Assembly (NCBI GenBank): GCA_001299455.1
Contig: CYUK01000003.1
Location: 186,001-250,000 of the forward strand
From: Clostridiales bacterium SIT11
Lineage (GTDB): Bacteria; Bacillota; Clostridia; Tissierellales; Peptoniphilaceae
Length of the DNA: 64,000 nt
Reading direction: 5' to 3'
A program made the translations under genes and the position numbers. The notes beneath the pieces are model-generated. The model ran no database searches. It was not told where the DNA came from and saw only the letters and a program-made list of their open reading frames with translations. Below are positions 1-64,000 of this stretch, in pieces (the stretch's first letter is position 1; the number at the start of each line of letters is the position of its first letter).

Positions 1-524
1 AAGGCATCTAGGACCTTTTCCATGTGGCCAACACTTAAAAAGAGGGCCATAGAGGCTCCGTGACTGGCCAGAGATTCCAAGTTTTCTGTTTCCGGCACAT
101 CAGTCCGCCCCTTAATCCTAGTTAAAATCACTGTTTGAGATACTCCAGGCAGGGTGAATTCCTTTTTAATACTGGCTGCTGCTGCCACAAAGGAGGACAC
201 ACCAGGAATGACTTCAAAGTCTATCCCTAAGGCTTCTAGGGGATCCATTTGTTCCTTAATGGCTCCATAAATAGAGGGGTCTCCTGTATGAAGGCGGACA
301 ATATTTAAGCCCTTTCGGTCTCCTTCAATCATTAAATCCAAGACTTCTTCCAGGTGCATTTTTGCTGAGTTATAGCAAACACAAGAATCCTTCTTGTAGT
401 TTAAATGGTCTTCACTAACTAGAGAGCCGGCATAAATAATCATATCCGCCTCTTCAATGGCCTTTCTGCCCTTTATGGTAATTAAATCAGGGTCTCCTGG
501 CCCTGCTCCAACAAAATAAATCAA
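1..524 (-). CDS. cobM: Cobalt-precorrin-4 C11-methyltransferase (partial, C-terminus outside window)
   Basis: SAM-dependent methyltransferase of corrin ring synthesis that methylates C-11 of (cobalt-)precorrin-4 in the cytoplasm. The frame opens with the tetrapyrrole methylase signature FVGAGPGDPDLITIKGRKAI, then YAGSLVS, RLHTGDPSIYGA and IPGVSSFVAAAAS, all typical of CobM/CbiF. About 174 residues are visible; the C-terminal third runs off the left edge. The best start is TTG at 522-524, which overlaps the cbiT stop and has a GGGAG ribosome-binding site about 9 nt upstream, so it is translationally coupled to cbiT. No ATG lies near the conserved N-terminus. It is the last visible gene of the cobalamin operon. 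The identification is firm; the naming choice cobM or cbiF is a convention, and the cobalt-early genes nearby favour the anaerobic (CbiF) role. Confidence 0.9.
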   Translation of the reverse strand, partial: MIYFVGAGPGDPDLITIKGRKAIEEADMIIYAGSLVSEDHLNYKKDSCVCYNSAKMHLEEVLDLMIEGDRKGLNIVRLHTGDPSIYGAIKEQMDPLEALGIDFEVIPGVSSFVAAAASIKKEFTLPGVSQTVILTRIKGRTDVPETENLESLASHGASMALFLSVGHMEKVLDA

Positions 525-1069
525 GCTTTAACTCCCTTCATAATATATATGGGATTTTCTCCCCGCATTAAACCCAGACGGTCCATCTTGGCCGTTTGGA
601 TTAATTCCACATCCAAGTCTTCATAGCCCTTTTCCTTAAATAGTTCCAACATTTCATAGGCATTTTTTAGGGTGATGAAGTTGGCGACTAAAATTCCCTT
701 GGTCTTCAAGTGGTCTTCTAAATAGACAAAAATTGCCTTTAAATTTCCTGCACTTCCCCCAATAAAGACCCGGTCGAAAACTTGGTCCGGCAAATCTTGA
801 GGGGCAAGACCATGAATAGCCCTTAAGTCTAGGCCATGAGCCTTGGCATTTTCCTTTAAGAGGTTAACACCTTCTTCCTTCCTCTCAATGGCCGTCACTC
901 GGGCTCCACAAAGGCCTGCTTGGACAGAAATACTTCCTGTCCCAGACCCAATGTCTAAAAATTCTTGACCTTCTTTTAAGTCCAGGGCCAAAATCGATAA
1001 AAAGCGAATGTTCTTTTTTGTCATGGGCACCTTGGCCCGGACAAAATCTTCATCATTTAACCAAATCAT
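521..1069 (-). CDS. cbiT: Cobalt-precorrin-6B C15-methyltransferase (decarboxylating), CbiT
   Basis: Class I SAM methyltransferase that methylates C-15 and decarboxylates the acetate side chain at C-12 of cobalt-precorrin-6B/7. About 182 residues, normal for a stand-alone CbiT. The N-terminus LNDEDFVRAKVPMTKKNIR is the CbiT family start, followed by the SAM-binding loop DIGSGTGSISVQAG and the acidic strand AIERKEEG. An in-frame ATG exists 15 nt further upstream (WWW tract), but ATG at 1067-1069 fits the family start better. It overlaps the 3' end of cbiE by 17 nt; in many bacteria the two are fused as CobL, so adjacency supports both calls. No obvious separate promoter. Confidence 0.93.
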   Translation of the reverse strand: MIWLNDEDFVRAKVPMTKKNIRFLSILALDLKEGQEFLDIGSGTGSISVQAGLCGARVTAIERKEEGVNLLKENAKAHGLDLRAIHGLAPQDLPDQVFDRVFIGGSAGNLKAIFVYLEDHLKTKGILVANFITLKNAYEMLELFKEKGYEDLDVELIQTAKMDRLGLMRGENPIYIMKGVKA

Positions 1070-1652
1070 GTTCCACCACCACAACTGCCAGGGGGTCCAA
1101 ATCTAGGGCCTGGTCCCCAATTTCAATTTCTTCTATTTTTTCATCAGGATAACTTAAGCGGTAACCAATAATAAGCCTTCCCTTAAGTCCCAACCGGGCC
1201 AATTCTTTGGACAGCCAGCTAGGGCTATGGTCCTTATCCATTAAGGAAAGAACCTTGGGATGGTTTTTGATTTCCTCCAAGGGATAGTCCCGGCCATGGA
1301 GGGAAATTAAATGGTAGTCTTGCCAGGGCTTTTTTAACCTGGACATGAAAAACTGAAAGCTGGATATCCCTGGATAGACGTCATCTACAGGAATCCCCTG
1401 ACTCATAAGGTATTTCGTCACCCCATAGAATAAGGGGTCCCCACTGGCCAGGATTAAGACTTCTTCCTTTCCTTCCATGGCTTCCTTTAACTGGGCCACT
1501 CGATGAACTTCAACAATGTCCTTTCGAAGGCCTTCCAGACTTTGACTCACCCGGCCAAAGGCAACCACTGTTTCAAAGTCTTCAATGGCTTTTTCCACTT
1601 GACTTGTTAAATACTTGGGATTTCCCGGCCCCACACCAGCAACAACAATCAT
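1053..1652 (-). CDS. cbiE: Cobalt-precorrin-7 C5-methyltransferase, CbiE
   Basis: Methylates C-5 of the corrin macrocycle, working with CbiT. The protein begins with VVAGVGPGNPKYLT, the SAM/tetrapyrrole methylase loop, and contains ILASGDPLFYGV and YPGISSFQFF, matching CbiE. At 199 residues it has the usual length. ATG at 1650-1652 has GGAG 7 nt upstream and overlaps the cbiD stop as ATGA. Part of the cbi operon, between cbiD and cbiT. Confidence 0.93.
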   Translation of the reverse strand: MIVVAGVGPGNPKYLTSQVEKAIEDFETVVAFGRVSQSLEGLRKDIVEVHRVAQLKEAMEGKEEVLILASGDPLFYGVTKYLMSQGIPVDDVYPGISSFQFFMSRLKKPWQDYHLISLHGRDYPLEEIKNHPKVLSLMDKDHSPSWLSKELARLGLKGRLIIGYRLSYPDEKIEEIEIGDQALDLDPLAVVVVEHDLVK

Positions 1653-2722
1653 AAGCTCACTCCATGATTCATAGAATAAATATAGGTTGAAATATCTAAA
1701 TCCTCATCTCGTAAATATTTTTTAATCCTTTGCGAACATCCTTCTTCCATTCTAGGGATAATCTCTCCATAGCCTTCCTTTAAACAAAGGTCCAGGGCTT
1801 GCTCCCCACTAATGGTTTGGTCAATCTTTTCAAGAAAGTCCCTAGGCGCTCCCATGAGGGCTAGATAGTAAATAAAAGACTCCATCCGGGTATCTGCCGT
1901 AGAGGAATGGGTTTGAAAAATCCCAATGGCCAGCTTGGAAAATTTTCCAATATGGCCAATAAGGGTAATTTTTCGAAAACCCAAGCTATAGGCATATTTT
2001 AGGGCATCTCCAATATAATTGGACACTTCAACTACGGGAATTTTTAAATTGGATTTTTTTACTACTTCTTTCCCATAATTTCCCGGTGTTAAGAGGAGGT
2101 CTCCCAGGCCATTTTCCTCCTTAATCATGTCCATTTCCATATAAATAGACTTTAAGAGGGCATCGGCACTCATGGGATAAACAAGTCCCTTGGTCCCTAA
2201 AATGGATAGGCCTCCTTCAATGCCAATATAGCGATTAAAGGTTCTCTTGGCCACTTCCTCTCCCCCTGGAATGGAAAGAAGGCAGGTTAAGCCGGTTTTG
2301 GAATATTTTTCCAGGGCTTCCAGGAGGTTTTTCTTGGGAACAGGATTAATGGCAGGGTCGCCAATTTCTCCGAAAAGTCCCTTCCTCTGGATTCGGCCAA
2401 TGCCTTCGCCAGCGTCTAGGATGATTTTTCCATCTTCCCTCCTGCTTACCTTGGAATAAATGTAGAGACCGTCGGTGGCATCAGGGTCATCTCCTGCATC
2501 CTTTTGAACGCAGCAAGAAACCCAGCCATCTCCCCTTTGAATGTCTTCTACATCAAGGGTTAAGGGGATGCCAGCCGGCGTATCAATTTTTACCTGACTT
2601 AGGTCTTCTCCTTTTTCCAACATAAGACAAGCAGCTGTTGTAGCTCCCAGTGCACAGCTGCCTGTTGTATACCCAAGACGGAGTTTTTTTCCGTCCTGGA
2701 TAATATATTCATTTAATTTCAT
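1649..2722 (-). CDS. cbiD: Cobalt-precorrin-5B C1-methyltransferase, CbiD
   Basis: CbiD methylates C-1 of cobalt-precorrin-5B and marks the anaerobic pathway, because the aerobic route uses an unrelated enzyme. The 357-residue protein has the family N-terminus LRLGYTTGSCALGATTAA, then VSCCVQKDAGDDPDAT, INPVPKKN, LTPGNYGKE and LIGHIGKFSKLAIGIFQTHS, all in CbiD order. Length is normal. The start ATG overlaps the cbiC stop (ATGA); there is no strong Shine-Dalgarno, so coupled translation is likely. Confidence 0.96.
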   Translation of the reverse strand: MKLNEYIIQDGKKLRLGYTTGSCALGATTAACLMLEKGEDLSQVKIDTPAGIPLTLDVEDIQRGDGWVSCCVQKDAGDDPDATDGLYIYSKVSRREDGKIILDAGEGIGRIQRKGLFGEIGDPAINPVPKKNLLEALEKYSKTGLTCLLSIPGGEEVAKRTFNRYIGIEGGLSILGTKGLVYPMSADALLKSIYMEMDMIKEENGLGDLLLTPGNYGKEVVKKSNLKIPVVEVSNYIGDALKYAYSLGFRKITLIGHIGKFSKLAIGIFQTHSSTADTRMESFIYYLALMGAPRDFLEKIDQTISGEQALDLCLKEGYGEIIPRMEEGCSQRIKKYLRDEDLDISTYIYSMNHGVSL

Positions 2723-3339
2723 CTTGGGTAAACCATATAGAGAAGGGCGTTAATGACAGAAGCTGCCACATTGGACCCTCCCTTGGTGCCTTCTGTAGAT
2801 ACAGAGGGAACATCCACCTGTCTTAAGGCTTCTTTGGATTCAGCTGCTCCTACAAATCCTACAGGAACACCTACAATAAAGGCTGGATCTACCTTGCCTT
2901 CTTTCACAAGCTCCAGTAACCGGAAAAGTGCCGTAGGGGCATTGCCAATGACAAAAATCTTGGTTCCTTCTTCTACAGCTTTTTCCAAGGCACAGGCTGA
3001 CCGGGTTGTTCCCTTTTCCTTGGCTTTTTGGGCCACATCTGGGTCATCAATATAATAGTTTAGGGCACAGCCACTTTTTTCCAGGGCCTTTTTATTGATG
3101 CCTTGGTAGGCCATTTTTGTATCGGTATAAATTGGAAGACCGGCTTGAATGGCAGCCTTGGCCTTTTCAATAAAATCTCCTTGGAAGCGGATAATCTTCC
3201 GGTAGTCAAAGTCACCGGTGGTGTGGATCATCCGTTTTGCTACAGCCAGTTCTTCTTCTGAAAAATCTACATCCCCCATGACTTCATCAATGATGTCCAT
3301 ACTTTTATTTTCAATCTTCATTGGTTCCTTGATATACAT
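2719..3339 (-). CDS. cbiC: Cobalt-precorrin-8 methylmutase, CbiC
   Basis: Moves the C-11 methyl group to C-12, giving cobyrinate. The 206-residue protein carries the catalytic-histidine motif AKRMIHTTGDFDY near residue 35-47, the conserved IYTDTKMAYQGI, TRSACALE, IGNAPTALF and VGVPVGFVGAAESKE blocks of precorrin-8X methylmutases. ATG at 3337-3339 has AAGGAGG about 6 nt upstream. Its start lies 29 nt inside the end of the upstream aminotransferase gene. Confidence 0.96.
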   Translation of the reverse strand: MYIKEPMKIENKSMDIIDEVMGDVDFSEEELAVAKRMIHTTGDFDYRKIIRFQGDFIEKAKAAIQAGLPIYTDTKMAYQGINKKALEKSGCALNYYIDDPDVAQKAKEKGTTRSACALEKAVEEGTKIFVIGNAPTALFRLLELVKEGKVDPAFIVGVPVGFVGAAESKEALRQVDVPSVSTEGTKGGSNVAASVINALLYMVYPR

Positions 3340-4399
3340 CTACATCCTCCTTAAACAGTTCTTTAAAGACTTCAATTAACTTTTCATTGTCTTCATGGCT
3401 CCGAACAGCAACCCGAATGTGCTGGTCTTCAAGGCCTGCAAAACTTTGGCAGGTCCGAATGAGGAGCCCTCTTTCCAAAAAGAATTGAAGGACTTGGGTT
3501 TCCTTATGTTTTAACAATTTAATTAAAATAAAATTTGCCTTGCTTTCATAAACTTCTAAATCTTCAAATTGCCTTAGCTCTCTTAGGAGATAGTCTCTTT
3601 CTTCTTTTATATAGGCCTTGGATTGGTCAATAAAGTCCTGGCACTTAAAAATATAGCGTCCGGCAATTTCTGCAAAAGCATTGACACTCCAGGGATTTAA
3701 GTCTTCCCGGATTTCCTTAGCCAGGCCTAGGCTGGTACAGCCATAGCCTAGGCGAACACCAGGCAGGCCAAAAAACTTAGTCGCCGCCCGGACCACCAGG
3801 ACATTTTCAAATCCATAGGGAGAAAATAAGTCAATAGAATCATAGTCCGGTTCACAAAATTCAAAAAAAGCTTCGTCTAAAACCAAGACAGCATTCTTTT
3901 CTCGAATCATTTGGTAAAACTTTAAAAGATTTTCCTTGGACATCCGATAACCCGTTGGGTTGTTGGGATTGCCCAAGATAAAAAGACTTTCTTCCCGTAT
4001 ATTTTCTCCTAAAACATCAAAATCTACTTCATTTGCATCTTCCATGGCGATGGATACAATACTCTTATTTCGAATTTTTGCCCGGGCTTCATATTCTCCA
4101 AAGGACGGTTGAAAAAATTGGACAACAGAGTAACGAGCAATCATTGCATCAATTAACTCCATAGAACCATTGCCCACAACAATTTGTTCTGGGTCTGCTC
4201 CAAGGTAGTCTCCAACAGACTTTCGAAGTGCTCTATATTTTATATCTGGATAGGCCCTTAAGTCTTCAAATCCCTTCATCCATTCAAATTCTAATCCCTT
4301 GGGATAGCCTAGGGGATTGACATTACTGGAAAAATCAATGATTGGGCCGGCATAGATATCGCCATATGTTAAAGTATCTCCACCATGCTTCATGCTCAT
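3311..4399 (-). CDS. cobD: CobD-like PLP-dependent threonine-phosphate decarboxylase / histidinol-phosphate aminotransferase family
   Basis: Fold-type I PLP enzyme of 362 residues. In cobalamin operons this family makes (R)-1-aminopropan-2-yl phosphate, the linker between corrin ring and nucleotide loop, from L-threonine phosphate. Visible motifs are the N-terminal HGGDTLTYG and DFSSNVNPLGYP, GNGSMELID (phosphate cup), LGNPNNPTGY, LVLDEAFFEF (Asp binding the pyridine nitrogen), ATKFFGLPGVRLGY (the PLP lysine) and the terminal IRTCQSF/IRVAVR. The family also includes HisC, so function rests on its position between cbiL and cbiC. The start overlaps the cbiL stop (ATGA); a second ATG two codons downstream is also possible. 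Confidence 0.85.
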   Translation of the reverse strand: MSMKHGGDTLTYGDIYAGPIIDFSSNVNPLGYPKGLEFEWMKGFEDLRAYPDIKYRALRKSVGDYLGADPEQIVVGNGSMELIDAMIARYSVVQFFQPSFGEYEARAKIRNKSIVSIAMEDANEVDFDVLGENIREESLFILGNPNNPTGYRMSKENLLKFYQMIREKNAVLVLDEAFFEFCEPDYDSIDLFSPYGFENVLVVRAATKFFGLPGVRLGYGCTSLGLAKEIREDLNPWSVNAFAEIAGRYIFKCQDFIDQSKAYIKEERDYLLRELRQFEDLEVYESKANFILIKLLKHKETQVLQFFLERGLLIRTCQSFAGLEDQHIRVAVRSHEDNEKLIEVFKELFKEDVDVYQGTNED

Positions 4400-5055
4400 A
4401 AGCTCTTTTTCCTCGCTAATAATAAACTCATATAATTTTTTTCTTCAAGAATTTCTTCTTTATCAACTAAAATCAGCTGGTCTGGGAAACTGACCCTTGC
4501 CACATAGTAGTAGGCAAAATCTGCTTCTTCCAATTTTTCTAAAAGCCCCTTTAAATTTTTTGAGGTCTTTAAAATGGCTACAGAATCTACTCCATCTAGG
4601 ACTAACCGGTCCGGGTCATCTGCTAGAAGGAAGTTTTCTCCCTTGGCCACTAAGTTTTTTTGAATGCTATTGGCTGCCGCTACAAAAGACGGAATGCCTG
4701 GCACACATTCAAAGACAAAGTGATCTTTTTCATTGGCCTGGACTAGGTTCATAAAGGTGGAGTAAATCATAGAGTCACCTATATTTAAAAATACCCCATT
4801 TTGTCCATCTTCTAACAGGTCATTAATCTTTTCCATGGCCTCTTTATAGGTCTTTTTTGTTGTTTGTCCCATGGGAAAATCCAAGAGAACTAACTTTTCT
4901 TCATTTATATATTCCTGGGCCGTTGTCAAGGCCATATTCTTCCCCCGGTTATTGGGAGCAAAAATTTTATCGGCAGACTTAATAAGCTTCACTGCCTTAA
5001 GAGTTAACAGGTCCGGATCTCCAGGGCCTGTTCCGATTCCATATAATTTCTTCAT
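4396..5055 (-). CDS. cbiL: Cobalt-precorrin-2 C20-methyltransferase, CbiL
   Basis: First methylation after cobalt insertion: SAM-dependent methylation of C-20 of cobalt-precorrin-2. It has 219 residues with LYGIGTGPGDPDLLTLKAVK at the N-terminus, FLNIGDSMIYSTF and CVPGIPSFVAAANS, all diagnostic of CbiL/CobI. ATG at 5053-5055 follows the cbiK stop directly, with AGGAG 5 nt upstream. Its neighbours CbiK and CbiC are adjacent steps of the same pathway. Confidence 0.94.
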   Translation of the reverse strand: MKKLYGIGTGPGDPDLLTLKAVKLIKSADKIFAPNNRGKNMALTTAQEYINEEKLVLLDFPMGQTTKKTYKEAMEKINDLLEDGQNGVFLNIGDSMIYSTFMNLVQANEKDHFVFECVPGIPSFVAAANSIQKNLVAKGENFLLADDPDRLVLDGVDSVAILKTSKNLKGLLEKLEEADFAYYYVARVSFPDQLILVDKEEILEEKNYMSLLLARKKSL

Positions 5056-5802
5056 CTATTCTCCTAACAAGTCCTTCCCTCTTAAAATAAATTCTTCCAC
5101 AATCTTTGGATCTTCTCCTAGACCTTCCATTAAAACTTCTGTTTCCAATCCATGGCTTTCAATAATAGACCGGACAGAACTTTCATCATCTGAAGCCATA
5201 TCCATCCGGGCATGGACTCCTGCAACAATCATAAAGGGTTTTAAAATCACCTTTTTCTTAGATGCAATTAATTTCTCTAGGATGTCTTCAATGGTCCTTT
5301 GTCCTTCCACAGTAATCATGTAGACATTTTTCTTTCCTGCACGATCCAGGGCTTCTTGCACACCTTGGTAGTACCAGTCACTTTCATGGTAGGTCCCATG
5401 GCCGAATAATACAAGATTTCCTTCCTCTGGATCTGGATAGTCTAAGAGGGAAACTACTTTTTCAATACTTTCTTTATCATAAAGAAGGGGCTGGCCCACC
5501 TTGACGCCTAATTTTAAGAGCTTTTCATACTCCACTCCGGGAATCATATGAAGGGGTTGGATAAAAATATCCTCTTCTGCAATCCCCTTTTCTTTTAAGG
5601 CGTCTAAGGCTTCTATCTCATTGCAGATGACCTTGCCTTCTCTAAGTTCTATTTTTCTTTTCACCTGTCTGGATGTGAAACAACGTACTGTTTCATAGGA
5701 CGGGAAAGCTTCCTTTAACCCATTTTCTATGTTTTCAATGGACTTTTTTCTTGTTTCGATGTCCGTTGTTCCAAAACTTGCAATGATTAAACCTTTTTTC
5801 AC
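5056..5802 (-). CDS. cbiK: Sirohydrochlorin cobaltochelatase, CbiK
   Basis: Inserts Co(II) into sirohydrochlorin, committing it to the anaerobic cobalamin pathway. It is a 248-residue CbiK-type chelatase (two chelatase halves in one chain, unlike the short CbiX). N-terminal IIASFGTTDIETRKKSI, central VLFGHGTYHESDWYYQ and C-terminal IVAGVHARMDMASDD carry the histidines expected to bind metal. No signal peptide, so cytoplasmic. The start is GTG at 5800-5802 with AGAGGAGG 6-7 nt upstream. It is the first gene after the cobalamin riboswitch, so it and all genes downstream should be B12-repressed. Confidence 0.94.
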   Translation of the reverse strand: MKKGLIIASFGTTDIETRKKSIENIENGLKEAFPSYETVRCFTSRQVKRKIELREGKVICNEIEALDALKEKGIAEEDIFIQPLHMIPGVEYEKLLKLGVKVGQPLLYDKESIEKVVSLLDYPDPEEGNLVLFGHGTYHESDWYYQGVQEALDRAGKKNVYMITVEGQRTIEDILEKLIASKKKVILKPFMIVAGVHARMDMASDDESSVRSIIESHGLETEVLMEGLGEDPKIVEEFILRGKDLLGE

Positions 5803-5856
5803 AAAAAACCTCCTCTGCTTACCTAAATACTTAGGTCGCTTCCCTCCGAAGTTAAC

Positions 5857-5985
5857 TCAAGATAGGTCTCCTGACTCACACCTTTAAGGTCAAAACCTTC
5901 CCAATTTCTTAGTGGTTTCCTTTGACCGACATGCTTACAGTAGCGGGGGCTGTACCGGACTTTAACCGGTTTCCCTGAATCTTGA
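5857..5985 (-). promoter_or_regulatory. Cobalamin (adenosylcobalamin) riboswitch
   Basis: Read on the minus strand, the segment contains the cobalamin-riboswitch core GGGAAACCGG...TCCGGTAC...GCCCCCGCTACTGTAAGC and ends with the B12-box-like AGTCAGGAGACCT. A perfect 7-bp P1 stem closes it: TCAAGAT (5979-5985) with ATCTTGA (5857-5863). It lies 55-60 nt upstream of the cbiK start. A 6-bp hairpin (5821-5836) sits just before the cbiK ribosome-binding site, and no T-run follows it, so translational control is the likelier mode (inference). The aptamer starts right after the cbiB stop codon. Confidence 0.95.
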
Positions 5986-6915
5986 CTAAAATAGAGATAT
6001 AAGCAAAATAAAGGCCACCATGGCAATTTCTGTGCCATAGAGGACATAAATTGTTTTACTTATATCTTCAGGAGAGATTTCTTTCCTTCCTTCACCTATG
6101 GTCGGCTTTTCAATAAATTTTCCAAAATACCAATGCCCTCCCCCTAGGCGGATATCCAAGATTCCAGCAATGGCTGCTTCAGGATAGCCTGCATTAGGAC
6201 TTAAATGGGCATGCTTGTATTTCTGAATGGTCTTTATTGTCTCTTTAAAACGACCAAAAAAAATAGAAACTAAGGCCATGAAGCCTGCTGTAATTCGTGC
6301 AGGAATATAATTTAAAACATCGTCCACTTCTGCTGCCACCTTGCCTAGGTATTCATACCGGTCTGTATGATAGCCAATCATGGAGTCCATGGTGTTGACC
6401 ATCTTATACAGGTAGCCTCCTATAGGACCTAAAAGGCAGATGAAAAAAAGAGGGGCAATGACCCCGTCAGAGGTGTTTTCAGCCACAGTTTCAATGGTGG
6501 CTTGGTAAATTTCCTTGAGGCTTAATTTCCGGGTATCCCGGCCTACAATATAAGACAACCTCTTCCGACCCTGGTCCAGACTTCTGGCACAGGCCTCTTT
6601 CACCTTCATGGCTTCATAGTGGAGCATTCGGGCAGATATGGCCTGGTAAATGCTATAGACTAGAAACACCTTGTAGACGAGGCCACTTGTTCGGGATAAA
6701 ATCAACCAAGGAATGGCCACAGCTAGGAAAATATTTATAAAAACCAAGATTCCTCCATATATATAGAGGTCTCTGGAATTTTTCCCATACTTAAAGGCTA
6801 CTTTTTCCTCAAAGCTAATGACTTTCCCCATGAGAATTACAGGATGAGGCATAAAATAAGGATCTCCAAAAATCCAATCCAATAGTATTCCCAGTAAAAG
6901 ATCATTGATTGCCAC
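5986..6915 (-). CDS. cbiB: Adenosylcobinamide-phosphate synthase, CbiB
   Basis: Integral membrane enzyme that attaches aminopropanol phosphate to adenosylcobyrate, giving adenosylcobinamide phosphate. It has 309 residues. The N-terminus LLLGILLDWIFGDPYFMPHP is the family signature, followed by VAENTSDGVIAPLF, YKMVNTMDSMIGY and the C-terminal GGGHWYFGKF region. Several hydrophobic helices are visible (about residues 55-75, 80-95, 155-175, 205-220, 290-308). The GTG at 6913-6915 has GGAGG 9 nt upstream. It uses the product of the CobD-like enzyme encoded downstream. It lies upstream of the riboswitch, so B12 would regulate the later genes rather than cbiB directly unless repression acts on the whole transcript. 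Confidence 0.95.
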   Translation of the reverse strand: MAINDLLLGILLDWIFGDPYFMPHPVILMGKVISFEEKVAFKYGKNSRDLYIYGGILVFINIFLAVAIPWLILSRTSGLVYKVFLVYSIYQAISARMLHYEAMKVKEACARSLDQGRKRLSYIVGRDTRKLSLKEIYQATIETVAENTSDGVIAPLFFICLLGPIGGYLYKMVNTMDSMIGYHTDRYEYLGKVAAEVDDVLNYIPARITAGFMALVSIFFGRFKETIKTIQKYKHAHLSPNAGYPEAAIAGILDIRLGGGHWYFGKFIEKPTIGEGRKEISPEDISKTIYVLYGTEIAMVAFILLISLF

Positions 6916-6944
6916 CTTATCTTGCCTCCATTTCTATGCTATTA

Positions 6945-6973
6945 AGTGTACCAAAATATGACCTATATTTCAA
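6945..6973 (-). promoter_or_regulatory. Candidate promoter for cbiB
   Basis: Minus-strand TTGAAA, a 17-nt spacer, then TACACT (4/6 match to the -10 consensus), ending about 30 nt upstream of the cbiB GTG. No riboswitch is visible in this divergent intergenic region. Pattern match only. Confidence 0.4.
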
Positions 6974-7011
6974 TCTTCGGCCAGGAATTCCCAAAGAAGG
7001 CCCTAAGCAAG

Positions 7012-7040
7012 TATACAAAAGTTGAGAATTGAGGTATAAT
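7012..7040 (+). promoter_or_regulatory. Candidate promoter for pyruvate carboxylase
   Basis: TATACA (7012-7017), a 17-nt spacer, then a consensus TATAAT (7035-7040), about 90 nt upstream of the pyc start. The leader that follows can fold into a loose stem (ATAGCA pairing with TGCTAT at about 7039-7068). Role of the stem unknown. Confidence 0.5.
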
Positions 7041-7128
7041 AGCAAAAAGGTTTATGAATATTTGCTATTTTACTTTCTATTATTGAGAAAATAAGCCTTT
7101 GGAATGTATGCTTTTATGGAGGTGCCTT

Positions 7129-10100
7129 ATGAAAAAATTTAAGCGTGTATTGGTAGCCAACCGCGGTGAAATTGCCATTCGCGTTTTTCGAGCTTGCCGG
7201 GAACTGGGAATCCGGTCCGTGGCTATTTATTCTGAAGAAGACCAACTGTCTCTCTTCCGAACCAAGGCTGATGAATCTTACTTAATTGGTAAGGACAAAT
7301 CTCCCCTAGATGCCTACCTGGACATTGATGGGATTATTGACCTGGCCAAGAATAAGGGCGTGGATGCCATCCATCCTGGCTATGGTTTTTTATCAGAAAA
7401 TCCGGAATTTGCCCGTAAATGTGAAGAAGCAGGCATTGTCTTTATTGGTCCCCACTATGACGTCATGGAAAAATTAGGAGATAAAATTTCTTCTAAAATT
7501 GTGGCCAAAGAAGCCAATGTACCCACCATTCCCGGTGTGGAAAAACCCATCCACAGTGATAAGGAAGCCCTGGAATTTGCCAAGTCTTCCGGCTATCCTG
7601 TCATGGTTAAAGCCGCTGCCGGTGGTGGCGGTCGGGGGATGCGGATTGTCCGTTCAGAAGATGAACTTTTAGACCAATTCCACTCTGCCCGAAGTGAAGC
7701 GAAAAAAGCTTTTGGCAATGATGCCATGTTTATTGAAAAATACTTGGAAAAACCCAAGCATATTGAAGTCCAAATCCTAGGAGACGAACATGGAAATATT
7801 GTCCACCTCCATGAAAGGGACTGCTCCATCCAAAGGCGCCATCAAAAAGTCATTGAATATACGCCGGCCTTCTCCCTTCCTGAGGAATTAAGAGAAGCAA
7901 TCTGCCAAGACGCCTTGAAAATTGCCAACTCCATTGGCTATTCCAATGCGGGAACTGTTGAATTTTTAGTCGACAAGCACCACAACCACTACTTTATTGA
8001 AGTCAATCCCCGGATTCAAGTAGAGCACACCGTTACAGAAATGTGCACCAATATTGACCTAGTCCAAGCCCAATTATTTGTTGCCATGGGATACCCCTTG
8101 AATAGTGAAGAAATTGGAATTGCAGGCCAAGAATCCATCCGCCATGAAGGGTTCTCTATCCAATGCCGGGTAACGACAGAAGACCCCTTAAACCACTTTG
8201 CTCCTGATACTGGGCAAATCAACCTCTACCGGTCCAGTTCCGGTTTTGGTGTCCGCCTAGACGGTGGAAACGGCTTTGCCGGAGCGGTGATTTCTCCCTA
8301 CTACGATTCCCTTCTAGTTAAGGTCATTACCCACGGAAGAACTTGGAAGGATACGGTAGCCAAGTCTGTCCGGTCTTTAAGGGAGTTAAAAATTGGTGGG
8401 GTCAAGACAAATATTGGCTTCCTCCTCAATGTCTTAAACTCCAGCGAATTTGCCAAAGGTACTTGCGACACCGGCTTTATTGAAGAACATCCGGAACTTT
8501 TTGAAATTGTCACCAAGCCCGATGCAGAAATGCGGCTCATGAAGTTTATTGGGGACAAGGTCATTAACGACCCCAATGTCCTGGACAAGCACTTTGACGT
8601 TCCCCAAATTCCTGATTTTGTGGAAAACCCCTACCATGGAACCAAGCAAATTTTAGATGAAAAAGGACCTGAAGGCTTAAAGGACTGGATTTTAAACCAA
8701 GACCGGCTCCTCTTAACAGATACCACTATGCGGGATGCCCACCAATCTCTTATGGCTACCCGGGTCCGGACCATTGACCTCTTAAAAATTGCCAAGGCAA
8801 CCAACTACAATATGCCTGAACTCTTCTCTATGGAAATGTGGGGTGGAGCTACCTTTGACGTGGCCTATCGCTTCCTCCATGAAGATCCCTGGGAAAGATT
8901 GGAACTTTTAAGAGAAGCCATGCCCAACCTCTTGACTCAAATGCTTTTAAGAGGAAATAATACTGTAGGTTATAAAAACTATCCAGATAATGTAGTCAAG
9001 GCCTTTGTTAAACAATCTGCCGAATCCGGCGTGGATATTTTCCGTATCTTTGACGCCTTAAACTGGTTGCCAGGCATGGAACTTTCTATTGAAGAAGTCT
9101 TAAAGAATGGAAAAGTTGCCGAAGGAACCATGTGTTACACAGGAGATATTTTAGATGAGTACAGGGACAAGTACTCCCTCCAATACTATGTAGACCTGGC
9201 CAAAAAGTTGGAAAAAACTGGCATTCAAATTCTAGGTATTAAGGATATGTCCGCCCTCTTAAAACCCTATGCTGCTCGAAAGCTCGTTACAGCCTTAAAG
9301 AATGAAATTTCTATCCCCATCCACCTCCACACCCATGACACCACAGGCAATGGTGTGGCCACCATCCTCATGGCCGCCCAAGCTGGCGTGGATATTGTGG
9401 ATACAGCTGTAAACTCCATGAGCGGGGTCACTTCCCAACCAGCTCTAAACTCCATTGTTGCTGCCCTGGAAAACACCAACCGGGTGACAGGAATTGACCT
9501 TCAAAAGGCCGAAGACATTTCCCGCTACTGGGCTGCTGTCCGTCCTGTCTACCAAAACTTTGAATCCGACTTAAAGTCTGGAACAACAGAAATTTACCGC
9601 TACGAAATCCCCGGAGGCCAATATTCCAACTTGAAACCTCAAGTAGAAAGCTTTGGCCTAGGCCATAAATTTAAAGAAGTCAAGGAAATGTATAAGAAGG
9701 TCAACGAAATGGTAGGAGACATTATCAAGGTCACTCCTTCCTCCAAAATGGTTGGGGACTTGTCCATCTTCATGGTCCAAAATGAATTGACCCCAGAAAA
9801 TATCCTGGAAAAGGGCCTCAACTTCGACTTCCCTGATTCTTCCATTACCTACTTCAAGGGCATGATGGGCCAACCCTATGGTGGCTTCCCTAAAGACCTC
9901 CAAAAGGTCATCTTAAAAGATGAAAAACCCATTACTTGCCGGCCTGGTGAACTTCTAGCCGATGAAGACTTTGATGCCATTGGCGACCACTTAAAGAAAA
10001 TTGGTGCCGAAGTCAATGATAAGAATAAAATTTCCTACGCCCTCTATCCCAAGGTTTTTGATGACTATATTGACCACTTAAAAGACCACGGAGAAGTTTG

Positions 10101-10554
10101 GCGGATTGGGTCTGACGTCTTCTTCCATGGTCTTCAAGAAGGAGAAACTTCTGAAATTTCCTTGGATGAAGGAAAAAATTTAATTGTCACCCTAGTGGAA
10201 GTTGGAAAATTACTAGCTGATGGAACCCGGAACCTCACCTTTGATATTAATGGTTCTCGCCGGACCATTAATATTGAAGATACCACCATCTCCACCCAAA
10301 CAAGTAAAAAAGAAAGCCTGACCCTGGCAGATTCCGATAATCCTATGGAAATTGGGTCTTCCATTCCAGGACAGATTGTAAAAATCAACGTGGCCGTTGG
10401 CGATAAAGTCAAGGTAGGGGATACCCTATTTATTGCAGAAGCCATGAAGATGGAAACAAATATCCAAGCCAGTACCGATGGTGTCGTGGACCAAATCTTA
10501 GTCCATGAAAAAGACTTTGTAGAAAGCGGCCAACTCCTCCTTCTCTTAAAATAA
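7129..10554 (+). CDS. pyc: Pyruvate carboxylase
   Basis: Biotin-dependent ATP-driven carboxylation of pyruvate to oxaloacetate. Single-chain type, about 1141 residues, normal full length. Domains in order: biotin carboxylase (residues about 1-450; VLVANRGEIAIRV, ATP-grasp loop GGGGRGMRIV, RDCSIQRRHQKV, EVNPRIQVEHT), carboxyltransferase (about 520-800; DTTMRDAHQSLMATRVR, PIHLHTHDTTGNG), linker, and C-terminal biotinyl carrier domain with biotin lysine in EAMKMETN. The start at 7129 has GGAGG 6 nt upstream; an in-frame ATG 30 nt earlier lacks a ribosome-binding site. Stands alone, convergent with the downstream histidine kinase gene. With PFOR, malic enzyme and fumarase in this window it supports a reductive or anaplerotic C4 branch. 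Confidence 0.98.
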   Translation: MKKFKRVLVANRGEIAIRVFRACRELGIRSVAIYSEEDQLSLFRTKADESYLIGKDKSPLDAYLDIDGIIDLAKNKGVDAIHPGYGFLSENPEFARKCEEAGIVFIGPHYDVMEKLGDKISSKIVAKEANVPTIPGVEKPIHSDKEALEFAKSSGYPVMVKAAAGGGGRGMRIVRSEDELLDQFHSARSEAKKAFGNDAMFIEKYLEKPKHIEVQILGDEHGNIVHLHERDCSIQRRHQKVIEYTPAFSLPEELREAICQDALKIANSIGYSNAGTVEFLVDKHHNHYFIEVNPRIQVEHTVTEMCTNIDLVQAQLFVAMGYPLNSEEIGIAGQESIRHEGFSIQCRVTTEDPLNHFAPDTGQINLYRSSSGFGVRLDGGNGFAGAVISPYYDSLLVKVITHGRTWKDTVAKSVRSLRELKIGGVKTNIGFLLNVLNSSEFAKGTCDTGFIEEHPELFEIVTKPDAEMRLMKFIGDKVINDPNVLDKHFDVPQIPDFVENPYHGTKQILDEKGPEGLKDWILNQDRLLLTDTTMRDAHQSLMATRVRTIDLLKIAKATNYNMPELFSMEMWGGATFDVAYRFLHEDPWERLELLREAMPNLLTQMLLRGNNTVGYKNYPDNVVKAFVKQSAESGVDIFRIFDALNWLPGMELSIEEVLKNGKVAEGTMCYTGDILDEYRDKYSLQYYVDLAKKLEKTGIQILGIKDMSALLKPYAARKLVTALKNEISIPIHLHTHDTTGNGVATILMAAQAGVDIVDTAVNSMSGVTSQPALNSIVAALENTNRVTGIDLQKAEDISRYWAAVRPVYQNFESDLKSGTTEIYRYEIPGGQYSNLKPQVESFGLGHKFKEVKEMYKKVNEMVGDIIKVTPSSKMVGDLSIFMVQNELTPENILEKGLNFDFPDSSITYFKGMMGQPYGGFPKDLQKVILKDEKPITCRPGELLADEDFDAIGDHLKKIGAEVNDKNKISYALYPKVFDDYIDHLKDHGEVWRIGSDVFFHGLQEGETSEISLDEGKNLIVTLVEVGKLLADGTRNLTFDINGSRRTINIEDTTISTQTSKKESLTLADSDNPMEIGSSIPGQIVKINVAVGDKVKVGDTLFIAEAMKMETNIQASTDGVVDQILVHEKDFVESGQLLLLLK

Positions 10555-10570
10555 AACTCGAAAAAGATAG

Positions 10571-10610
10571 AAAAAATAGAGCCTCCAATTTTCTGGAAGC
10601 TCTATTTTTT
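10571..10610. terminator. Bidirectional terminator between pyc and the histidine kinase
   Basis: Inverted repeat AAAAAATAGAGC-n-TCCA / TGGA-n-GCTCTATTTTTT with one mismatch and a short loop. It has A-run and T-run flanks on both strands and sits exactly where pyc and the convergent histidine kinase gene end. Confidence 0.85.
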
Positions 10611-12030
10611 ATTCCTCTTCTTGATTTTTCGGCGCTAAAAAGTAAAATGTGGACCCCTCTCCCAGGGTGGATTCCACTCCATAGGAAAAGCCGTGGAGTT
10701 TTAAAATACTTTGGACGATAAAAAGTCCCAGACCTGTGCCTACAATACCTCGGGTGTGGTTTTTCTTCACCCGATAGTAGCGGTCCCAGATATAATTTTT
10801 CTGGTCTTCTGGTATGCCTTCCCCATAGTCCCTCACTCCGTAGTAGACTTGGTCCTTGTCTTCCTTAATAGAGATTTGAATTTCCCTTGAAGCCCCACTG
10901 TAGTTAATGGCATTGGAAATAAAATTATAGACCACCTGGCGGATTTTGGATTCATCAGCCAGGATGACAGAGTCTCCTTCCACCCTTAGGTCAAAGTGAA
11001 ATCCCCTGGTCTGTTCTATCAACTTAAACCGGTCTAGGGTGGCCCAGGTCAAGGTCTCCAAGTTTACAGGAAGGACCTGTAAATGGCTGAGTTCCGATTC
11101 CACCTTAGATAGGTCCAAGAGGTCATTGACCAGGACCGTTAAATTATCCGCCTCTTGGATAATGGTATTAATATGGTCCCGTCTTAAGTCTGGATTATCT
11201 CCTGAAATATCCCGAATCATTTCCCCGTAGGATTTAATTAAGGTCAAGGGGGTTTTTAAGTCATGGCTGACATTGGCAATTAAGTCCTTCCGCATCTCCA
11301 GGGTCTTGCTTAATTCCTCTGTGGCGTGGTTTAGGGTATCTGCCAGTTCATCGGCCTCCGTATAGTCTCCCTTGGTAAAGTAGACGTCAAAATTTCCCTG
11401 GGCCAGCTTATTGGCCGACTTGGCCATTTTGACCAAGGGCTTGGCTAGGTGGTTGGACATGAAGAAGGAAACTACCAAGGCTACGATTAAAGATAGGCCG
11501 GAAATAATGACCAGCTGGTTTTTTAAAATATCCACAGTAGATTCTACCGGTTCCAGAGGAGTGGTCATATAGAGGTATTCCAGTTTTCCCTCGTCCTTAC
11601 CTAAAATAGAAATGTAAGAAAGCTGAATTTCATCTGACCCCTGGTAGGCCTGGGTAAAGACCAGGCTGGGCTTCTTCTTAGGGTCCAACTTTGTAAAGTA
11701 CATCTTAAAGTAATCCATGGGAATGGTCTTAGGTTGCGAAAAAAGACTGGCCTCCGGTTTGGGAAAGGTAATGTACCTGTCCTCATCAACAATGCTAATG
11801 TCCACCCCCTTGGTAAAGGAGGTTAAGAGCAGGGTTTGATGAAAGTGGTCTGACCCATAGTCTTGCTTTAATCCATCTCCAATTTTTTCAATTTCCCGAA
11901 TCTTCATGGACTCGTAAAATTGACTTAAAAATACAATTTGCAGGAGCCATAAAATCAATAGGAGAACAGAGGCAAAGCCAATAAAGCTCATCCAATATTT
12001 AAAACGGATGCTCTTAAAATCAATATGCAC
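10609..12030 (-). CDS. Sensor histidine kinase (HAMP, HisKA, HATPase_c)
   Basis: Membrane sensor of a two-component system. Layout: N-terminal transmembrane helix (about residues 15-35), extracytoplasmic sensor region of roughly 120 residues, second helix (about 170-190), HAMP, then the phospho-acceptor block LIANVSHDLKTPLTLIKSYGE and the ATP-binding motifs (NFISNAINYS, YGVRDYGEGIPED, GTGLGLFIVQ). The signal it senses cannot be read from sequence. I prefer the GTG at 12028-12030 (GGGAG 5 nt upstream) over an upstream in-frame TTG at 12075 that has no ribosome-binding site and overlaps the regulator. It is the last gene of a four-gene unit with its regulator, an HD protein and a flavodoxin-like protein. 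Confidence 0.93.
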   Translation of the reverse strand: MHIDFKSIRFKYWMSFIGFASVLLLILWLLQIVFLSQFYESMKIREIEKIGDGLKQDYGSDHFHQTLLLTSFTKGVDISIVDEDRYITFPKPEASLFSQPKTIPMDYFKMYFTKLDPKKKPSLVFTQAYQGSDEIQLSYISILGKDEGKLEYLYMTTPLEPVESTVDILKNQLVIISGLSLIVALVVSFFMSNHLAKPLVKMAKSANKLAQGNFDVYFTKGDYTEADELADTLNHATEELSKTLEMRKDLIANVSHDLKTPLTLIKSYGEMIRDISGDNPDLRRDHINTIIQEADNLTVLVNDLLDLSKVESELSHLQVLPVNLETLTWATLDRFKLIEQTRGFHFDLRVEGDSVILADESKIRQVVYNFISNAINYSGASREIQISIKEDKDQVYYGVRDYGEGIPEDQKNYIWDRYYRVKKNHTRGIVGTGLGLFIVQSILKLHGFSYGVESTLGEGSTFYFLAPKNQEEE

Positions 12031-12046
12031 TTTTTCTCCCAAAGAC

Positions 12047-12742
12047 TCAGTCTTCTTCTTGTCCTCTAGAATCAAATTTATAGCCCACTCCTCTTACTGT
12101 TACAATATACTTCCGATAGGGTCCTAGACTGTTTCTAAGCATTTTAATATGGGTGTCAATGGTCCTGTCGTCTCCGTAAAAGTCAAAACCCCATACTTGG
12201 TTTAACAACTTCTCCCTAGACAGGGCAATCCCCTCATTTTTTGCCAGAAAGACGAGAATCTCATACTCCTTGGGAGTCAAGTCCACCCGGCGGTCATCTA
12301 CATAAACTTCCCGGCCATCCTGGTCAATTAAAAGTCCGCTAAATTTCAAGTCTTCCTTTAATTCCTGGCCATTAAACTTATTTTGATGGCGGTTGACAAT
12401 GACATTGAGCCGGGCCATTAACTCCTTGGGAGAAAAGGGCTTTACCACATAGTCATCAATTCCAATTTCAAAGCCAAAGAGCTTGTCATATTCCTCATCC
12501 CTAGCCGAAAGCATTAAAACAGGAATATCCTTGTGCTTGCGAATTTCCTTATAGGCAGAAAAACCATCTAGCTGGGGCATCATAATATCCATCACAATCA
12601 CATCAAAGTCATTTTCTTGGCAAAGTTTGACAGCCTCTAAACCATCTTCCGCCTCCATGACCTCATAGCCTTCAAATTCGGCATAGGTCCGGATTACCTG
12701 GCGAATTTTCTTTTCATCATCTACAAGGAGGACTTTATACAT
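12047..12742 (-). CDS. OmpR/PhoB-family response regulator
   Basis: DNA-binding partner of the downstream kinase. Receiver domain (residues about 1-115) with acidic pocket LLVDDEKK, phospho-acceptor Asp in VIVMDIMMPQLDG, Thr/Ser LMLSARD and Lys VVKPFSP. A C-terminal winged helix follows (about 130-230; LTPKEYEILVFLA, DDRTIDTHIKMLR, VRGVGYKF). The start at 12742 (MYKVLLVDDEKK) matches the family; GAGG lies about 9 nt upstream. It overlaps the HD-protein gene by 8 nt. Targets unknown. Confidence 0.95.
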   Translation of the reverse strand: MYKVLLVDDEKKIRQVIRTYAEFEGYEVMEAEDGLEAVKLCQENDFDVIVMDIMMPQLDGFSAYKEIRKHKDIPVLMLSARDEEYDKLFGFEIGIDDYVVKPFSPKELMARLNVIVNRHQNKFNGQELKEDLKFSGLLIDQDGREVYVDDRRVDLTPKEYEILVFLAKNEGIALSREKLLNQVWGFDFYGDDRTIDTHIKMLRNSLGPYRKYIVTVRGVGYKFDSRGQEED

Positions 12743-13316
12743 GGGCTTCTTCCTCACCTGCCAGGCCAGCTCTCTCTGCTTGGTCTTTTAAGGCCTGGAT
12801 AGTTTCTGTAAAAACCTGGTCCTGATCCAGGGGAAGCATGTCAATTCCCTTTTCAATGACAGACCGGTCACAGCCTGCGGCAAATTTTTTGTCCTTGTAT
12901 TTTTTCTTTAAAGACTTTAACTTAAAATCTTTAATGGACTTGTCTGGCCGAACTAGGCAGGCTGCATTTATAATCCCTGTCAACTCATCAATGGTATAAA
13001 GGGTCTTTTCCATTAGGGACTTAGGCTCCACATCAGAGCAAATCCCATAGCCATGGGACTGGATGGACCGAATAAAAGCTTCATCATAGCCCTTGTCCTT
13101 AAGAATTTCCTCCACTTTAATACAGTGTTGGTCCGGATACTTTTCATAGTCCAGGTCATGTAAGAGGCCAAGGGTCCCCCAGAGTTCTGGGTCTTCATTA
13201 AAGAGCTTGGCAAAACCCTCCATGACAACTTCTACCTGATGGGCATGCTTCCGTAAAGCTTCCGTTTCTGTATACTGGTATAAGAGTTCTTGAGCTTCTT
13301 GCCTGCTGGGAATCAT
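12735..13316 (-). CDS. HD-domain protein (predicted metal-dependent phosphohydrolase)
   Basis: 193-residue soluble protein of the HD superfamily. The His in ALRKHAHQVE (about residue 23), the HD pair in LGLLHDLDYEKYP (about 53) and the His in IQSHGYG (about 89) form the expected metal site. The family hydrolyses nucleotides or phospho-compounds; the substrate here cannot be predicted. The C-terminal part carries a Lys-rich stretch (DFKLKSLKKKYKDKKF). It overlaps the flavodoxin-like gene upstream and the regulator downstream, so all four are likely co-transcribed. Confidence 0.8.
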   Translation of the reverse strand: MIPSRQEAQELLYQYTETEALRKHAHQVEVVMEGFAKLFNEDPELWGTLGLLHDLDYEKYPDQHCIKVEEILKDKGYDEAFIRSIQSHGYGICSDVEPKSLMEKTLYTIDELTGIINAACLVRPDKSIKDFKLKSLKKKYKDKKFAAGCDRSVIEKGIDMLPLDQDQVFTETIQALKDQAERAGLAGEEEAHV

Positions 13317-13849
13317 AATTTTCCTCCTGTCTCCTCTAAAATTTTTAAATTTAAGTCCACCCTTTGTGCTAGGGACGCAATGTCAACTTCTGTAGGATAA
13401 TCAGCTGTGAGCCTATAACGGACAAGGCGTTCTTCTGTCAAGGGACGTTTTGACTGAGCCCTTGTTCTTATTTTTTCCTCAATTCGCTTTTCTGGAATCC
13501 CTCCTGTGGTAATAAAGCTACCAATCACCCGCCCGCCACAGGCTTTTACCTTTTCTACTACAGCCTGCCGCGTCCTATAGGCATGGGGAGAGTCATCAAA
13601 ATAGCCAAGAGTTCCAAAGACATAGACGTCCTTTCCCTTAAGCCTTGGAAAGATAAAGTCTAAGCTGGGGTCATTCCCTCCCTTATAGGCCCAAAAGCCC
13701 AGAAAAATGGTGTCATAAGGGCTTAAATCCATTTCTTCTTTCCGCTCTTTTATGGTTAGACAATACTCTTCCTTCAAGGCCTCATAAAGACCATAGGCCA
13801 GCTTCTTTGTCCGGCCAGATAGGCTGGAATAAACGATACATCCTTTCAT
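13313..13849 (-). CDS. Flavodoxin-like protein
   Basis: 178-residue protein with an N-terminal flavodoxin fold: CIVYSSLSGRTKKLA is a phosphate-binding loop for FMN, YDTIFLGFWAYKGGNDP the isoalloxazine-side loop, and VFGTLGYFDDSPHA the second. The C-terminal 50 residues (KIRTRAQSKRPLTEERLVRY and beyond) extend past a short flavodoxin and resemble flavodoxin-family proteins annotated in anaerobes as FMN reductase or BilS-like; I do not assign one. It is the first gene of the unit with the HD protein and two-component system. A TATGAT -10-like element lies about 25 nt upstream, without a good -35. Confidence 0.75.
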   Translation of the reverse strand: MKGCIVYSSLSGRTKKLAYGLYEALKEEYCLTIKERKEEMDLSPYDTIFLGFWAYKGGNDPSLDFIFPRLKGKDVYVFGTLGYFDDSPHAYRTRQAVVEKVKACGGRVIGSFITTGGIPEKRIEEKIRTRAQSKRPLTEERLVRYRLTADYPTEVDIASLAQRVDLNLKILEETGGKL

Positions 13850-13895
13850 AGGTCACCTCTTACTCATCATACCACAATTTCCAAGCTTCGACTAT

Positions 13896-13924
13896 TTGTT
13901 ATTTCCTTTTAGGTTTGATATAAT
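13896..13924 (+). promoter_or_regulatory. Promoter of the leucyl aminopeptidase gene
   Basis: TTGTTA, 17-nt spacer, TATAAT, about 34 nt upstream of the start codon. Close to the SigA consensus. Confidence 0.7.
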
Positions 13925-13957
13925 AATAAAAGTTATTTTCAAACCTAAGGAGGAACT

Positions 13958-15391
13958 ATGAACTTTAGTTTAAACAAACCGGCAGGGGTGGATATTTACT
14001 TTAATTATCTAGACACACCCTCCGATGACTTTATTAAAAATTATTATACAAAAGAAGTTTTCCAAGGGAAAAAAGGAGAAATTTACTCCGCCTTGGACCT
14101 AGACCAACCGAGAGTCTATTTAGGACTAGGATCCTTTGAAGGCATGACCTACAACCGTCTCCGAGATGCCTTGGCGAGCCTGGCCCACTTTCTCTGCCAA
14201 AGAAAGATTGACTCCATTAACCTAAAATTTGAAAAATTTGAAGGTATGTGTACCCGACGGACGACCCTTGCCTATGTTGAGGGCCTACGGAGCTGTGAAT
14301 ACAAATTTGACAAGTATTTACAAGAAAAGCACACCTGGTCCCTTAAAAATATAAACATCAATGTGGAAGATGACAAGTTAGACACCCTGACATCTGCCCT
14401 CCAAGAAGGAAATACTCTTGTAGACAGTATTTTCTTAACAAGAGACTATGTCAATACGCCAGCCATGGACCTCTATCCTTCTGTCTATGCAGAATCTGTC
14501 AAGGAAACCCTTGAAAAAGATGGCGTCACAGTCCATATTTATGGTTTAGAAGACATTCAAAAGCTTGGCATGAAGGCCTTTTTATCTGTAGCCCAAGGGT
14601 CTGACAAGGAACCCAAACTTTTAGTAATGGAATACAAGGGAAATCCTTCCAGTGACAAGACCATTGCCTATGTGGGCAAGGGCTTAACCTATGATTCTGG
14701 TGGCTACTGCATTAAGTCTCCCAAGGGCATGGTGACCATGCAATCTGACATGGGAGGGTCTGCCACTGTTGTCGGTGCTCTTTCTGCCATTGCCAGAGAA
14801 AAACTTCCCATTAATGTTGTTGGCGTTTGTGCCCTTTGCGAAAATCTAATTAGCGGGTCTGCCTATAAGACGGGGGATATTATTGGATCCATGAAGGGTC
14901 TTTCCATTGAAGTAGGTAATACCGATGCCGAAGGTCGTTTAACCTTGGCCGATGCCCTCTACTATGCTGTAGAAACCTATAAACCAGACTTTGTCATTGA
15001 CCTAGCCACCCTGACAGGGGCTTGTATTGTGGCCCTAGGAGACTTGGCTGCCGGTCTTATCACCAACAATGACGACCTCTATGAAAAAGTCCTTCGGGCT
15101 TCCACTATTTCCGATGAACAAGTTTGGCAACTTCCAAACTTAGAAGGCTACCAAGAATATATTAAGTCCGATGTGGCCGATGTGAAAAACACCAACACCA
15201 TTCCAGGAGCAGGAACCATTACTGCCGGTCTCTTCCTTGAAAAATTTGTGGAAGAAACTCCCTGGGTTCATTTAGACATTGCAGGAACGGCTTGGCTGGA
15301 CCGGAAAATCGGTGCCCTACCCAAGGGCGGCACTGGGTCCCATGTAAAGACCCTCTACCAAGTGGCCAAACTTTCCAGTAAAGAAAACTAA
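13958..15391 (+). CDS. pepA: M17 leucyl aminopeptidase
   Basis: Cytosolic metallo-aminopeptidase that removes N-terminal residues from peptides, fitting an amino-acid-scavenging anaerobe. 477 residues with the usual variable N-domain (about 1-160) and catalytic C-domain: YVGKGLTYDSGGYCIK (metal Lys and Asp), MQSDMGGSATVVGAL, NTDAEGRLTLADALYYA (the M17 signature with metal Asp/Glu and catalytic Arg) and IDLATLTGACIVALG. The start ATG has AGGAGG about 5 nt upstream. Single-gene unit, convergent with niaR. Confidence 0.95.
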   Translation: MNFSLNKPAGVDIYFNYLDTPSDDFIKNYYTKEVFQGKKGEIYSALDLDQPRVYLGLGSFEGMTYNRLRDALASLAHFLCQRKIDSINLKFEKFEGMCTRRTTLAYVEGLRSCEYKFDKYLQEKHTWSLKNININVEDDKLDTLTSALQEGNTLVDSIFLTRDYVNTPAMDLYPSVYAESVKETLEKDGVTVHIYGLEDIQKLGMKAFLSVAQGSDKEPKLLVMEYKGNPSSDKTIAYVGKGLTYDSGGYCIKSPKGMVTMQSDMGGSATVVGALSAIAREKLPINVVGVCALCENLISGSAYKTGDIIGSMKGLSIEVGNTDAEGRLTLADALYYAVETYKPDFVIDLATLTGACIVALGDLAAGLITNNDDLYEKVLRASTISDEQVWQLPNLEGYQEYIKSDVADVKNTNTIPGAGTITAGLFLEKFVEETPWVHLDIAGTAWLDRKIGALPKGGTGSHVKTLYQVAKLSSKEN

Positions 15392-15404
15392 AGAAGAAAA
15401 TAGT

Positions 15405-15438
15405 AAAATCCAGGGAACGATCTGCTCCCTGGATTTTT
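15405..15438. terminator. Bidirectional terminator between pepA and niaR
   Basis: Perfect 11-bp stem AAATCCAGGGA / TCCCTGGATTT around a 9-nt loop, with T-run after it on the plus strand and A/T-rich flank on the other. Confidence 0.88.
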
Positions 15439-15947
15439 TAATCTTCAAGTAAAAAGCCCAATTCCTTTAACCGCAATTCCACTTCATCGATGATTTCTTC
15501 ATAGTCTGCCACCACAGTATGGTAGTGGATTCCCCCTGTTAAGACGCCCAGGGGCTGGGACTTATCTCTCTTCATTTTTTCCAAAAAATACTTTACATCT
15601 CTTCTCGACCGGATATCCAGGTCCTTTTTTATTTCCCCATAGACTTCGTGGTGAACAATGACATCTTGGACCCAGGCCCCAGAATCTACAATGGCATTAA
15701 GTTCTAGGGCGATATCATCTGCCTTGTGGTAGACCTTAAAGACCCGTTGGCTCCGGGCTTCATTTAAGTAGTAGCCTCGATTGGTGGAAACAATGACATG
15801 GTCTTCGGCCCTTAAAATGGCAATGTCCTGGACAATCACTTGCCGGGTCACTTGAAAAATCTGGGCCAGGTCTTCTCCCTTTACTGGTCGGTCTTCTTTT
15901 TTTAAGATTTCCAGGATTCCCTTTTTTCTTGCATTCTTATCTAACAT
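15438..15947 (-). CDS. niaR: NiaR transcriptional repressor of NAD metabolism (HTH + 3H domain)
   Basis: Niacin-responsive repressor family. The 169-residue protein has an N-terminal helix-turn-helix (LDKNARKKGILEILKKEDRP..., DLAQIFQVTRQVIVQDIAILR) and a C-terminal 3H domain, named for conserved histidines, seen here as VIVHHEVYGE and GGIHYHTVV. In characterised Firmicutes NiaR represses niacin uptake and de novo NAD genes when nicotinic acid binds. Here it is the last gene of nadABC, so it likely regulates its own operon (inference). The start is 4 nt after the nadC stop; its ribosome-binding site is weak. Confidence 0.9.
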   Translation of the reverse strand: MLDKNARKKGILEILKKEDRPVKGEDLAQIFQVTRQVIVQDIAILRAEDHVIVSTNRGYYLNEARSQRVFKVYHKADDIALELNAIVDSGAWVQDVIVHHEVYGEIKKDLDIRSRRDVKYFLEKMKRDKSQPLGVLTGGIHYHTVVADYEEIIDEVELRLKELGFLLED

Positions 15948-15950
15948 AGC

Positions 15951-16796
15951 TTAAACCAACCGAAAATTTTTCATCGATAAGTCCAGGCAGGAAGCCTCAT
16001 AAATAATAGAGCCAGAGGAAATGTAGTCAATGTCCAAGTCCCTGTAAAGGCCAATATTATCCATATTAATATTTCCGGAGCACTCAATAATGGCCCGATG
16101 ATTAATGTATTCTGCTGCTTTTTTAATGGTTTCTATATCCATATTATCCAGCATAATAATATCCGCCTCAGCCTCTATGGCTTCCTTGACTCCCTCCATA
16201 TCTTCTACTTCCACCTCAATTTTTTTGACAAAGGGGTGGGCCGCCCGGAGCTTATCCACAGCCTTTTTAAGGCCACCGGCTGCAGCAATATGGTTGTCCT
16301 TTAACATGAGGCCATCAGACAAGTTAAATCGATGGTTGTAGCCGCCTCCCAGGGTCACTGCATATTTTTCAAAAATCCGCATATTGGGAGAGGTCTTCCG
16401 GGTATCTAAAATTTTTACCCGGGGACTATCCAACTGGTCCACCATTTTTCTTGTATAGCTGGCGATACTGGACATTCTTTGGAGGTAGTTTAAGGCTGTT
16501 CTTTCCCCACTTAGCAGGACCTGGGCCCGGCCACGAAGGCTTAAAATCCGGTCCTTGGGCTTAACAAGGTCCCCTTCCTTAAAATAAAAACTACAGCTGA
16601 TATCCTCATCTAAAATTTGGAAGACCCGTAAAAAGACATCTAGGCCGGCTAAAATTCCCTCTTCCTTGGCTAGAAGGTCCACTTCTCCTATCTCATCATC
16701 GAGGATGCCTTCTGTCGTCAGGTCGCCTGCGTTCATGTCCTCTCTCAAGGCTCCTAGAATATAGGGGTCAATTTGCTCCCGCTTTAATTTTTTCAT
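15951..16796 (-). CDS. nadC: Nicotinate-nucleotide pyrophosphorylase (carboxylating)
   Basis: Converts quinolinate and PRPP to nicotinate mononucleotide, the third step of de novo NAD synthesis. The 281-residue protein has LREDMNAGDLTTEGI at the N-terminus, LNYLQRMSSIASYT, ILDTRKTSPNMRIFEKYAV, GGGYNHRFNLSDG, and IEVEVEDMEGVKEA, all QPRTase motifs. I place the start at the ATG of MKKLKREQIDPY (16794-16796). An upstream in-frame start would add 18 basic residues with no family support. It overlaps the nadB 3' end by 29 nt. Confidence 0.95.
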   Translation of the reverse strand: MKKLKREQIDPYILGALREDMNAGDLTTEGILDDEIGEVDLLAKEEGILAGLDVFLRVFQILDEDISCSFYFKEGDLVKPKDRILSLRGRAQVLLSGERTALNYLQRMSSIASYTRKMVDQLDSPRVKILDTRKTSPNMRIFEKYAVTLGGGYNHRFNLSDGLMLKDNHIAAAGGLKKAVDKLRAAHPFVKKIEVEVEDMEGVKEAIEAEADIIMLDNMDIETIKKAAEYINHRAIIECSGNINMDNIGLYRDLDIDYISSGSIIYEASCLDLSMKNFRLV

Positions 16797-18030
16797 CTTC
16801 TTCAATCCTTTCAAAAATTTCCCGCCGATCGTCTTCCGGATTCGGAGCAAAGTCCAGTCTTAGGCCGGGAAAGTCCTTGGCCTTGAGTAAATGGCTATTT
16901 AAGTAAGCCCCTAAAAGCCGGCCAAAAACCACACATTCCAAGAGGGAATTGCAGGCCAAGCGATTGGACCCATGGATTCCCACATTTCCCGCTTCTCCTA
17001 CAGCAAAAAGCCCTTCCATGCTGGTCCTTCCGTATTGGTCGCAGGCTATCCCTCCCATGGTGTAGTGCTGGCAAGGAATAATTTTTACATAGCTGGCTCT
17101 CGGGTCCACTCCCCGGTCCATAAGTTCTTGGAAAATCATAGGAAAGCGTCTAGGAATCTTTTCCTTGCCAATTTTTTCCATGGACAGGTATTCATAGGCC
17201 ACATCTTCCCTTTCCATTTCCTTAAAAATCGCCTGGGCCACAATATCTCTGGGCTTTAATTCATCAATAAACCGCCGATCTTCATGGTTTAAGAGGAGGG
17301 CCCCCTCTCCGCGAACAGATTCAGAAATTAAAAATTGCCGGTCCGCCTCTTCTTCATACAAGGATGTGGGATGAAATTGGATATAGGAAATATCCTTGAT
17401 GGCTACTTGGTGGCGGAGAGCCATGGCCAGGCCATCTCCCCGGATATGGGAAAAATTAGTAGACCGGTCAAAAAGGCCTCCCAAGCCCCCTGTAGCCAAG
17501 ACCACATTGGTGGAATAAAAAATCCTCCGGTCGGTTTGGACTCCATAGCACTTGTTTTTGTGGACAAGGAGGTCTAAGGCTTCCTCATGTTCAAAAATGT
17601 CAATGTTTTCTCTTTCTTCCAGACGCTTGTAGAGGACATCTAAGATATTTTTCCCCACTTCATCATCAATATGAAGGCCCCTGGCAATGGAATGGCCACC
17701 TTCTCTTCCATAGTCGAATTGTCCATTCTTTTTAGAAAATTCCACCCCTAAATCAATTAAAAACTGAATGGCCTCTGGAGATTGGTCCACCATTTTTTCT
17801 ACTGAGGCCTTGGTATTCTTATAATGTCCTGCCTTTAAGGTATCTTCAATAAAAGTTTCCCGGTCACTGGGGTCCTTTAAGATGTTAATCCCTCCCTGGG
17901 CCAGGTAGGAATTGGAATCTTCCAAGGCCTTTTTAGTCACCAAGGCCACTCTTAAATTTTTATTTAGGCTCAGGGCTGTAGAAACCCCGGCCAAACCAGA
18001 TCCAATTACACAGACATCATATCGATTCAT
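16768..18030 (-). CDS. nadB: L-aspartate oxidase (short form)
   Basis: FAD enzyme oxidising aspartate to iminoaspartate for quinolinate synthesis. In anaerobes fumarate can replace oxygen as acceptor. Motifs: VIGSGLAGVSTALSL (dinucleotide fold), SNSYLAQGGINI, GGHSIARGLHI, VVLATGGLGGL, HIRGDGLAMALRH, IQFHPTSLY, and EGLFAVGEAGNVGIHGSNRLAC. At about 420 residues it is shorter than the E. coli enzyme (about 540), apparently lacking most of the C-terminal helical domain, as is common in related Firmicutes. The ATG at 18030 has GGAG 7 nt upstream; an in-frame TTG two codons earlier is less likely. Confidence 0.94.
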   Translation of the reverse strand: MNRYDVCVIGSGLAGVSTALSLNKNLRVALVTKKALEDSNSYLAQGGINILKDPSDRETFIEDTLKAGHYKNTKASVEKMVDQSPEAIQFLIDLGVEFSKKNGQFDYGREGGHSIARGLHIDDEVGKNILDVLYKRLEERENIDIFEHEEALDLLVHKNKCYGVQTDRRIFYSTNVVLATGGLGGLFDRSTNFSHIRGDGLAMALRHQVAIKDISYIQFHPTSLYEEEADRQFLISESVRGEGALLLNHEDRRFIDELKPRDIVAQAIFKEMEREDVAYEYLSMEKIGKEKIPRRFPMIFQELMDRGVDPRASYVKIIPCQHYTMGGIACDQYGRTSMEGLFAVGEAGNVGIHGSNRLACNSLLECVVFGRLLGAYLNSHLLKAKDFPGLRLDFAPNPEDDRREIFERIEEDEKIKAGAN

Positions 18031-18032
18031 GG

Positions 18033-18911
18033 TCAAACTCCTAATTCTAACATTCTCTTTAAAGGAATTAAGGCTCGTTCACGAATTTCAGGATCCACAT
18101 GGACTTGGTTGGTATTCTTTTCTAAGACCTCCTTGACCTTGTCCAGGGTTAGTTTTTTCATATCTTGGCAGATAGGATGTTTGGATAATTTCACAATATC
18201 TAGGTCCGGATACCTTCTCTTTAATTCAGAGAAAATTCCTTCCTCCGTCACAATTAAGGTTCGGTCATACTTCCCCGCTTCTTCAATAATGGCTTTGGTG
18301 GACCCAATAAAATCTGCCAGGTCCAAAACTTCTTCCCGGCATTCCGGATGGGCTAGAATTTTGACCTTTCCCTTTAAAGCTCGGACTTCATCCACAGGAA
18401 TTTCATCGTGGACCGGGCAATAACCGTCATTTAATAGAATATTTTTATCTGGTAACGACTTGGCAATATATGAACCTAAGTTGCGGTCGGGCAAGAAAAA
18501 GATATTTTTTTCCTTTAATTTATTGACAATTTTTACTGCATTGGATGAAGTCACACAGACATCAGAATAGGCCTTAATTTCTGCTGTAGAATTGATGTAG
18601 GTCACCACGGCTAGGTCATCATACTTGGCCCGCATTTTTTCAATATCTTCCACCTTAACCATATGGGCCATGGGACAATCTGCTTCAATATCCGGCATTA
18701 AGACTGTCTTGTCTGGATTTAAGATTTTTACACTTTCCCCCATAAAATAGACACCTGCCATAACAATGGTTTTTTCCTTTAATTCTGTTGCCTTTTGGGC
18801 CAGAAAAAAAGAATCCCCAATGTAGTCAGCTGCCTCTTGAATCTCCCCATCTACATAATAATGGGCGAGGATCACTGCATCTCTCTTTTTCTTCAGTTCT
18901 TCCAGTTCCAT
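18033..18911 (-). CDS. nadA: Quinolinate synthase
   Basis: [4Fe-4S] enzyme condensing iminoaspartate with dihydroxyacetone phosphate to quinolinate. About 292 residues: VILAHYYVDGEIQEAADYIGD, VMAGVYFMGESVKIL, DIEADCPMAHM, VVTYINSTAEIKA, SDVCVTSSNAVKIV, LAHPECREEVL, and KHPICQDM near the end; the conserved cysteines in CPM, PEC and PIC include the cluster ligands. The ATG at 18909-18911 has AAGGAGG ideally placed; an upstream extension has none. First gene of nadA-nadB-nadC-niaR. Confidence 0.96.
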   Translation of the reverse strand: MELEELKKKRDAVILAHYYVDGEIQEAADYIGDSFFLAQKATELKEKTIVMAGVYFMGESVKILNPDKTVLMPDIEADCPMAHMVKVEDIEKMRAKYDDLAVVTYINSTAEIKAYSDVCVTSSNAVKIVNKLKEKNIFFLPDRNLGSYIAKSLPDKNILLNDGYCPVHDEIPVDEVRALKGKVKILAHPECREEVLDLADFIGSTKAIIEEAGKYDRTLIVTEEGIFSELKRRYPDLDIVKLSKHPICQDMKKLTLDKVKEVLEKNTNQVHVDPEIRERALIPLKRMLELGV

Positions 18912-18951
18912 AACTACCTCCTTAAAATTTTTTGGACAATGGATTGGAACT

Positions 18952-18980
18952 ATTATAGTATACAAACAATGTTCTGACAA
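18952..18980 (-). promoter_or_regulatory. nadA: Promoter of the nad operon with nearby palindromes
   Basis: Minus-strand TTGTCA, 17-nt spacer, TATAAT, 41 nt upstream of the nadA start. Just upstream, a perfect 10-bp palindrome TGTATATACA (18987-18996) and a TGT-CAGA-ACA arrangement overlapping the -35 are candidate NiaR sites. Whether NiaR binds is inference. Confidence 0.75.
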
Positions 18981-19007
18981 TGCATGTGTATATACAGTTA
19001 CTATCCA

Positions 19008-19035
19008 GAAAAAGCCCCAGGTGTATACTGGAGCT
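19008..19035 (-). terminator. Terminator of the TrpXYZ operon
   Basis: Minus-strand AGCTCCAG-7 nt-CTGGGGCT stem (one G-U pair) followed by TTTTT, downstream of the ATPase gene. A second hairpin at 19059-19081 lacks a T-run. Confidence 0.7.
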
Positions 19036-19086
19036 TTCGTTGACTTCTTTGTAAATATCGGGGTGAGATGTGTTCTCGCCCCTTCT

Positions 19087-19857
19087 TTAGGCGGCGTTAT
19101 AGTTTTTTTCTAAATTCTTATAGTACAGTTCTTCTAAGTCTCTTTCTGAGAGTTTTTTTGTATCCAAGTCAAAAATGACCTTTCCCTTGTCCAGCATAAT
19201 CACCCGGTCTGCAAAGTCTACAGCATTGCGAAGATTATGGGTAATCATTAGGGTCATCATGGAGCTAGACTCAATGAGTTCAGAGGTTTTTTCCATGACC
19301 AACCGGCTGGTCTTGGGGTCCAGGGCCGCTGTGTGCTCATCTAAAAGGAGGACCTTGGGTTGGACTAGGGTCGCCATAAGAAGGGACAGGCTTTGTCTTT
19401 GGCCTCCAGATAGGTATTTCACCGGAGTGTTGAGCTTGTTTTCTAGGTTTAAATTGAGGCTCCTTAATTCTTCCTTAATTTCTTCGATATCATTCTTTTT
19501 TACCAAGGATTTTAGACTGAATTTTTCTCCCTTGTGACGGGCAATAAACATATTTTCCAGGACTGTTAGGCTGGGACTGACTCCCTTGGAAGGGTCTTGG
19601 TTGACCTTACCAATATACTTGGCCCGGTCTTCCTCATTTAACTTGGACAGGGAGAAATCTTCCAAGGAAATATCTCCCTGATCTTGGATGATTTTTCCGG
19701 AAATTAAATTAAAAAGGGTGGACTTGCCACAGCCGTTGGGGCCTAGGATGGCCGTACATTGGTTTTCTTGGAAGTCCAAGGAAAACTCTTGAAATACCTT
19801 ATTTTCTTCTTCTGTTCCTGGGTAGAAAGTTTTAGACAGCTTCTTGATGGTTAACAT
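19087..19857 (-). CDS. trpZ: ABC transporter ATP-binding protein, TrpZ type
   Basis: Energises the importer encoded by this operon. 256 residues: Walker A GPNGCGKSTLFNLI (about 38-51), Q-loop VNQDPSKG, signature LSGGQRQSLSLLMA, Walker B KVLLLDEHTAAL and H-loop MITHNL. The AAGGAGG site precedes the ATG, and the start overlaps the permease end by 26 nt. The signature SLSLLMA is typical of ATPases paired with the PF04392 substrate-binding family. Specificity for tryptophan is deduced from the T-box, not from this protein. Confidence 0.88.
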   Translation of the reverse strand: MLTIKKLSKTFYPGTEEENKVFQEFSLDFQENQCTAILGPNGCGKSTLFNLISGKIIQDQGDISLEDFSLSKLNEEDRAKYIGKVNQDPSKGVSPSLTVLENMFIARHKGEKFSLKSLVKKNDIEEIKEELRSLNLNLENKLNTPVKYLSGGQRQSLSLLMATLVQPKVLLLDEHTAALDPKTSRLVMEKTSELIESSSMMTLMITHNLRNAVDFADRVIMLDKGKVIFDLDTKKLSERDLEELYYKNLEKNYNAA

Positions 19858-20713
19858 GTTTTCCTCCTTTTAAAGATAAACTTTGGCCGAAATTATTATA
19901 GGCAATAAATACAATCACTAGAATACCGGTTACGGCTTTTAAATCATCTGGTCCCAAGCCCACATAGAGGGCCAGGCCATAGATGAGCCGGTAAAAAATA
20001 GCTCCCAAAATACACCGGGTGGTCTTTTTCAAGGGAAGTTTTTTTAAAGTGGTCTCTCCAATAATTAAGCTGGCCAGGGCCGTGACAATCATACTTTGGC
20101 CCATGCTAATGTCTACATAGCCTTGGAATTGGCCACTTAGGCAACCTGAAAGACCAGCTAGGGCATTGGAAAGGACTAGGCCGATGCAAACATACTTGTT
20201 GGGATTTTCCCCTAATTGTAAAACTAAGTCTTCATTGTCTCCTGTAACTGTGAGTAAGTAACCCATTTCTGTCTTAAAGAACCAGTCTAAAATCCACTTA
20301 ATCACCATGGCGATGGCCAATAAAATTCCTAGTTTTCCAAGGTCTGAAGTTACTTTTTGAAAAATCGTCGGCTCTGTCATGAGGGGAATGTTACTTTGGC
20401 CTCCAACTCTTAAATTCACTGTATAGAGGATGGTCATGGTCAGGATTCCGGCTAGGATGGGGGCAATTTTTACTTTTTTGTATAAAAAGTAGGTTAGGCC
20501 CCCTGCCAAGGCACCCCCTAAAAAGGATAGGACCATGGCTCCTGGACTTCCCATAGAACTGGTAAAGCGAGCAAATAGAAAGGCCCCCAAGGGAAAGCTC
20601 CCTTCTACAGATAAGTCTGCTATGTCCAATATTCTAAAAGAAATCAAAACCCCCATGGCCAGCAAGGCAAAGATTAAACCTTGCTGGATGGAAACCAAAA
20701 GTGTTACTGTCAT
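19832..20713 (-). CDS. trpY: ABC transporter permease, TrpY type
   Basis: Integral membrane permease of 293 residues with about eight hydrophobic helices (for example QGLIFALLAMGVLISFRIL, MVLSFLGGALAGGLTYFLY, LGILLAIAMVIKWILDWFF, CIGLVLSNALAGLSGCLSG, ILGAIFYRLIYGLALYVGL). It belongs to the branched-chain/BMP-like permease superfamily that partners PF04392 binding proteins. GAGAGG lies just upstream of the ATG. Between binding protein and ATPase genes in one operon. Confidence 0.87.
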   Translation of the reverse strand: MTVTLLVSIQQGLIFALLAMGVLISFRILDIADLSVEGSFPLGAFLFARFTSSMGSPGAMVLSFLGGALAGGLTYFLYKKVKIAPILAGILTMTILYTVNLRVGGQSNIPLMTEPTIFQKVTSDLGKLGILLAIAMVIKWILDWFFKTEMGYLLTVTGDNEDLVLQLGENPNKYVCIGLVLSNALAGLSGCLSGQFQGYVDISMGQSMIVTALASLIIGETTLKKLPLKKTTRCILGAIFYRLIYGLALYVGLGPDDLKAVTGILVIVFIAYNNFGQSLSLKGGKHVNHQEAV

Positions 20714-20752
20714 TTTTCCTCTCCCTTTTTATTTTTCGTCGTTGACTTATTT

Positions 20753-21721
20753 TTATTTAATAAGTTCTACTTGATCTCCCTTGGGATAAGCTGCTTCTTC
20801 AATTCCCAAGAGTTTGGCTGTCTTTGTATTGAAAACGGTGTGTAGGTTTTTAGGTCCTTCAATAGGTAAATCAGTTGCCTTCTTACCAGATAAGATTTCA
20901 TGAACTAGGGCCGCTGCTTGCTCACCACTTTCCTTGTAATTCACCCCTTGGGCCATTAAAAGTCCATTTTTTGCCTGGCCTTCTTCTGCTGAACAAGATG
21001 GGATTTTTTTCTCATTTAAAGTCTTCGTTACCAGGGAAGCCGCTGAAGCCACATAATTGTCTGTAATGGCAAAGTAGCCATCAATTTTTCCTGCTAAAAG
21101 ACCCAGGGCCTGGGGAATATCATTGATGTTATTAATTCCCTGACTTTCCAGCTTTAATCCCTTTTCTTTACAGGCTTTTTCCAAATCTTCCACTTGAACT
21201 CTGGAGTTTTGTTCTCCTGTGTTGTAAAGAGTTCCCAAGGTTTTTAAATTCGGGAACATCTTTAAGTATTCATCCAACTGGTCTCTAGGGTCTACATAGT
21301 CCGTCACTCCAGTTGATTGACTTTCCAGTCCAGCCCCCTTGGGGTCTGTCACCGCTGCAAAAACTAGGGGAATGTCTCCCTTGCCTTGGAGGGCTCCCTG
21401 GGCTGCCGGTGTAGCAATGGCAAAGATTACATCCACCTTTTCTTGGACTAGCTTTTGGGTAATTTGGTTGATGGTCGCCACTTCTCCTTGGGCATTCATG
21501 GGAATAATTTCTACATCTGGATCCAGTTTTTTCATTTCTTCAGTGAAGCCTTCATTTACAGCGTCTAGGCTGATTTGGTCAATAAATTGGATGACGCCAA
21601 CCTTTTTTCCTGCACTTCCTCCTTCTCCTGCGGCCTTCTTATTTCCCTCTGTACTTCCCTGTCCACAAGCTGTTAAGACTAAGGCCAAAGCCAAAGTAAC
21701 CACTATCCAATGTTTTTTCAT
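20753..21721 (-). CDS. trpX: ABC transporter substrate-binding lipoprotein, TrpX type (PF04392 family)
   Basis: Extracellular lipid-anchored binding protein. The mature start at ATG 21719-21721 (ribosome-binding site AGGAGG) gives a signal peptide KKHWIVVTLALALVLTAC with the lipobox Cys at residue 19, then a Gly/Ser/Lys linker. The body has VGVIQFIDQISLDAVNEGF, IFAIATPAAQGAL, PLVFAAVTDPKGAGL, GTLYNTGEQNS and KIPSCSAEEGQAKNG, typical of the family to which the tryptophan transporter TrpX belongs. Expression should be controlled by the Trp T-box just upstream, which is the main reason for the tryptophan call. Confidence 0.86.
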   Translation of the reverse strand: MKKHWIVVTLALALVLTACGQGSTEGNKKAAGEGGSAGKKVGVIQFIDQISLDAVNEGFTEEMKKLDPDVEIIPMNAQGEVATINQITQKLVQEKVDVIFAIATPAAQGALQGKGDIPLVFAAVTDPKGAGLESQSTGVTDYVDPRDQLDEYLKMFPNLKTLGTLYNTGEQNSRVQVEDLEKACKEKGLKLESQGINNINDIPQALGLLAGKIDGYFAITDNYVASAASLVTKTLNEKKIPSCSAEEGQAKNGLLMAQGVNYKESGEQAAALVHEILSGKKATDLPIEGPKNLHTVFNTKTAKLLGIEEAAYPKGDQVELIK

Positions 21722-21737
21722 GTCATTCCTCCTAAAA

Positions 21738-21992
21738 ATAGATAAAAAAAAAGCCCTCATCCCATAGGACGAAGAACTCGCGGTACCACCTAAATTATAG
21801 TATATCCATACTATCACTCATCAGGATCTAACAATCCATAGCCTAAGATAACGGTGGCATCCGAAACTGTCTACATTTTCAACAATTCTACTCCGGAGTG
21901 AATATTCCATACTGTCCGTCTTCCTGGCTCTCACCTTTCCCAGGTCTCTTTAAAGAGTTCAAGTATCTTTCTCTCCATCGAAGTATTTAATA
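21738..21992 (-). promoter_or_regulatory. T-box riboswitch, apparent tryptophan specifier (UGG)
   Basis: Minus-strand leader with the conserved T-box AGGTGGTACCGCG (21779-21791). It is followed by a terminator hairpin and a run of nine T (about 21745-21770). Stem I elements (GAACTC, a GTGAGAGCC-like AGxx loop) lie upstream, and the candidate specifier TGG followed by A is at 21907-21909. Uncharged tRNA-Trp would be expected to stabilise the antiterminator and turn on trpXYZ. Which triplet is the specifier depends on the exact fold, which I did it by eye. Confidence 0.92.
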
Positions 21993-21999
21993 TGTGTTT

Positions 22000-22028
22000 A
22001 TATTACACGATAAAATAAAAAATTACAA
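22000..22028 (-). promoter_or_regulatory. Promoter of the T-box/trpXYZ transcript
   Basis: Minus-strand TTGTAA, 17-nt spacer, TAATAT, just upstream of the T-box stem I. Confidence 0.6.
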
Positions 22029-22069
22029 GACTTTTTTTAGAAAAATTTAAAAAATTTCCAAAAAGGATA

Positions 22070-22097
22070 AAAGCCCTAACTTAAGTTAGAGCTTTTT
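22070..22097 (-). terminator. Terminator of the opuA operon
   Basis: Minus-strand GCTCTAAC-TTAA-GTTAGGGC hairpin with flanking A and T runs, directly after the permease/binding-protein gene. Confidence 0.75.
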
Positions 22098-22100
22098 CCC

Positions 22101-23825
22101 TTAATTTTTTAAATCTTCTATTTTTTCTAATTTAGAATAAGCCGGGACAACAAGGCCAATCTTTGCCCCCTTTAAGTTGGGACCCAGGTCTACAATCTCA
22201 TCCTTAAAATCATCATAATATTCTTTTTGGGTGAAGGGCAACCAAGCACAAACCATACCATCTGTCTTGGATCCGGCTACAGCATTCCACATAGGGCCTG
22301 CATCTACCTGGGTAATGTTCACTGTAAAACCATGGTCTTCCATGGCTGCCTTTAAGACATTTGTGGAGGCAATTTCTGTATCCCAGGCAACATAGGCAAG
22401 TTCAAGGCTTTCTTTGGCATTCTCGTCAATCCCTTCCATCCAAGCCTCTACCTTGTCTTGGTTTTTTCCAATCCACTTTTTGGCTGCTTCAGGAGCTTCC
22501 ATGCCTTCTGATATATCCAGCATAACAGTCTCCATGTCTTCCACGGTCCAGGCAAATTGGTCTAAAACTTTGTAAGCATTGGGTTTGTCCTCTTTTAAGC
22601 CCTTACGGACAATGGTATTAATCGTCTCTTCTTCTCCAAAGGATTTTTTCGGGTCTTCCAAGTATTTTAAATCAAATTTTTGGAACTTCCAGTGGGGTGA
22701 CCAACCTGTCACTACAATTTCCTTGTGGTCTTTAATGGCGTCTGATAGACTTTGGGTCATTACAGCAGAAGAAGTTGCCTGTAATTCCACAGGCAAGTCA
22801 TAATCTTCAATTGCCCTTTGTCCTGCCTGCATGACACCGGCCCCAGGTTCTATTCCTATAATTTTTAAGGGCGTGGTCGATTTACTTCTTTTATTTCCTA
22901 AGAAAGGTTGGACAAGGAATACAAGGACAAATAGGAGCACAGCTAGCCCATAGCCCCATTTCCCTCTTACCTTTTTCTTACCAGGTTCTTTTCCTTCACT
23001 CTGATTAAGGCCTTGGACCATCCGATCCAGAAGAATGGCTAATACAACAATCCCTAGGCCTGCGGCAAATCCTTCTCCAGCATTATTTCTTGTAATGGCC
23101 TGGTAGACTTGGGTTCCCAAACCATCTGCCCCAATCATAGAGGCAATAACCACCATGGACAGGGCTAGCATAATCGATTGGTTGACTCCCTGCATAATGG
23201 TCTTCTTTGCCATGGGAAATTCTACCTTGTGGAGCTTTTCCCTAGACGTGGCACCAAAGGCATCTGCTGCCTCAATAAGTTCCGGGTCCACTTGCCTGAT
23301 TCCCAGGTTAGTTAACCGGGTTACTGGAGGCATGGAAAAGATGATCGAGGCAATAATCCCTGGCACCATTCCAATTCCAAAAAAAGAGACTGCCGGTATG
23401 AGGTAAACAAAGGCAGGCATGGTCTGCATAAAATCTAGAATCGGCGTTAAAATTTTATTGGCTGTTTCTTTTTTTGCCATCAAAATCCCTAGGGGAATAC
23501 CTATTAGGATTGTAAAAAAAGATGCCGTTAAAATAAGAGCTAGGGTCAACATCGTATCCTGCCAGTAGCCTAGGTTTAAAATATAGGCAAGTCCTAGGAA
23601 GGTAAAAAGAACCAGGCCCTTCTTCTTGGTTAAAGAGTAAGTTAATCCAAGAGCTAAAATAATAAAAGCCCAAGGCGGAACAGCCTCCAAGGCACTGGCT
23701 AAATTGGATACAAAAAAATCTAGTCCCTGGGCAATGGGATTAAAAAACCACTGGGCATGAACTCGCAAGTATTCAACCAGCTGGTCAATCCAGGCTATAA
23801 TAGGAAGTTGAGGTATCTTAGGCAT
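22101..23825 (-). CDS. opuAB: Glycine betaine/proline betaine ABC permease fused to substrate-binding domain (OpuAB-AC fusion)
   Basis: Osmoprotectant uptake. The 574-residue chain is a fusion: residues about 1-290 are a permease with hydrophobic helices (WAFIILALGLTYSL, LALILTASFFTILIGIPLGI) and the EAA loop EAADAFGATSREKLHKVEFP. After another helix (GYGLAVLLFVLVFLV) comes an extracytoplasmic OpuAC domain (about 310-574). It has tryptophans suited to a cation-binding cage, e.g. TGWSPHWKFQKF, AYVAWDTEIAS and AGPMWNAVAGSKTDG. The same fusion is known from lactococcal OpuA. The ATG has AGGAGGAGG upstream; it overlaps the ATPase gene by 8 nt. Confidence 0.93.
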   Translation of the reverse strand: MPKIPQLPIIAWIDQLVEYLRVHAQWFFNPIAQGLDFFVSNLASALEAVPPWAFIILALGLTYSLTKKKGLVLFTFLGLAYILNLGYWQDTMLTLALILTASFFTILIGIPLGILMAKKETANKILTPILDFMQTMPAFVYLIPAVSFFGIGMVPGIIASIIFSMPPVTRLTNLGIRQVDPELIEAADAFGATSREKLHKVEFPMAKKTIMQGVNQSIMLALSMVVIASMIGADGLGTQVYQAITRNNAGEGFAAGLGIVVLAILLDRMVQGLNQSEGKEPGKKKVRGKWGYGLAVLLFVLVFLVQPFLGNKRSKSTTPLKIIGIEPGAGVMQAGQRAIEDYDLPVELQATSSAVMTQSLSDAIKDHKEIVVTGWSPHWKFQKFDLKYLEDPKKSFGEEETINTIVRKGLKEDKPNAYKVLDQFAWTVEDMETVMLDISEGMEAPEAAKKWIGKNQDKVEAWMEGIDENAKESLELAYVAWDTEIASTNVLKAAMEDHGFTVNITQVDAGPMWNAVAGSKTDGMVCAWLPFTQKEYYDDFKDEIVDLGPNLKGAKIGLVVPAYSKLEKIEDLKN

Positions 23826-25008
23826 AGGACACCTCCTCCTTGGATAGGGCAGCTAAAACTGTCCCTCGAATAATAATGCCTTTTAACACTTTTTGGTCTG
23901 TGACAGCAATAGGCACCTTAATATCATAAATTTTTTCAATAATTTCGGTTAAAGGACAGTCCTCATCCACTCTAGGGACGTCTGTTTCCATTATGGACCT
24001 TATATCTATAACATGGTCCTTAATTCCCTGAGCTGCTTCATCTGCCGTTACTATTCCTTGAAGTTCATTTTTTTCATTGACCACATAGATGCTTGAAATT
24101 CCTGCCTGCTTCATCCTCTCCAAGGCTACCCGGGGGCCATGCCGGCGTACATCTATGGTTTCCGGTTGAATCATAATATTTTCTGCACTTAAAATTTTGG
24201 ATACATCTACATCTTCTACAAACCGTTCTACAAAGGTATTGGCTGGATTCATTAAAATTTCTTCCGGAGTCCCCACTTGTACTATTTTTCCATCCCGCAT
24301 AAGGGCAATATGGTCCCCTAGTTTCAGAGCTTCATTGAGGTCATGGGTAATAAAAACAATGGTTTTACCCATTTTGGCCTGCAATTTTTCTAATTCATCC
24401 TGCATCTCTTTACGGATTAAGGGGTCTAAGGCCGAGAACGCCTCGTCCATTAAAATAATATCTGTATCTGCCGCCAAGGCTCTGGCAAGACCAACCCTCT
24501 GCTGCATTCCGCCAGATAGCTGGCTTGGATACTGATCTTCATAGCCAGCTAAATTAACTAATTCCAAGGCTTCTTTAGCTTTTCTTAATCGATCTTCTTC
24601 AGGAATTCCCTGGACTTCTAAGCCATAGGCTGTATTTTCCGCTATGGTCATATGGGGAAAAAGAGCAAAACTTTGGAAAACCATGGCAATCTTTTGCCGA
24701 CGGACATCTCTAAGTTCTGCCTTATTTAAGTTTGTAATATGCACGCCGTCAATTAATATATCTCCACTGGTGGGTTCAATCAAGCGGTTTAACATCCTTA
24801 TTAAGGTGGACTTTCCACTTCCGGATAAACCCATAATGACGAAAAGTTCTCCCTCATTAATGTCTAAGTCAACTTGGTTGACACCTACCGTCATTCCTGT
24901 TTCTTTAAATATCTCTTCTTTTGTCTGTCCTTTTTTTAGACGTTTTAATCCTTCTTTCGTATTTTTTCCAAATATTTTTGTTAAATTTTTAATCTCTATT
25001 TTCTTCAT
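23818..25008 (-). CDS. opuAA: Glycine betaine ABC transporter ATPase with tandem CBS domains (OpuAA)
   Basis: About 396 residues. ABC domain (about 1-270): Walker A GLSGSGKSTLIRMLNRL, Q-loop VFQSFALFPH, signature LSGGMQQRVGLARAL, Walker B IILMDEAFSALDP, His in VFITHDL. Two C-terminal CBS motifs (about 275-395) in OpuAA-type ATPases sense ionic strength and gate the transporter. Start at ATG 25006-25008 with AAAGGAG; an upstream in-frame ATG lacks a site. First gene of a two-gene operon. Confidence 0.93.
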   Translation of the reverse strand: MKKIEIKNLTKIFGKNTKEGLKRLKKGQTKEEIFKETGMTVGVNQVDLDINEGELFVIMGLSGSGKSTLIRMLNRLIEPTSGDILIDGVHITNLNKAELRDVRRQKIAMVFQSFALFPHMTIAENTAYGLEVQGIPEEDRLRKAKEALELVNLAGYEDQYPSQLSGGMQQRVGLARALAADTDIILMDEAFSALDPLIRKEMQDELEKLQAKMGKTIVFITHDLNEALKLGDHIALMRDGKIVQVGTPEEILMNPANTFVERFVEDVDVSKILSAENIMIQPETIDVRRHGPRVALERMKQAGISSIYVVNEKNELQGIVTADEAAQGIKDHVIDIRSIMETDVPRVDEDCPLTEIIEKIYDIKVPIAVTDQKVLKGIIIRGTVLAALSKEEVSYA

Positions 25009-25161
25009 TGTCACTCCTTTCACTTGAATCACTACTTTATTATGGTATCATATATATTTTTTCATTACAAATTTCCCAGGGATTCTGGCTCTATCTAGCT
25101 ATTTTGAACCAATCTTTAAAACTTTTGTATGATTTCTATTTTCTTTCGAACTTGTCTTAAA

Positions 25162-25199
25162 TAAAAAGGACCCTTGTATTTGCTACAAAAGTCCTTTTA
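25162..25199 (-). terminator. Terminator of the second two-component operon
   Basis: AAAAAGGACCCTTGTA / TACAAAAGTCCTTTT inverted repeat with internal mismatches; T-run on the minus strand after the histidine kinase gene. Confidence 0.75.
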
Positions 25200-25229
25200 C
25201 TTCTTCCCACTCTATTTTATTTTCTAGGG

Positions 25230-26555
25230 CTAGTTTTCTAGTTCCTTTCGAAATTTAAAAATAAACTTCCCGTCTTCTTGCAAGGCTTCATATTTTATAT
25301 GGTAGTTTTGGAAAAGATTCCCCACAATATAAAGGCCCAGACCATTGCTATTTTTCTTGTTTAAGTCAAAATTTACATCAAATATTTGTCCCATATCCAG
25401 GGGAGCCTTGTCCTTATAGGTATTTTTCATGAAAAACCAGTCCCCGTCTACTCCCATATGAATGTGACCATCAGGATCTGTATACTTCACAGCATTGCTC
25501 ATGAGGTTGGAGAGAATAATTTTCAGGGCTGTCCGCCCCATCCAGATGGTTCCCTCTCCCAGGTCTTCCGTAATCCTAATATTTTTCTCCTTGGCCAAGA
25601 CCTGGTATTTTTCTAAAACTTCTTCCAAGACCTCTTTAATTTTTAGCACTTCCCCATCATTTTTTAAGTTATCCAGGGAAGACAGGGTTAAAATTTGAGA
25701 AATATTTTCTGTAAGGCTATCTACCAGGTCAATAGATTTCTGGATATAGAGGTCCCGGTCCTTGTATTTGCCAATTTTGTACTTCATATTTTCCAGGATA
25801 ATCTTCAGACTTGCCAGGGGAGTCTTTAGTTCATGGGAGGCTCCCCTGAAAAAGTCATATTTCAGCTTTTCCAATTTTATAATTTCCTGATTTTTTAAGT
25901 TCAAGGACTCCATAGCTTCTAAAAGAGTCCGGTAGAGGTCATTAATTTGCTCTTTTAAGTGGCCCACTTCATTTGTAGAGTCCACCTCCAGGCGAGCCTC
26001 CTTGTCTAAGGCCATCATCTTGTCCGTAACCCTGGTGATTTCCTCAATATTATTCTTTATGGCCCTGGCATAAAAAAAGGAGAGGACTATGGAAAAAAGA
26101 AGGGAAATTGCCAGAGAATAGGGCAAAAATTCAAGGCTTAAGTCCTTGGCCTCCTTCTTCATGTCTGCTGTAGAAATAAATTGTAGGGAGATTTTTTCCC
26201 CTGTATCCAGGCCAATCTCCCGCTCTTCAATAATTAGGGAGTTGTTGGCGCTGTCCAAATTAATATCCAAATCTTGCCCAATGGGAATGGCATTGTTCTT
26301 CTTGTCCCCTTTAATCCCTGCCTGGACTTCACTAGTTTTTGAATAAAGATCTAGAGCTTCCTCTATGTAGGCCAGGTCTCTTCCTTCCATGGTCCTGGAC
26401 ACTTCATTGGCCTTGCTGGTTAGGTCTTCTTTTCTCCTTTCCAGGTAGGTCTTGGGAAAGATGAAAAAAACTAAGAGGTGGATAAACAAAATAATAATAC
26501 CCAGAACAGAAAAGATTTGTAGGAACATCTTTGGAAATATCTTTAAATTTTTCAT
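25230..26555 (-). CDS. Sensor histidine kinase
   Basis: 441-residue membrane kinase. N-terminal transmembrane helix (about 12-32), short extracytoplasmic domain of about 100 residues, second helix (LPYSLAISLLFSIVLSFFYA, about 143-162), HAMP-like segment, then FRGASHELKTPLASLKIIL with the phospho-acceptor His. ATP-binding motifs follow (ILSNLMSNAVKYTD, SNGLGLYIV). Overlaps the regulator by ATGA. It sits immediately downstream of the TlpA/CXXC/polyferredoxin genes, so a link to thiol or redox stress is plausible but unproven. Confidence 0.92.
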   Translation of the reverse strand: MKNLKIFPKMFLQIFSVLGIIILFIHLLVFFIFPKTYLERRKEDLTSKANEVSRTMEGRDLAYIEEALDLYSKTSEVQAGIKGDKKNNAIPIGQDLDINLDSANNSLIIEEREIGLDTGEKISLQFISTADMKKEAKDLSLEFLPYSLAISLLFSIVLSFFYARAIKNNIEEITRVTDKMMALDKEARLEVDSTNEVGHLKEQINDLYRTLLEAMESLNLKNQEIIKLEKLKYDFFRGASHELKTPLASLKIILENMKYKIGKYKDRDLYIQKSIDLVDSLTENISQILTLSSLDNLKNDGEVLKIKEVLEEVLEKYQVLAKEKNIRITEDLGEGTIWMGRTALKIILSNLMSNAVKYTDPDGHIHMGVDGDWFFMKNTYKDKAPLDMGQIFDVNFDLNKKNSNGLGLYIVGNLFQNYHIKYEALQEDGKFIFKFRKELEN

Positions 26556-27205
26556 TTTCTCTCCAACTTATAGCCCACATTCCGGATGGTAACAATACAG
26601 TCTAACTTTAACTTTTTCCGGAGCTCCTTAATATAGACATCAATGACCCGGTCATAGGGAATTTCTTCCGTCTCTTTCCAGACATGATCAATAATCTGCA
26701 TCCTGGTCAGGGCCCGGCCTTCATTTTCCAGTAGGTACTTTAAAATTTCCAGCTCCTTGGCATTGACATCAAGGTTCTGGCCCCCTAGCCTGGCGGTATA
26801 ACTGGTAAAGTTTACTTCTAAGTCCTGATAATGAAAGGTCTCCAGGGAGGCAAAATTCTTTTGAATCAAGCCATCCACCCGGGCTTTCAGGACCGGCAGG
26901 GAAAAGGGCTTTTCCATGTAGCCGTCCGCCAGGTTACTAAAGGCCTCAATTTTATACTCCTCCTGGCCAAAGGCCGTCAACATTAAAATGGGCAGACTGC
27001 TCTTCTTCCGTATTTCCTTTAAGACCTCTAGACCATTGACCAGGGGAATTTGAATATCTAAAATCACCAGGTTGACTTCAGGATTAAATTTTTCTAGGGC
27101 TTCCTCCCCATCCTTGGCCTCTAGAATTTGATAGCCAAATTCTGATAAGTAGGCACTGACTCCTTCCCGGATTACTTGATCATCTTCCACCACAAGTATT
27201 TTCAT
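26552..27205 (-). CDS. OmpR-family response regulator
   Basis: 217 residues. Receiver (about 1-115): LVVEDDQVIREG, Asp in LVILDIQIPLVNG, LMLTAFGQEEYK, YMEKPFS. Winged helix (about 125-217): VNAKELEILKYLL, DRVIDVYIKELRKKL, IVTIRNVGYKL. Strong AAAGGAGG before the ATG. A TATAAT lies 25-35 nt upstream, so it may have its own promoter besides read-through from the upstream cassette. Pairs with the kinase that overlaps its end. Confidence 0.94.
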   Translation of the reverse strand: MKILVVEDDQVIREGVSAYLSEFGYQILEAKDGEEALEKFNPEVNLVILDIQIPLVNGLEVLKEIRKKSSLPILMLTAFGQEEYKIEAFSNLADGYMEKPFSLPVLKARVDGLIQKNFASLETFHYQDLEVNFTSYTARLGGQNLDVNAKELEILKYLLENEGRALTRMQIIDHVWKETEEIPYDRVIDVYIKELRKKLKLDCIVTIRNVGYKLERK

Positions 27206-27302
27206 AGGGCCCTCCTTTGCAAGTGTTAAGTTTATTATATCTCAAAGACCCCCTTAAATTATAGTCTTTTATCCTTGCCTCTTTATTTTCTTAAGCCAGC
27301 TC

Positions 27303-28199
27303 TCAATTTTTTATCCCATAGCCAATGGCTTCCACAGGACAGGCCTTTTGACAGCGGCCACAGCGAATACATTCCAAGTGGTTGCAATTTTCCACCGGGT
27401 CGATGTTCATTTGGCAAACTTTTTTACACCGGCCACATTGGATGCACTTGTCCTTGTCCAGGCGGTAGCGGAAAACAGAAATAGGATTAAAGACTGAATA
27501 GACGGCCCCTAGGGGGCAAATGTACTTGCAAAAAGGTCTGTAAATCATCATTGCCAGGACAAGGGTCGTGATTAAAATCAGTCCCTTCCAATAGTATAAA
27601 AAGCCTATGGCTCCCCGCATAGTCTGATTGAGGGCTACCAAGGGAATTCCTCCCTCCAACATCCCTACGGGACAGATGAGTTTACAAAAATAGGGGGACC
27701 CTTGTCCTAAAATATCCACCAAAAATAGGGGAAGAAGGATGACAAAGACCAGTAAAATCACATATTTTAATTTTCTTAAGTACTTATCCAGCTTAAAGCT
27801 GTCAATTTTTTTATAAAAGGGAATCTTGTGAAGGAGGTCCTGGACTAGGCCAAAGGGGCAGAGCCAGCCACAGACAAACCTCCCTACAAGGCCTCCAATA
27901 AACAATAAAAAACCTAGAACATAGTAACTAAACTTATACTTGCCATTGCCTAGAACTGCCTGGAGGGCCCCTATGGGACAGGCCCCCTTGGCCCCGGGGC
28001 AGGAGTAGCAATTCATCCCTGGCAGGCAAAACTTTTTAAGGTCTCCACTGTAAATTTTTCCTGTTTTAAAACCTTGGAAGTAGGAATTGGTGAAGAGGAA
28101 CCAGGCCCCTTGAAAAAGGTGCCTTCGTCCCTCCTGGCTTTCCACTTTATTTTTTTTTGCCTTCCAGGGCATGTTTTTTTTTGATTTATCCAATGCCAA
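27303..28199 (-). CDS. 4Fe-4S membrane polyferredoxin (NapH/MauN-type)
   Basis: About 298-residue inner-membrane protein with Cys-rich motifs: CLPGMNCYSCPGAKGACPIGA near residues 58-78, CGWLCPFGL, CKLICPVGM, CKYICPLGA and two C-terminal [4Fe-4S] ferredoxin motifs CIQCGRCKKVCQMN and CIRCGRCQKACPVE. Four to five hydrophobic helices lie between them. The family passes electrons across or along the membrane, often to thiol or metal enzymes. Start codon uncertain: TTG at 28199 (GGAG 4 nt upstream), TTG at 28193 or ATG at 28172. Its start overlaps the small CXXC gene, which suggests translational coupling. Confidence 0.88.
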   Translation of the reverse strand: MALDKSKKNMPWKAKKNKVESQEGRRHLFQGAWFLFTNSYFQGFKTGKIYSGDLKKFCLPGMNCYSCPGAKGACPIGALQAVLGNGKYKFSYYVLGFLLFIGGLVGRFVCGWLCPFGLVQDLLHKIPFYKKIDSFKLDKYLRKLKYVILLVFVILLPLFLVDILGQGSPYFCKLICPVGMLEGGIPLVALNQTMRGAIGFLYYWKGLILITTLVLAMMIYRPFCKYICPLGAVYSVFNPISVFRYRLDKDKCIQCGRCKKVCQMNIDPVENCNHLECIRCGRCQKACPVEAIGYGIKN

Positions 28200-28338
28200 T
28201 ACACTCCATACAGATCCTCACAGCCTTGTCCAGGACAACCTGGGCTTCCCCATTTTGGTAGCCTTGGTAGACCATCCACACACCTAAGCCTAAAATTCCC
28301 AGACTGAAAAAGCGACTGTTTACAATTTTACTTTTCAT
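28186..28338 (-). CDS. Small CXXC-motif protein (CD1871A-like)
   Basis: A 50-residue open frame beginning MKSKIVNSRFFSLGI with one N-terminal hydrophobic helix (about residues 10-26) and ending KAVRICMECIGIG. The terminal CMECIGIG matches the CxxC tail I recall for a family annotated as CD1871A-type CXXC proteins in Clostridia, often found beside polyferredoxin and TlpA-like genes as here. ATG at 28336-28338; a GGAGC lies 10-15 nt upstream. It overlaps the polyferredoxin start by 14 nt. Function unknown; the CxxC and anchor suggest a membrane thiol or metal/electron partner of its neighbours. Confidence 0.8.
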   Translation of the reverse strand: MKSKIVNSRFFSLGILGLGVWMVYQGYQNGEAQVVLDKAVRICMECIGIG

Positions 28339-28360
28339 AGGTTCTCGCTCCTATAGCTCC

Positions 28361-29512
28361 TTATTTCTTGACCTTGGCCAGTTCTTTTTCCACAATTTTT
28401 TCCCAATCCTTTAGATTGTGGGAACCGGAGTAAGTTTCACCTACAATTTTTCCATTTTTATCCACAAAGAATGTTTCTGGCAGGGCTTGAATGCCGTTTA
28501 AGCGCCCATTGAAATTTGTCTTGTCTGGCATTAAGAAGGGATAGCTGGCCTTGGTTTTACTTTGGATTAACTTGGCCTTTTCCAGGGCTTCCTTATTTTC
28601 TCCATCTTGGTCTACAGTATCTGTCACTACACCAACAACATTGACCCCCTTGTCCTTCATTTCCTTTTGTAGGGTTGCCAGGTCTGGAATTTCCTTGACA
28701 CAGGCTGTACACCAGGTGGCAAAGACATTGACCATGGTTAGGTCGTAGTTTTCGAAATCTTTCTTCCCAAATTCTTTGCCATTGATGTCTTTTGTAGACA
28801 GGTTACCTAGGTCTCCAGCTGCCTCACTATTGAAGGCTTCTGTATTTTCCAGGTCAGATTTTTCTCCTAGGACAAAGCCATTTTTCGGCCGGTCTTTTTT
28901 CTCAATCATTTCAACTTCTGTCTTGGAAAATTCTTCTGCAAAATCCTTGGCATCTTTTTTTACACTTAAATAGTAGTCGTATTCTCCATCCTTGGAGCTT
29001 CCAATTTTTTTGTGGTCATCACATTTTGTAATCTTGGTCAATTCTTCTTCATCCATGCCCTTCTTGAACATTCCAAGACTGCCCACTCTTTCAAGACCTG
29101 CTTGCCATTTTTCATAGCCATCGCCCATTTTACCTACTTCTGCATTTTTTTGGTCTTCTGTCAACTTGCTAAAGGTCACCATGGCATAGGTTAAATCCTG
29201 GTCCATGGGGCTTTGGTCGTCCAACATGGCAATATTTTTCTCGTCCATGTCTTTCCGGATTTGATCTGAAAGCTTGAATTTAAGGCCCAGGTATTCATAA
29301 ACATATTCTTCCTTGGCCTTAATGCTATAGTCTGCCGGTTTAAAAGTTTCATTGGTTTGATCTGCTTCTATGGACATGCCAGCTTCATTGGAACTGACAG
29401 CTTGACCATTTCCTAGCTGATCTTTAGGCACATTCTTTTGACATCCAATGACACCCACACTCAGGGCCATAGTCAAAAATAAACAGGCCCCCTTAAATAC
29501 CTTCTTTTTCAT
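28361..29512 (-). CDS. TlpA-like thiol-disulfide redoxin lipoprotein
   Basis: 383-residue exported protein. The signal peptide ends in the lipobox VGVIGC (Cys about residue 24). A long N-terminal region (about 30-235) of unknown fold follows, without a motif I recognise. A C-terminal thioredoxin/TlpA domain has NVFATWCTACVKEIPDL (CxxC with Thr-Ala between, about residues 265-281), VVGVVTDTVDQDG and the cis-Pro loop QALPETFFVDKNGKI. It should act on extracellular thiols or disulfides, probably taking electrons via the polyferredoxin and CXXC protein encoded downstream (inference). AAGGAGG precedes the ATG. Confidence 0.87.
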   Translation of the reverse strand: MKKKVFKGACLFLTMALSVGVIGCQKNVPKDQLGNGQAVSSNEAGMSIEADQTNETFKPADYSIKAKEEYVYEYLGLKFKLSDQIRKDMDEKNIAMLDDQSPMDQDLTYAMVTFSKLTEDQKNAEVGKMGDGYEKWQAGLERVGSLGMFKKGMDEEELTKITKCDDHKKIGSSKDGEYDYYLSVKKDAKDFAEEFSKTEVEMIEKKDRPKNGFVLGEKSDLENTEAFNSEAAGDLGNLSTKDINGKEFGKKDFENYDLTMVNVFATWCTACVKEIPDLATLQKEMKDKGVNVVGVVTDTVDQDGENKEALEKAKLIQSKTKASYPFLMPDKTNFNGRLNGIQALPETFFVDKNGKIVGETYSGSHNLKDWEKIVEKELAKVKK

Positions 29513-29602
29513 AGTTTTCCTCCTTCAATCATTTTCTTCCCTGGACCTAAAAGTCCGGAAGAAATTTAAGTACATCTTTATAATCCTATACTACAGGACT
29601 TT

Positions 29603-29619
29603 TATGAAACATAGATGAA
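29603..29619. repeat. Direct repeat ATGAAA-5-ATGAAA, candidate response-regulator site
   Basis: Two ATGAAA hexamers spaced 11 nt start to start, about 90 nt upstream of the TlpA-like gene. An 11-nt period is common for OmpR-type tandem half sites, and this cassette encodes such a regulator. No clear -35/-10 pair was placed, so this is speculative. Confidence 0.35.
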
Positions 29620-29745
29620 ATGACGAAGGAATTCTTTCTTTTTTATAAAATTTTTGAATCACCCTCTGTTAACCGACTCTGACTTGAAGTAGACTTTTGT
29701 TTAAATCCTGACCTATTTCCCCAGTAGAGCCCTTGACCTATAAAC

Positions 29746-29780
29746 CAAAAAAGACCCTGGAGTTTCCTCCAAGGTCCTTT
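29746..29780 (-). terminator. Terminator of the PFOR gene
   Basis: Minus-strand GACC(T/T)GGAG hairpin with GAAA loop and six T after it, 20-50 nt past the PFOR stop. Confidence 0.85.
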
Positions 29781-29801
29781 TATTTAATGGGTTTTTTTTA
29801 A

Positions 29802-32800
29802 TTATTCAGCGTCAGTTCCTTCAGCTAATTTTACATATCCTTCGTAACGAGCTTTTGCTTGTTCTTCAGCAAGATCGAATAAGTTTTCAGCACGTTCTGG
29901 GAATAATTTCTTCAAGGAAGTGTAACGAACTTCACCATCTAAGAATTCACGGTAAGGTTTAGTTGGAGCCTTAGAGTCTAACTTAAATGGATTTTCTCCT
30001 TCAGCCTTAAGAGCTGGGTTGTAGCGGTATAAGTGCCAGTATCCAGTATCTACAGCTTTCTTTTCTTCTGCAATAGAGTTACCCATACCTGCACGGATAC
30101 CGTGGTTAATACATGGAGCATAAGCAATGATTAGAGATGGTCCATCATAAGCTTCAGCTTCACGAATAGCTTTTAGGGCTTGATTCTTATCTGCACCAAA
30201 GGCAATTTGAGCAACGTAGATGTAGCCGTAGCTAGTCATCATTAAGCCAAGGTCTTTCTTCCGAGTTTCCTTACCAGCAGCAGCAAATTGTGCTACAGCA
30301 CCAGTTGGAGTTGACTTAGAAGATTGTCCACCAGTGTTGGAGTATACTTCAGTATCTACAACAAAGATATTAACATCTTCGCCTTGGGCTAGAACGTGGT
30401 CAAGTCCACCAAATCCGATATCGTAGGCCCAACCGTCACCACCGAAGATCCATTGGCTACGTTTGATTAAGAAGTTCTTCATGGACTTCAATTCTTTAAT
30501 TTCTTCTTCACATTGGCCATAGGATTTGTCAAGTAGTGGTAAGATCTTAGCAGCAGCTGCCTTGGATCCCTTGTAATCTTCTTTATTTTCAATCCATTCT
30601 TTTAATGCAGCAGTTAATTCACCGTCTACATTGGCTTCAATAACTTTGTTAGCAACAATGGCAAGTTGGTTACGAATTTGGTCAGAACCAAGTTTCATAC
30701 CAAAACCATATTCTGCGTTGTCTTCAAATAGGGAGTTTGCCCAAGAAGGTCCATTTCCACAGGAGTCTGTGCAATAGGGCATAGATGGAGCAGATCCACC
30801 CCAAATGGAGGAACATCCAGTTGCGTTGGAAATCATCATGCGGTCTCCGAATAATTGAGTGATTAACTTGATATAGGGTGTTTCACCACAACCTGCACAA
30901 GCACCGGAGAATTCAAGGTGAGGCATGAAGAATTGAGAGTTTTTAACGTTGTTTGGTTCAAAGTTTTCTTGTTTAGATTTTACTTCGTCCATTGCATAAT
31001 CCCAGTTGTGAGATTGAATTTCAAATTCTTCTTCAAATGGAGTCATGACTAGGGCTTTTTCCTTAGCTGGACATACTTGAGCACAGTTTCCACAGCCAGT
31101 ACAATCTAGTGGAGAAATTTGAATCCGGTATTGCATTCCTTCAGTGCCCTTACCATTAGCTTTTTTGGTTTCAAAAGTTTCTGGTGCATTCTTTGCTTCT
31201 TCTTCGTCTAGTAAGAAGGGACGAATAACAGCATGAGGACATACGAAAGAACATTGGTTACATTGGATACAGTTTTCAATCTTCCAGTGAGGAACATTTA
31301 CAGCAATACCACGTTTTTCATAGCGGGAAGTTCCAGATGGGAAGGTACCGTCTTCAATATCTACGAAAGTAGAAACAGGAAGGTCATTTCCTTCTTGACG
31401 AGTCATTGGAACAAGAACTTCATTGATAAATTCTGGAGCTCCTGGAATCTTTCCGTCTTCGTCGTCTTGTGCATTCTTCCAGCTTTCAGGTACTTCAATG
31501 CGTTTTGTAGCATCCATACCACGATCTACAGCTTCATTGTTCATGGCAACAATGTCGTCACCCTTTAGGCCGTAGTCTTTAACGATGGCTTCTTTTAATT
31601 TCTTAACAGCTTCGTCTAGTGGAAGAATTTCAGATAATTTGAAGAAGGCAGCTTGCATAACCATGTTGGTCCGTCCGCCTAGGCCTACTTCAGAAGCAAT
31701 CTTTGTAGCGTTAATTGTATAGAATTCAATATCGTTGTTAGCAATAGCTCTCTTTAGGGAAGCAGGTAGGTGTGTTTCAAGTTCTTCTTCAGTCCAGATT
31801 GTATTTAATAGGAACTTACCACCTTTTTTGATTCCGCGAAGTAAGTCATATTGGTGAACATAGGATTGTTTTGAACAGGAAATGAAGTTTGCTTCAGTGA
31901 TAAGGTAAGTTGAAGTAATCTTCTTGTCTCCAAAACGTAAGTGAGACATAGTAACCCCACCAGATTTTTTGGAGTCATAGTCAAAGTATCCTTGAGCGTA
32001 CATGTCTGTACCGTCCCCAATAATCTTGATAGCAGATTTGTTAGCACCTACAGTACCATCGGAACCGAAGCCCCAGAACTTACATGCAATAGTTCCTTCT
32101 GGTTCAGTTTGGATGATTTCATCAACTGGAAGAGAAAGATGAGTTACGTCATCTTCAATACCAAGTGTAAAGTTGTGACGTGGTGCATCTTGGTCAAGAT
32201 GTTTGTAAACAGCTAGGATTTGAGAAGGAGTGGTATCCTTGGAACCTAGACCATAGCGTCCGCCAACAATCACTGGACGATTTGCATCATCATAATAGAT
32301 ATCACGAATATCTAGGTAAAGTGGTTCGCCAATGGCTCCCTTTTCTTTAGTCCGGTCTAAGACAGCAATTTTTTCAACAGTCTTAGGCATAGCTTTTAAG
32401 AAATATTCTTTAGAGAATGGGCGATAAAGATGAACTTTTAATAGACCAACTTTTTCTCCCTTGTTGTTCAAGTAGTCAACAACTTCTTCAATCGTTTCAG
32501 TTACAGAACCCATGGCAACAATAACCTTCTTGGCATCTTCTGCACCGTAGTAGTTGAAGAGGTCATATTCACGACCAGTTACTTCACTGATCTTCTTCAT
32601 ATAGTCATGTGTAATGTCAATAATGTCTGTATAGAAGTGGTTTGAAGATTCAAGAGCTTGGAAATAAATATCTGGGTTTTGTGCAGTACCACGTACTTTA
32701 GGATTGTTAGGTCCTAAGGAACGTTCTTTAAATGCACGTACAGCATCTCTGTTTACAAGTTTTGCTAAGTTGTCATAGTCCATAACTTCAATTTTTTGAA

Positions 32801-33338
32801 TTTCATGACTTGTTCTAAATCCATCAAAGAAATGAACAAAAGGTACACGACCTTCAATAGAAGCTAAGTGAGCAACCCCACCTAGGTCCATAACTTCTTG
32901 AACAGATCCAGAAGCTAAAAGAGCAAAACCAGTTGCACGAGTTGCCATAACGTCTTGGTGGTCACCAAAGATACTTAAGGCATGAGAGGCTAGAGCCCGA
33001 GCTGCAACGTGGAAAACACCTGGTAAAAGTTCCCCAGCAATTTTGTACATGTTGGGAACCATAAGTAAAAGTCCTTGAGATGCTGTAAATGTAGATGTTA
33101 AAGCACCTGCTTGTAAAGAACCGTGAACAGCCCCTGCTGCACCACTTTCTGCTTGCATTTCTTTAACAAACACTTCTTGTCCAAAGACATTCTTCCGTGA
33201 TTGGGCAGCCCAAGCATCAATGTGTTCTGCCATTGGAGAAGATGGTGTAATAGGGTAGATACATGCCACATCAGAAAACGCGTAAGCCACGTGAGCGGCT
33301 GCTTCGTTCCCATCCATGGTCTTCATAACTTTCGCCAT
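29802..33338 (-). CDS. nifJ: Pyruvate:ferredoxin (flavodoxin) oxidoreductase
   Basis: Oxidative decarboxylation of pyruvate to acetyl-CoA, reducing ferredoxin or flavodoxin; central to anaerobic energy metabolism. Single-chain 1178-residue type. N-terminal domain I begins MDGNEAAAHVAYAFSDV with YPITPSSPMAEHID. The core has [4Fe-4S] motifs CIQCNQCSFVCPH (about 690) and CTGCGNCAQVCP (about 745), and the TPP domain begins CAGCGETPYIKL and includes GGDGWAYDIG and DTEVYSNTGGQSS. AAAGGAGG precedes the ATG by 8-9 nt. Codon choice differs from most neighbours (more CGT, GCA/GCT, GGT), a sign of strong expression rather than transfer. Single-gene unit. Confidence 0.98.
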   Translation of the reverse strand: MAKVMKTMDGNEAAAHVAYAFSDVACIYPITPSSPMAEHIDAWAAQSRKNVFGQEVFVKEMQAESGAAGAVHGSLQAGALTSTFTASQGLLLMVPNMYKIAGELLPGVFHVAARALASHALSIFGDHQDVMATRATGFALLASGSVQEVMDLGGVAHLASIEGRVPFVHFFDGFRTSHEIQKIEVMDYDNLAKLVNRDAVRAFKERSLGPNNPKVRGTAQNPDIYFQALESSNHFYTDIIDITHDYMKKISEVTGREYDLFNYYGAEDAKKVIVAMGSVTETIEEVVDYLNNKGEKVGLLKVHLYRPFSKEYFLKAMPKTVEKIAVLDRTKEKGAIGEPLYLDIRDIYYDDANRPVIVGGRYGLGSKDTTPSQILAVYKHLDQDAPRHNFTLGIEDDVTHLSLPVDEIIQTEPEGTIACKFWGFGSDGTVGANKSAIKIIGDGTDMYAQGYFDYDSKKSGGVTMSHLRFGDKKITSTYLITEANFISCSKQSYVHQYDLLRGIKKGGKFLLNTIWTEEELETHLPASLKRAIANNDIEFYTINATKIASEVGLGGRTNMVMQAAFFKLSEILPLDEAVKKLKEAIVKDYGLKGDDIVAMNNEAVDRGMDATKRIEVPESWKNAQDDEDGKIPGAPEFINEVLVPMTRQEGNDLPVSTFVDIEDGTFPSGTSRYEKRGIAVNVPHWKIENCIQCNQCSFVCPHAVIRPFLLDEEEAKNAPETFETKKANGKGTEGMQYRIQISPLDCTGCGNCAQVCPAKEKALVMTPFEEEFEIQSHNWDYAMDEVKSKQENFEPNNVKNSQFFMPHLEFSGACAGCGETPYIKLITQLFGDRMMISNATGCSSIWGGSAPSMPYCTDSCGNGPSWANSLFEDNAEYGFGMKLGSDQIRNQLAIVANKVIEANVDGELTAALKEWIENKEDYKGSKAAAAKILPLLDKSYGQCEEEIKELKSMKNFLIKRSQWIFGGDGWAYDIGFGGLDHVLAQGEDVNIFVVDTEVYSNTGGQSSKSTPTGAVAQFAAAGKETRKKDLGLMMTSYGYIYVAQIAFGADKNQALKAIREAEAYDGPSLIIAYAPCINHGIRAGMGNSIAEEKKAVDTGYWHLYRYNPALKAEGENPFKLDSKAPTKPYREFLDGEVRYTSLKKLFPERAENLFDLAEEQAKARYEGYVKLAEGTDAE

Positions 33339-33384
33339 TAAAAAAAACCTCCTTTATTAGTTAAAACAATAACCTTGTATCTAA

Positions 33385-33413
33385 ATCATAACAAATAATA
33401 TTTTCAATTGCAA
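33385..33413 (-). promoter_or_regulatory. nifJ: Promoter of the PFOR gene (extended -10)
   Basis: Minus-strand TTGCAA, 17-nt spacer ending TGT, then TATGAT, 47 nt before the ATG. TGn extends the -10. Consistent with a strong single-gene promoter. Confidence 0.72.
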
Positions 33414-33503
33414 TCCTTTTCAGTTTAATTTATCACAAAATCCTTGGAGGATTTTATAAAAATTTTCCAAGGCCTTCCAAAGGGCCAATCTGTCCAATTC
33501 ATA

Positions 33504-33534
33504 GAAAAAAAGGATTTAGACCTCCCTAAATCCT
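33504..33534 (-). terminator. Terminator of the hprK operon
   Basis: Perfect AGGATTTAG / CTAAATCCT 9-bp stem with seven T after it on the minus strand, just past hprK. Confidence 0.88.
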
Positions 33535-33545
33535 CTCCTTCTTTC

Positions 33546-34484
33546 TCACTCTTTATTTTTTTGCCGCCGTTGAATTTCATTTAAGACCCGGTTATTTAAA
33601 GCTGTGGCTGCATTGTAGCCTAAGTCCTTCAGTTTAAAGGTCTTGGTGGCCACCTCCACCACCATAGAAGTATTTCTGCCGCTTTTTACAGGAATGGTCA
33701 TTAAGGGAATTTCTAGGCCTAAATATTGACCATATTCATTGTCCTCTCCTAGGCGGTCATAGGAAACATCTTCTTTCCATTGCTCCAGGTGGATGACTAG
33801 CTCCACTTCTTCTTCCTCCATGACACAGCCAACCCCGAAAATTCTTTGGACGTCAATAATCCCAATGCCACGAATTTCCATAAAGTGCTGGGTCACCTTG
33901 GGACTGGACCCAATCAGCTTTTCATCCATCCTCTTGATAATGACAGTATCGTCAGAAATCAGCTTATGGCCCTTGCCTAAAAGGTCCAAGGCCGTTTCAC
34001 TCTTCCCTACGCCGGAGGCCCCTGTTAAAAGGACGCCCACTCCGTAAATATCCAGTAAAATTCCATGGACCCGCATGGAGGGAGCCAAGACATCATCCAT
34101 GTAGTTAATGAGAATATTGACTAGGGGACTGGTATTTAATTTACTGGCCAGGATAGTCCGGTCATATTTTTTGGCCAATTCTATAGCTTCTTTAAAGACA
34201 GGATTTCCCCTGGAAAAAATCATCACCGGGATTTTACTTTCAAAAATTGGCTCCAGGACCTCCCAGCGTTTTTCCGGGGTCAAGTCATTGCAAAATTCCC
34301 ACTCAGCTCCCCCAATAATTTGAATTCGATCTGAAACATAGTGCCTATAGTAGCCAAATAACTGAAGGCCGGGCCGATTTAATTCATTTGAAGTAATTTC
34401 TACATTTTCATAATTTTTTGCTAGGTAGACTTCTTCAAAGGTAAAATCTTCAATTAAGCGCTTTAGGCTAAAGGATCCGTTCAA
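33546..34484 (-). CDS. hprK: HPr kinase/phosphorylase
   Basis: Bifunctional kinase/phosphorylase of Ser46 of HPr, controlling carbon catabolite repression in Firmicutes. 312 residues: N-terminal domain about 1-130, then Walker A LLTGASGVGKSETALDLL, metal/Asp loop LISDDTVIIK, family signature MEIRGIGIIDVQRIFG and VVEVATKTFKLKDLGYNAA. Starts with TTG at 34482-34484 that overlaps the uvrC stop (TTGA), with AGAGGGGG 7 nt upstream. The link uvrC-hprK is common in Firmicutes. Confidence 0.96.
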   Translation of the reverse strand: MNGSFSLKRLIEDFTFEEVYLAKNYENVEITSNELNRPGLQLFGYYRHYVSDRIQIIGGAEWEFCNDLTPEKRWEVLEPIFESKIPVMIFSRGNPVFKEAIELAKKYDRTILASKLNTSPLVNILINYMDDVLAPSMRVHGILLDIYGVGVLLTGASGVGKSETALDLLGKGHKLISDDTVIIKRMDEKLIGSSPKVTQHFMEIRGIGIIDVQRIFGVGCVMEEEEVELVIHLEQWKEDVSYDRLGEDNEYGQYLGLEIPLMTIPVKSGRNTSMVVEVATKTFKLKDLGYNAATALNNRVLNEIQRRQKNKE

Positions 34485-36340
34485 GCCTTATCCCCCTCTT
34501 TCCAATAATTTTTTAAAGTTTCAGCCACCCTTTGGTTCATGCCGTCCACTTCTGCTAATTCTTCCAAACTGGCTTCTTTGATTTTTTTTATACTCTTAAA
34601 ATGCATCATCAGGGCCTTCTTCCTCTTGGGCCCAATTCCTGGAATATCGTCTAATTGCGACTTAAAAGTGTTCTTCTTATGAAGGGACTTGTGGTAGTTC
34701 AAGGCAAAGCGATGGGCTTCTTCCTGGATACTAAATAAGAGCCGGTAGAGTCTGGAAGACACCTTCAAGGGAATTTCCTTTCCTTCATAGACCATGCCCC
34801 GGGTCTTGTGAAAGTCATCCTTGACAAGACCTACAACGGGAATCCTGATTCCCAGCTTCCTTAAGACCCCCTCTACAATATTGACCTGGCCCTTGCCCCC
34901 ATCTATGAGGAGAAGGTCTGGAAAAAGAGAAAACGAAGAAAGTTTTTCTTCCTCTTTTTCCGACTGGCCCCGTAAAAACCGCCGGGACAGGACTTCTTCC
35001 ATACTTTTATAGTCATCTGGCCCCTGGACCGTTTTTATCCGAAATTTTCGGTAGTCACTTTTTTTCGCCAGGCCATCTTCAAAGACCACCATGGACCCCA
35101 CCGATTCCACACCGGAAATATTGGAAATATCATAGCATTCCAGGCGGAAGGGCTTTTCTTTAAGGCCCAGGCTTTCTTGTAAGTCTTCCAGGGCCAGAAG
35201 GCGTTCATCCTTTTTCTTTTGATAGCGGCTGGTGTTTTTCACCATCATATCCAAAGCATTTTTCTTGGCCATGGTAACCAGGGCCTTTTTTTCTCCCCTT
35301 TTCGGGGCTTGAATATAGACCCGGCTTCCCCTTTTTTGGCTGAGCCAGTCTTCAATGGCCTCGTCTACCAAGTCTTCTTCAATTAAAATTTCCCTGGGAA
35401 TATAGGCCGTTCCCATATAAAACTGTTTTAGAAAAGTTTCTAGAATTTCTTGGGTACTTTCCTGGTTAAAGTGGTCTAACAAAAAGTGCTCCCGGCCAAT
35501 AATCTTTCCGTCTCGGATAAAGAAAATTTGTACTAAAACAGCATCCACATCCCGGGCTATGGCAATGACGTCCTCTTCCTTTTCCGAAGCGGCCTCCGTA
35601 ATTTTTTGCCGCTCACTTAAAATATCCAAAGCCTTCATCCCGTCCCGGTACTTAATGGCCCCTTCAAAGTCTAGGTTTTTTGATGCCTCTTCCATTTTCT
35701 CTTGGAGCCTGTCATAGATGTCTGTATTCTTTCCATCAAGGAAGCCTTGGATTTCCTGGATGTGTTTTTGATATTCCTTAGGATCCACATTTCCTAGGCA
35801 GGGCCCCATGCACCGGTGGATAAAATAGTTAAGACAGGGTCGGATTTTCCCAATAGATTTTTCAATATTTAAGTTGCAGTCTCGAATGGGATAGAGCTCG
35901 TGAAAAATTTCAATGGCCTGGTTGACAGCCGTAGTATTTGGAAAAGGGCCGTAGTAGTGGGCTCGGTCCTTCCCCAGTCGCCTGGTCTTCATGACCCTGG
36001 GATAGTCTTCCTGGCTGGTAATCTTAATATAGGGATATTGCTTGTCGTCCCTTAAAAGAACATTGTACTTAGGCTTTTTTTCCTTAATCAGGTTTTGTTC
36101 CAAAATTAAGGACTCAATTTCATTTTCTACGATAATATATTCAAAGTCCGCAATATGGGACACCATGGCCTGGACCTTCCTGGAACTTTGGCCATAGGAC
36201 CCAAAATATTGCCGGACCCTCTTCCGTAAGTTTTTCGCCTTGCCTACATAGATGACATCGTCTGTAGAATCCTTCATTAAATAGACCCCAGGATCATTAG
36301 GCAGGAGGTCTAAAAGTTCCTTATTAATCATTGTGGTCAC
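34481..36340 (-). CDS. uvrC: Excinuclease ABC subunit C
   Basis: Makes the dual incisions in nucleotide excision repair with UvrA and UvrB. 619 residues: N-terminal GIY-YIG (DPGVYLMKDSTDDVIYVGKA), Cys-containing loop CNLNIEKSIGKIRPCLNY, UVR motif (about 200-235), RNase-H-like C-terminal nuclease (CYDISNISGVESVGSMVVF, LLIDGGKGQVN) and two helix-hairpin-helix motifs (LDDIPGIGPKRKKAL). Start may be GTG (36340) or ATG three codons later; the gene overlaps pepP by 17 nt, and no strong ribosome-binding site is visible. Confidence 0.97.
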   Translation of the reverse strand: MTTMINKELLDLLPNDPGVYLMKDSTDDVIYVGKAKNLRKRVRQYFGSYGQSSRKVQAMVSHIADFEYIIVENEIESLILEQNLIKEKKPKYNVLLRDDKQYPYIKITSQEDYPRVMKTRRLGKDRAHYYGPFPNTTAVNQAIEIFHELYPIRDCNLNIEKSIGKIRPCLNYFIHRCMGPCLGNVDPKEYQKHIQEIQGFLDGKNTDIYDRLQEKMEEASKNLDFEGAIKYRDGMKALDILSERQKITEAASEKEEDVIAIARDVDAVLVQIFFIRDGKIIGREHFLLDHFNQESTQEILETFLKQFYMGTAYIPREILIEEDLVDEAIEDWLSQKRGSRVYIQAPKRGEKKALVTMAKKNALDMMVKNTSRYQKKKDERLLALEDLQESLGLKEKPFRLECYDISNISGVESVGSMVVFEDGLAKKSDYRKFRIKTVQGPDDYKSMEEVLSRRFLRGQSEKEEEKLSSFSLFPDLLLIDGGKGQVNIVEGVLRKLGIRIPVVGLVKDDFHKTRGMVYEGKEIPLKVSSRLYRLLFSIQEEAHRFALNYHKSLHKKNTFKSQLDDIPGIGPKRKKALMMHFKSIKKIKEASLEELAEVDGMNQRVAETLKNYWKEGDKA

Positions 36341-38096
36341 GAATAGGCTCTGTTTGCTTGCTTAAATAGCTTTCTTCTTCTGGAGATAAGTTGGGAGATA
36401 AGAGATTGTAGACTTGTTCATGGTACTTGTTGAGCCACTGAATTTCATCATTGTTTAAAAGATTGCGGTCAATACACTTCCGGTCAAAGGGAATGTAGCT
36501 TAACATATCAAAGGAATAAAAAGTCCCGTCAGGGCTCTTCCCGTCTTCCTTGACCGCTACTACATTTTCAAGACGGATCCCATACTTTCCTTCCTTATAT
36601 ATCCCCGGTTCAATAGTGACCACATAGCCTTCTTTTAGGGGCACATCTTCCGTCCACCGGCTAATCCTGTGGGGGCCTTCATGGACATTTAAGAAATAAC
36701 CCACGCCATGGCCTGTCCCACACTTGTAGTCCAGGTGGTGCTGCCAAAGAGGCCTACGGGCTATGGCATCCAGCTGACTCCCCTTAGTTCCTTCTAAAAA
36801 AACTGTCATAGCCAGGTTAATATGGCTCTTTAAAACCAGGGTATAGTCCCGTTTTTCCTCATCAGTCGGCTCTCCAAAGTGGAGGGTCCTGGTAATATCT
36901 GTCGTCCCCCTGTAGTATTGGCCTCCGCTATCAATGAGATAAAAGGAATCCTCTCCTAGGACAGCATCCTTCCCCTTTTGAGCACTATAATGCATCATGG
37001 CCCCATTTTCCCCATAGGCAGAAATGGGCGTAAAGGAATCTTCCACATAGTCGATAATCCGCTTGCGGAAGGACACTAACTTTTCCTGGGCTTCAAACTC
37101 TGTAATTTTCTTGGCTTTCACTTCCCTATCTAGCCAGGCAAAATATTTCACCAAGGCCACTCCATCATCCATGTAGGCCGTCTTTTGATTGTTTAATTCC
37201 ACCTCATTTTTCTTGGCCTTGAAAAAAGTCGTTGGATTCATATCTTCTGTCAGCCTATTCTTTTCCCTTAGGGCTAGGTAGAGGTCTACATTGGTTTTTT
37301 CAGGGTCCAGTAAAATTTTTTGGTCTTTAATTTTTTCTAGGTCTTTATAAATTTCTTCATAGGCCTTGACCCCAATCTTTTCCCCTTCCAAGTAGGTCAA
37401 AAGGTCTCGATTAACCTTGTCCGAGTCCACATATAGGGTTTGGACTTCCTGGCTGATCACCATAAAACTTAAAAAGACAGGGTTGCATTCAATGTCCTTG
37501 CCCCTTAAATTCGTAAGCCAGGCAATGTCATCTAAGGAAGAAAGTAAAAAGAGGTCCAGATTTCGGTCCTTTAAGTCTTCCCGTACTTTTCCTATTTTTT
37601 CCTCACTGGTGAGCTTTGTATAGGCACTTTTTAGAGAAAAGATTTTTCCCTTGGGTAGGGCTGGCCGGTCTTTCCAAAGGTCTCCTACCAGGTCTAGACT
37701 CTTGTAATTTAGGTCTTTTCTCTTGCCTTCCAATTTCAAAAAGTCCTTGGCCATAAAGATTTTTCCATTAAAAGCCACATTTTCTCCCTCTTGGGCTTTT
37801 TTCTCAAGCCAGGCCAGGGGGTCCAAAACTCCCGGTTCTCCTAGTTTCATCAGTTGAAAACCAGACCCCTCCAGTTCTCTTCCAGCCTGAATATAATACC
37901 GTCCATCCGTCCATAGGTAGGCTTCTTCCTGGCTGATAACCGCTGTTCCTGCAGATCCGGTAAAGCCTGTAACAAAGGTCCGGTACTTATAGGCATCTGC
38001 CGGGTATTCACTTCCGTGGGGGTCTCCTGTGGGAATTATATAGTAATCCACGCCCTCTTTTTCCATGCGAGAGCGAATTTCTTTTAACTTTTCCAT
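36324..38096 (-). CDS. pepP: Xaa-Pro aminopeptidase, M24B (590-residue bacterial type)
   Basis: Removes N-terminal residues ahead of proline. Two creatinase N-like domains (about 1-300) precede the M24 pita-bread domain (about 310-590). Metal and catalytic residues are in FYLIDSGGQYYRGTTDITRT, CGTGHGVGYFLNVHEGP, TIEPGIYKEGKYGIRLEN. About 590 residues matches the long prokaryotic/eukaryotic-like form rather than the E. coli 441-residue PepP. ATG at 38094-38096 with GGAAG about 8 nt upstream. First gene of pepP-uvrC-hprK. Confidence 0.93.
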   Translation of the reverse strand: MEKLKEIRSRMEKEGVDYYIIPTGDPHGSEYPADAYKYRTFVTGFTGSAGTAVISQEEAYLWTDGRYYIQAGRELEGSGFQLMKLGEPGVLDPLAWLEKKAQEGENVAFNGKIFMAKDFLKLEGKRKDLNYKSLDLVGDLWKDRPALPKGKIFSLKSAYTKLTSEEKIGKVREDLKDRNLDLFLLSSLDDIAWLTNLRGKDIECNPVFLSFMVISQEVQTLYVDSDKVNRDLLTYLEGEKIGVKAYEEIYKDLEKIKDQKILLDPEKTNVDLYLALREKNRLTEDMNPTTFFKAKKNEVELNNQKTAYMDDGVALVKYFAWLDREVKAKKITEFEAQEKLVSFRKRIIDYVEDSFTPISAYGENGAMMHYSAQKGKDAVLGEDSFYLIDSGGQYYRGTTDITRTLHFGEPTDEEKRDYTLVLKSHINLAMTVFLEGTKGSQLDAIARRPLWQHHLDYKCGTGHGVGYFLNVHEGPHRISRWTEDVPLKEGYVVTIEPGIYKEGKYGIRLENVVAVKEDGKSPDGTFYSFDMLSYIPFDRKCIDRNLLNNDEIQWLNKYHEQVYNLLSPNLSPEEESYLSKQTEPIRDHND

Positions 38097-38137
38097 GCAT
38101 CACACTTCCTTTTCTATACCTATTTTACCTTATTTTA

Positions 38138-38195
38138 AAAAAAATAACACCCTAGTTCCCGGATGCTCGCCCTTCATCCAGAAAACTAGGGTGTT
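38138..38195 (-). terminator. Long-stem terminator after the DUF3793 gene
   Basis: Perfect 12-bp stem AACACCCTAGTT / AACTAGGGTGTT with a further inner GGATG/CATCC pairing and eight or more T on the minus strand. Confidence 0.9.
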
Positions 38196-38197
38196 CC

Positions 38198-38776
38198 TTA
38201 ACCTTGTTCCAGGAGGACCCTGTGGATAATCTCCTCCTTGCTTTGATCGTACTGAGAAAAAAGTTTTTTAGCCAGTGGAATATTGGAATATACACACCAA
38301 TACCCCTTGTAGGAAGAGGCCTTGCCACCAAAATTGGTAAAGGCCTCCACATCACTTAAAGGATAACCCAAAAACAAACCCACTTCATGGGGGCAGGCCC
38401 CTTGAAATCGGGACTTTAAACACTCCAAAGTCTCTTTAATGCTTCCAGGATTCTCGTAGCCACACCGCCTTAAATAGTCTTGACAGTCCCCTTCTTGTAA
38501 CCGGTCTTCTAGGCATTTTTCTTGGAAAAAGTAAACCAAAACCCCCTGGGGGCTTTCCCTTAAAATAAAGGACTTTAAGCCCAATCTTTCTTCGTAGTCT
38601 TGACGGTAGTTTAAAAATATCTTGTGGAGAGGTTTTTTTGTGTGGGATAAATTTAAAAGACCACCAAGTTTTTGACAAGACCGGGTTGGGGCCAGTTGAA
38701 CCTTTAAGTAATAGTACAGGTAGGTGAAGTCATCTAAAAGACTTATTTTCTCATAAAATCTTTGACTGTCCGTCAT
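38198..38776 (-). CDS. DUF3793 family protein
   Basis: 192 residues, no signal or membrane helix. The region CPHEVGLFLGYPLSDVEAF (about 130-148), GYWCVYSNIPLAKKLFSQYD near the C-terminus and an N-terminal Cys in TRSCQKLGGLLNL match what I know of DUF3793. Proteins of this family often sit beside small flavodoxins in Clostridia, as here (stop and start overlap as TAATG). Function is not established. Conserved His/Glu/Cys residues hint at a metal or heme-related role, but I make no call. Shares the Fur-controlled transcript with the upstream flavodoxin. Confidence 0.82.
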   Translation of the reverse strand: MTDSQRFYEKISLLDDFTYLYYYLKVQLAPTRSCQKLGGLLNLSHTKKPLHKIFLNYRQDYEERLGLKSFILRESPQGVLVYFFQEKCLEDRLQEGDCQDYLRRCGYENPGSIKETLECLKSRFQGACPHEVGLFLGYPLSDVEAFTNFGGKASSYKGYWCVYSNIPLAKKLFSQYDQSKEEIIHRVLLEQG

Positions 38777-39207
38777 TAGGCTCGAGCCAGGTCCTTGCCC
38801 AGCATCCGCAAGTCATCCAGGGCATCCTCATCTGGGTCGTCATAGGCTATAAAACCTTCCGCCTCCAATAAGTCTGCTCCAGCTTCCTTCATTTCTTCGG
38901 CCCAGTCTTTCATCCATTGGCCTTCAGCCCATTCATAGGACCCAAATAAAAGAGTCTTCTTGCCCCTAATGACTTCCTTGCTTTGGTCAATAAAGGGCCG
39001 CATTTCTTCCTCTTCCAATTCCTCTGCCCCCATGGCTGGACAACCAAAGGCTACAGCATCGGCATTTTTCACGTCATCCAAGGACGCCCCTGATACTTGA
39101 AGGAGTTTTGCTTCACTTCCTTCTTTTTCTATTCCTTCCACTAGGGCCTGGGCCATTTTTTCTGTATGACCTGTTCCGGACCAATAAATGACACTGATTT
39201 TTTTCAT
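38776..39207 (-). CDS. Short-chain flavodoxin
   Basis: 143-residue FMN electron carrier. Phosphate loop VIYWSGTGHTEKMAQAL (about 5-21), isoalloxazine loops AVAFGCPAMGAEELEEEEM and LFGSYEWAEGQWMKDW. A usual flavodoxin length and fold, acidic throughout. The near-perfect Fur box 23 nt upstream suggests induction under iron limitation, when flavodoxin replaces ferredoxin as acceptor for PFOR (established logic; direct evidence lacking). GGAGG lies about 8 nt before the ATG. Confidence 0.93.
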   Translation of the reverse strand: MKKISVIYWSGTGHTEKMAQALVEGIEKEGSEAKLLQVSGASLDDVKNADAVAFGCPAMGAEELEEEEMRPFIDQSKEVIRGKKTLLFGSYEWAEGQWMKDWAEEMKEAGADLLEAEGFIAYDDPDEDALDDLRMLGKDLARA

Positions 39208-39229
39208 AAAATTTCCTCCAATCTTAATT

Positions 39230-39244
39230 TGATATTTATTATCA
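39230..39244. promoter_or_regulatory. Fur box in flavodoxin/araC divergent region
   Basis: TGATATTTATTATCA matches the 7-1-7 Fur consensus TGATAATNATTATCA with a single mismatch. It lies within the promoter region between the flavodoxin gene and the divergent AraC gene, 23 nt upstream of the flavodoxin start, where binding would block transcription. A minus-strand TATAAT lies just upstream of it. Confidence 0.8.
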
Positions 39245-39324
39245 ATTATAATATTATTATACTAGATTCTTTTTCGAATTACTTGTATAATATAGCTGAT
39301 TTATTTTGTTAAAAGGAGTGCCAA

Positions 39325-39951
39325 ATGTATAACTTTCTACATATTGTGAAAAAATTAAAAAAATCAACCCTTCAAGTGGCCAAGGAAGCCCTCTATAAGG
39401 ACCTATCCCCCTACTTAGATGATAGTCAAGCCCGCAAAAAATACCTCTGCCACCTAAATATCTTTCTCTCCACCTACTTTTTATTAAAGTATAAAATGGA
39501 CCTGTCTCAACTGGCCCAGAGGATGGACAGAGAAATTGACCTAATTACCTCTTCTGATGAAGCCTTGAGCCTGGGAAAGCAAATTTTATACGAATACAAG
39601 GACCAGTTTGGTCAATCCACCCTGCCGGTAAACCACCAACTCATTAAGGATTCCCTGGCCTTTATCCAAAACCACTACCATGAAAAAATCACCCTCCAAA
39701 TTATGGCAAATAAACTCCACATCTCTAAAAACTACCTCTGCCACCTCTTCCAACAGGAAACAGGCCATAAGTTTTGTGAATATGTCTCCCTAGTCCGGGT
39801 GAGCGAGGCCAAGCAACTCATTGAAGAAAATGAAGAGACCTTTACAGACATTGCCTACCTCTGTGGGTTTTCAAGCCAAAGCCATTTTTCCACCACTTTT
39901 AAAAAATACGCCGGTTGCACCCCCAAAGAATACCAAAAAAACCTTCAATAA
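39325..39951 (+). CDS. AraC-family transcriptional regulator
   Basis: 208 residues. The last 100 hold two helix-turn-helix motifs of the AraC/XylS type: ITLQIMANKLHISKNYLCHL, FQQETGHKF, and FTDIAYLCGFSSQSHFSTTF with the C-terminal GCTPKEYQK. The N-terminal ~100 residues are not recognisable as a sugar-binding cupin; a helical region precedes the DNA-binding domain. AAAAGGAG precedes the ATG. Divergent from the flavodoxin/DUF3793 unit, which it may control (inference). Confidence 0.88.
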   Translation: MYNFLHIVKKLKKSTLQVAKEALYKDLSPYLDDSQARKKYLCHLNIFLSTYFLLKYKMDLSQLAQRMDREIDLITSSDEALSLGKQILYEYKDQFGQSTLPVNHQLIKDSLAFIQNHYHEKITLQIMANKLHISKNYLCHLFQQETGHKFCEYVSLVRVSEAKQLIEENEETFTDIAYLCGFSSQSHFSTTFKKYAGCTPKEYQKNLQ

Positions 39952-39982
39952 TTTCATACTTAAGTTTCAGCTTATCTTAAAA

Positions 39983-40024
39983 GAAAAGCCCAGAGACAAG
40001 TTTTCTCCTGTCTCTGGGCTTTTC
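39983..40024. terminator. Strong bidirectional terminator after the AraC gene
   Basis: Perfect 15-bp stem AAAAGCCCAGAGACA / TGTCTCTGGGCTTTT around a 10-nt loop, between the AraC gene and the convergent GNAT gene. Confidence 0.9.
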
Positions 40025-40060
40025 CTTCTACTTCTTTTAGCTTATCCAACTTAAGAGTCT

Positions 40061-40570
40061 TTATTTTCTTAAATCCAAGTACATATAATCAAAATCCACA
40101 TACCGGTCTTCCAATTTAAAAAAATCTGGCATCCTTCCCAGCTTTTTAAAACCATATTTTTCATAGAGTCGAATAGCCCTTTGATTGTCCTTGCCGACTT
40201 CTAGGTTTAAAAGTTCAAGTCCACTTTCCTTGCCATAGGCGATGATTTTTTCCATTAGTTGGCTACCAATACCTAGACCCCAACTTTCTTTTAACACGGC
40301 TAAGGCGACTTCTCCCCGATGCCTCATTCTCCCTGAAAATCCTTGTAAACTTCCTGTTCCTAGGAGTTTTTCTCCCCTCCAGGCTGTATAAAAAATAGAA
40401 GTTTTTGCTTCTTGCATTTTTTCTAAGAATTCTTTTTCTTCTTCTAGATTTATAGTAAACCCTTCCTTGCCAAAGCTTAAGTTGTCAGTTTGACTCCCTA
40501 CTTCTCTGCTAAAGGCTAGGATATCCCCAGCATCTTCCTTTTGCCCTTGGCGTATAATGATCTTGTCCAT
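40061..40570 (-). CDS. GNAT-family N-acetyltransferase
   Basis: About 169 residues, cytosolic. Acetyl-CoA loop VALAVLKESWGLGIGSQLM (about 90-108), C-terminal LNLEVGKDNQRAIRLYEKYGFK. Resembles general GNAT enzymes of the RimJ/RimL or YhhY kind; substrate not assignable. Start at ATG 40568-40570 with AAGGAG 6 nt upstream; an earlier in-frame start would add 14 residues without a ribosome-binding site. Confidence 0.88.
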   Translation of the reverse strand: MDKIIIRQGQKEDAGDILAFSREVGSQTDNLSFGKEGFTINLEEEKEFLEKMQEAKTSIFYTAWRGEKLLGTGSLQGFSGRMRHRGEVALAVLKESWGLGIGSQLMEKIIAYGKESGLELLNLEVGKDNQRAIRLYEKYGFKKLGRMPDFFKLEDRYVDFDYMYLDLRK

Positions 40571-40632
40571 GTCTATCTCCTTGAAACTTTCCCAGCTTTT
40601 ATTCTCTCGCAAGCTTTCACAGGCTTGAAAGA

Positions 40633-40673
40633 GATAAAATCCCTCCTAGGCTTTCACCGGGAGGGATTTATCC
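40633..40673. terminator. Bidirectional hairpin between spoVG and the GNAT gene
   Basis: AAATCCCTCC / GGAGGGATTT 10-bp stem around a 13-nt loop, located past the spoVG stop on the minus strand. A/T-rich flanks. Confidence 0.75.
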
Positions 40674-40687
40674 TTATTTTTCTTGTC

Positions 40688-41014
40688 TCAAAAACTTTCT
40701 TCTTGAGAATTTTCCTCTTCCACTTGAAGACCTTCCTCTTGAGTATTTTCCTTTGCTTCTTGGAGGACTTCATGATACTTCTTAAGAATTGCTTCTTCTA
40801 AACACTTCCGGGCATTGACGTTAATTGGGTGGGCAATATCCCGGAATGAACCTGTTGCCGTTCTCCTACTAGGCATTGCAAGAAATAGACCATTTGACCC
40901 TTCTATTACTTTCATGTCATGAACAACAAATTCATCATCAAAGGTGACAGAAGCGATGGCTTTCATTTTTCCTTCTTTTGCAATTGGTCGAATCCATATG
41001 TCTGTAATATTCAT
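40688..41014 (-). CDS. spoVG: SpoVG family regulator
   Basis: About 108-residue nucleic-acid-binding protein that affects septation, sporulation or cell-wall genes depending on the species. Starts [20 protein letters not shown] and contains [20 protein letters not shown] and the conserved [17 protein letters not shown] at 41012-41014 with AAAGGATGG about 7 nt upstream; the 25-residue upstream extension is unlikely. The C-terminal ~25 residues are acidic ([17 protein letters not shown]). Its presence does not by itself imply sporulation. Confidence 0.95.
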
Positions 41015-41123
41015 GAGCTTACCATCCTTTCTTAAGTCTATTATACTATATTTTTCAGAAAAAAGGTAAATTCTTTGAACTTTCTTCACACCATGAAAGG
41101 TTTTTCCTTCTATTTGTGATTTA

Positions 41124-41132
41124 TGCTATAAT
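41124..41132 (+). promoter_or_regulatory. murC: Extended -10 promoter of murC
   Basis: TGCTATAAT, consensus extended -10, about 26 nt before the TTG start. The -35 region is not consensus. Confidence 0.6.
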
Positions 41133-41157
41133 AGATAGAGATTGAGGAGGGACATGT

Positions 41158-42567
41158 TTGTTAGCTTTTGACTTAAAAAACAACCACCGCCACGTCCATT
41201 TCATTGGAATTGGCGGGGTTTCTATGAGCGGATTAGCAGAAATCCTAAATAGCCACGGATTTACTGTCAGCGGATCCGATATGAACGAATCAAAAATTAC
41301 CCGTCACTTAAGAGACCAGGGGATAAAAATTTATATAGGCCATAGTAAGGACCATATCCAGGGAGCCGATATTGTCATCTATACCGATGCCATTTCTCTG
41401 GATAATGAAGAACTCCAGGCAGCCATGAAGCAAAAACTAGATTTAATCGACCGGGCCCGCTTTTTGGGCCAGTTAATGCTGGACTACAAGCAGTCCATCG
41501 CCGTGTCCGGCACCCATGGAAAAACCTCTACCACATCCATGATTACAAGTATTATTAAAGATTTGGAAGAAAATCCAACCATCCTCCTTGGAGGAAACCT
41601 AGATGAAATCCATGGCAATGTTCGCCTAGGAGGCCACCAGCTCTTTTTAACAGAAGCCTGTGAATACAAGGCTAATATCACAAAATACTATCCTACTACA
41701 GCCATTATCTTAAATATGGATGAAGACCACCTGGACTATTTTGACAATATGGACCATATTTATAGGACCTTTGCCCAATATGTAGAGAATATTTCCGAGA
41801 CAGGCCAGGTCCTCTTAAATATAGACGACCCCCAAGTAAAAAAATTAGCCCAAGAAACCAGGGCCCAGGTTAGAACTTTCTCCTTAAAAGAAGAAGCCGA
41901 CTACCAGGCCAGGAACCTTCGCTTTGATTCCTTTGGCCACCCAAATTTTGACCTCTACTATCAAGGGGAAAAAATTCACCGGATCCAACTCCAAGTCATG
42001 GGCCAGCACAATGTCTACAACAGCCTGGCGGCCATTGGAGCTGTTCATATGAATGGAATTTCCTTTGACCAGGCCATTCGTGGGATTGAAACCTACAAGG
42101 GTGTCCACCGGAGGTTGGAAACCAAGGGAAAGGTCAATAATATCCTCGTCATTGATGACTATGCCCACCACCCTACAGAAATTAAGTCTACCCTCCATGC
42201 CTTGAGAGCCGCCCATCCTGGGAAGATTTTCTGCGTCTTTCAGCCCCACACCTTTACCCGGACCAAGCTTTTATTAGATGGCTTTGCCAGTAGCTTTCAT
42301 GAAGCCGATGCTGTGGTCATTACCGATATCTATGCCGCCCGGGAAAAGGACTACGGCGACATCCATTCCAAAACCCTGGTAGATGCCATTAATAAAAAAG
42401 AAGAAATCGCCCAGTATATTTCTTCTTTTGATGATATTGTGGCCTACTACCTGGACCAATTAAAGCCTGGAGACAGCCTGGTCACCATGGGGGCAGGAGA
42501 TGTCTATTTAGTAGGTGAAAAGTTTTTAGAAGCTGAAAAAAAACTCCACCTGGAAGCTACTGATTAA
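41158..42567 (+). CDS. murC: UDP-N-acetylmuramate-L-alanine ligase
   Basis: Adds L-alanine to UDP-MurNAc in cell-wall synthesis. 469 residues: N-terminal HFIGIGGVSMSGLAEIL, ATP loop VSGTHGKTSTTSMI (about 113-126), central Mur ligase domain, and C-terminal DDYAHHPTEIKSTLHALR and QPHTFTRTK. The start is TTG at 41158 with GGAGG 7 nt upstream. An ATG at 41154 lies out of frame and opens a frame of only five codons. Single-gene unit ended by a hairpin terminator. Confidence 0.96.
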   Translation: MLAFDLKNNHRHVHFIGIGGVSMSGLAEILNSHGFTVSGSDMNESKITRHLRDQGIKIYIGHSKDHIQGADIVIYTDAISLDNEELQAAMKQKLDLIDRARFLGQLMLDYKQSIAVSGTHGKTSTTSMITSIIKDLEENPTILLGGNLDEIHGNVRLGGHQLFLTEACEYKANITKYYPTTAIILNMDEDHLDYFDNMDHIYRTFAQYVENISETGQVLLNIDDPQVKKLAQETRAQVRTFSLKEEADYQARNLRFDSFGHPNFDLYYQGEKIHRIQLQVMGQHNVYNSLAAIGAVHMNGISFDQAIRGIETYKGVHRRLETKGKVNNILVIDDYAHHPTEIKSTLHALRAAHPGKIFCVFQPHTFTRTKLLLDGFASSFHEADAVVITDIYAAREKDYGDIHSKTLVDAINKKEEIAQYISSFDDIVAYYLDQLKPGDSLVTMGAGDVYLVGEKFLEAEKKLHLEATD

Positions 42568-42603
42568 AAAACTAATTTTTTTCATTACAAACTTGCTTTA
42601 TTT

Positions 42604-42632
42604 GCTGGCAGAAATTTTCTGTCAGCTTTTTT
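42604..42632 (+). terminator. murC terminator
   Basis: GCTGGCAGAA / TTCTGTCAGC stem (one G-T pair) followed by TTTTTT. Confidence 0.85.
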
Positions 42633-42675
42633 CTATCTTGCTGGAAAGAGATGACCTGTATCCCAACCCTTCCTG

Positions 42676-42684
42676 TGCTATAAT
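42676..42684 (+). promoter_or_regulatory. Extended -10 promoter of the malic enzyme/fumarase operon
   Basis: TGCTATAAT, about 50 nt before the malic enzyme ATG; no clear -35. Confidence 0.55.
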
Positions 42685-42734
42685 TTAAGTATATTCTAGG
42701 AAATTCTAATTTAAATTGTTTTTAGGAGGAAATA

Positions 42735-43898
42735 ATGGACAATAAAAAAGAAGCCATGGATTTACACAAAAAGCTTAAAGGAAAGCTTGAAATCAAGTCT
42801 AGGGCAAAGACCGACACAGCCAAGGACCTGGCCCTGGCCTATACTCCCGGTGTAGCCGAAGCCTGCCTGGCCATTGAAAAAGATCCCGACCAAGCCTTCC
42901 AATTAACCAGAAAGTGGAACCTTGTAGCCGTCGTCACAGATGGAACAGCCGTCCTGGGCCTGGGAGACATTGGCAGCCTGGCCGGCATGCCTGTTATGGA
43001 AGGAAAATCCATCTTATTTAAAAACTTTGCCAATGTAGATGCCTTTCCTATTTGTCTAGAGACCAAGGACACAGAAGAAATCATCCAAACCGTAAAAAAT
43101 ATTGCCCCTAGCTTCGGCGGGATCAACCTGGAAGACATTAAGGCTCCGAAATGCTTTGAAATCGAACAACGGCTCACAGAAGAATTAGACATCCCCGTCT
43201 TCCATGACGACCAACATGGGACTGCCATTGTGGTCCTAGCCGGCATTTTAAACTCCTTAAAAGTCGTAGGGAAAAAATTGGAAGACTGCCGGATTGTCAT
43301 GAGTGGAGCTGGAGCTGCCGGCATGGCCATCCTCCACCTCCTCCAATTAGAAGGTGCCAAGGATGTCATCTTTGTCGGCCGTAAGGGAATTTTAGACACA
43401 AATTATTATGATGATGCCTATCGGCAAAAAATGCTGGCCACCTGTAACCCTCATAAGGTCCAAGGCGGCATGGAAGAAGCTCTCACAGGCGCCGATATCT
43501 TTATTGGCGTTTCCGGTCCCGGCCTAGTGACCAAGGATATGGTCAAGAAAATGAACAAGGATGCCATTGTCTTTGCCATGGCCAATCCGGTTCCTGAAAT
43601 TTACCCTGATGAAGCCAAGGCTGGCGGAGCCAGAATTTGCGGTACTGGACGCAGCGACTTTCCTAACCAAGTCAATAACGTGTCCGTCTTTCCAGGCCTC
43701 TTCCGAGGTGCCCTGGATGTCCGGGCCAGCCGAATTACCGATACCATGAAGTTGGCCGCAGCCCATGCCATCGCAGACGCTGTAAAAGAACCTAAGGAAG
43801 ACCACGTCCTGCCAGATGCCTTTGACCTCAGTGTGGCAGAAAAAATTTCTAAGGCCATTGCCAATCAAGCACGAAAAGATGGGGTGGCGAAACTATGA
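42735..43898 (+). CDS. NAD(P)-dependent malic enzyme
   Basis: Reversible decarboxylation of malate to pyruvate. 387 residues, the short bacterial type (about 400). Motifs: [76 protein letters not shown] (nucleotide fold, about 190-205) and [21 protein letters not shown] precedes the ATG. Overlaps fumC by 4 nt, so fumarase and malic enzyme form a two-step fumarate-malate-pyruvate module. Cofactor (NAD or NADP) not assigned. Confidence 0.95.
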
Positions 43899-45280
43899 AC
43901 TACCGCATTGAACACGACAGCCTAGGCGAATTAAAGGTTCCCTCTGACAAGTATTGGGGAGCTCAAACAGAGCGGAGCCATGAAAACTTCCAAATTGGCA
44001 AGGAAAAAATGCCCCCGGAAATTATCCGAGCCTTTGCCATTTTAAAATACGCGGCTGCCGAAAGTAACCAAAAGTTGAACCTTCTAGACGAGAAAAAATC
44101 AGAAGCCATCAAGACCGTTTGCGATGAAATCCTTGCCGGAAAATTGGAGGACCACTTCCCCCTTGTAGTCTGGCAAACAGGGTCCGGAACCCAAAGCAAC
44201 ATGAACTTAAACGAAGTCATTGCCAACAGGGGAAACGAACTTTTAGCTGACCACCTCCTCCATCCCAATGACGACGTCAATAAGTCTCAATCCAGCAACG
44301 ACACCTTCCCTACAGCCCTCCATGTCAGTGCCCTCCTTGCTGTAGAAGAACACTTACTTCCTGCCCTAGATGACCTAGAAACCACTTTTAAGGCCCTGGC
44401 CAGGGAAAATAAAGACGTCATTAAAACCGGCCGAACCCACCTCCAAGACGCCGTCCCCCTTTCCTTGGGTCAAGAAATTAGCGGCTGGGCCCGGATGCTA
44501 GAAGTTTCCAAAAAAATGATTACCACCGCCCTGAATAGTATTCGTGAAATTGCCCTAGGAGGGACCGCCGTAGGCACCGGCCTCAATGCCCACAAGGACT
44601 TTCCCGACCTAGTAGCCAAGGAAATTTCCAAGAAAACCGACCACCACTTTGTTACCGCAAAAAATAAATTTCATGCCTTGACCAGCAAGAACCAGATTGC
44701 CTTCCTCCACGGTGCCATCAAGGCCCTGGCCTGCGACCTCCTAAAAATTGCCAATGACGTCCGCCTCTTGGCCTCCGGTCCTCGCTGTGGCATTGGAGAA
44801 ATTACTATTCCTGCCAATGAACCTGGATCCTCTATTATGCCCGGCAAGGTCAACCCCACCCAGGCGGAGGCCCTCACCATGGTCTGTGTCCAGGTCATGG
44901 GAAATGACACCGCCATTACAGTAGCTGCCTCCCAGGGAAATTACGAGCTCAATGTCTATATGCCCCTTATTGCCTATAACTTTTTACAAAGTGTCAATCT
45001 TTTAGCCGATGCCATGAAGAGCTTTAACCTCCATTGTGCCCAAGGAATTAAGCCCAATTTAGAAAAAATTGAAGAAAATCTTGAAAAATCCCTTATGCTG
45101 GTCACCGCCCTAAACCCCTATATCGGCTATGAAAATGCAGCCAAAATCGCCAAAAAAGCCCATGAAGAAAATACTAGCTTAAAAGAAGCCTGCCTCGACC
45201 TAAACCTCCTTACAGAAGAAGAATTTGATCAAATTGTAGACCCGAAAAAAATGGTCCATCTTGATGAGGATAGTTTTTAA
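43895..45280 (+). CDS. fumC: Class II fumarate hydratase
   Basis: Iron-independent interconversion of fumarate and malate. 461 residues: [77 protein letters not shown], and the signature [20 protein letters not shown] overlap with malic enzyme. Oxygen- and iron-independent class II suits an organism with iron-limitation control next door. Last gene of the unit; the repeat region lies downstream. Confidence 0.97.
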
Positions 45281-45359
45281 GAATAGGCTGAAACAAAAGA
45301 ATCATTGAAAATTAATTTCTTACTATTAAGAATAAGAACAATTTTATAAATAGCAGTAT

Positions 45360-45730
45360 ATAGCGGGCTAGACTGCCGTCGATTTCTACCAATCAACTTC
45401 CGGGCGACACCAGGTCGCCCCTACTTAGCATGAGACCTGCCACAAAATCATAGATTTTGAGCTAGGGCTTCAACGTCGCTCCTACGGTGCCTACTGCGGA
45501 AAATATCCAGAGTAGGGGCTGCCTTGTGCAGCCCGAAGGACCAACAGTAAAAATATAAGAACAGGCAACAAACCCAATATATACAAATTATGCCAATATA
45601 CAAGCGGACTAGACGAGCTAGCCCCTACAAATATCCCCGCTACAAAATCAAAGATTTTAGGCTAGGGGTTCAACCTAGCCTCTACAAATTCTTCCTATCA
45701 ACTTCCGGGCGACACTAGGTCGCCCTACAA
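45360..45730. repeat. Modular hairpin repeat array
   Basis: Contains near-identical copies (45392-45424 and 45697-45728) of ATCAACTTCCGGGCGAC plus its partner arm, and several 19-21 nt hairpins with 7-nt arms. These are GGGCGAC-5-GTCGCCC (45402-45420), GGGCTGC-5-GCAGCCC (45516-45534), GGACTAG-5-CTAGCCC (45606-45624, one mismatch) and GGCTAGG-7-CCTAGCC (45660-45680). Arms change sequence but keep pairing, and many end in CTAC. A related pair of segments with ACAAAATCnnAGATTTT also repeats (45431-45457, 45641-45667). No transposase or CRISPR-like spacing. Confidence 0.8.
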
Positions 45731-45751
45731 ATTTTTCCTGCCACAATACAC

Positions 45752-45788
45752 AAAAAGAGAACCTGGTCCTAAGACTGGGTTCTCTTTC
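45752..45788 (-). terminator. Terminator of the nucleoside permease operon
   Basis: AAAGAGAACC / GGTTCTCTTT 10-bp stem with flanking T-run on the minus strand. Confidence 0.85.
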
Positions 45789-45809
45789 TAATTTTTCTAA
45801 TTCTCTTCC

Positions 45810-46736
45810 CTATTTTTGTGATTCATAGGGCTGTCCATTGGCGGAGGGGCCGTTGGCTTCGCCTACAAATAGGATTAAGACAATAATGGTCAAAATATAG
45901 GGGAGCATGTTTAACAAATCCGGTGGGATATTATAGCCGGAATAGCCCAGGTAGACAACAAGGCCTTCGGCTGCTCCAAATAAGAGGCAGGCGGCCATGG
46001 CGCCTATGGGTTTCCAGCCACCGAAGATGACGGCGGCTAGGGCGATAAATCCTTGACCTGAAACTAGGGTTTCCTTAAAGTTGGCGACAATGGCTAGGGA
46101 AAGGCTGGCTCCTCCAAGGCCAGCTAAGAATCCAGAGGCTAAAACGCCAATATACTTCATTTTATAGACGTTAATTCCTACGGTTTCTGCTGCCCGTGGA
46201 TGCTCTCCTACAGCCCGTAATCGAAGGCCGGACTTGGTCTTATTTAAGTAAAACCAAACCAGGGCCACGACAAGAAAGGCGATATAGACGGTGGCATATT
46301 GGACAAAAATCCGCCGTAAGGGGTTTTCCTTGGTAAAAAGGCTGGTAAATAATTGGGGAATCTTTTTATTAAAGGGGATGGGCTTGGTCATGGCTGCTCC
46401 ATCAAAAAAGATCCGGGCCAAGAAAACACTGAGTCCTGGGCCGATGAGGTTAATAGCTGTACCAGAAACCACATGGTCTGCAGCAAAATGGATGGTAGCC
46501 ACAGCATGAAAGAGGGCTAAGCTCATGCCAGCTAGACCGGCACAGAGAAAGGCAATCCAGGGATTTTGAATATAGTAGCCGGCTATGGCTGCCACTACGG
46601 CTCCAATGGTCATCATGCCTTCCAGGCCAATATTTACAACTCCTGAGTTTTCACTTAAAAGGCCTCCCATGGCTGTAAATAAAAGAGGTGTGGAATACAT
46701 GAGGGTAATACCAAAAATTCCTATGAGATCATTCAT
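45810..46736 (-). CDS. nupQ: Nucleoside ABC transporter permease, NupQ type
   Basis: 308-residue integral membrane protein with about eight helices (LLFTAMGGLLSENSGVVNIGLEGM, IGLEGMMTIGAVVAAIAGYY, YIAFLVVALVWFYLN, YIGVLASGFLAGLGGASLSLA, LPYILTIIVLILFVG). The motif ENSGVVNIGLEGMM is characteristic of BMP-operon permeases that import nucleosides such as guanosine. Overlaps the sister permease by 8 nt. Substrate inferred from family, not shown. Confidence 0.9.
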   Translation of the reverse strand: MNDLIGIFGITLMYSTPLLFTAMGGLLSENSGVVNIGLEGMMTIGAVVAAIAGYYIQNPWIAFLCAGLAGMSLALFHAVATIHFAADHVVSGTAINLIGPGLSVFLARIFFDGAAMTKPIPFNKKIPQLFTSLFTKENPLRRIFVQYATVYIAFLVVALVWFYLNKTKSGLRLRAVGEHPRAAETVGINVYKMKYIGVLASGFLAGLGGASLSLAIVANFKETLVSGQGFIALAAVIFGGWKPIGAMAACLLFGAAEGLVVYLGYSGYNIPPDLLNMLPYILTIIVLILFVGEANGPSANGQPYESQK

Positions 46737-47859
46737 TTTCCTTTACCTCCTTGACTCCTTCTTTTTTCTTCAGCCGGCCACGAATTAGGTTAAAGAGCTT
46801 GGGCATGGCAATAAAGAAGACGATAATACCGATAATAATATTGACAATTTCCGAAGGGGTGTTTAATTGGGAATTTAACTTCCCTCCTCCATAGGTGAGG
46901 CCTGCAAATAAGAGTCCTGCCGGAATACAGGCCAGGGGTGAGTTGGCGGCAATTAAGGAAACAGCAATTCCATTAAAGCCATAGCCTTCTTGGCCGGCTA
47001 AAAGTCCAATGTTTCCTGAGACGCCTAAGACCATAATGGCGCCTGCAAGGCCAGAAAGGGCCCCAGAAATAGACATGGAAGTGACTATACTTTTTTTAAT
47101 GTTAATGCCTCCATATTCTGCAGCATACTTGTTAAAACCAACGGCTTTTAATTCATAGCCCAGGGTAGTTTTCTTTAATATATACCAGCTGAGGATGGCA
47201 AAGAGAATGGCGAGAAAGATTCCCCAGTTTAGGGGCGGTGTCATAAAACCCTTTAAAAAGTCATGGCTTTTCAAAAAGGCTCGACCAGAATCCGACAGCT
47301 TCCATTGGCCCAGGATCCGGATATTGGCAGACTCCAGGATGTCATAGGAGTTGTCAGATTCCGGTTTCCGTAAAAATGGATAGGCCAGGGACAGGTTGCT
47401 GAGATAAAGGGCAATCCAGTTAAACATAATGGAAGAAACGACTTCATTAATGCCAAACTTGGCCTTGAAAAGACCCACCAGGCCGCCCCAAATGGCTCCA
47501 GCCAAGGCTCCGCAGGCCAGGGCGAAGATTGGATGAATAACGGGAGGAAGGGAAACCAGGGCCCCTACAATGACGGCAACTAGGCTGCCGACGATGTATT
47601 GGCCTTCGGCTCCGATATTAAAGAGGCCTGTATTAAAGGCAAAGGCCACGCTTAAACCGGTTAATATCAAGGGTGTCGCCTGGACAAGGGTCCAGGAAAT
47701 ATACTTGGGTTTGCCCACAGCTCCTAGGATAATGACCTTAAAGGCCGAAAAAGGATTGACACCAATCAGGGCCAGGAGGATTCCTCCTACAGCCAGACCT
47801 AGGAGGACACTTAAAATAGTATTAAAGAGGTAGCTATTCTTTTTCTTATTCTCTTCCAT
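46729..47859 (-). CDS. nupP: Nucleoside ABC transporter permease, NupP type
   Basis: 376 residues, about 8-9 helices, the larger permease of the BMP system. FNTGLFNIGAEGQYIVGSL is the family counterpart of the ENSGVVNIGLEG motif in the partner. N-terminus YLFNTILSVLLGLAVGGILLALIG is the first helix. Overlaps the ATPase gene by 14 nt; AGGAGG lies upstream of the ATG. Forms the heterodimeric channel with NupQ. Confidence 0.9.
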   Translation of the reverse strand: MEENKKKNSYLFNTILSVLLGLAVGGILLALIGVNPFSAFKVIILGAVGKPKYISWTLVQATPLILTGLSVAFAFNTGLFNIGAEGQYIVGSLVAVIVGALVSLPPVIHPIFALACGALAGAIWGGLVGLFKAKFGINEVVSSIMFNWIALYLSNLSLAYPFLRKPESDNSYDILESANIRILGQWKLSDSGRAFLKSHDFLKGFMTPPLNWGIFLAILFAILSWYILKKTTLGYELKAVGFNKYAAEYGGINIKKSIVTSMSISGALSGLAGAIMVLGVSGNIGLLAGQEGYGFNGIAVSLIAANSPLACIPAGLLFAGLTYGGGKLNSQLNTPSEIVNIIIGIIVFFIAMPKLFNLIRGRLKKKEGVKEVKENE

Positions 47860-49381
47860 CTTGACCTCCTCCTGCCATATAGTAGCCTAGTTGACGTTCA
47901 TCGGTATCCTTGCGCTTGGTTATATAGTTAATTTGGCCTTCATAGATGACGGCCACGCGGTCGGATAGGTTTAAAATTTCATCTAATTCAAAGCTAATTA
48001 AAAGGACTGCCTTGCCCCGGTTTCTCTGTTCCAGTAAAAAATGATGGACGTATTCAATGGCGCCTACGTCTAAGCCCCGGGTGGGTTGGGCTGCAATCAA
48101 AACATCCGGATCATCTGTAATTTCCCGGGCAATAATGACCTTTTGTTGGTTTCCTCCAGAAAGGTCTCCTGCCTTGTAGTGGGGCTTTCTAGGCCGGACG
48201 TCAAACTTTTCCATCAGCTCTATGGCTTGGTTTTGGATATAGTCTTCCTGTAGAATGCCCTTTTTGGAATAGGGTTCGTGACCATAATTTTCCAGGATTA
48301 AATTTTCCGCTACGGTAAAGTCCAGGACCAAGCCCCTCTTTTGCCGGTCTTCAGGAATATTATTCATCCCTGCTTCTTGGATTTCTCGAGGTCTGCAGTT
48401 GGCAATATTTTTTCCCTTTAAGAGAATTTGTCCAGAGTCCACATGCCTTAGGCCTGTTAAAAGCTCTAAAAGTTCGGACTGTCCATTGCCGTCAACACCG
48501 GCAATCCCTAAGATTTCCCCATAATGGAGGTCCAGGGAGAGGTTGTTAACTTTTTTTACCTTTCGTTCATCGGTGTAGGTCAGGTCTTTTATTTCTAGAA
48601 CTAGGTCTCCCGGCTCTTTTTCTTCCTTGTCCATGGTGAGTTCAACCTGACGGCCCACCATCATTTGGGCCAGGTCTTCTGTACTGGTGTCCTCTACATC
48701 TACGGTGGCGATTTTTTTCCCTCGGCGGATGACTGTACACCGGTCCGCCATGGCCTTAATTTCCTTGAGCTTATGGGTAATAATGATAATGCTTTTTCCC
48801 TGGTCAGCTAGGTTGTTGACAATTTCAATAAATTCGTCAATTTCCTGGGGTGTTAAAACCGCTGTAGGCTCGTCAAAAATTAAGATATCGGCTCCTCGGT
48901 AGAGGGCCTTTAAAATTTCCACTCTTTGCTGCATGCCCACACTAATATTGGCAATATAGGCATCAGGATCTACCTGGAGGCCATATCTTTTCGATAGGTC
49001 TTCTACCTCAGCCCGGGCCTTTTTCCGGTCAATGGTCATTCCCTTGGTGGGCTCTACCCCTAGGATAATATTTTCATAGACCCGAAAGGGAGAAACCAAC
49101 ATAAAGTGTTGGTGGACCATGCCCAGCCCCTTAGCTATGGCCACATTGGGGTTTGTAATCTTCACTTCTTCTCCATTAATGAAAATTTCTCCCTCTGTCG
49201 GCGTGTACAGGCCGTAGAGTATATTCATTAAAGTGGATTTTCCAGCTCCATTTTCTCCAAGGAGAGCATGAATCTCTCCTTTTTTTAAATCAAAATCAAT
49301 TTGGTCGTTGGCTGTAAAATTACCGAACCGCTTGGTAATTCCCCGCATTTCAACCGCATTTTTATCCTCTAACCTAGTCAA
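47846..49381 (-). CDS. nupO: Nucleoside ABC transporter ATP-binding protein with two NBDs, NupO type
   Basis: 511 residues with two tandem nucleotide-binding domains. The first (about 10-245) has Walker A GENGAGKSTLMNIL, signature VGMQQRVEILKAL, Walker B LIFDEPTAVL. The second (about 260-500) has a degenerate P-loop GVDGNGQSELLELL, LSGGNQQKVIIAREI and LIAAQPTRGLD. Two NBDs in one chain is the NupO/rbsA-like arrangement. Start is TTG at 49379-49381 with AAGGAGGGG about 7 nt upstream. First gene of nupOPQ, separated from the binding lipoprotein by a terminator. Confidence 0.93.
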   Translation of the reverse strand: MTRLEDKNAVEMRGITKRFGNFTANDQIDFDLKKGEIHALLGENGAGKSTLMNILYGLYTPTEGEIFINGEEVKITNPNVAIAKGLGMVHQHFMLVSPFRVYENIILGVEPTKGMTIDRKKARAEVEDLSKRYGLQVDPDAYIANISVGMQQRVEILKALYRGADILIFDEPTAVLTPQEIDEFIEIVNNLADQGKSIIIITHKLKEIKAMADRCTVIRRGKKIATVDVEDTSTEDLAQMMVGRQVELTMDKEEKEPGDLVLEIKDLTYTDERKVKKVNNLSLDLHYGEILGIAGVDGNGQSELLELLTGLRHVDSGQILLKGKNIANCRPREIQEAGMNNIPEDRQKRGLVLDFTVAENLILENYGHEPYSKKGILQEDYIQNQAIELMEKFDVRPRKPHYKAGDLSGGNQQKVIIAREITDDPDVLIAAQPTRGLDVGAIEYVHHFLLEQRNRGKAVLLISFELDEILNLSDRVAVIYEGQINYITKRKDTDERQLGYYMAGGGQDGRE

Positions 49382-49543
49382 GTGTTCCCCTCCTTAATAA
49401 ATATACTATACCATAAAGAAGAATTCTTTTGGGGATTAATTTTGCCTCCAGCTGGGAGAAAATTTGGAATTTTAAAGTCCATAAAGGGCTTAAGTTCCGG
49501 CCTTATCTTGGATGAGATGAAATTTTTCTTTAAGGCCTTCCAT

Positions 49544-49576
49544 AAAAAAAGCTCCCAGCCTAGGCTAGGAGCTTTT
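49544..49576 (-). terminator. Terminator between the BMP lipoprotein and nupO genes
   Basis: Minus-strand AAAAGCTCC-n-AGCC / GGCT-n-GGAGCTTTT stem with seven T. It separates the lipoprotein from the ATPase/permease genes, which may allow read-through at lower level. Confidence 0.85.
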
Positions 49577-49598
49577 CATAGTAGCTTGAGGGTGTGTC

Positions 49599-50699
49599 TT
49601 ATAGAGTCTTTTCAAATTCCTTGAAAGTTTCTGCATTGTAAGGAACTTTAATTTCTTCCTTAATGATTTTGTCTTTCAATTTTGGAATTTCTTCTAAGAT
49701 TTCTGGTTTTACATTTTTGTTAGAAGATGGTGCAATATCTACAGCGTCTCCATCTTTTAAGCTATAGGTGATGGTTTGTCCACCTGGGAAGTCTTTACCT
49801 TCAGACATATCCTTTAAGATGTTGTAAATCGCAACGTCTGCACGTTTCATAGCAGAGGTTAAAACATTGTCTGGTGCCAATTCATTTTGGTCTTTGTCTA
49901 CACCAATAGCCCATTTTCCTGCTTCTTTGGCTGCTTCAATAACGCCTGTTCCGGCATCTCCGGCAGCGTGGAATACAACGTCACATCCACCATTAAACAT
50001 GGTTTGGGTAATGGATTTTGCCTTAGGCACATCACTAAAGTTTCCAACATATTGTTTAGTTACTGTAATTTCTTTGCCAAGTTCTTTGGCAGCATATTTT
50101 ACGCCTGCTTCGTACCCATAGTCAAAGCCAGAAATTACATTTCCTTCTTGACCACCAACAAAACCAACTTTATTAGTTTCTGTTGTCCGACCTGCAATAT
50201 AACCTACTAAGAAGGAAGGTTGTTCTGCTTGGAAAACAATTCCTGTTAAGTTGTCTGGTGCATCATCATAGGCATAGTCTACGATTAAGAAGTTGACATC
50301 TGGGTTTTCTTTTGCTTTTTTCTCTACATCGTCAGCTAGCTTAAATCCTGCAGCAACAATGAGGTCATTGTCTGCATCTAGGAGGGTATCCATATTTTTT
50401 GCATAGTCTGCAGCAACTTTAGATTCTTGGTAGGATTGTTTGATTCCTAAATCTTTTTCTGCCTTTAAAAGACCTTCATGGACACCTTGGTTAAAGGATT
50501 GGTCATTGATTCCACCTTCGTCTGTAACAAAGCCTACAGAAAGGTCAAAATCTTTTCCAGCTTCCTTGGCTGGTTCTTCACTTGCATTGTTTGCTTCTTG
50601 GTTGTTTGCAGCCTTGTTTTCTCCGTTTCCATTACTACAAGCTACTAAAAAGCTGGAAAGTAGTAAAACAAGAGCTAGAAATAATGATGTTTTTTTCAT
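49599..50699 (-). CDS. nupN: BMP-family nucleoside-binding lipoprotein (NupN-like)
   Basis: 366-residue exported lipoprotein. Signal peptide FLALVLLLSSFLVAC with lipobox Cys about residue 21 followed by an Asn/Glu-rich linker. Body: LSVGFVTDEGGINDQSFNQGVHEGL, VGYIAGRTTETNKVGFVGG, VVFHAAGDAGTGVIEAAKEAGKW, AIGVDKDQNELAPDNVLTS, the BMP (PnrA/Med) family pattern. Expected to bind nucleosides. Codon choice resembles the PFOR gene, suggesting high expression, as often for binding proteins made in excess over permease. Confidence 0.94.
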   Translation of the reverse strand: MKKTSLFLALVLLLSSFLVACSNGNGENKAANNQEANNASEEPAKEAGKDFDLSVGFVTDEGGINDQSFNQGVHEGLLKAEKDLGIKQSYQESKVAADYAKNMDTLLDADNDLIVAAGFKLADDVEKKAKENPDVNFLIVDYAYDDAPDNLTGIVFQAEQPSFLVGYIAGRTTETNKVGFVGGQEGNVISGFDYGYEAGVKYAAKELGKEITVTKQYVGNFSDVPKAKSITQTMFNGGCDVVFHAAGDAGTGVIEAAKEAGKWAIGVDKDQNELAPDNVLTSAMKRADVAIYNILKDMSEGKDFPGGQTITYSLKDGDAVDIAPSSNKNVKPEILEEIPKLKDKIIKEEIKVPYNAETFKEFEKTL

Positions 50700-50727
50700 T
50701 TGTTTCCCCCTATTCTTTGATAATTCT

Positions 50728-50756
50728 ATTATATCTTATTTTCAATGACTTTACAA
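50728..50756 (-). promoter_or_regulatory. Promoter of the BMP lipoprotein gene
   Basis: Minus-strand TTGTAA, 17-nt spacer, TATAAT, 29 nt before the ATG. No purine riboswitch seen. Confidence 0.72.
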
Positions 50757-50783
50757 TAGAAGAGGGTTTTCCTCTTAAGATAA

Positions 50784-50813
50784 GAAAAAAAGCTATGTTG
50801 CCATAGCTTTTTC
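50784..50813 (-). terminator. Terminator after the unknown membrane-protein gene
   Basis: AAAAAGCTATG / CATAGCTTTTT stem around GCAA, followed by T-run on the minus strand. Confidence 0.88.
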
Positions 50814-51845
50814 TTAAAAGGCCCTAGGTAAAATAAATAATAGGACATTTACAATGAAGAATATAATTGTAAAACCTAAAGACTGCTTCAGATCTTTTGT
50901 GCCAATCTTAATCCGGTCATAGGCCATGAGTTTGGTAAATACCGCTGCAACAAAGGCCAGTACAGGATATAAGAGAAGCATGGCCTGGGTGGATACACCT
51001 ACATCCATTACAGGATAGAAGGAAGGAATCATCAGCATTATCAATACCATGGCCAGGGTAAAGAGTTTGTCTTTATCTAAAACAATTAAGACAAGGGCGG
51101 CCAATAAGGACACAATAAAGACAGCTGTAAAGATATTTTTCCTTAAAGCAATGGAGTTAATCTTCTTTTCATGGATTCGTTCAAGGTAGTTTTCATAAAA
51201 GCCTGCTTGAATATCCGACTTCGTTTGGGCCTTTACCTTAGACTCCTTATTGACTAGGTTGTTATCAGTAAACCGGTCCATTCTTGCATTGGTTACAAAG
51301 ACGCTTAGGTCGGCTAATTTTTCATAGTTGCGAGAGTACATGGGCAGGGGTTCTTCGTAGACAGAAAAGGCATACTCTGACACTTCATTTGTCAGTGGAA
51401 TACGGATTTGAGAGCTTGCCTTTAAAGAACTGATCCCTTGCTTGTTTAAAAGGTCTCTGGTTTTTAATTTTTCAAAAAGATGTTGGTTTAACTTGTCATA
51501 CTCCCCTTTTAAGGTGGCATTGCTCCGGTGCACAGCGACTCCCTTGGGGAAAAAGACGTGGCGGATGGGCACTCCTAAAAGGCGCATGTTGGAATTGTTC
51601 CCTTCATAGGTAAATTCAACGTCATATCTTACCATGGGGCTGTGGGGGTCATTTTCAATGGATCTGGTGACCATTAAGTTGCTCACATTGCTTGGTTCAT
51701 CAAAAATCAAGCCATGGAACATGGCATCTTCTTTGTCCATTTGAGGCCACTCATACTTGTGTCCAAAAGCTCCCGTAAAGGTGGTAGCAAACATAATCAC
51801 TAGAAAGATTCCCAGCAGGAGCAAGTTCTTAAATTTTCTATTCAT
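50814..51845 (-). CDS. Unrecognised membrane protein with large extracytoplasmic domain
   Basis: I do not recognise this 343-residue protein. It starts at ATG 51843-51845 (GGAGG 8 nt upstream), with a signal-anchor-like helix at about 7-27 (LLLLGIFLVIMFATTF), a soluble region about 28-230 rich in charged residues and conserved-looking tracts (HKYEWPQMDKEDAMFHG, VRYDVEFTYEGNNSN), then four hydrophobic helices (about 237-256, 261-278, 288-306, 324-340) and a short C-terminal tail. No cysteine cluster, enzyme motif or known ligand-binding motif. It has its own terminator and is separated from the oxidoreductase upstream by 73 nt. Function unknown. Confidence 0.75.
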   Translation of the reverse strand: MNRKFKNLLLLGIFLVIMFATTFTGAFGHKYEWPQMDKEDAMFHGLIFDEPSNVSNLMVTRSIENDPHSPMVRYDVEFTYEGNNSNMRLLGVPIRHVFFPKGVAVHRSNATLKGEYDKLNQHLFEKLKTRDLLNKQGISSLKASSQIRIPLTNEVSEYAFSVYEEPLPMYSRNYEKLADLSVFVTNARMDRFTDNNLVNKESKVKAQTKSDIQAGFYENYLERIHEKKINSIALRKNIFTAVFIVSLLAALVLIVLDKDKLFTLAMVLIMLMIPSFYPVMDVGVSTQAMLLLYPVLAFVAAVFTKLMAYDRIKIGTKDLKQSLGFTIIFFIVNVLLFILPRAF

Positions 51846-51918
51846 AGTCCTGTCCTCCATTGTTTTCGATGGTATATTTACTTAATCATACCACGAATCC
51901 CAAAAAAACGAAAGATTC

Positions 51919-53100
51919 TTAGGAGAGGTTGGGAAAGATTTCCTTGACTTCTGTAAGATTTGCCCCGTTAAAGACAAGTTTTTTCAGTTTTCCCTTGGCC
52001 TTGGTGTTCCCTACAAGGATTCCTCCTACGATTTTGTCCCCTTCAAGGAAAATCCGAACCCGTCTGTCTTCCTCTTCTTCTGTTAAAATTTGTCCCTCAT
52101 CTTTATTTTGGCCTACACTGAAGATTTCAATGTCGCCAATGGAAAGTTCTGTAAAATTTTTCGGAGTTTCATAGGTCTTCAGGTCTTGAGGATTGGCCAT
52201 GTTGTGGCCAGCAATCTTTCCTGTTTCCATGCCGGCTGTCCATAGGCCTAGGCAGACGCCATGAATTTCAGCCACATCTCCAGCAGCATAAACTTGGTCT
52301 ACAGATGTCCTTAGGCTTTCATCTACTACAAGGCCGCGGTTGACTTCTAAGGCACTTTCCTTAAATAATCCTATGTTTGGACGGATTCCTGTAGATAAGA
52401 GGACTAGGTCTGTCTTTATTTCTTCCCCATTATCCAGGCGGATCCCTTCAACCTTGTCTTCTCCCAGGAACTCTTGGGTGTTGTGGCTGCAGTAGATGGT
52501 CATGCCCATTTCTTTTAATCGGTCTTCTAGGCGGTGGCCTTCTTCAGTGTCCAGTTGCCGGCCTAGAAGATGGCTAAAGCTTTCCACTACTTGGACGGGC
52601 TTGCCACTTTCATGAATGGAATAGGCTGCTTCTAAGCCTAAAAGTCCGCCTCCAATGACGGTGACTTTTTCTGCAGTTTTTAAGGCTTCATCAAAGGCCT
52701 TGACGTCATCTAGGTTCCGGATGGCAAAGATGTTTTTCTTGTCCACTCCTTGAATGGGGGGGATAAAGGAAGAGGCTCCTGTAGCCAGTAGAATTTTTTC
52801 TCCTTGAAATTCCCGGCCGTCTTCCAGGACAACCCGTCTTTCTTCAGGATGGAAGCTCTTAATATTTTCCTTTAAGAGGACTTCAATGGAATTTTTTTCA
52901 TACCAGTCTTCTGGAGACATAAAGACCTTGTCGTCAATGTCCTTGGCGATTAAGTGGGTTAATTGGATCCGAAAATAGGTGAGGTAGCTTTCCCTGGAAA
53001 TGATTAAGATAGACCCTTCCTTGTCGGTCTTTCGGATTTCCTTGGCTGCACTGTAGCCTGCAATTCCATTTCCTAGAATGATGTACTTTCTTGTTTCCAT
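51919..53100 (-). CDS. NAD(P)/FAD-dependent pyridine nucleotide-disulfide family oxidoreductase
   Basis: 393 residues, cytosolic. FAD fold YIILGNGIAGYSAAKEI at the N-terminus, NAD(P) fold VIGGGLLGLEAAYSI at about 144-158, second FAD motif VYAAGDVAEI about 270. C-terminal ~85 residues resemble the NADH:rubredoxin oxidoreductase/nitrite reductase-type C-domain. No redox-active Cys pair visible, so not a lipoamide dehydrogenase or NADH peroxidase of the disulfide type. Likely NADH:rubredoxin or related electron carrier reductase; the partner is unknown. Strong AAAGGAAG before the ATG. Confidence 0.85.
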   Translation of the reverse strand: METRKYIILGNGIAGYSAAKEIRKTDKEGSILIISRESYLTYFRIQLTHLIAKDIDDKVFMSPEDWYEKNSIEVLLKENIKSFHPEERRVVLEDGREFQGEKILLATGASSFIPPIQGVDKKNIFAIRNLDDVKAFDEALKTAEKVTVIGGGLLGLEAAYSIHESGKPVQVVESFSHLLGRQLDTEEGHRLEDRLKEMGMTIYCSHNTQEFLGEDKVEGIRLDNGEEIKTDLVLLSTGIRPNIGLFKESALEVNRGLVVDESLRTSVDQVYAAGDVAEIHGVCLGLWTAGMETGKIAGHNMANPQDLKTYETPKNFTELSIGDIEIFSVGQNKDEGQILTEEEEDRRVRIFLEGDKIVGGILVGNTKAKGKLKKLVFNGANLTEVKEIFPNLS

Positions 53101-53118
53101 TTCTTTACTTCCTTTCTT

Positions 53119-54162
53119 TCAATAGGCACCTTGGACCTGGGCCCATAGGTCATAATAGACTTCATTTATATCTGAAGAATCCCGGTAAACTTCCATAGGC
53201 GGGGCCTTGCTTAGGTCGGGATAGGCCACATCACTGTACTTCAGCTGGTCTTCCAGCATATCATAGGTTCCCTTAATGGGGGTAGAATAGCCCCGGACTT
53301 CTTCCACATTAAGCTTGGCAATATCTGGCCGGCATAAAAAATTAATAAATTCCTCTGCCTCCTTAAGATGCTTAGCATTTTTTGGAATCATTAAACTGTC
53401 CATAAAGAGGTTAGTCCCTTCTTTGGGCAGGACAAAGTCCAAGTTTTTATTTTCTTCCATCATCAAGAAGGCATCCCCACTATACATGGCGCATAGGTAG
53501 GCATCCCCTTGAATCATAATATCACGGGCTTCATCGGCTAAGTAGGCATAGACCAGGGGTTTTTGCTTAATTAAACTTTCCTTGGCTTCTTCCAACTCGG
53601 ATAGGTTTTTACTGTTCATGCTGTAGCCCAAGCGTTTTAGGGCAATGGCAATGCTATCCCTTTGGGAGTCATACATTAGAATATTTCCTGCATATTTGGG
53701 ATCCCACAGGGCATCCCAGGAATCAATTTTTTCCTTAATAGCCTCCTTATTATAGATTATACCCAAAGTTCCCCAAAAATATGGAATAGAATAATCATTT
53801 TTTGGGTCAAAGCTTTGGTAGAGGAGGTCCGGGAAAATATTTTTATAGTTGGGAATGTGGTCCTTGTTGATTTTTTGGACCAAACCTTCCTTGATGCAGC
53901 GCTCAATTAAATAGTCAGAGGGAACAACCACATCATAGGCTTCTGTCCCTGAAGTTAGTTTAACATATAAATCTTCATTAGAGGCATAGGTTTCATAAAT
54001 AACTTTAATTCCTGTTTCCTCCTGAAACTTGTCCAGGGTTTCCGGGCTAATATATTCTCCCCAATTATAAACCCGGAGGACTTTTTCTTCAGGCCCCTTT
54101 TGACAGGCTGTCATGAGGACTATCAAAGCCAGGACCAGGATTCCTTGGATTATTTTTTTCAT
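53119..54162 (-). CDS. potD: Spermidine/putrescine-binding lipoprotein
   Basis: 347-residue exported polyamine-binding protein. Signal peptide with lipobox LMTAC (Cys about residue 20), then VLRVYNWGEYISPETLDKF, VIYETYASNEDLYVKL, DVVVPSDYLIER and YLADEARDIMIQ typical of PotD/PotF. ATG at 54160-54162 follows AAAGGAGGAAGC; an in-frame ATG 33 nt earlier is less likely. Last gene of potABCD, 10 nt after potC. Confidence 0.94.
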   Translation of the reverse strand: MKKIIQGILVLALIVLMTACQKGPEEKVLRVYNWGEYISPETLDKFQEETGIKVIYETYASNEDLYVKLTSGTEAYDVVVPSDYLIERCIKEGLVQKINKDHIPNYKNIFPDLLYQSFDPKNDYSIPYFWGTLGIIYNKEAIKEKIDSWDALWDPKYAGNILMYDSQRDSIAIALKRLGYSMNSKNLSELEEAKESLIKQKPLVYAYLADEARDIMIQGDAYLCAMYSGDAFLMMEENKNLDFVLPKEGTNLFMDSLMIPKNAKHLKEAEEFINFLCRPDIAKLNVEEVRGYSTPIKGTYDMLEDQLKYSDVAYPDLSKAPPMEVYRDSSDINEVYYDLWAQVQGAY

Positions 54163-54172
54163 GCTTCCTCCT

Positions 54173-54943
54173 TTAAGACCAATGGAGGCCATCAAACTTT
54201 TTATTGACCATGAATAAAAGTAAAAAGACAGCTACCAGCATTAGGGTGGACAAGGCGTACATAGAAGGATCAATCCCTCTCTTGGCCATGGAGTATAGAA
54301 GAACACTTAGGTTAGATACTCCGGAACCTGTGGTGAAAAAGCTAATGACAAAGTCATCCAAGGACAGGGTAAAGCTCATGAGGGCGCCGGATAAAATCCC
54401 CGGCTTAATTTGGTAGACCACCACCTTGGTCAAGGTTTGGAGGGGCGTGGCCCCTAGGTCCAAGGAAGCTTCAATCATTTGAGGGTTCATCTGCTTTAAT
54501 TTCGGCAGGATGGATAGGATGACATAGGGAGTGCAAAAGGCCACATGGGAAAGGATTAAAGTGGTCAGACCTTGGCTTAAAGAGAGCATTTGATACAAGC
54601 TCATAAGGCCAATGGCCGTTACAATATCCGGGTTAAAGACAGGCAGTTGGTTGATATTTAAAAGCAGGGCTTGCTGCTTTTTATTCAGGTAGTAGTAACC
54701 TAGAGAGGTGACGATTCCTAGAAGGACGGAAATTATCGTGGCCACTACAGCCGTCACCAGGGTGTAGTAGAGGCTGGTTAAGATTTCTTCATTTTTAAAA
54801 AGGTCTATATACCAATTTAAGGTAAAACCCACCCAGGACCCTCGGAGTTTAGAGTTATTAAAGCTATAAAGCATCATGACAAAAATAGGTCCATATAAAA
54901 ATAGGTAGGCCAGGAATAAATAGGCTCGTTTTAATTTCTTCAT
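54173..54943 (-). CDS. potC: Spermidine/putrescine ABC permease PotC
   Basis: 256 residues with about six helices (AYLFLAYLFLYGPIFVMML, LYYTLVTAVVATIISVLLGI, LSTLMLVAVFLLLFMV) and the EAA loop EASLDLGATPLQTLTKVVV (about 176-194). PotC-type permeases form the channel with PotB. Overlaps potB as ATGA; GGGAGGGG lies upstream. Confidence 0.94.
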   Translation of the reverse strand: MKKLKRAYLFLAYLFLYGPIFVMMLYSFNNSKLRGSWVGFTLNWYIDLFKNEEILTSLYYTLVTAVVATIISVLLGIVTSLGYYYLNKKQQALLLNINQLPVFNPDIVTAIGLMSLYQMLSLSQGLTTLILSHVAFCTPYVILSILPKLKQMNPQMIEASLDLGATPLQTLTKVVVYQIKPGILSGALMSFTLSLDDFVISFFTTGSGVSNLSVLLYSMAKRGIDPSMYALSTLMLVAVFLLLFMVNKKFDGLHWS

Positions 54944-55764
54944 AGCTTACCCCTCCCTTGTCCCCTTTTTAGGGCCCAGCCCAGGAGTATAAAGACCAGG
55001 AGGATAACAAGTAAACTGACCGATAAGGCGGACCCAAAGGGCCAGTTTCCTGTAAAGCGAAATTGTTGCTCAATAAAGTTTCCAATAAAAGGATATTTAT
55101 TTCCTCCTAAAAATCCTGGAATGACGAAAGTGGAAATCGCCGGAATAAACACCATTCCCAGGCCACTTAGGACGCCTGGCAGGGAGAGGGGTAAAATCAC
55201 CCTTGAAAAAACTTGTCCCGATGTGGCTCCCAGGTCCTTGGCCGCTTCAATATATTCTTCTTCAATTTTTATTAAAACCGAATAGACAGGGAGGACCATA
55301 AAGGGGAAGAAGTTGTAAACCATGCCCACGAGGATGGCTCCCTTATTATACATGAGAGAAAAGGGGCCTAGGCCTAAAAGGCCCAAGACATTATTAATGA
55401 GACCTTTTTTCCCTAAAAGAGTAATCCAGGCATAGGTCCGGAGGAGGAAGTTCATCCACATGGGGATTAGAATCAACATGAGGAAAAAGTCCCGCTTATC
55501 TTTTTTAAGTTGACTAATAAAATAAGCTAGGGGGTAGCCCAGAATCAAGCATAAAATGGTGGATACTAGGGCCATCTTTAAGCTTTGGTAGAGGACATTT
55601 AAATAGAGGGGGGTCAAAAACTTCCGGTAATTTTCCAGGGTAAAGCTTGGACTCTTGGCAGCTAGGCCTGAGTTGGTTTGAAAGCTGAAAAAGAAAATTA
55701 GGACCAGGGGAAAGACAATAAAAACCAGGGCCCAAAAAAAGTAGGGTAAAGAAAATTTACGCAT
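54940..55764 (-). CDS. potB: Spermidine/putrescine ABC permease PotB
   Basis: 274 residues, about six helices (FWALVFIVFPLVLIFFFSF, SLKMALVSTILCLILGYPLAY, LLVILLVFILLGWALKRG), EAA loop EAAKDLGATSGQVFSRVILP (about 180-199). Overlaps potA by 8 nt. Pairs with PotC. Confidence 0.94.
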   Translation of the reverse strand: MRKFSLPYFFWALVFIVFPLVLIFFFSFQTNSGLAAKSPSFTLENYRKFLTPLYLNVLYQSLKMALVSTILCLILGYPLAYFISQLKKDKRDFFLMLILIPMWMNFLLRTYAWITLLGKKGLINNVLGLLGLGPFSLMYNKGAILVGMVYNFFPFMVLPVYSVLIKIEEEYIEAAKDLGATSGQVFSRVILPLSLPGVLSGLGMVFIPAISTFVIPGFLGGNKYPFIGNFIEQQFRFTGNWPFGSALSVSLLVILLVFILLGWALKRGQGRGKL

Positions 55765-56797
55765 GGTCTTCCCCCTTCATGACATGAATATTATCCGGAG
55801 CAATGGACACATAAATTTCCATGTCTTCCGGCCAGGGCTTGGTGGATTGGCTGACCCAAATCCGGCCATTAATTTCCAACTGCATTTCATAGTGGATTCC
55901 CTTAAAAACTGTAGAGAGGACTCGCCCCCTGAAACTCCCCTTATTTTTATCAATTTCCACATCTTCCGGTCGAATGACTACCTGGACAGGTTCATTTGCT
56001 TGAAAGCCCTTGTCTACACAGTCTAGGGCTACTCCGTCTACTTGGACTAAAAAGTCCCTAGGCATGATTCCCGGGAGGATGTTACTTTGACCGACAAAAT
56101 TGGCTACAAAGGAATTTTTTGGTTCATTATAGATTTCCACTGGTGACCCAATTTGTTGGATTTGCCCTTCATTTAAGACCACCACTTCATCGCTCATGGT
56201 CAAGGCCTCTTCCTGGTCATGGGTGACGTAAATAAAGGTGATGCCTACTTGTTGCTGCATATTTTTTAATTCCAATTGCATCTTTTTACGAAGTTTCAAG
56301 TCCAGGGCCGCCAAGGGTTCATCTAGGAGGAGGATTTTAGGTTCATTGACCAGGGCTCTGGCTATGGAAACTCTTTGTTGCTGGCCCCCACTTAAGGAAG
56401 TAATCCGCCGGTCTTCATAGCCACTTAAGTTGACTAGGTCTAAAATGGCAGAAACCTTGTCTTCTATCCTCTTCTTCTCCATCTTTTTTAATTTTAAGCC
56501 AAAGGCAATGTTATTGAAGACATTTAAATGGGGAAAAAGGGCATATTGTTGAAAAACTGTATTGGTGGGCCGTTCATAGGGAGCAAGACGGGTTAAGTCT
56601 TCTCCATTAAAGAGAACTTCCCCCTCATCTGCTGTCTCAAAACCAGCTAATATCCTAAGTAGGGTTGTTTTCCCACAGCCACTGGGCCCCAGGAGGGTTA
56701 AAAATTCATTTTCTTGGACTTTTAACTGGATTTGATCTAAAACTTTTTTCTCATCAAAGCTCTTTGATAGATTCAAAATTTCTAAGGTATTTTTCAT
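55757..56797 (-). CDS. potA: Spermidine/putrescine ABC ATP-binding protein PotA
   Basis: 346 residues: Walker A GPSGCGKTTLLRIL, Q-loop VFQQYALFPH, signature LSGGQQQRVSIARAL, Walker B ILLLDEPLAAL, then a TOBE domain after about residue 240 (SNILPGIM, VQVVIRPEDVEID). ATG at 56795-56797 with GGGAGG 5 nt upstream. First gene of potABCD with its own strong promoter. Confidence 0.95.
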   Translation of the reverse strand: MKNTLEILNLSKSFDEKKVLDQIQLKVQENEFLTLLGPSGCGKTTLLRILAGFETADEGEVLFNGEDLTRLAPYERPTNTVFQQYALFPHLNVFNNIAFGLKLKKMEKKRIEDKVSAILDLVNLSGYEDRRITSLSGGQQQRVSIARALVNEPKILLLDEPLAALDLKLRKKMQLELKNMQQQVGITFIYVTHDQEEALTMSDEVVVLNEGQIQQIGSPVEIYNEPKNSFVANFVGQSNILPGIMPRDFLVQVDGVALDCVDKGFQANEPVQVVIRPEDVEIDKNKGSFRGRVLSTVFKGIHYEMQLEINGRIWVSQSTKPWPEDMEIYVSIAPDNIHVMKGEDHA

Positions 56798-56826
56798 GAT
56801 GGCCTCCCTTTGAACAAACTAGTTAG

Positions 56827-56855
56827 ATTATATGGAGTCTGATTTTCCTTGTCAA
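56827..56855 (-). promoter_or_regulatory. potA: Consensus promoter of the pot operon
   Basis: Minus-strand TTGACA, 17-nt spacer, TATAAT, both consensus hexamers, 30 nt before potA. The strongest promoter match in the window. Confidence 0.88.
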
Positions 56856-56900
56856 GGTCTAGGACAAGCTTTTATCTCTGGGAACTTTTAGATAAAAATA

Positions 56901-56929
56901 TTGCACCTTCCGGGATTGTATGGTAGAAT
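56901..56929 (+). promoter_or_regulatory. rpmB: Promoter of rpmB
   Basis: TTGCAC, 17-nt spacer, TAGAAT, 52 nt before the rpmB ATG. Confidence 0.65.
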
Positions 56930-56980
56930 AAGGAGTATTGAAATTAGAAAACGGAAATTTTGGGATAGGAGGTGTACTCT

Positions 56981-57172
56981 ATGGCAAGAAAATGTGAAAT
57001 TTGTGGTAAATCAAAGATGTTTGGAAACACTGTTTCTTTCTCTCACCGTCGTGGGAATCGGTCTTTTTCTCCAAATGTTCGTCGTGTACGTGCAATTGTA
57101 GATGGTAGCCCTAAGAGAATTTATGCTTGTACCCGTTGTTTACGGTCTGGTAAAGTAAAAAGAGCTCTTTAA
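56981..57172 (+). CDS. rpmB: Ribosomal protein L28 (zinc-binding form)
   Basis: 63-residue ribosomal protein: ARKCEICGKSKMFGN at the N-terminus, SHRRGNRSFSPNVRRVRA, then ACTRCLRSGKVKRAL. The two CxxC pairs (CEIC and CTRC) mark the zinc-binding (C+) form. ATG at 56981 with AGGAGG about 6 nt upstream; an in-frame ATG three codons earlier is not preferred. Short codons for abundant tRNAs. Single-gene unit with strong promoter and terminator. Confidence 0.97.
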   Translation: MARKCEICGKSKMFGNTVSFSHRRGNRSFSPNVRRVRAIVDGSPKRIYACTRCLRSGKVKRAL

Positions 57173-57194
57173 TCCCAAATATCAAAGCTATAGA

Positions 57195-57228
57195 TAAAAA
57201 GTGAGTTCCTCGGAACTCACTTTTTTTA
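57195..57228. terminator. Bidirectional terminator between rpmB and thiN
   Basis: Perfect GTGAGTTCC / GGAACTCAC 9-bp stem, TC loop, A-run and seven T flanks, at the ends of convergent rpmB and thiN. Confidence 0.92.
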
Positions 57229-57855
57229 ATCCCTGGATTGGACAATAAGGGCCCGACCTTGATGGATAGTAATCTTTCCCTGGTCCTGTAAAATTTCATT
57301 ACTGACCCCCATACTTTTATTTCTGTAGAGGTCGTCCCGATTTAAGGGGTACTTGCAACCATAAATACTGAGGCGAATCTTTTCATCTAGGGGAAGGACG
57401 CTCAAGTAGCTATAGTCTCCCTTTTTGATTTCATAGTCCCCTGGCTTGGCAAAAAAAATCCGGTTGTCATCATCTATAATTTCACAGGGAACCTGGTAGG
57501 CATCCATCCTCTCTAGCAAGGCCACATTGGCCATGGTATGGTCAAAGCGGCTACCCAGGGCCCCCACCAGGTGGATTTCATCTGCCCCCATCCGAATGGC
57601 CTCCAGGAGGGCTAGGTGGGTGTCCGTTTCATCCTTTTCCTTGGGCCATTGCTTTAAGGAAACTCCTTCTTTTTTTAAGAAATCCAGACTTTTTTCATCA
57701 ATGGAATCAAAATCTCCTAGGACCAGGCTTGGGACTAGACCGGCCTCCAGAAGATAGTCCACTCCCCGGTCTGCGGCAATAATTGTATCCTTAGCATAGG
57801 TTTCTAGTAAATGTTTTGAGGGAGGGTTTCCTCCGCTGGCTATGAGGACTCGCAT
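57226..57855 (-). CDS. thiN: Thiamine pyrophosphokinase
   Basis: Makes thiamine pyrophosphate, the cofactor of PFOR, from thiamine and ATP. 209 residues: IIAADRGVDYLLEAGLVP, LVLGDFDSID, KEKDETDTHLALLEAI (metal-binding acidic residues), LVGALGSRFDHTMANVALL and C-terminal beta-sandwich. AAGGAG precedes the ATG. Last gene of the operon shared with rsgA and prkC, an arrangement common in Firmicutes. Product names thiN and TPK are equivalent. Confidence 0.94.
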   Translation of the reverse strand: MRVLIASGGNPPSKHLLETYAKDTIIAADRGVDYLLEAGLVPSLVLGDFDSIDEKSLDFLKKEGVSLKQWPKEKDETDTHLALLEAIRMGADEIHLVGALGSRFDHTMANVALLERMDAYQVPCEIIDDDNRIFFAKPGDYEIKKGDYSYLSVLPLDEKIRLSIYGCKYPLNRDDLYRNKSMGVSNEILQDQGKITIHQGRALIVQSRD

Positions 57856-57857
57856 GG

Positions 57858-58505
57858 CTAGAGCTCCTTAAAGGCCTGAATAGTGGCCTTTGGATTGTCT
57901 TCCTTAAAGACACCGGACCCGGAAACTAAGACATCGGCTCCTGCTTCTAAAAGCTCTTTTGCATTGTCCAGCTTAATTCCCCCATCTACTTCAATAAGAA
58001 AGTTTAGGCCTTTTTGGTCTCGGAGGGCCTTTAGGTCCTTGATCTTTTCCAAGGCGGAAGGAATAAAACTTTGGCCCCCAAAGCCTGGATTAACGCTCAT
58101 AATCAGGACCAGGTCCACGTCTTCCAAGACATATTTAATTTCTTCTAAACTTTGGCCCGGATTTAAGGCAACCCCTGCCTTTAGACCTAGGTCCTTAATT
58201 TCTTGGAGGCTTCTGTGGAGGTGAATGGTGGCGTCTGTATGAATGGTAATTAAATCAGCGCCTGCTTGGTCAAAGTCTTGAAAGTACCTTTCCGGTTCTG
58301 TAATCATCAAATGGACATCAAAGACTTTTTTTGTCCTAGGTCTCAAGGCCTTAATGAGCCCCGGTCCAAAGCTGATATTGGGGACATAGTGCCCGTCCAT
58401 AATGTCTAGATGAATATAGTCACATAAACTTTCATCCAAAAGGTCCATCTCTTCTCCCAGCCTGGAAAAATCAGCCGACAAGAGGGAGGGTGCTAAGATC
58501 GCCAC
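57858..58505 (-). CDS. rpe: Ribulose-phosphate 3-epimerase
   Basis: Pentose phosphate pathway enzyme interconverting ribulose- and xylulose-5-phosphate. 215-residue TIM barrel: ILAPSLLSADFSRLGEE, YIHLDIMDGHYVPNISFGP (metal and catalytic Asp), VMSVNPGFGGQSF, EVDGGIKLDNAKE. GTG start at 58503-58505 with AAAGGAG upstream; overlaps rsgA by 13 nt. Confidence 0.96.
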   Translation of the reverse strand: MAILAPSLLSADFSRLGEEMDLLDESLCDYIHLDIMDGHYVPNISFGPGLIKALRPRTKKVFDVHLMITEPERYFQDFDQAGADLITIHTDATIHLHRSLQEIKDLGLKAGVALNPGQSLEEIKYVLEDVDLVLIMSVNPGFGGQSFIPSALEKIKDLKALRDQKGLNFLIEVDGGIKLDNAKELLEAGADVLVSGSGVFKEDNPKATIQAFKEL

Positions 58506-59389
58506 TTTTTTTTCTCCTTTTCTTCTAACTCTTCATACATCCTTACATAATTTTCGTACCTGGATTCAGAAATCAAGCCCTGGGCTAGGCCCTCCTTGAT
58601 TTGGCATCCAGGTTCTTTTAAATGCTGGCAGTCCAGAAACTTACATTTTCCCTCCAGGGGCCTGAATTCAATAAAGTAATGGTCCAGGTCTCTTGGGTCT
58701 TCAATTTCCAGCCTATCCATCTCTATCCGGCTAAAGCCTGGAGTATCTAATATATAAAGGTCTTCTCCAGGATAGAGTTCCACATGCCGGGTGGTGTGCC
58801 GGCCCCTCTTGGTCTTTTCACTAACAGAGCCTGTGGCCAGTTCTTTTTCCAGGTAAAGGTTGGTAAAGGTGGACTTTCCTGCTGCAGAAACACCGGCCAG
58901 AGCCGTGGTCTTCCCCTTTAAAAAGGGATAAAAGAAATCCTTGGTGCCCTTTTCTTTTAAATTCACCTGGTGGCTGGGATAGCCTACCTGGCTATAGAGG
59001 GCCTGTAACCGGTCTCCTTCTTCAGGATTTAAGTCTGCCTTGGTAAATAAAATCCTCACAGGAAGGTCTTCTATAGCATAGTGGACTAAGAGGAGGTCCA
59101 GGAGGTAGAGGTTGTAGCTAGGCTCTGCCAGGGGGACCAGGATAAAAACCTGGTCAATGTTGGCAACTGGTGGCCGGAGGAGTTGGTTTTTTCTGACCTC
59201 TACACTTTCAATATAGGCTAGGTTTTCCTGGCCTGGCCCGTCATCAAAACGGAAATTGACCCAATCTCCCACCATAGGGGTCAAGCCCAGGTGGCGGAAA
59301 TTTCCCTTGGCCCGGGCTGTGAACTCCTCCCCCTGGGCATCAATGGTATAAAAGCCTCCTAGGGACTTAATAATTTTCCCCTTAATCAT
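58493..59389 (-). CDS. rsgA: Ribosome small-subunit-dependent GTPase RsgA
   Basis: Late 30S assembly GTPase with a circularly permuted G domain. 298 residues: OB-fold (about 1-70), G4-like TKADLNP, G1 GVSAAGKSTFTNL (about 166-178), G3 LDTPGF, and zinc-finger C-x5-C-x-H-x5-C in the segment CKFLDCQHLKEPGC near the end. ATGA overlap with prkC. Contextually linked to the kinase and phosphatase that often phosphorylate it in Firmicutes. Confidence 0.95.
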   Translation of the reverse strand: MIKGKIIKSLGGFYTIDAQGEEFTARAKGNFRHLGLTPMVGDWVNFRFDDGPGQENLAYIESVEVRKNQLLRPPVANIDQVFILVPLAEPSYNLYLLDLLLVHYAIEDLPVRILFTKADLNPEEGDRLQALYSQVGYPSHQVNLKEKGTKDFFYPFLKGKTTALAGVSAAGKSTFTNLYLEKELATGSVSEKTKRGRHTTRHVELYPGEDLYILDTPGFSRIEMDRLEIEDPRDLDHYFIEFRPLEGKCKFLDCQHLKEPGCQIKEGLAQGLISESRYENYVRMYEELEEKEKKKWRS

Positions 59390-61353
59390 GAACCCACCGT
59401 ATAGGAATTGACTTGGTCGCCATCAATGTAAACTTTAAAGACATCTCCCGGCCGGCCATTTAGCCTTAAGCTGGGACTTTGTCCCCCTTCTACACTTCGG
59501 TCGACAACAGTTTCTGTCCCTCGGCTACCCTCTCTTTGGACGGTCAATTGATGACTTTGGTCATCTTGGGGGACATTGACCTTTACATGAACAGATTTTT
59601 CTTGATTCCTATTATTTGACTCTCCCTGGTCTTCGCCATCTCCATCGGCCTTACGGATGATAATATTGACGCTGGACCCCTTGGGAAGTTTTGTTCCCGG
59701 TTCATAGCTTTGGCTGACAACTTCTCCAACACCGACGCTGCCGTCTACTTTTTCATTGACACCGCCTAGTTGTAAGCCTGCTTGTTCCAGGTATTTCTTG
59801 GCCAAGTCCACTGTGTTCCCCTTCAGGCCCGGGACAATGCTGACTTCTTCATTTTCTCCCTTGGAGACAATTAAGGCCACAGAAGATCCAGCTTTTACCA
59901 GGCTTCCGCTCTTGGGCTCTGTATCTAAGGCCATTTTTTCCGGTATATCCTTGGAGTATTCATAAGTGACCTTGCCAATGGTTAGGCCGGCTTCATTTAA
60001 GATACTCCTGGCTTCGTCATAGCTCCGGCCTTCTACAGAAGGAATCCGGACACTGGAGGGTGAAGTGGAAATAACAAAAGATACGGTATCCCCTTTTTTC
60101 ACTTCCACACCCTTGTGGGGGTCTTGTTCCAGAATGGTTCCTGGGGGAAGGTCGCTTGTTTCCCTTTCTTCAAGGATTTTTATTAATAAACCCTGACTTT
60201 CCAATTTTTCTTGGACTTCAGCTATAGGTTGGTTGACATAATCTTCCAGGACAAGGACATCTTTTCCGTCCCTTGTCAAGTAGCGATAGCCTCCGTAAAC
60301 CACTCCACCAAAGAGGAGGATGGCAATAAGAACGCCCAGGAAGCTACCCAAGCCTCCTCCAGATTTTTTCTTCGGTCTTTTTTCTTTGGTTTTCTTGCCG
60401 GCAGGTTTTCTGGATACTCGCTTGTTTGCCTCCTGTTGGCTTTGAGCCCGTAGAATTTCTTCCTGGCTCAGGGGTTGGGTTTGGCCCCTAGTTTGGGAAA
60501 GAACTCTTTTTTTCGAGGTCTTTGGATTTAAGAGATAGGCCTTTAAAAGAGTAATGAGGTCTTCTACTTTTTGAATCCGGTCTTTGGGGTCTTTCATGGT
60601 CATCTTCCGGAAGATATCGTCCACAGCCACGTCTACATTGGGGTTAAATTCTGAAGGCATGGGCATGGCATTTTGAATATGCATGAGGGCCACAGAAATG
60701 GGGTTTTCTCCATCATAGGGGACTCCTCCTGTCAACATTTCAAAGAGGACAATTCCCAGGGAGTAAATGTCGGACCGGGTATCAATTTTAGATCCCCGGG
60801 CTTGTTCCGGTGAAAAGTAATGGACACTCCCCATAACAGAGTCCGTCATGGTCACAGTGGAGTTTCCTACAATCCGAGCAATGCCAAAATCTGTCACTTT
60901 GACCCTGTGATCCTTGGTAACCATAATATTTTGGGACTTAATATCCCTGTGGACAATGTGCTTGGCATGGGCCACCTTTAGGGCCTCTGCTATTTGCAGG
61001 GTAAAGTGCAGGGCTTGCTTAATAGGCAGGGGGCCTTCCTCTTGGATAATTTCCTTTAGGGTCCGGCCATCTATATATTCCATGACAATATAGTAGTAGG
61101 TTTGTCCGTTGAGGATTTCTGAACCTACGTCATAAATACTGACAATATTGGGATGAGAAATGCTGGCCGCTGCCAGGGATTCCCGGCGGAACTTCCGAAC
61201 AAAGGACTCATCTTCATTGTATTCGGACTTCAAGACCTTTAAGGCCACAATCCGGTCTAATCTCTTGTCATAGGCCTTGTAGACATCACCCATGCCACCA
61301 GACCCGATTTTTTCCAATGTTTCATAGCGATCTGCTAAGGTGTAACCAATCAT
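59386..61353 (-). CDS. prkC: PASTA-domain Ser/Thr protein kinase (PrkC-type)
   Basis: Cell-wall-sensing transmembrane kinase. 655 residues: kinase domain about 1-270 (GSGGMGDVYKAYD, VALKVLK, VHRDIKSQNIMV, DFGIAR, GSVHYFSPEQARG), a basic juxtamembrane segment, one helix (about 340-362; LGVLIAILLFGGVVYGGY), then three PASTA repeats (about 370-435, 440-505, 507-570). The C-terminal ~85 residues form an extra acidic linker and beta-rich tail that I do not recognise from other PrkC proteins. AGGAGG lies upstream of the ATG. Partner phosphatase gene overlaps its start. Confidence 0.95.
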   Translation of the reverse strand: MIGYTLADRYETLEKIGSGGMGDVYKAYDKRLDRIVALKVLKSEYNEDESFVRKFRRESLAAASISHPNIVSIYDVGSEILNGQTYYYIVMEYIDGRTLKEIIQEEGPLPIKQALHFTLQIAEALKVAHAKHIVHRDIKSQNIMVTKDHRVKVTDFGIARIVGNSTVTMTDSVMGSVHYFSPEQARGSKIDTRSDIYSLGIVLFEMLTGGVPYDGENPISVALMHIQNAMPMPSEFNPNVDVAVDDIFRKMTMKDPKDRIQKVEDLITLLKAYLLNPKTSKKRVLSQTRGQTQPLSQEEILRAQSQQEANKRVSRKPAGKKTKEKRPKKKSGGGLGSFLGVLIAILLFGGVVYGGYRYLTRDGKDVLVLEDYVNQPIAEVQEKLESQGLLIKILEERETSDLPPGTILEQDPHKGVEVKKGDTVSFVISTSPSSVRIPSVEGRSYDEARSILNEAGLTIGKVTYEYSKDIPEKMALDTEPKSGSLVKAGSSVALIVSKGENEEVSIVPGLKGNTVDLAKKYLEQAGLQLGGVNEKVDGSVGVGEVVSQSYEPGTKLPKGSSVNIIIRKADGDGEDQGESNNRNQEKSVHVKVNVPQDDQSHQLTVQREGSRGTETVVDRSVEGGQSPSLRLNGRPGDVFKVYIDGDQVNSYTVGS

Positions 61354-62060
61354 TGGGCACCTCCTTGAATAAGTAAAACAATCACTGTTATATTATCTTT
61401 TCCTCCACTATCTAAAGCCTTGTCAATTAAGGTATCCACAGCCCTTTGAGGGTCCATCTCCCTTAAAATCTTTGCCATTTCTTCTTCTGGCAGCATATTG
61501 GATAGGCCGTCAGAACAAAGTAAATAGCAGTCTCCTTCTTTCCAGGCAAGACTTTGGATTAAGACGTCCACTTCTTCTGTGGTTCCCAGGGCCTTTAAGA
61601 GCACATTTTTCTTGGGATGATCTTGGGCCTGGGCTTCACTAATGGCCCCTACATCTACCAAATAATTGACATAGGAGTCATCCTTGGTGAGCTGAGAAAA
61701 TTCCCCTCCCCGGAGCTGGTATATCCGACTATCTCCGATATTTGCAAAATAGAGTTCAGGGCCTATCAGGTCCACGACAGATAAAGTGGTTCCCATGCCG
61801 GATAATTCTTCATGTTGGCTGGCTTTTTCAAAGATTTTTCCGTTGACCTCTTGAATGGCCCTTTCTATATCTCCTGGACTTTGGGCCTCCTTTAAACTTT
61901 GGCCTAAAGCCTCCACAGCCATGGCTGAAGCATATTCTCCACCCTTATGGCCGCCCATCCCATCGGCCAGAATAAAAACACCTTCATCCTGGCAAATTAA
62001 ATAGGCATCTTCATTGTTTTTTCGAATCTTACCCACATTTGTGGCACCATATGCTATCAT
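61350..62060 (-). CDS. prpC: PP2C-type protein phosphatase (PrpC/Stp)
   Basis: 236-residue metal-dependent phosphatase that reverses PrkC phosphorylation. Motifs: RKNNEDAYLI, FILADGMGGHKGGEYAS, GTTLSVVDL, NIGDSRIYQLR, LLCSDGLSNML and GKDNITVIVL. Overlaps rlmN and prkC by ATGA. AAGGAAG upstream of the ATG. Confidence 0.95.
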   Translation of the reverse strand: MIAYGATNVGKIRKNNEDAYLICQDEGVFILADGMGGHKGGEYASAMAVEALGQSLKEAQSPGDIERAIQEVNGKIFEKASQHEELSGMGTTLSVVDLIGPELYFANIGDSRIYQLRGGEFSQLTKDDSYVNYLVDVGAISEAQAQDHPKKNVLLKALGTTEEVDVLIQSLAWKEGDCYLLCSDGLSNMLPEEEMAKILREMDPQRAVDTLIDKALDSGGKDNITVIVLLIQGGAQ

Positions 62061-63088
62061 ACTAGACTTCCTTCTTTATATTTACGTCGCAGTTGTCCGC
62101 AGGAGGCTTGGATATCGCCTCCTTGTTCACGACGTAGGGTTACATTGAGTCCTAAATCTGTGCAAAGACGTTGAAAATCACGAACATGATCCTTGCTGGG
62201 TCGGTTTTCCTTGTACTCTTGGATGGGATTTAGGGGAATTAAATTTAAGTGGTGGAGACGGCCTCCTAAGAGCTTTTTCAACTCCAGGGCGTCTTTTTCC
62301 CGGTTGTTGACTCCATCAATTAAAGTATATTCATAGCTGACCCTCCGCTTGCTGGCCTCTTGGTAGAAATCAATGGCCTTAAAGAGGTCTTCCAAGGAAT
62401 ATTTTTTAGCTACTGCCATAATTTTTTCCCTGTCTTTCTGGAAGGGAGTATGAAGGGAAATCGCTAAGTTGATTGGCTTGTTCTCCTGGGCTAATTTCTC
62501 AATTCCAGGAACCACTCCACAGGTGGACAGGGTCATATTCCTATAGGAAAGGTTGTAGCCATTTTCATCATGGAGGAGGTCTAAAAACCGCATGACATTG
62601 TCATAATTATCCAGAGGCTCCCCACTTCCCATGAGAATGATGCTATGAAGGCGGCCATATTTTTTGGTGACTTCATAGACCTGACCCAGCATTTCATAGG
62701 GGGTCAGGTTTCGAATCCGTCCTTCCTTGGTAGAGGCACAAAAGCTACAACCCATACGACAGCCCACCTGGCTAGAAATACACTGGCTTAACCCATAGTC
62801 ATTGTCCATTAAGACCCCTTCCACTAGGTGTCCATCCTTTAAGTGGAAGAGAAATTTTTTTGTCTTATCGATTTTGGAGGGAAAAACCTGTTCAATGTCC
62901 ACCTTGGGCAGGTCCAAGGCCAATAATTCTTGCCTTTGGTTCTTGGCCAGGGTGGTCATTTGAGACAGGTCCTGGCCTCCTTCTTTATGAAAGTAGTGAA
63001 AAAGTTGCTTGGCCCGAAACTTCTTGAGGCCCAAGTCTTCGCAGGTCTCTTTTAATTCCTGAAGATTTTGTTCATTTAAGGGAATCAT
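62057..63088 (-). CDS. rlmN: 23S rRNA (adenine2503-C2)-methyltransferase
   Basis: Radical-SAM enzyme methylating A2503 of 23S rRNA (and tRNA A37 in some species). 343 residues: CxxxCxxC cluster in CRMGCSFCAST (about 114-124), GEPLDNYDNV, STCGVVPGI, LAISLHTP and C-terminal RREQGGDIQASCGQL containing the methyl-carrying Cys. ATGA overlap with rsmB; weak ribosome-binding site, so coupling is likely. Confidence 0.96.
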   Translation of the reverse strand: MIPLNEQNLQELKETCEDLGLKKFRAKQLFHYFHKEGGQDLSQMTTLAKNQRQELLALDLPKVDIEQVFPSKIDKTKKFLFHLKDGHLVEGVLMDNDYGLSQCISSQVGCRMGCSFCASTKEGRIRNLTPYEMLGQVYEVTKKYGRLHSIILMGSGEPLDNYDNVMRFLDLLHDENGYNLSYRNMTLSTCGVVPGIEKLAQENKPINLAISLHTPFQKDREKIMAVAKKYSLEDLFKAIDFYQEASKRRVSYEYTLIDGVNNREKDALELKKLLGGRLHHLNLIPLNPIQEYKENRPSKDHVRDFQRLCTDLGLNVTLRREQGGDIQASCGQLRRKYKEGSLV

Positions 63089-64000
63089 CTTTTTCTCACC
63101 AGTCGAAACATTTTAAACCCATCCCTTCCTTCCTGGGGAAGGAGGACTCTTTGGTCGTCCAAGTAAAAGTTTGGATACTCTCGTAAAAAGTCCTCAACCA
63201 CTTCCTCATTTTCCTCTAATGTTAAGGTACAGGTGCTGTAAATTAGACTACCTTCTATTTTAACACAAGAAGCCGACCTAGACAGGATTTCTCCCTGTAA
63301 TTTTGAAAGATTTTTCACATCTTTTAGGCCTCTCCGGTATTTAATCTCCGGCTTCCTCCGAAAGAGGCCAAAGCCGGAACAAGGGGCATCTACAAAAACT
63401 AGGTCATAGGCCTCCCTTTCCCCTGGAAGGCCCTTTCTTCCATCCCTCAATAGAGGCTGGATATTTTTAAGACCTAGTCGCTTGATGTTTTCTTCAATCT
63501 TTTCCAATTTTTCCGGGCTTTGGTCACAGCATTGGACCTCCAAGTCCGGATTGATAAAGCTAGCTCCAATAGACTTGCCTCCTGGAGCTCCACAAACATC
63601 TAGGAGCTTAAAAGTCCCCTTTTCATAGCCCTTCATGGCAAAGTCTACAACTTCCATGGCCCCCTGGTCTTGGATGTAGTAGAGGCCCTTTTTAAAGCTA
63701 GAAGTTTTTAAGGGATTTCCCTTAATTACTTGGAATCCTGTCCCCTTAGTGGCCCGATTTTCTATAACAAGGCCTTCTTTTTCCAAGCTTGCTTGGATTT
63801 CTTGGGGGCTCCCCTTTAAAGGGTTCAGGTTAATATAGAGACCAGGTCTTTCATTAGAGGCCTGGGCAAAGGCCTCTGTCCACTGCCTGGAGTAGATTTT
63901 TTCAAAGTATTCTACCAATTCCAGGGGAAGGGATTCTCTTAGAGAGACCCCTTCTGCCCAAGTTTTTCCTTGAATCTTTTCCGGGTCCAGTCTTTCCTTG
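63085..64000 (-). CDS. rsmB: 16S rRNA (cytosine967-C5)-methyltransferase, N-terminus outside window
   Basis: Methylates C967 of 16S rRNA. The visible ~305 residues continue in frame to the right edge with no stop, so the N-terminal NusB-like domain lies outside. Motifs: LLDVCGAPGGKSIGASF, VQCCDQSPEKLEKI, YDLVFVDAPCSGFG (catalytic Cys of motif IV), YRRGLKDVKNLSKLQGEIL, and IYSTCTLTLEENEEVV with the second catalytic Cys. A TTG at 63918 is not the true start. ATGA overlap with rlmN. The rsmB-rlmN-prpC-prkC-rsgA-rpe-thiN order is widespread in Firmicutes. Confidence 0.95.
   Translation of the reverse strand, partial: KERLDPEKIQGKTWAEGVSLRESLPLELVEYFEKIYSRQWTEAFAQASNERPGLYINLNPLKGSPQEIQASLEKEGLVIENRATKGTGFQVIKGNPLKTSSFKKGLYYIQDQGAMEVVDFAMKGYEKGTFKLLDVCGAPGGKSIGASFINPDLEVQCCDQSPEKLEKIEENIKRLGLKNIQPLLRDGRKGLPGEREAYDLVFVDAPCSGFGLFRRKPEIKYRRGLKDVKNLSKLQGEILSRSASCVKIEGSLIYSTCTLTLEENEEVVEDFLREYPNFYLDDQRVLLPQEGRDGFKMFRLVRKR

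Follow-up and report, generated by a model that had tools for sequence, protein, structure and literature searches.

GTAG-type REP hairpins, a RAYT gene and a second structured element in a Urinicoccus genome

An intergenic cluster of tagged hairpins

The window analysed here is a stretch of 64 kb from the genome of Clostridiales bacterium SIT11, which belongs to the same genus as Urinicoccus massiliensis and is placed in the Peptoniphilaceae (Tissierellales, Bacillota). Two convergent ORFs, ending at positions 45280 and 45810 of the window and read by eye only, with no family search, as a class II fumarase and an ABC permease, enclose an intergenic cluster of four hairpins at 45363-45728. Each carries a GTAG tag, shortened in one case, at the foot of a 7-bp stem that is closed by a 5-nt loop. 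Three of them lie on the minus strand and one on the plus strand, and their stems consist of GGGC followed by GAC, TGC, TAG and GAC. The first hairpin (45402-45424, minus) pairs GGGCGAC with GTCGCCC around the loop CTGGT and is located within copy 1 of a second element described below. The next one (45512-45534, plus) has the stem GGGCTGC/GCAGCCC and the loop CTTGT, and the third (45606-45628, minus), which falls in the region matched as copy 2 of that element, has the stem GGGCTAG/CTAGTCC with one G.U pair and the loop CTCGT. When read on the plus strand, this third hairpin is GGACTAG/CTAGCCC with an A.C mismatch, and it is the minus strand, the GTAG side, that has G.U instead. The fourth (45707-45728, minus; repeat family D1) combines GGGCGAC/GTCGCCC and the loop CTAGT with the tag GTA, one G fewer.

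A preliminary description of this DNA had reported hairpins of a 7-5-7 layout whose stems change in pairs, and these were indeed found. On the plus strand of the 371-nt stretch there are three fully paired 7-5-7 hairpins with at least four G/C in an arm, two of them tagged; dinucleotide shuffles averaged 0.087 such hairpins, and none of 1000 reached three. By the same definition, these two are the only tagged hairpins, fully paired and on the plus strand, across the 64-kb window. Of the recurring flanks noted in that description, CTAC is the tag GTAG as it appears on the opposite strand, and ATCAACTTCCG, by reading, is part of the second element around the hairpins. No ORF of at least 80 aa overlaps the hairpins of the window. 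A terminator-like inverted repeat, separate from the hairpins, is located at 45754-45787. An Rfam search of the window at gathering scores gave nothing at the place of the hairpins; elsewhere in the window, a T-box leader (21762-21990, minus, 117.8 bits) and a cobalamin riboswitch (5844-5999, minus, 82.7 bits) scored above their gathering scores.

Dispersal and variation of the hairpins

In a blastn search of its own genome, the segment 45300-45800 matched 37 places, the query's own place counted. A first hairpin pattern gave 48 matches in this genome and one with the reversed control. With a pattern of tighter gap, GTAGGGGCN{10,16}GCCC, which makes no demand on pairing of the inner stem, the own genome gave 46 matches, the sister species 55 and a further genome of the family (G027) 27, with no match of the reversed pattern in any of the three; in some other genomes (G007, G010) reversed-pattern controls reach 9. 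Any match at all was present in 17 of the 61 genomes, the 14 besides these three having 1 to 5. The hairpins of G027 (e.g., at L150-L153) have other stems (GATTA, GGTTA, GGATA). The locus is not alone in its genome, and this genome-wide dispersal bears out the proposal in the preliminary description that the hairpins form a family of short mobile elements.

The own-genome matches include 38 of exactly 23 nt, every one of which pairs at the three inner positions (37 by Watson-Crick pairs, one with G.U). The remaining eight of the 46 are longer or shorter and, by reading, include three genic-looking or unrelated sequences as well as copies of the second element. We then compared 45 hairpins from the own genome and 43 from the sister species, drawn from the genome stretches examined. 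The GTAG tag and the GGGC/GCCC foot are constant across both species and the inner three pairs are variable, with the versions GAC, TGC, CTG, TAG and TTG in the own genome and GAT, GAC, CGG, GGC, TGG, CTG and TTG in the sister species. A few copies carry G.U pairs. The three inner pairs, together with loop position 1 paired with position 4, covary by changes on both sides, in line with the earlier claim that structure is kept under changing sequence. The covariation score was 0.576 versus 0.154 for shuffled and at most 0.079 for slid alignments, the input being 30 hand-picked variant rows (28 distinct) that had each been required beforehand to form at least six of the seven pairs; the number of pairs changed on both sides and the number of pair types did not exceed those of shuffles (444 and 458 of 500). 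RNAalifold predicted the same 7-bp stem, to which an eighth pair with an unpaired T may be added.

The hairpins are GTAG-type REPs, a known kind of element, and alternative stems that preserve the pairing have been described for REPs before. This assignment is made because the tagged hairpins are dispersed and because, in two species, a RAYT gene is embedded among them (see below). As in the REPtrons described in PMC3733652, in which GTAG REPs are associated with a RAYT, we found a GTAG tag, a short perfect stem, a short loop, dispersed copies, pairs in several orientations and the gene of an HUH tyrosine transposase among the REPs; sub-families with alternative complementary stem residues are already described there (sections 5 and 16). 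Unlike the REPs of that account, those described here have a loop of the form YTNRT with the covarying pair 1-4. None of the terms Firmicutes, Clostridi, Peptoniphilus and Finegoldia turned up in its main text. As to whether the hairpins match a known named element, which the preliminary description had raised, they do so in kind, by belonging to the published GTAG-REP superfamily, but not by an Rfam match at their place. The copy number, about 45, is below the hundreds reported for pseudomonads (PMC3686654).

Neighbouring REPs at most 150 nt apart were arranged tail-to-tail in 10 cases, head-to-head in 10 and head-to-tail in 2 in the own genome, and in 3, 5 and 12 cases, respectively, in the sister species (stretches examined in both). 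Section 5 of PMC3733652 reports all three orientations, with few head-to-tail pairs in most genomes, a pattern that the sister species does not follow.

The RAYT gene and its association with the REPs

The genome has three matches to PF01797, one of which is a RAYT. This ORF of 160 aa (C3:741099-741578, minus strand) is located inside a dense cluster of the REP hairpins, with REPs flanking it at 741037-741059 and 741759-741781 and more around. It scored 43.8 bits with PF01797 (cut-off 23) and narrowly passed the NCBI equivalog NF047646 (REP_Tyr_transpos) with 81.7 bits at a cut-off of 80; the RAYT of the sister species, 61% identical and also situated among its own REPs, scored 72.6 with the latter, below the cut-off. 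Residues H67, H69, Q119 and Y139 are invariant in 25 aligned RAYT relatives, and W118 and R128 are present in at least 90% of them. The catalytic Tyr presumably corresponds to Y115 of the E. coli protein, as judged by counting. From its sequence, the protein has the features of a RAYT, namely the HUH motif, the catalytic Tyr and the W, Q and R of the GTAG-contact region, the last three being matched to E. coli W94, Q95 and R104 by PMC6006769 plus a sequence alignment. An AlphaFold2 model had a mean pLDDT of 92.2, and the best PDB match to the predicted fold was 4er8, a RAYT with its REP hairpin (E 8.7e-8), with IS200-type structures close behind (E 3.6e-7 and up); by sequence, 4er8 was a weak match (E 0.0074).

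We also looked at hairpins near relatives of the gene, using the 45 of 58 RAYT-relative loci found that remained when partial ones were excluded, the sister species being among the 45. Hairpins tagged with GTAG or GTGG occurred at 1.64 per kb within 400 nt of the gene versus 0.30 per kb further off (57 in 34.7 kb and 81 in 269.8 kb), and those with control tags, over the same lengths of sequence, at 0.17 per kb (6 hairpins) versus 0.23 per kb (62 hairpins). Tagged hairpins were nearby at 24 of the 45 loci, a palindromic one being able to count on both strands. Two genomes with RAYT relatives of 35% identity (G017, G058) nevertheless have 0 and 1 pattern matches. In G027, despite its 27 hairpins, neither a RAYT match nor a PF01797 match was found in a fragmented assembly of about 170 contigs. 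Hairpins of the GTAGGGGC type, with different stems, adjoin several RAYT relatives (L064-L100) whose records bear the labels Omnitrophota, Nitrospirae, Ignavibacteriaceae, Dethiobacter and others.

An IS200/IS605 transposase gene free of stops (C3:539862-540218), which scores 149.8 bits with NF033573 and passes the IS200 model but fails the RAYT model, is also present in the genome, as is another copy interrupted by three stops, and in the sister species an IS200-type transposase gene has REPs on both sides (L142, G001:C13:576500-579000). These genes would provide a source if the hairpins were ends or debris of the IS200/IS605 element of the genome and not linked to the RAYT. We consider this highly improbable: the copy without stops adjoins hairpins of other sequence, with no GTAGGGGC there and no REP match near it, and its ends were rejected as the source of the REPs.

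A role as RNA signals under transcript selection, as terminators or stabilisers of mRNA 3' ends, with the RAYT link being historical, would suit the position between convergent genes, which is reported to be common for REPs (PMC3733652), and the G.U pairs in a few copies. Against it, the constant GTAG tag is outside the stem, no T-run follows any of the four hairpins of the window by eye, the terminator-like inverted repeat near them is a separate one, and many copies cluster round the RAYT gene. We regard this explanation as unlikely, though somewhat less so than the IS200/IS605 one; an RNA use of the REPs could still occur as a side effect.

A route by way of the RAYT is supported for the REPs by association, fold and literature. 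As an HUH single-strand transposase, the RAYT would recognise the GTAG tag together with the hairpin in single-stranded DNA and would move or copy the REPs, often as pairs. The fold may matter more to it than the sequence of the inner stem, so that successive stem versions could spread in turn. The situation resembles the orthoswitch of REP classes at one RAYT (PMC3686654) in that several stem classes coexist with one detected RAYT, but differs from it in being deduced from two species and not from a strain series. The preliminary description had suggested a distant transposase such as a RAYT, and this part stood insofar as the gene exists, within a REP cluster; movement of the REPs themselves was not seen, and the sister species offered no orthologous empty site because the neighbours match on different contigs there.

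The second element

Around two of the hairpins lies a second, larger element, which the preliminary description had missed. It has two arms, is about 80-130 nt long and has no ORF of its own. Copy 1 (45363-45485, minus, 72.5 bits) has its core at 45375-45472 and REP-like arms, GTAGGAGCGACGT (45473-45485) and AGTCTAGCCC (45365-45374), which pair in part only; the REP at 45402-45424 occupies the place where other copies have part of arm 2. Copy 2 (45589-45685, minus, 33 bits) begins with GTAGAGGCTAG and is degraded. The fold of the window copy was no better than that of many shuffles (z -1.62, 14 of 200), and full copies elsewhere fold strongly (z -4.37, -4.06 and -4.46). When 23 copies from five genomes were aligned with MAFFT, changes on both sides were seen at 10 of the 22 predicted pairs, with a covariation score of 0.253 versus 0.100 for shuffled and at most 0.047 for slid alignments. 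In a model-fitted set of 66 matches (61 distinct), the alignment of which leans towards structure, 21 of 22 pairs did so.

The covariance model R1 matched in 74 of 130 genomes of the family and 27 of 39 genera at E 0.01, and in the class in 19 of 291 genomes at E 1e-4, five of these 19 belonging to the family; few candidates were scored per genome, which makes these counts lower bounds, and the E-values are rough, so that weak single matches may be due to chance. No Rfam 15 match overlapped the element, either in the window at gathering scores or at 12 loci with E up to 1. The sub-threshold matches obtained at these loci all lay outside the element; one of them, to MicX at L016:15537-15724 (23.8 bits versus a gathering score of 75), overlaps a REP and was dismissed as a likely chance match. 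Long terminal inverted repeats were not seen by eye, and blastn gave no match in plasmids with two queries or in phages with one. Literature searches returned no title or abstract start describing the element, which is not proof of absence; it is apparently undescribed. A further long hairpin repeat, GACCTAACCCGACGAGAGC...GTAGGTAGGTC, is present at L016, L020 and L027 and resembles arm 1 of the element by eye.

In one genome (G096), a methyltransferase gene, taken from its conserved end to be of the rumA type, has that end interrupted by the element. When the 122 nt were removed, the joined flanks aligned over 1397 bp at 92% to G070 and over 1399 bp at 90% to G083, and the alignments ran through the junction without a gap. 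To judge by this empty-site match in the sequences, the second element has moved. A 3-nt TGA duplication or none fits the site equally well, and among the 30 rumA loci examined (best matches to the G096 gene, a few cut near the gene end) the element is present in one. A second empty-site comparison (L175) gave the right half only (matches of 68-81 bp), since its left gene is a different methyltransferase copy. Two ORFs after the element at L176 had suggested integron-like gene cassettes, a notion that was dropped when the same downstream sequence was found in the empty site L216.

In Urinicoccus the element is often inside REP loops: the joined flanks form a stem of at least seven pairs in 6 of the 10 copies analysed, and in two, both from the sister species, they restore an exact native REP whose 20-mer was found 10 times in the stretches examined. 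One copy in another genus (L165) also starts at a GTAG-tagged arm. Flank tests were run on 49 copies, 46 from the 66 model matches, duplicates and weaker ones excluded, and three others; from the test of joined flanks, L018, L015, L031 and one of the two copies in L183 were dropped because the motif rule found no start or end in them, and the ends are uncertain in some copies kept (L179, L168). Flank duplexes of these 49 were stronger than permuted ones (mean -11.83 versus -9.34, 0 of 5000 permutations), and in the remaining set of 45 copies the joined flanks gave hairpins to an extent matched by 0 of 10000 swaps. Without the 10 Urinicoccus copies this second effect was lost (35 copies, 1151 of 10000), and a general targeting of hairpin tips was rejected.

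The same data bear on the converse reading, that REPs are deletion products of the second element with its varying basal stem and not its insertion targets. REP arms often close the element in Urinicoccus, as this reading would have it, but joining the flanks does yield an exact native REP for those two of ten copies, hairpin-forming flanks outside Urinicoccus are no commoner than swapped ones, and REP-like hairpins with RAYT occur in other phyla. We judge it improbable, if the least so of the three rivals. As presumed insertion targets, the REPs recall those of IS1397, ISKpn1 and IS621 (PMC1525189), which are likewise mobile elements inside REPs; unlike these, the second element is of about 80-130 nt, lacks an ORF and keeps its fold by compensatory change. 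Its copies at L175 and L176 lie at the same kind of gene end as ICEs with serine integrases at rumA (PMC4701971), which differ from it in being large and in coding for their integrase. A serine recombinase of such rumA-using ICEs is one candidate for the mover, other candidates being an IS110-type or IS200-type enzyme or the RAYT itself.

Several further arrangements of the element were seen. In G030 (L188), by reading, copies follow one another head to tail without spacer, downstream of a pyrE-like gene by eye. Similar 3.1-kb stretches, 92-97% identical, are present in three genera (L179, L180, L181); at L179 a serine-recombinase-like ORF stands beside the copy, and a nucleotidyltransferase-like ORF resembles aminoglycoside adenylyltransferases, both by eye.

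Taken as a whole, the stretch is very probably a small mosaic of GTAG-type REPs, linked to the RAYT and joined in two places to an independent structured mobile element. More tentatively, and with the balance still tilted against it, the second element could represent an undescribed class of minimal mobile elements of about 80-130 nt, with neither gene nor terminal repeats, recognisable by a fold of two covarying arms whose junction motifs are nearly invariant, widespread in the Peptoniphilaceae and scattered through the class. It would be moved in trans by a recombinase reading the folded strand or its RNA, and would insert at the 3' end of rumA, a site that ICEs use as well, and in Urinicoccus into the loops of REPs.

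These results assign a REP and RAYT system to the Peptoniphilaceae, a family of human-associated anaerobes. Because one genome combines about five stem versions with a single RAYT, the extent to which the transposase reads the stem sequence can be tested directly. If confirmed, the second element would be a mobile element defined by structure, without an Rfam model and with many copies in some genomes.
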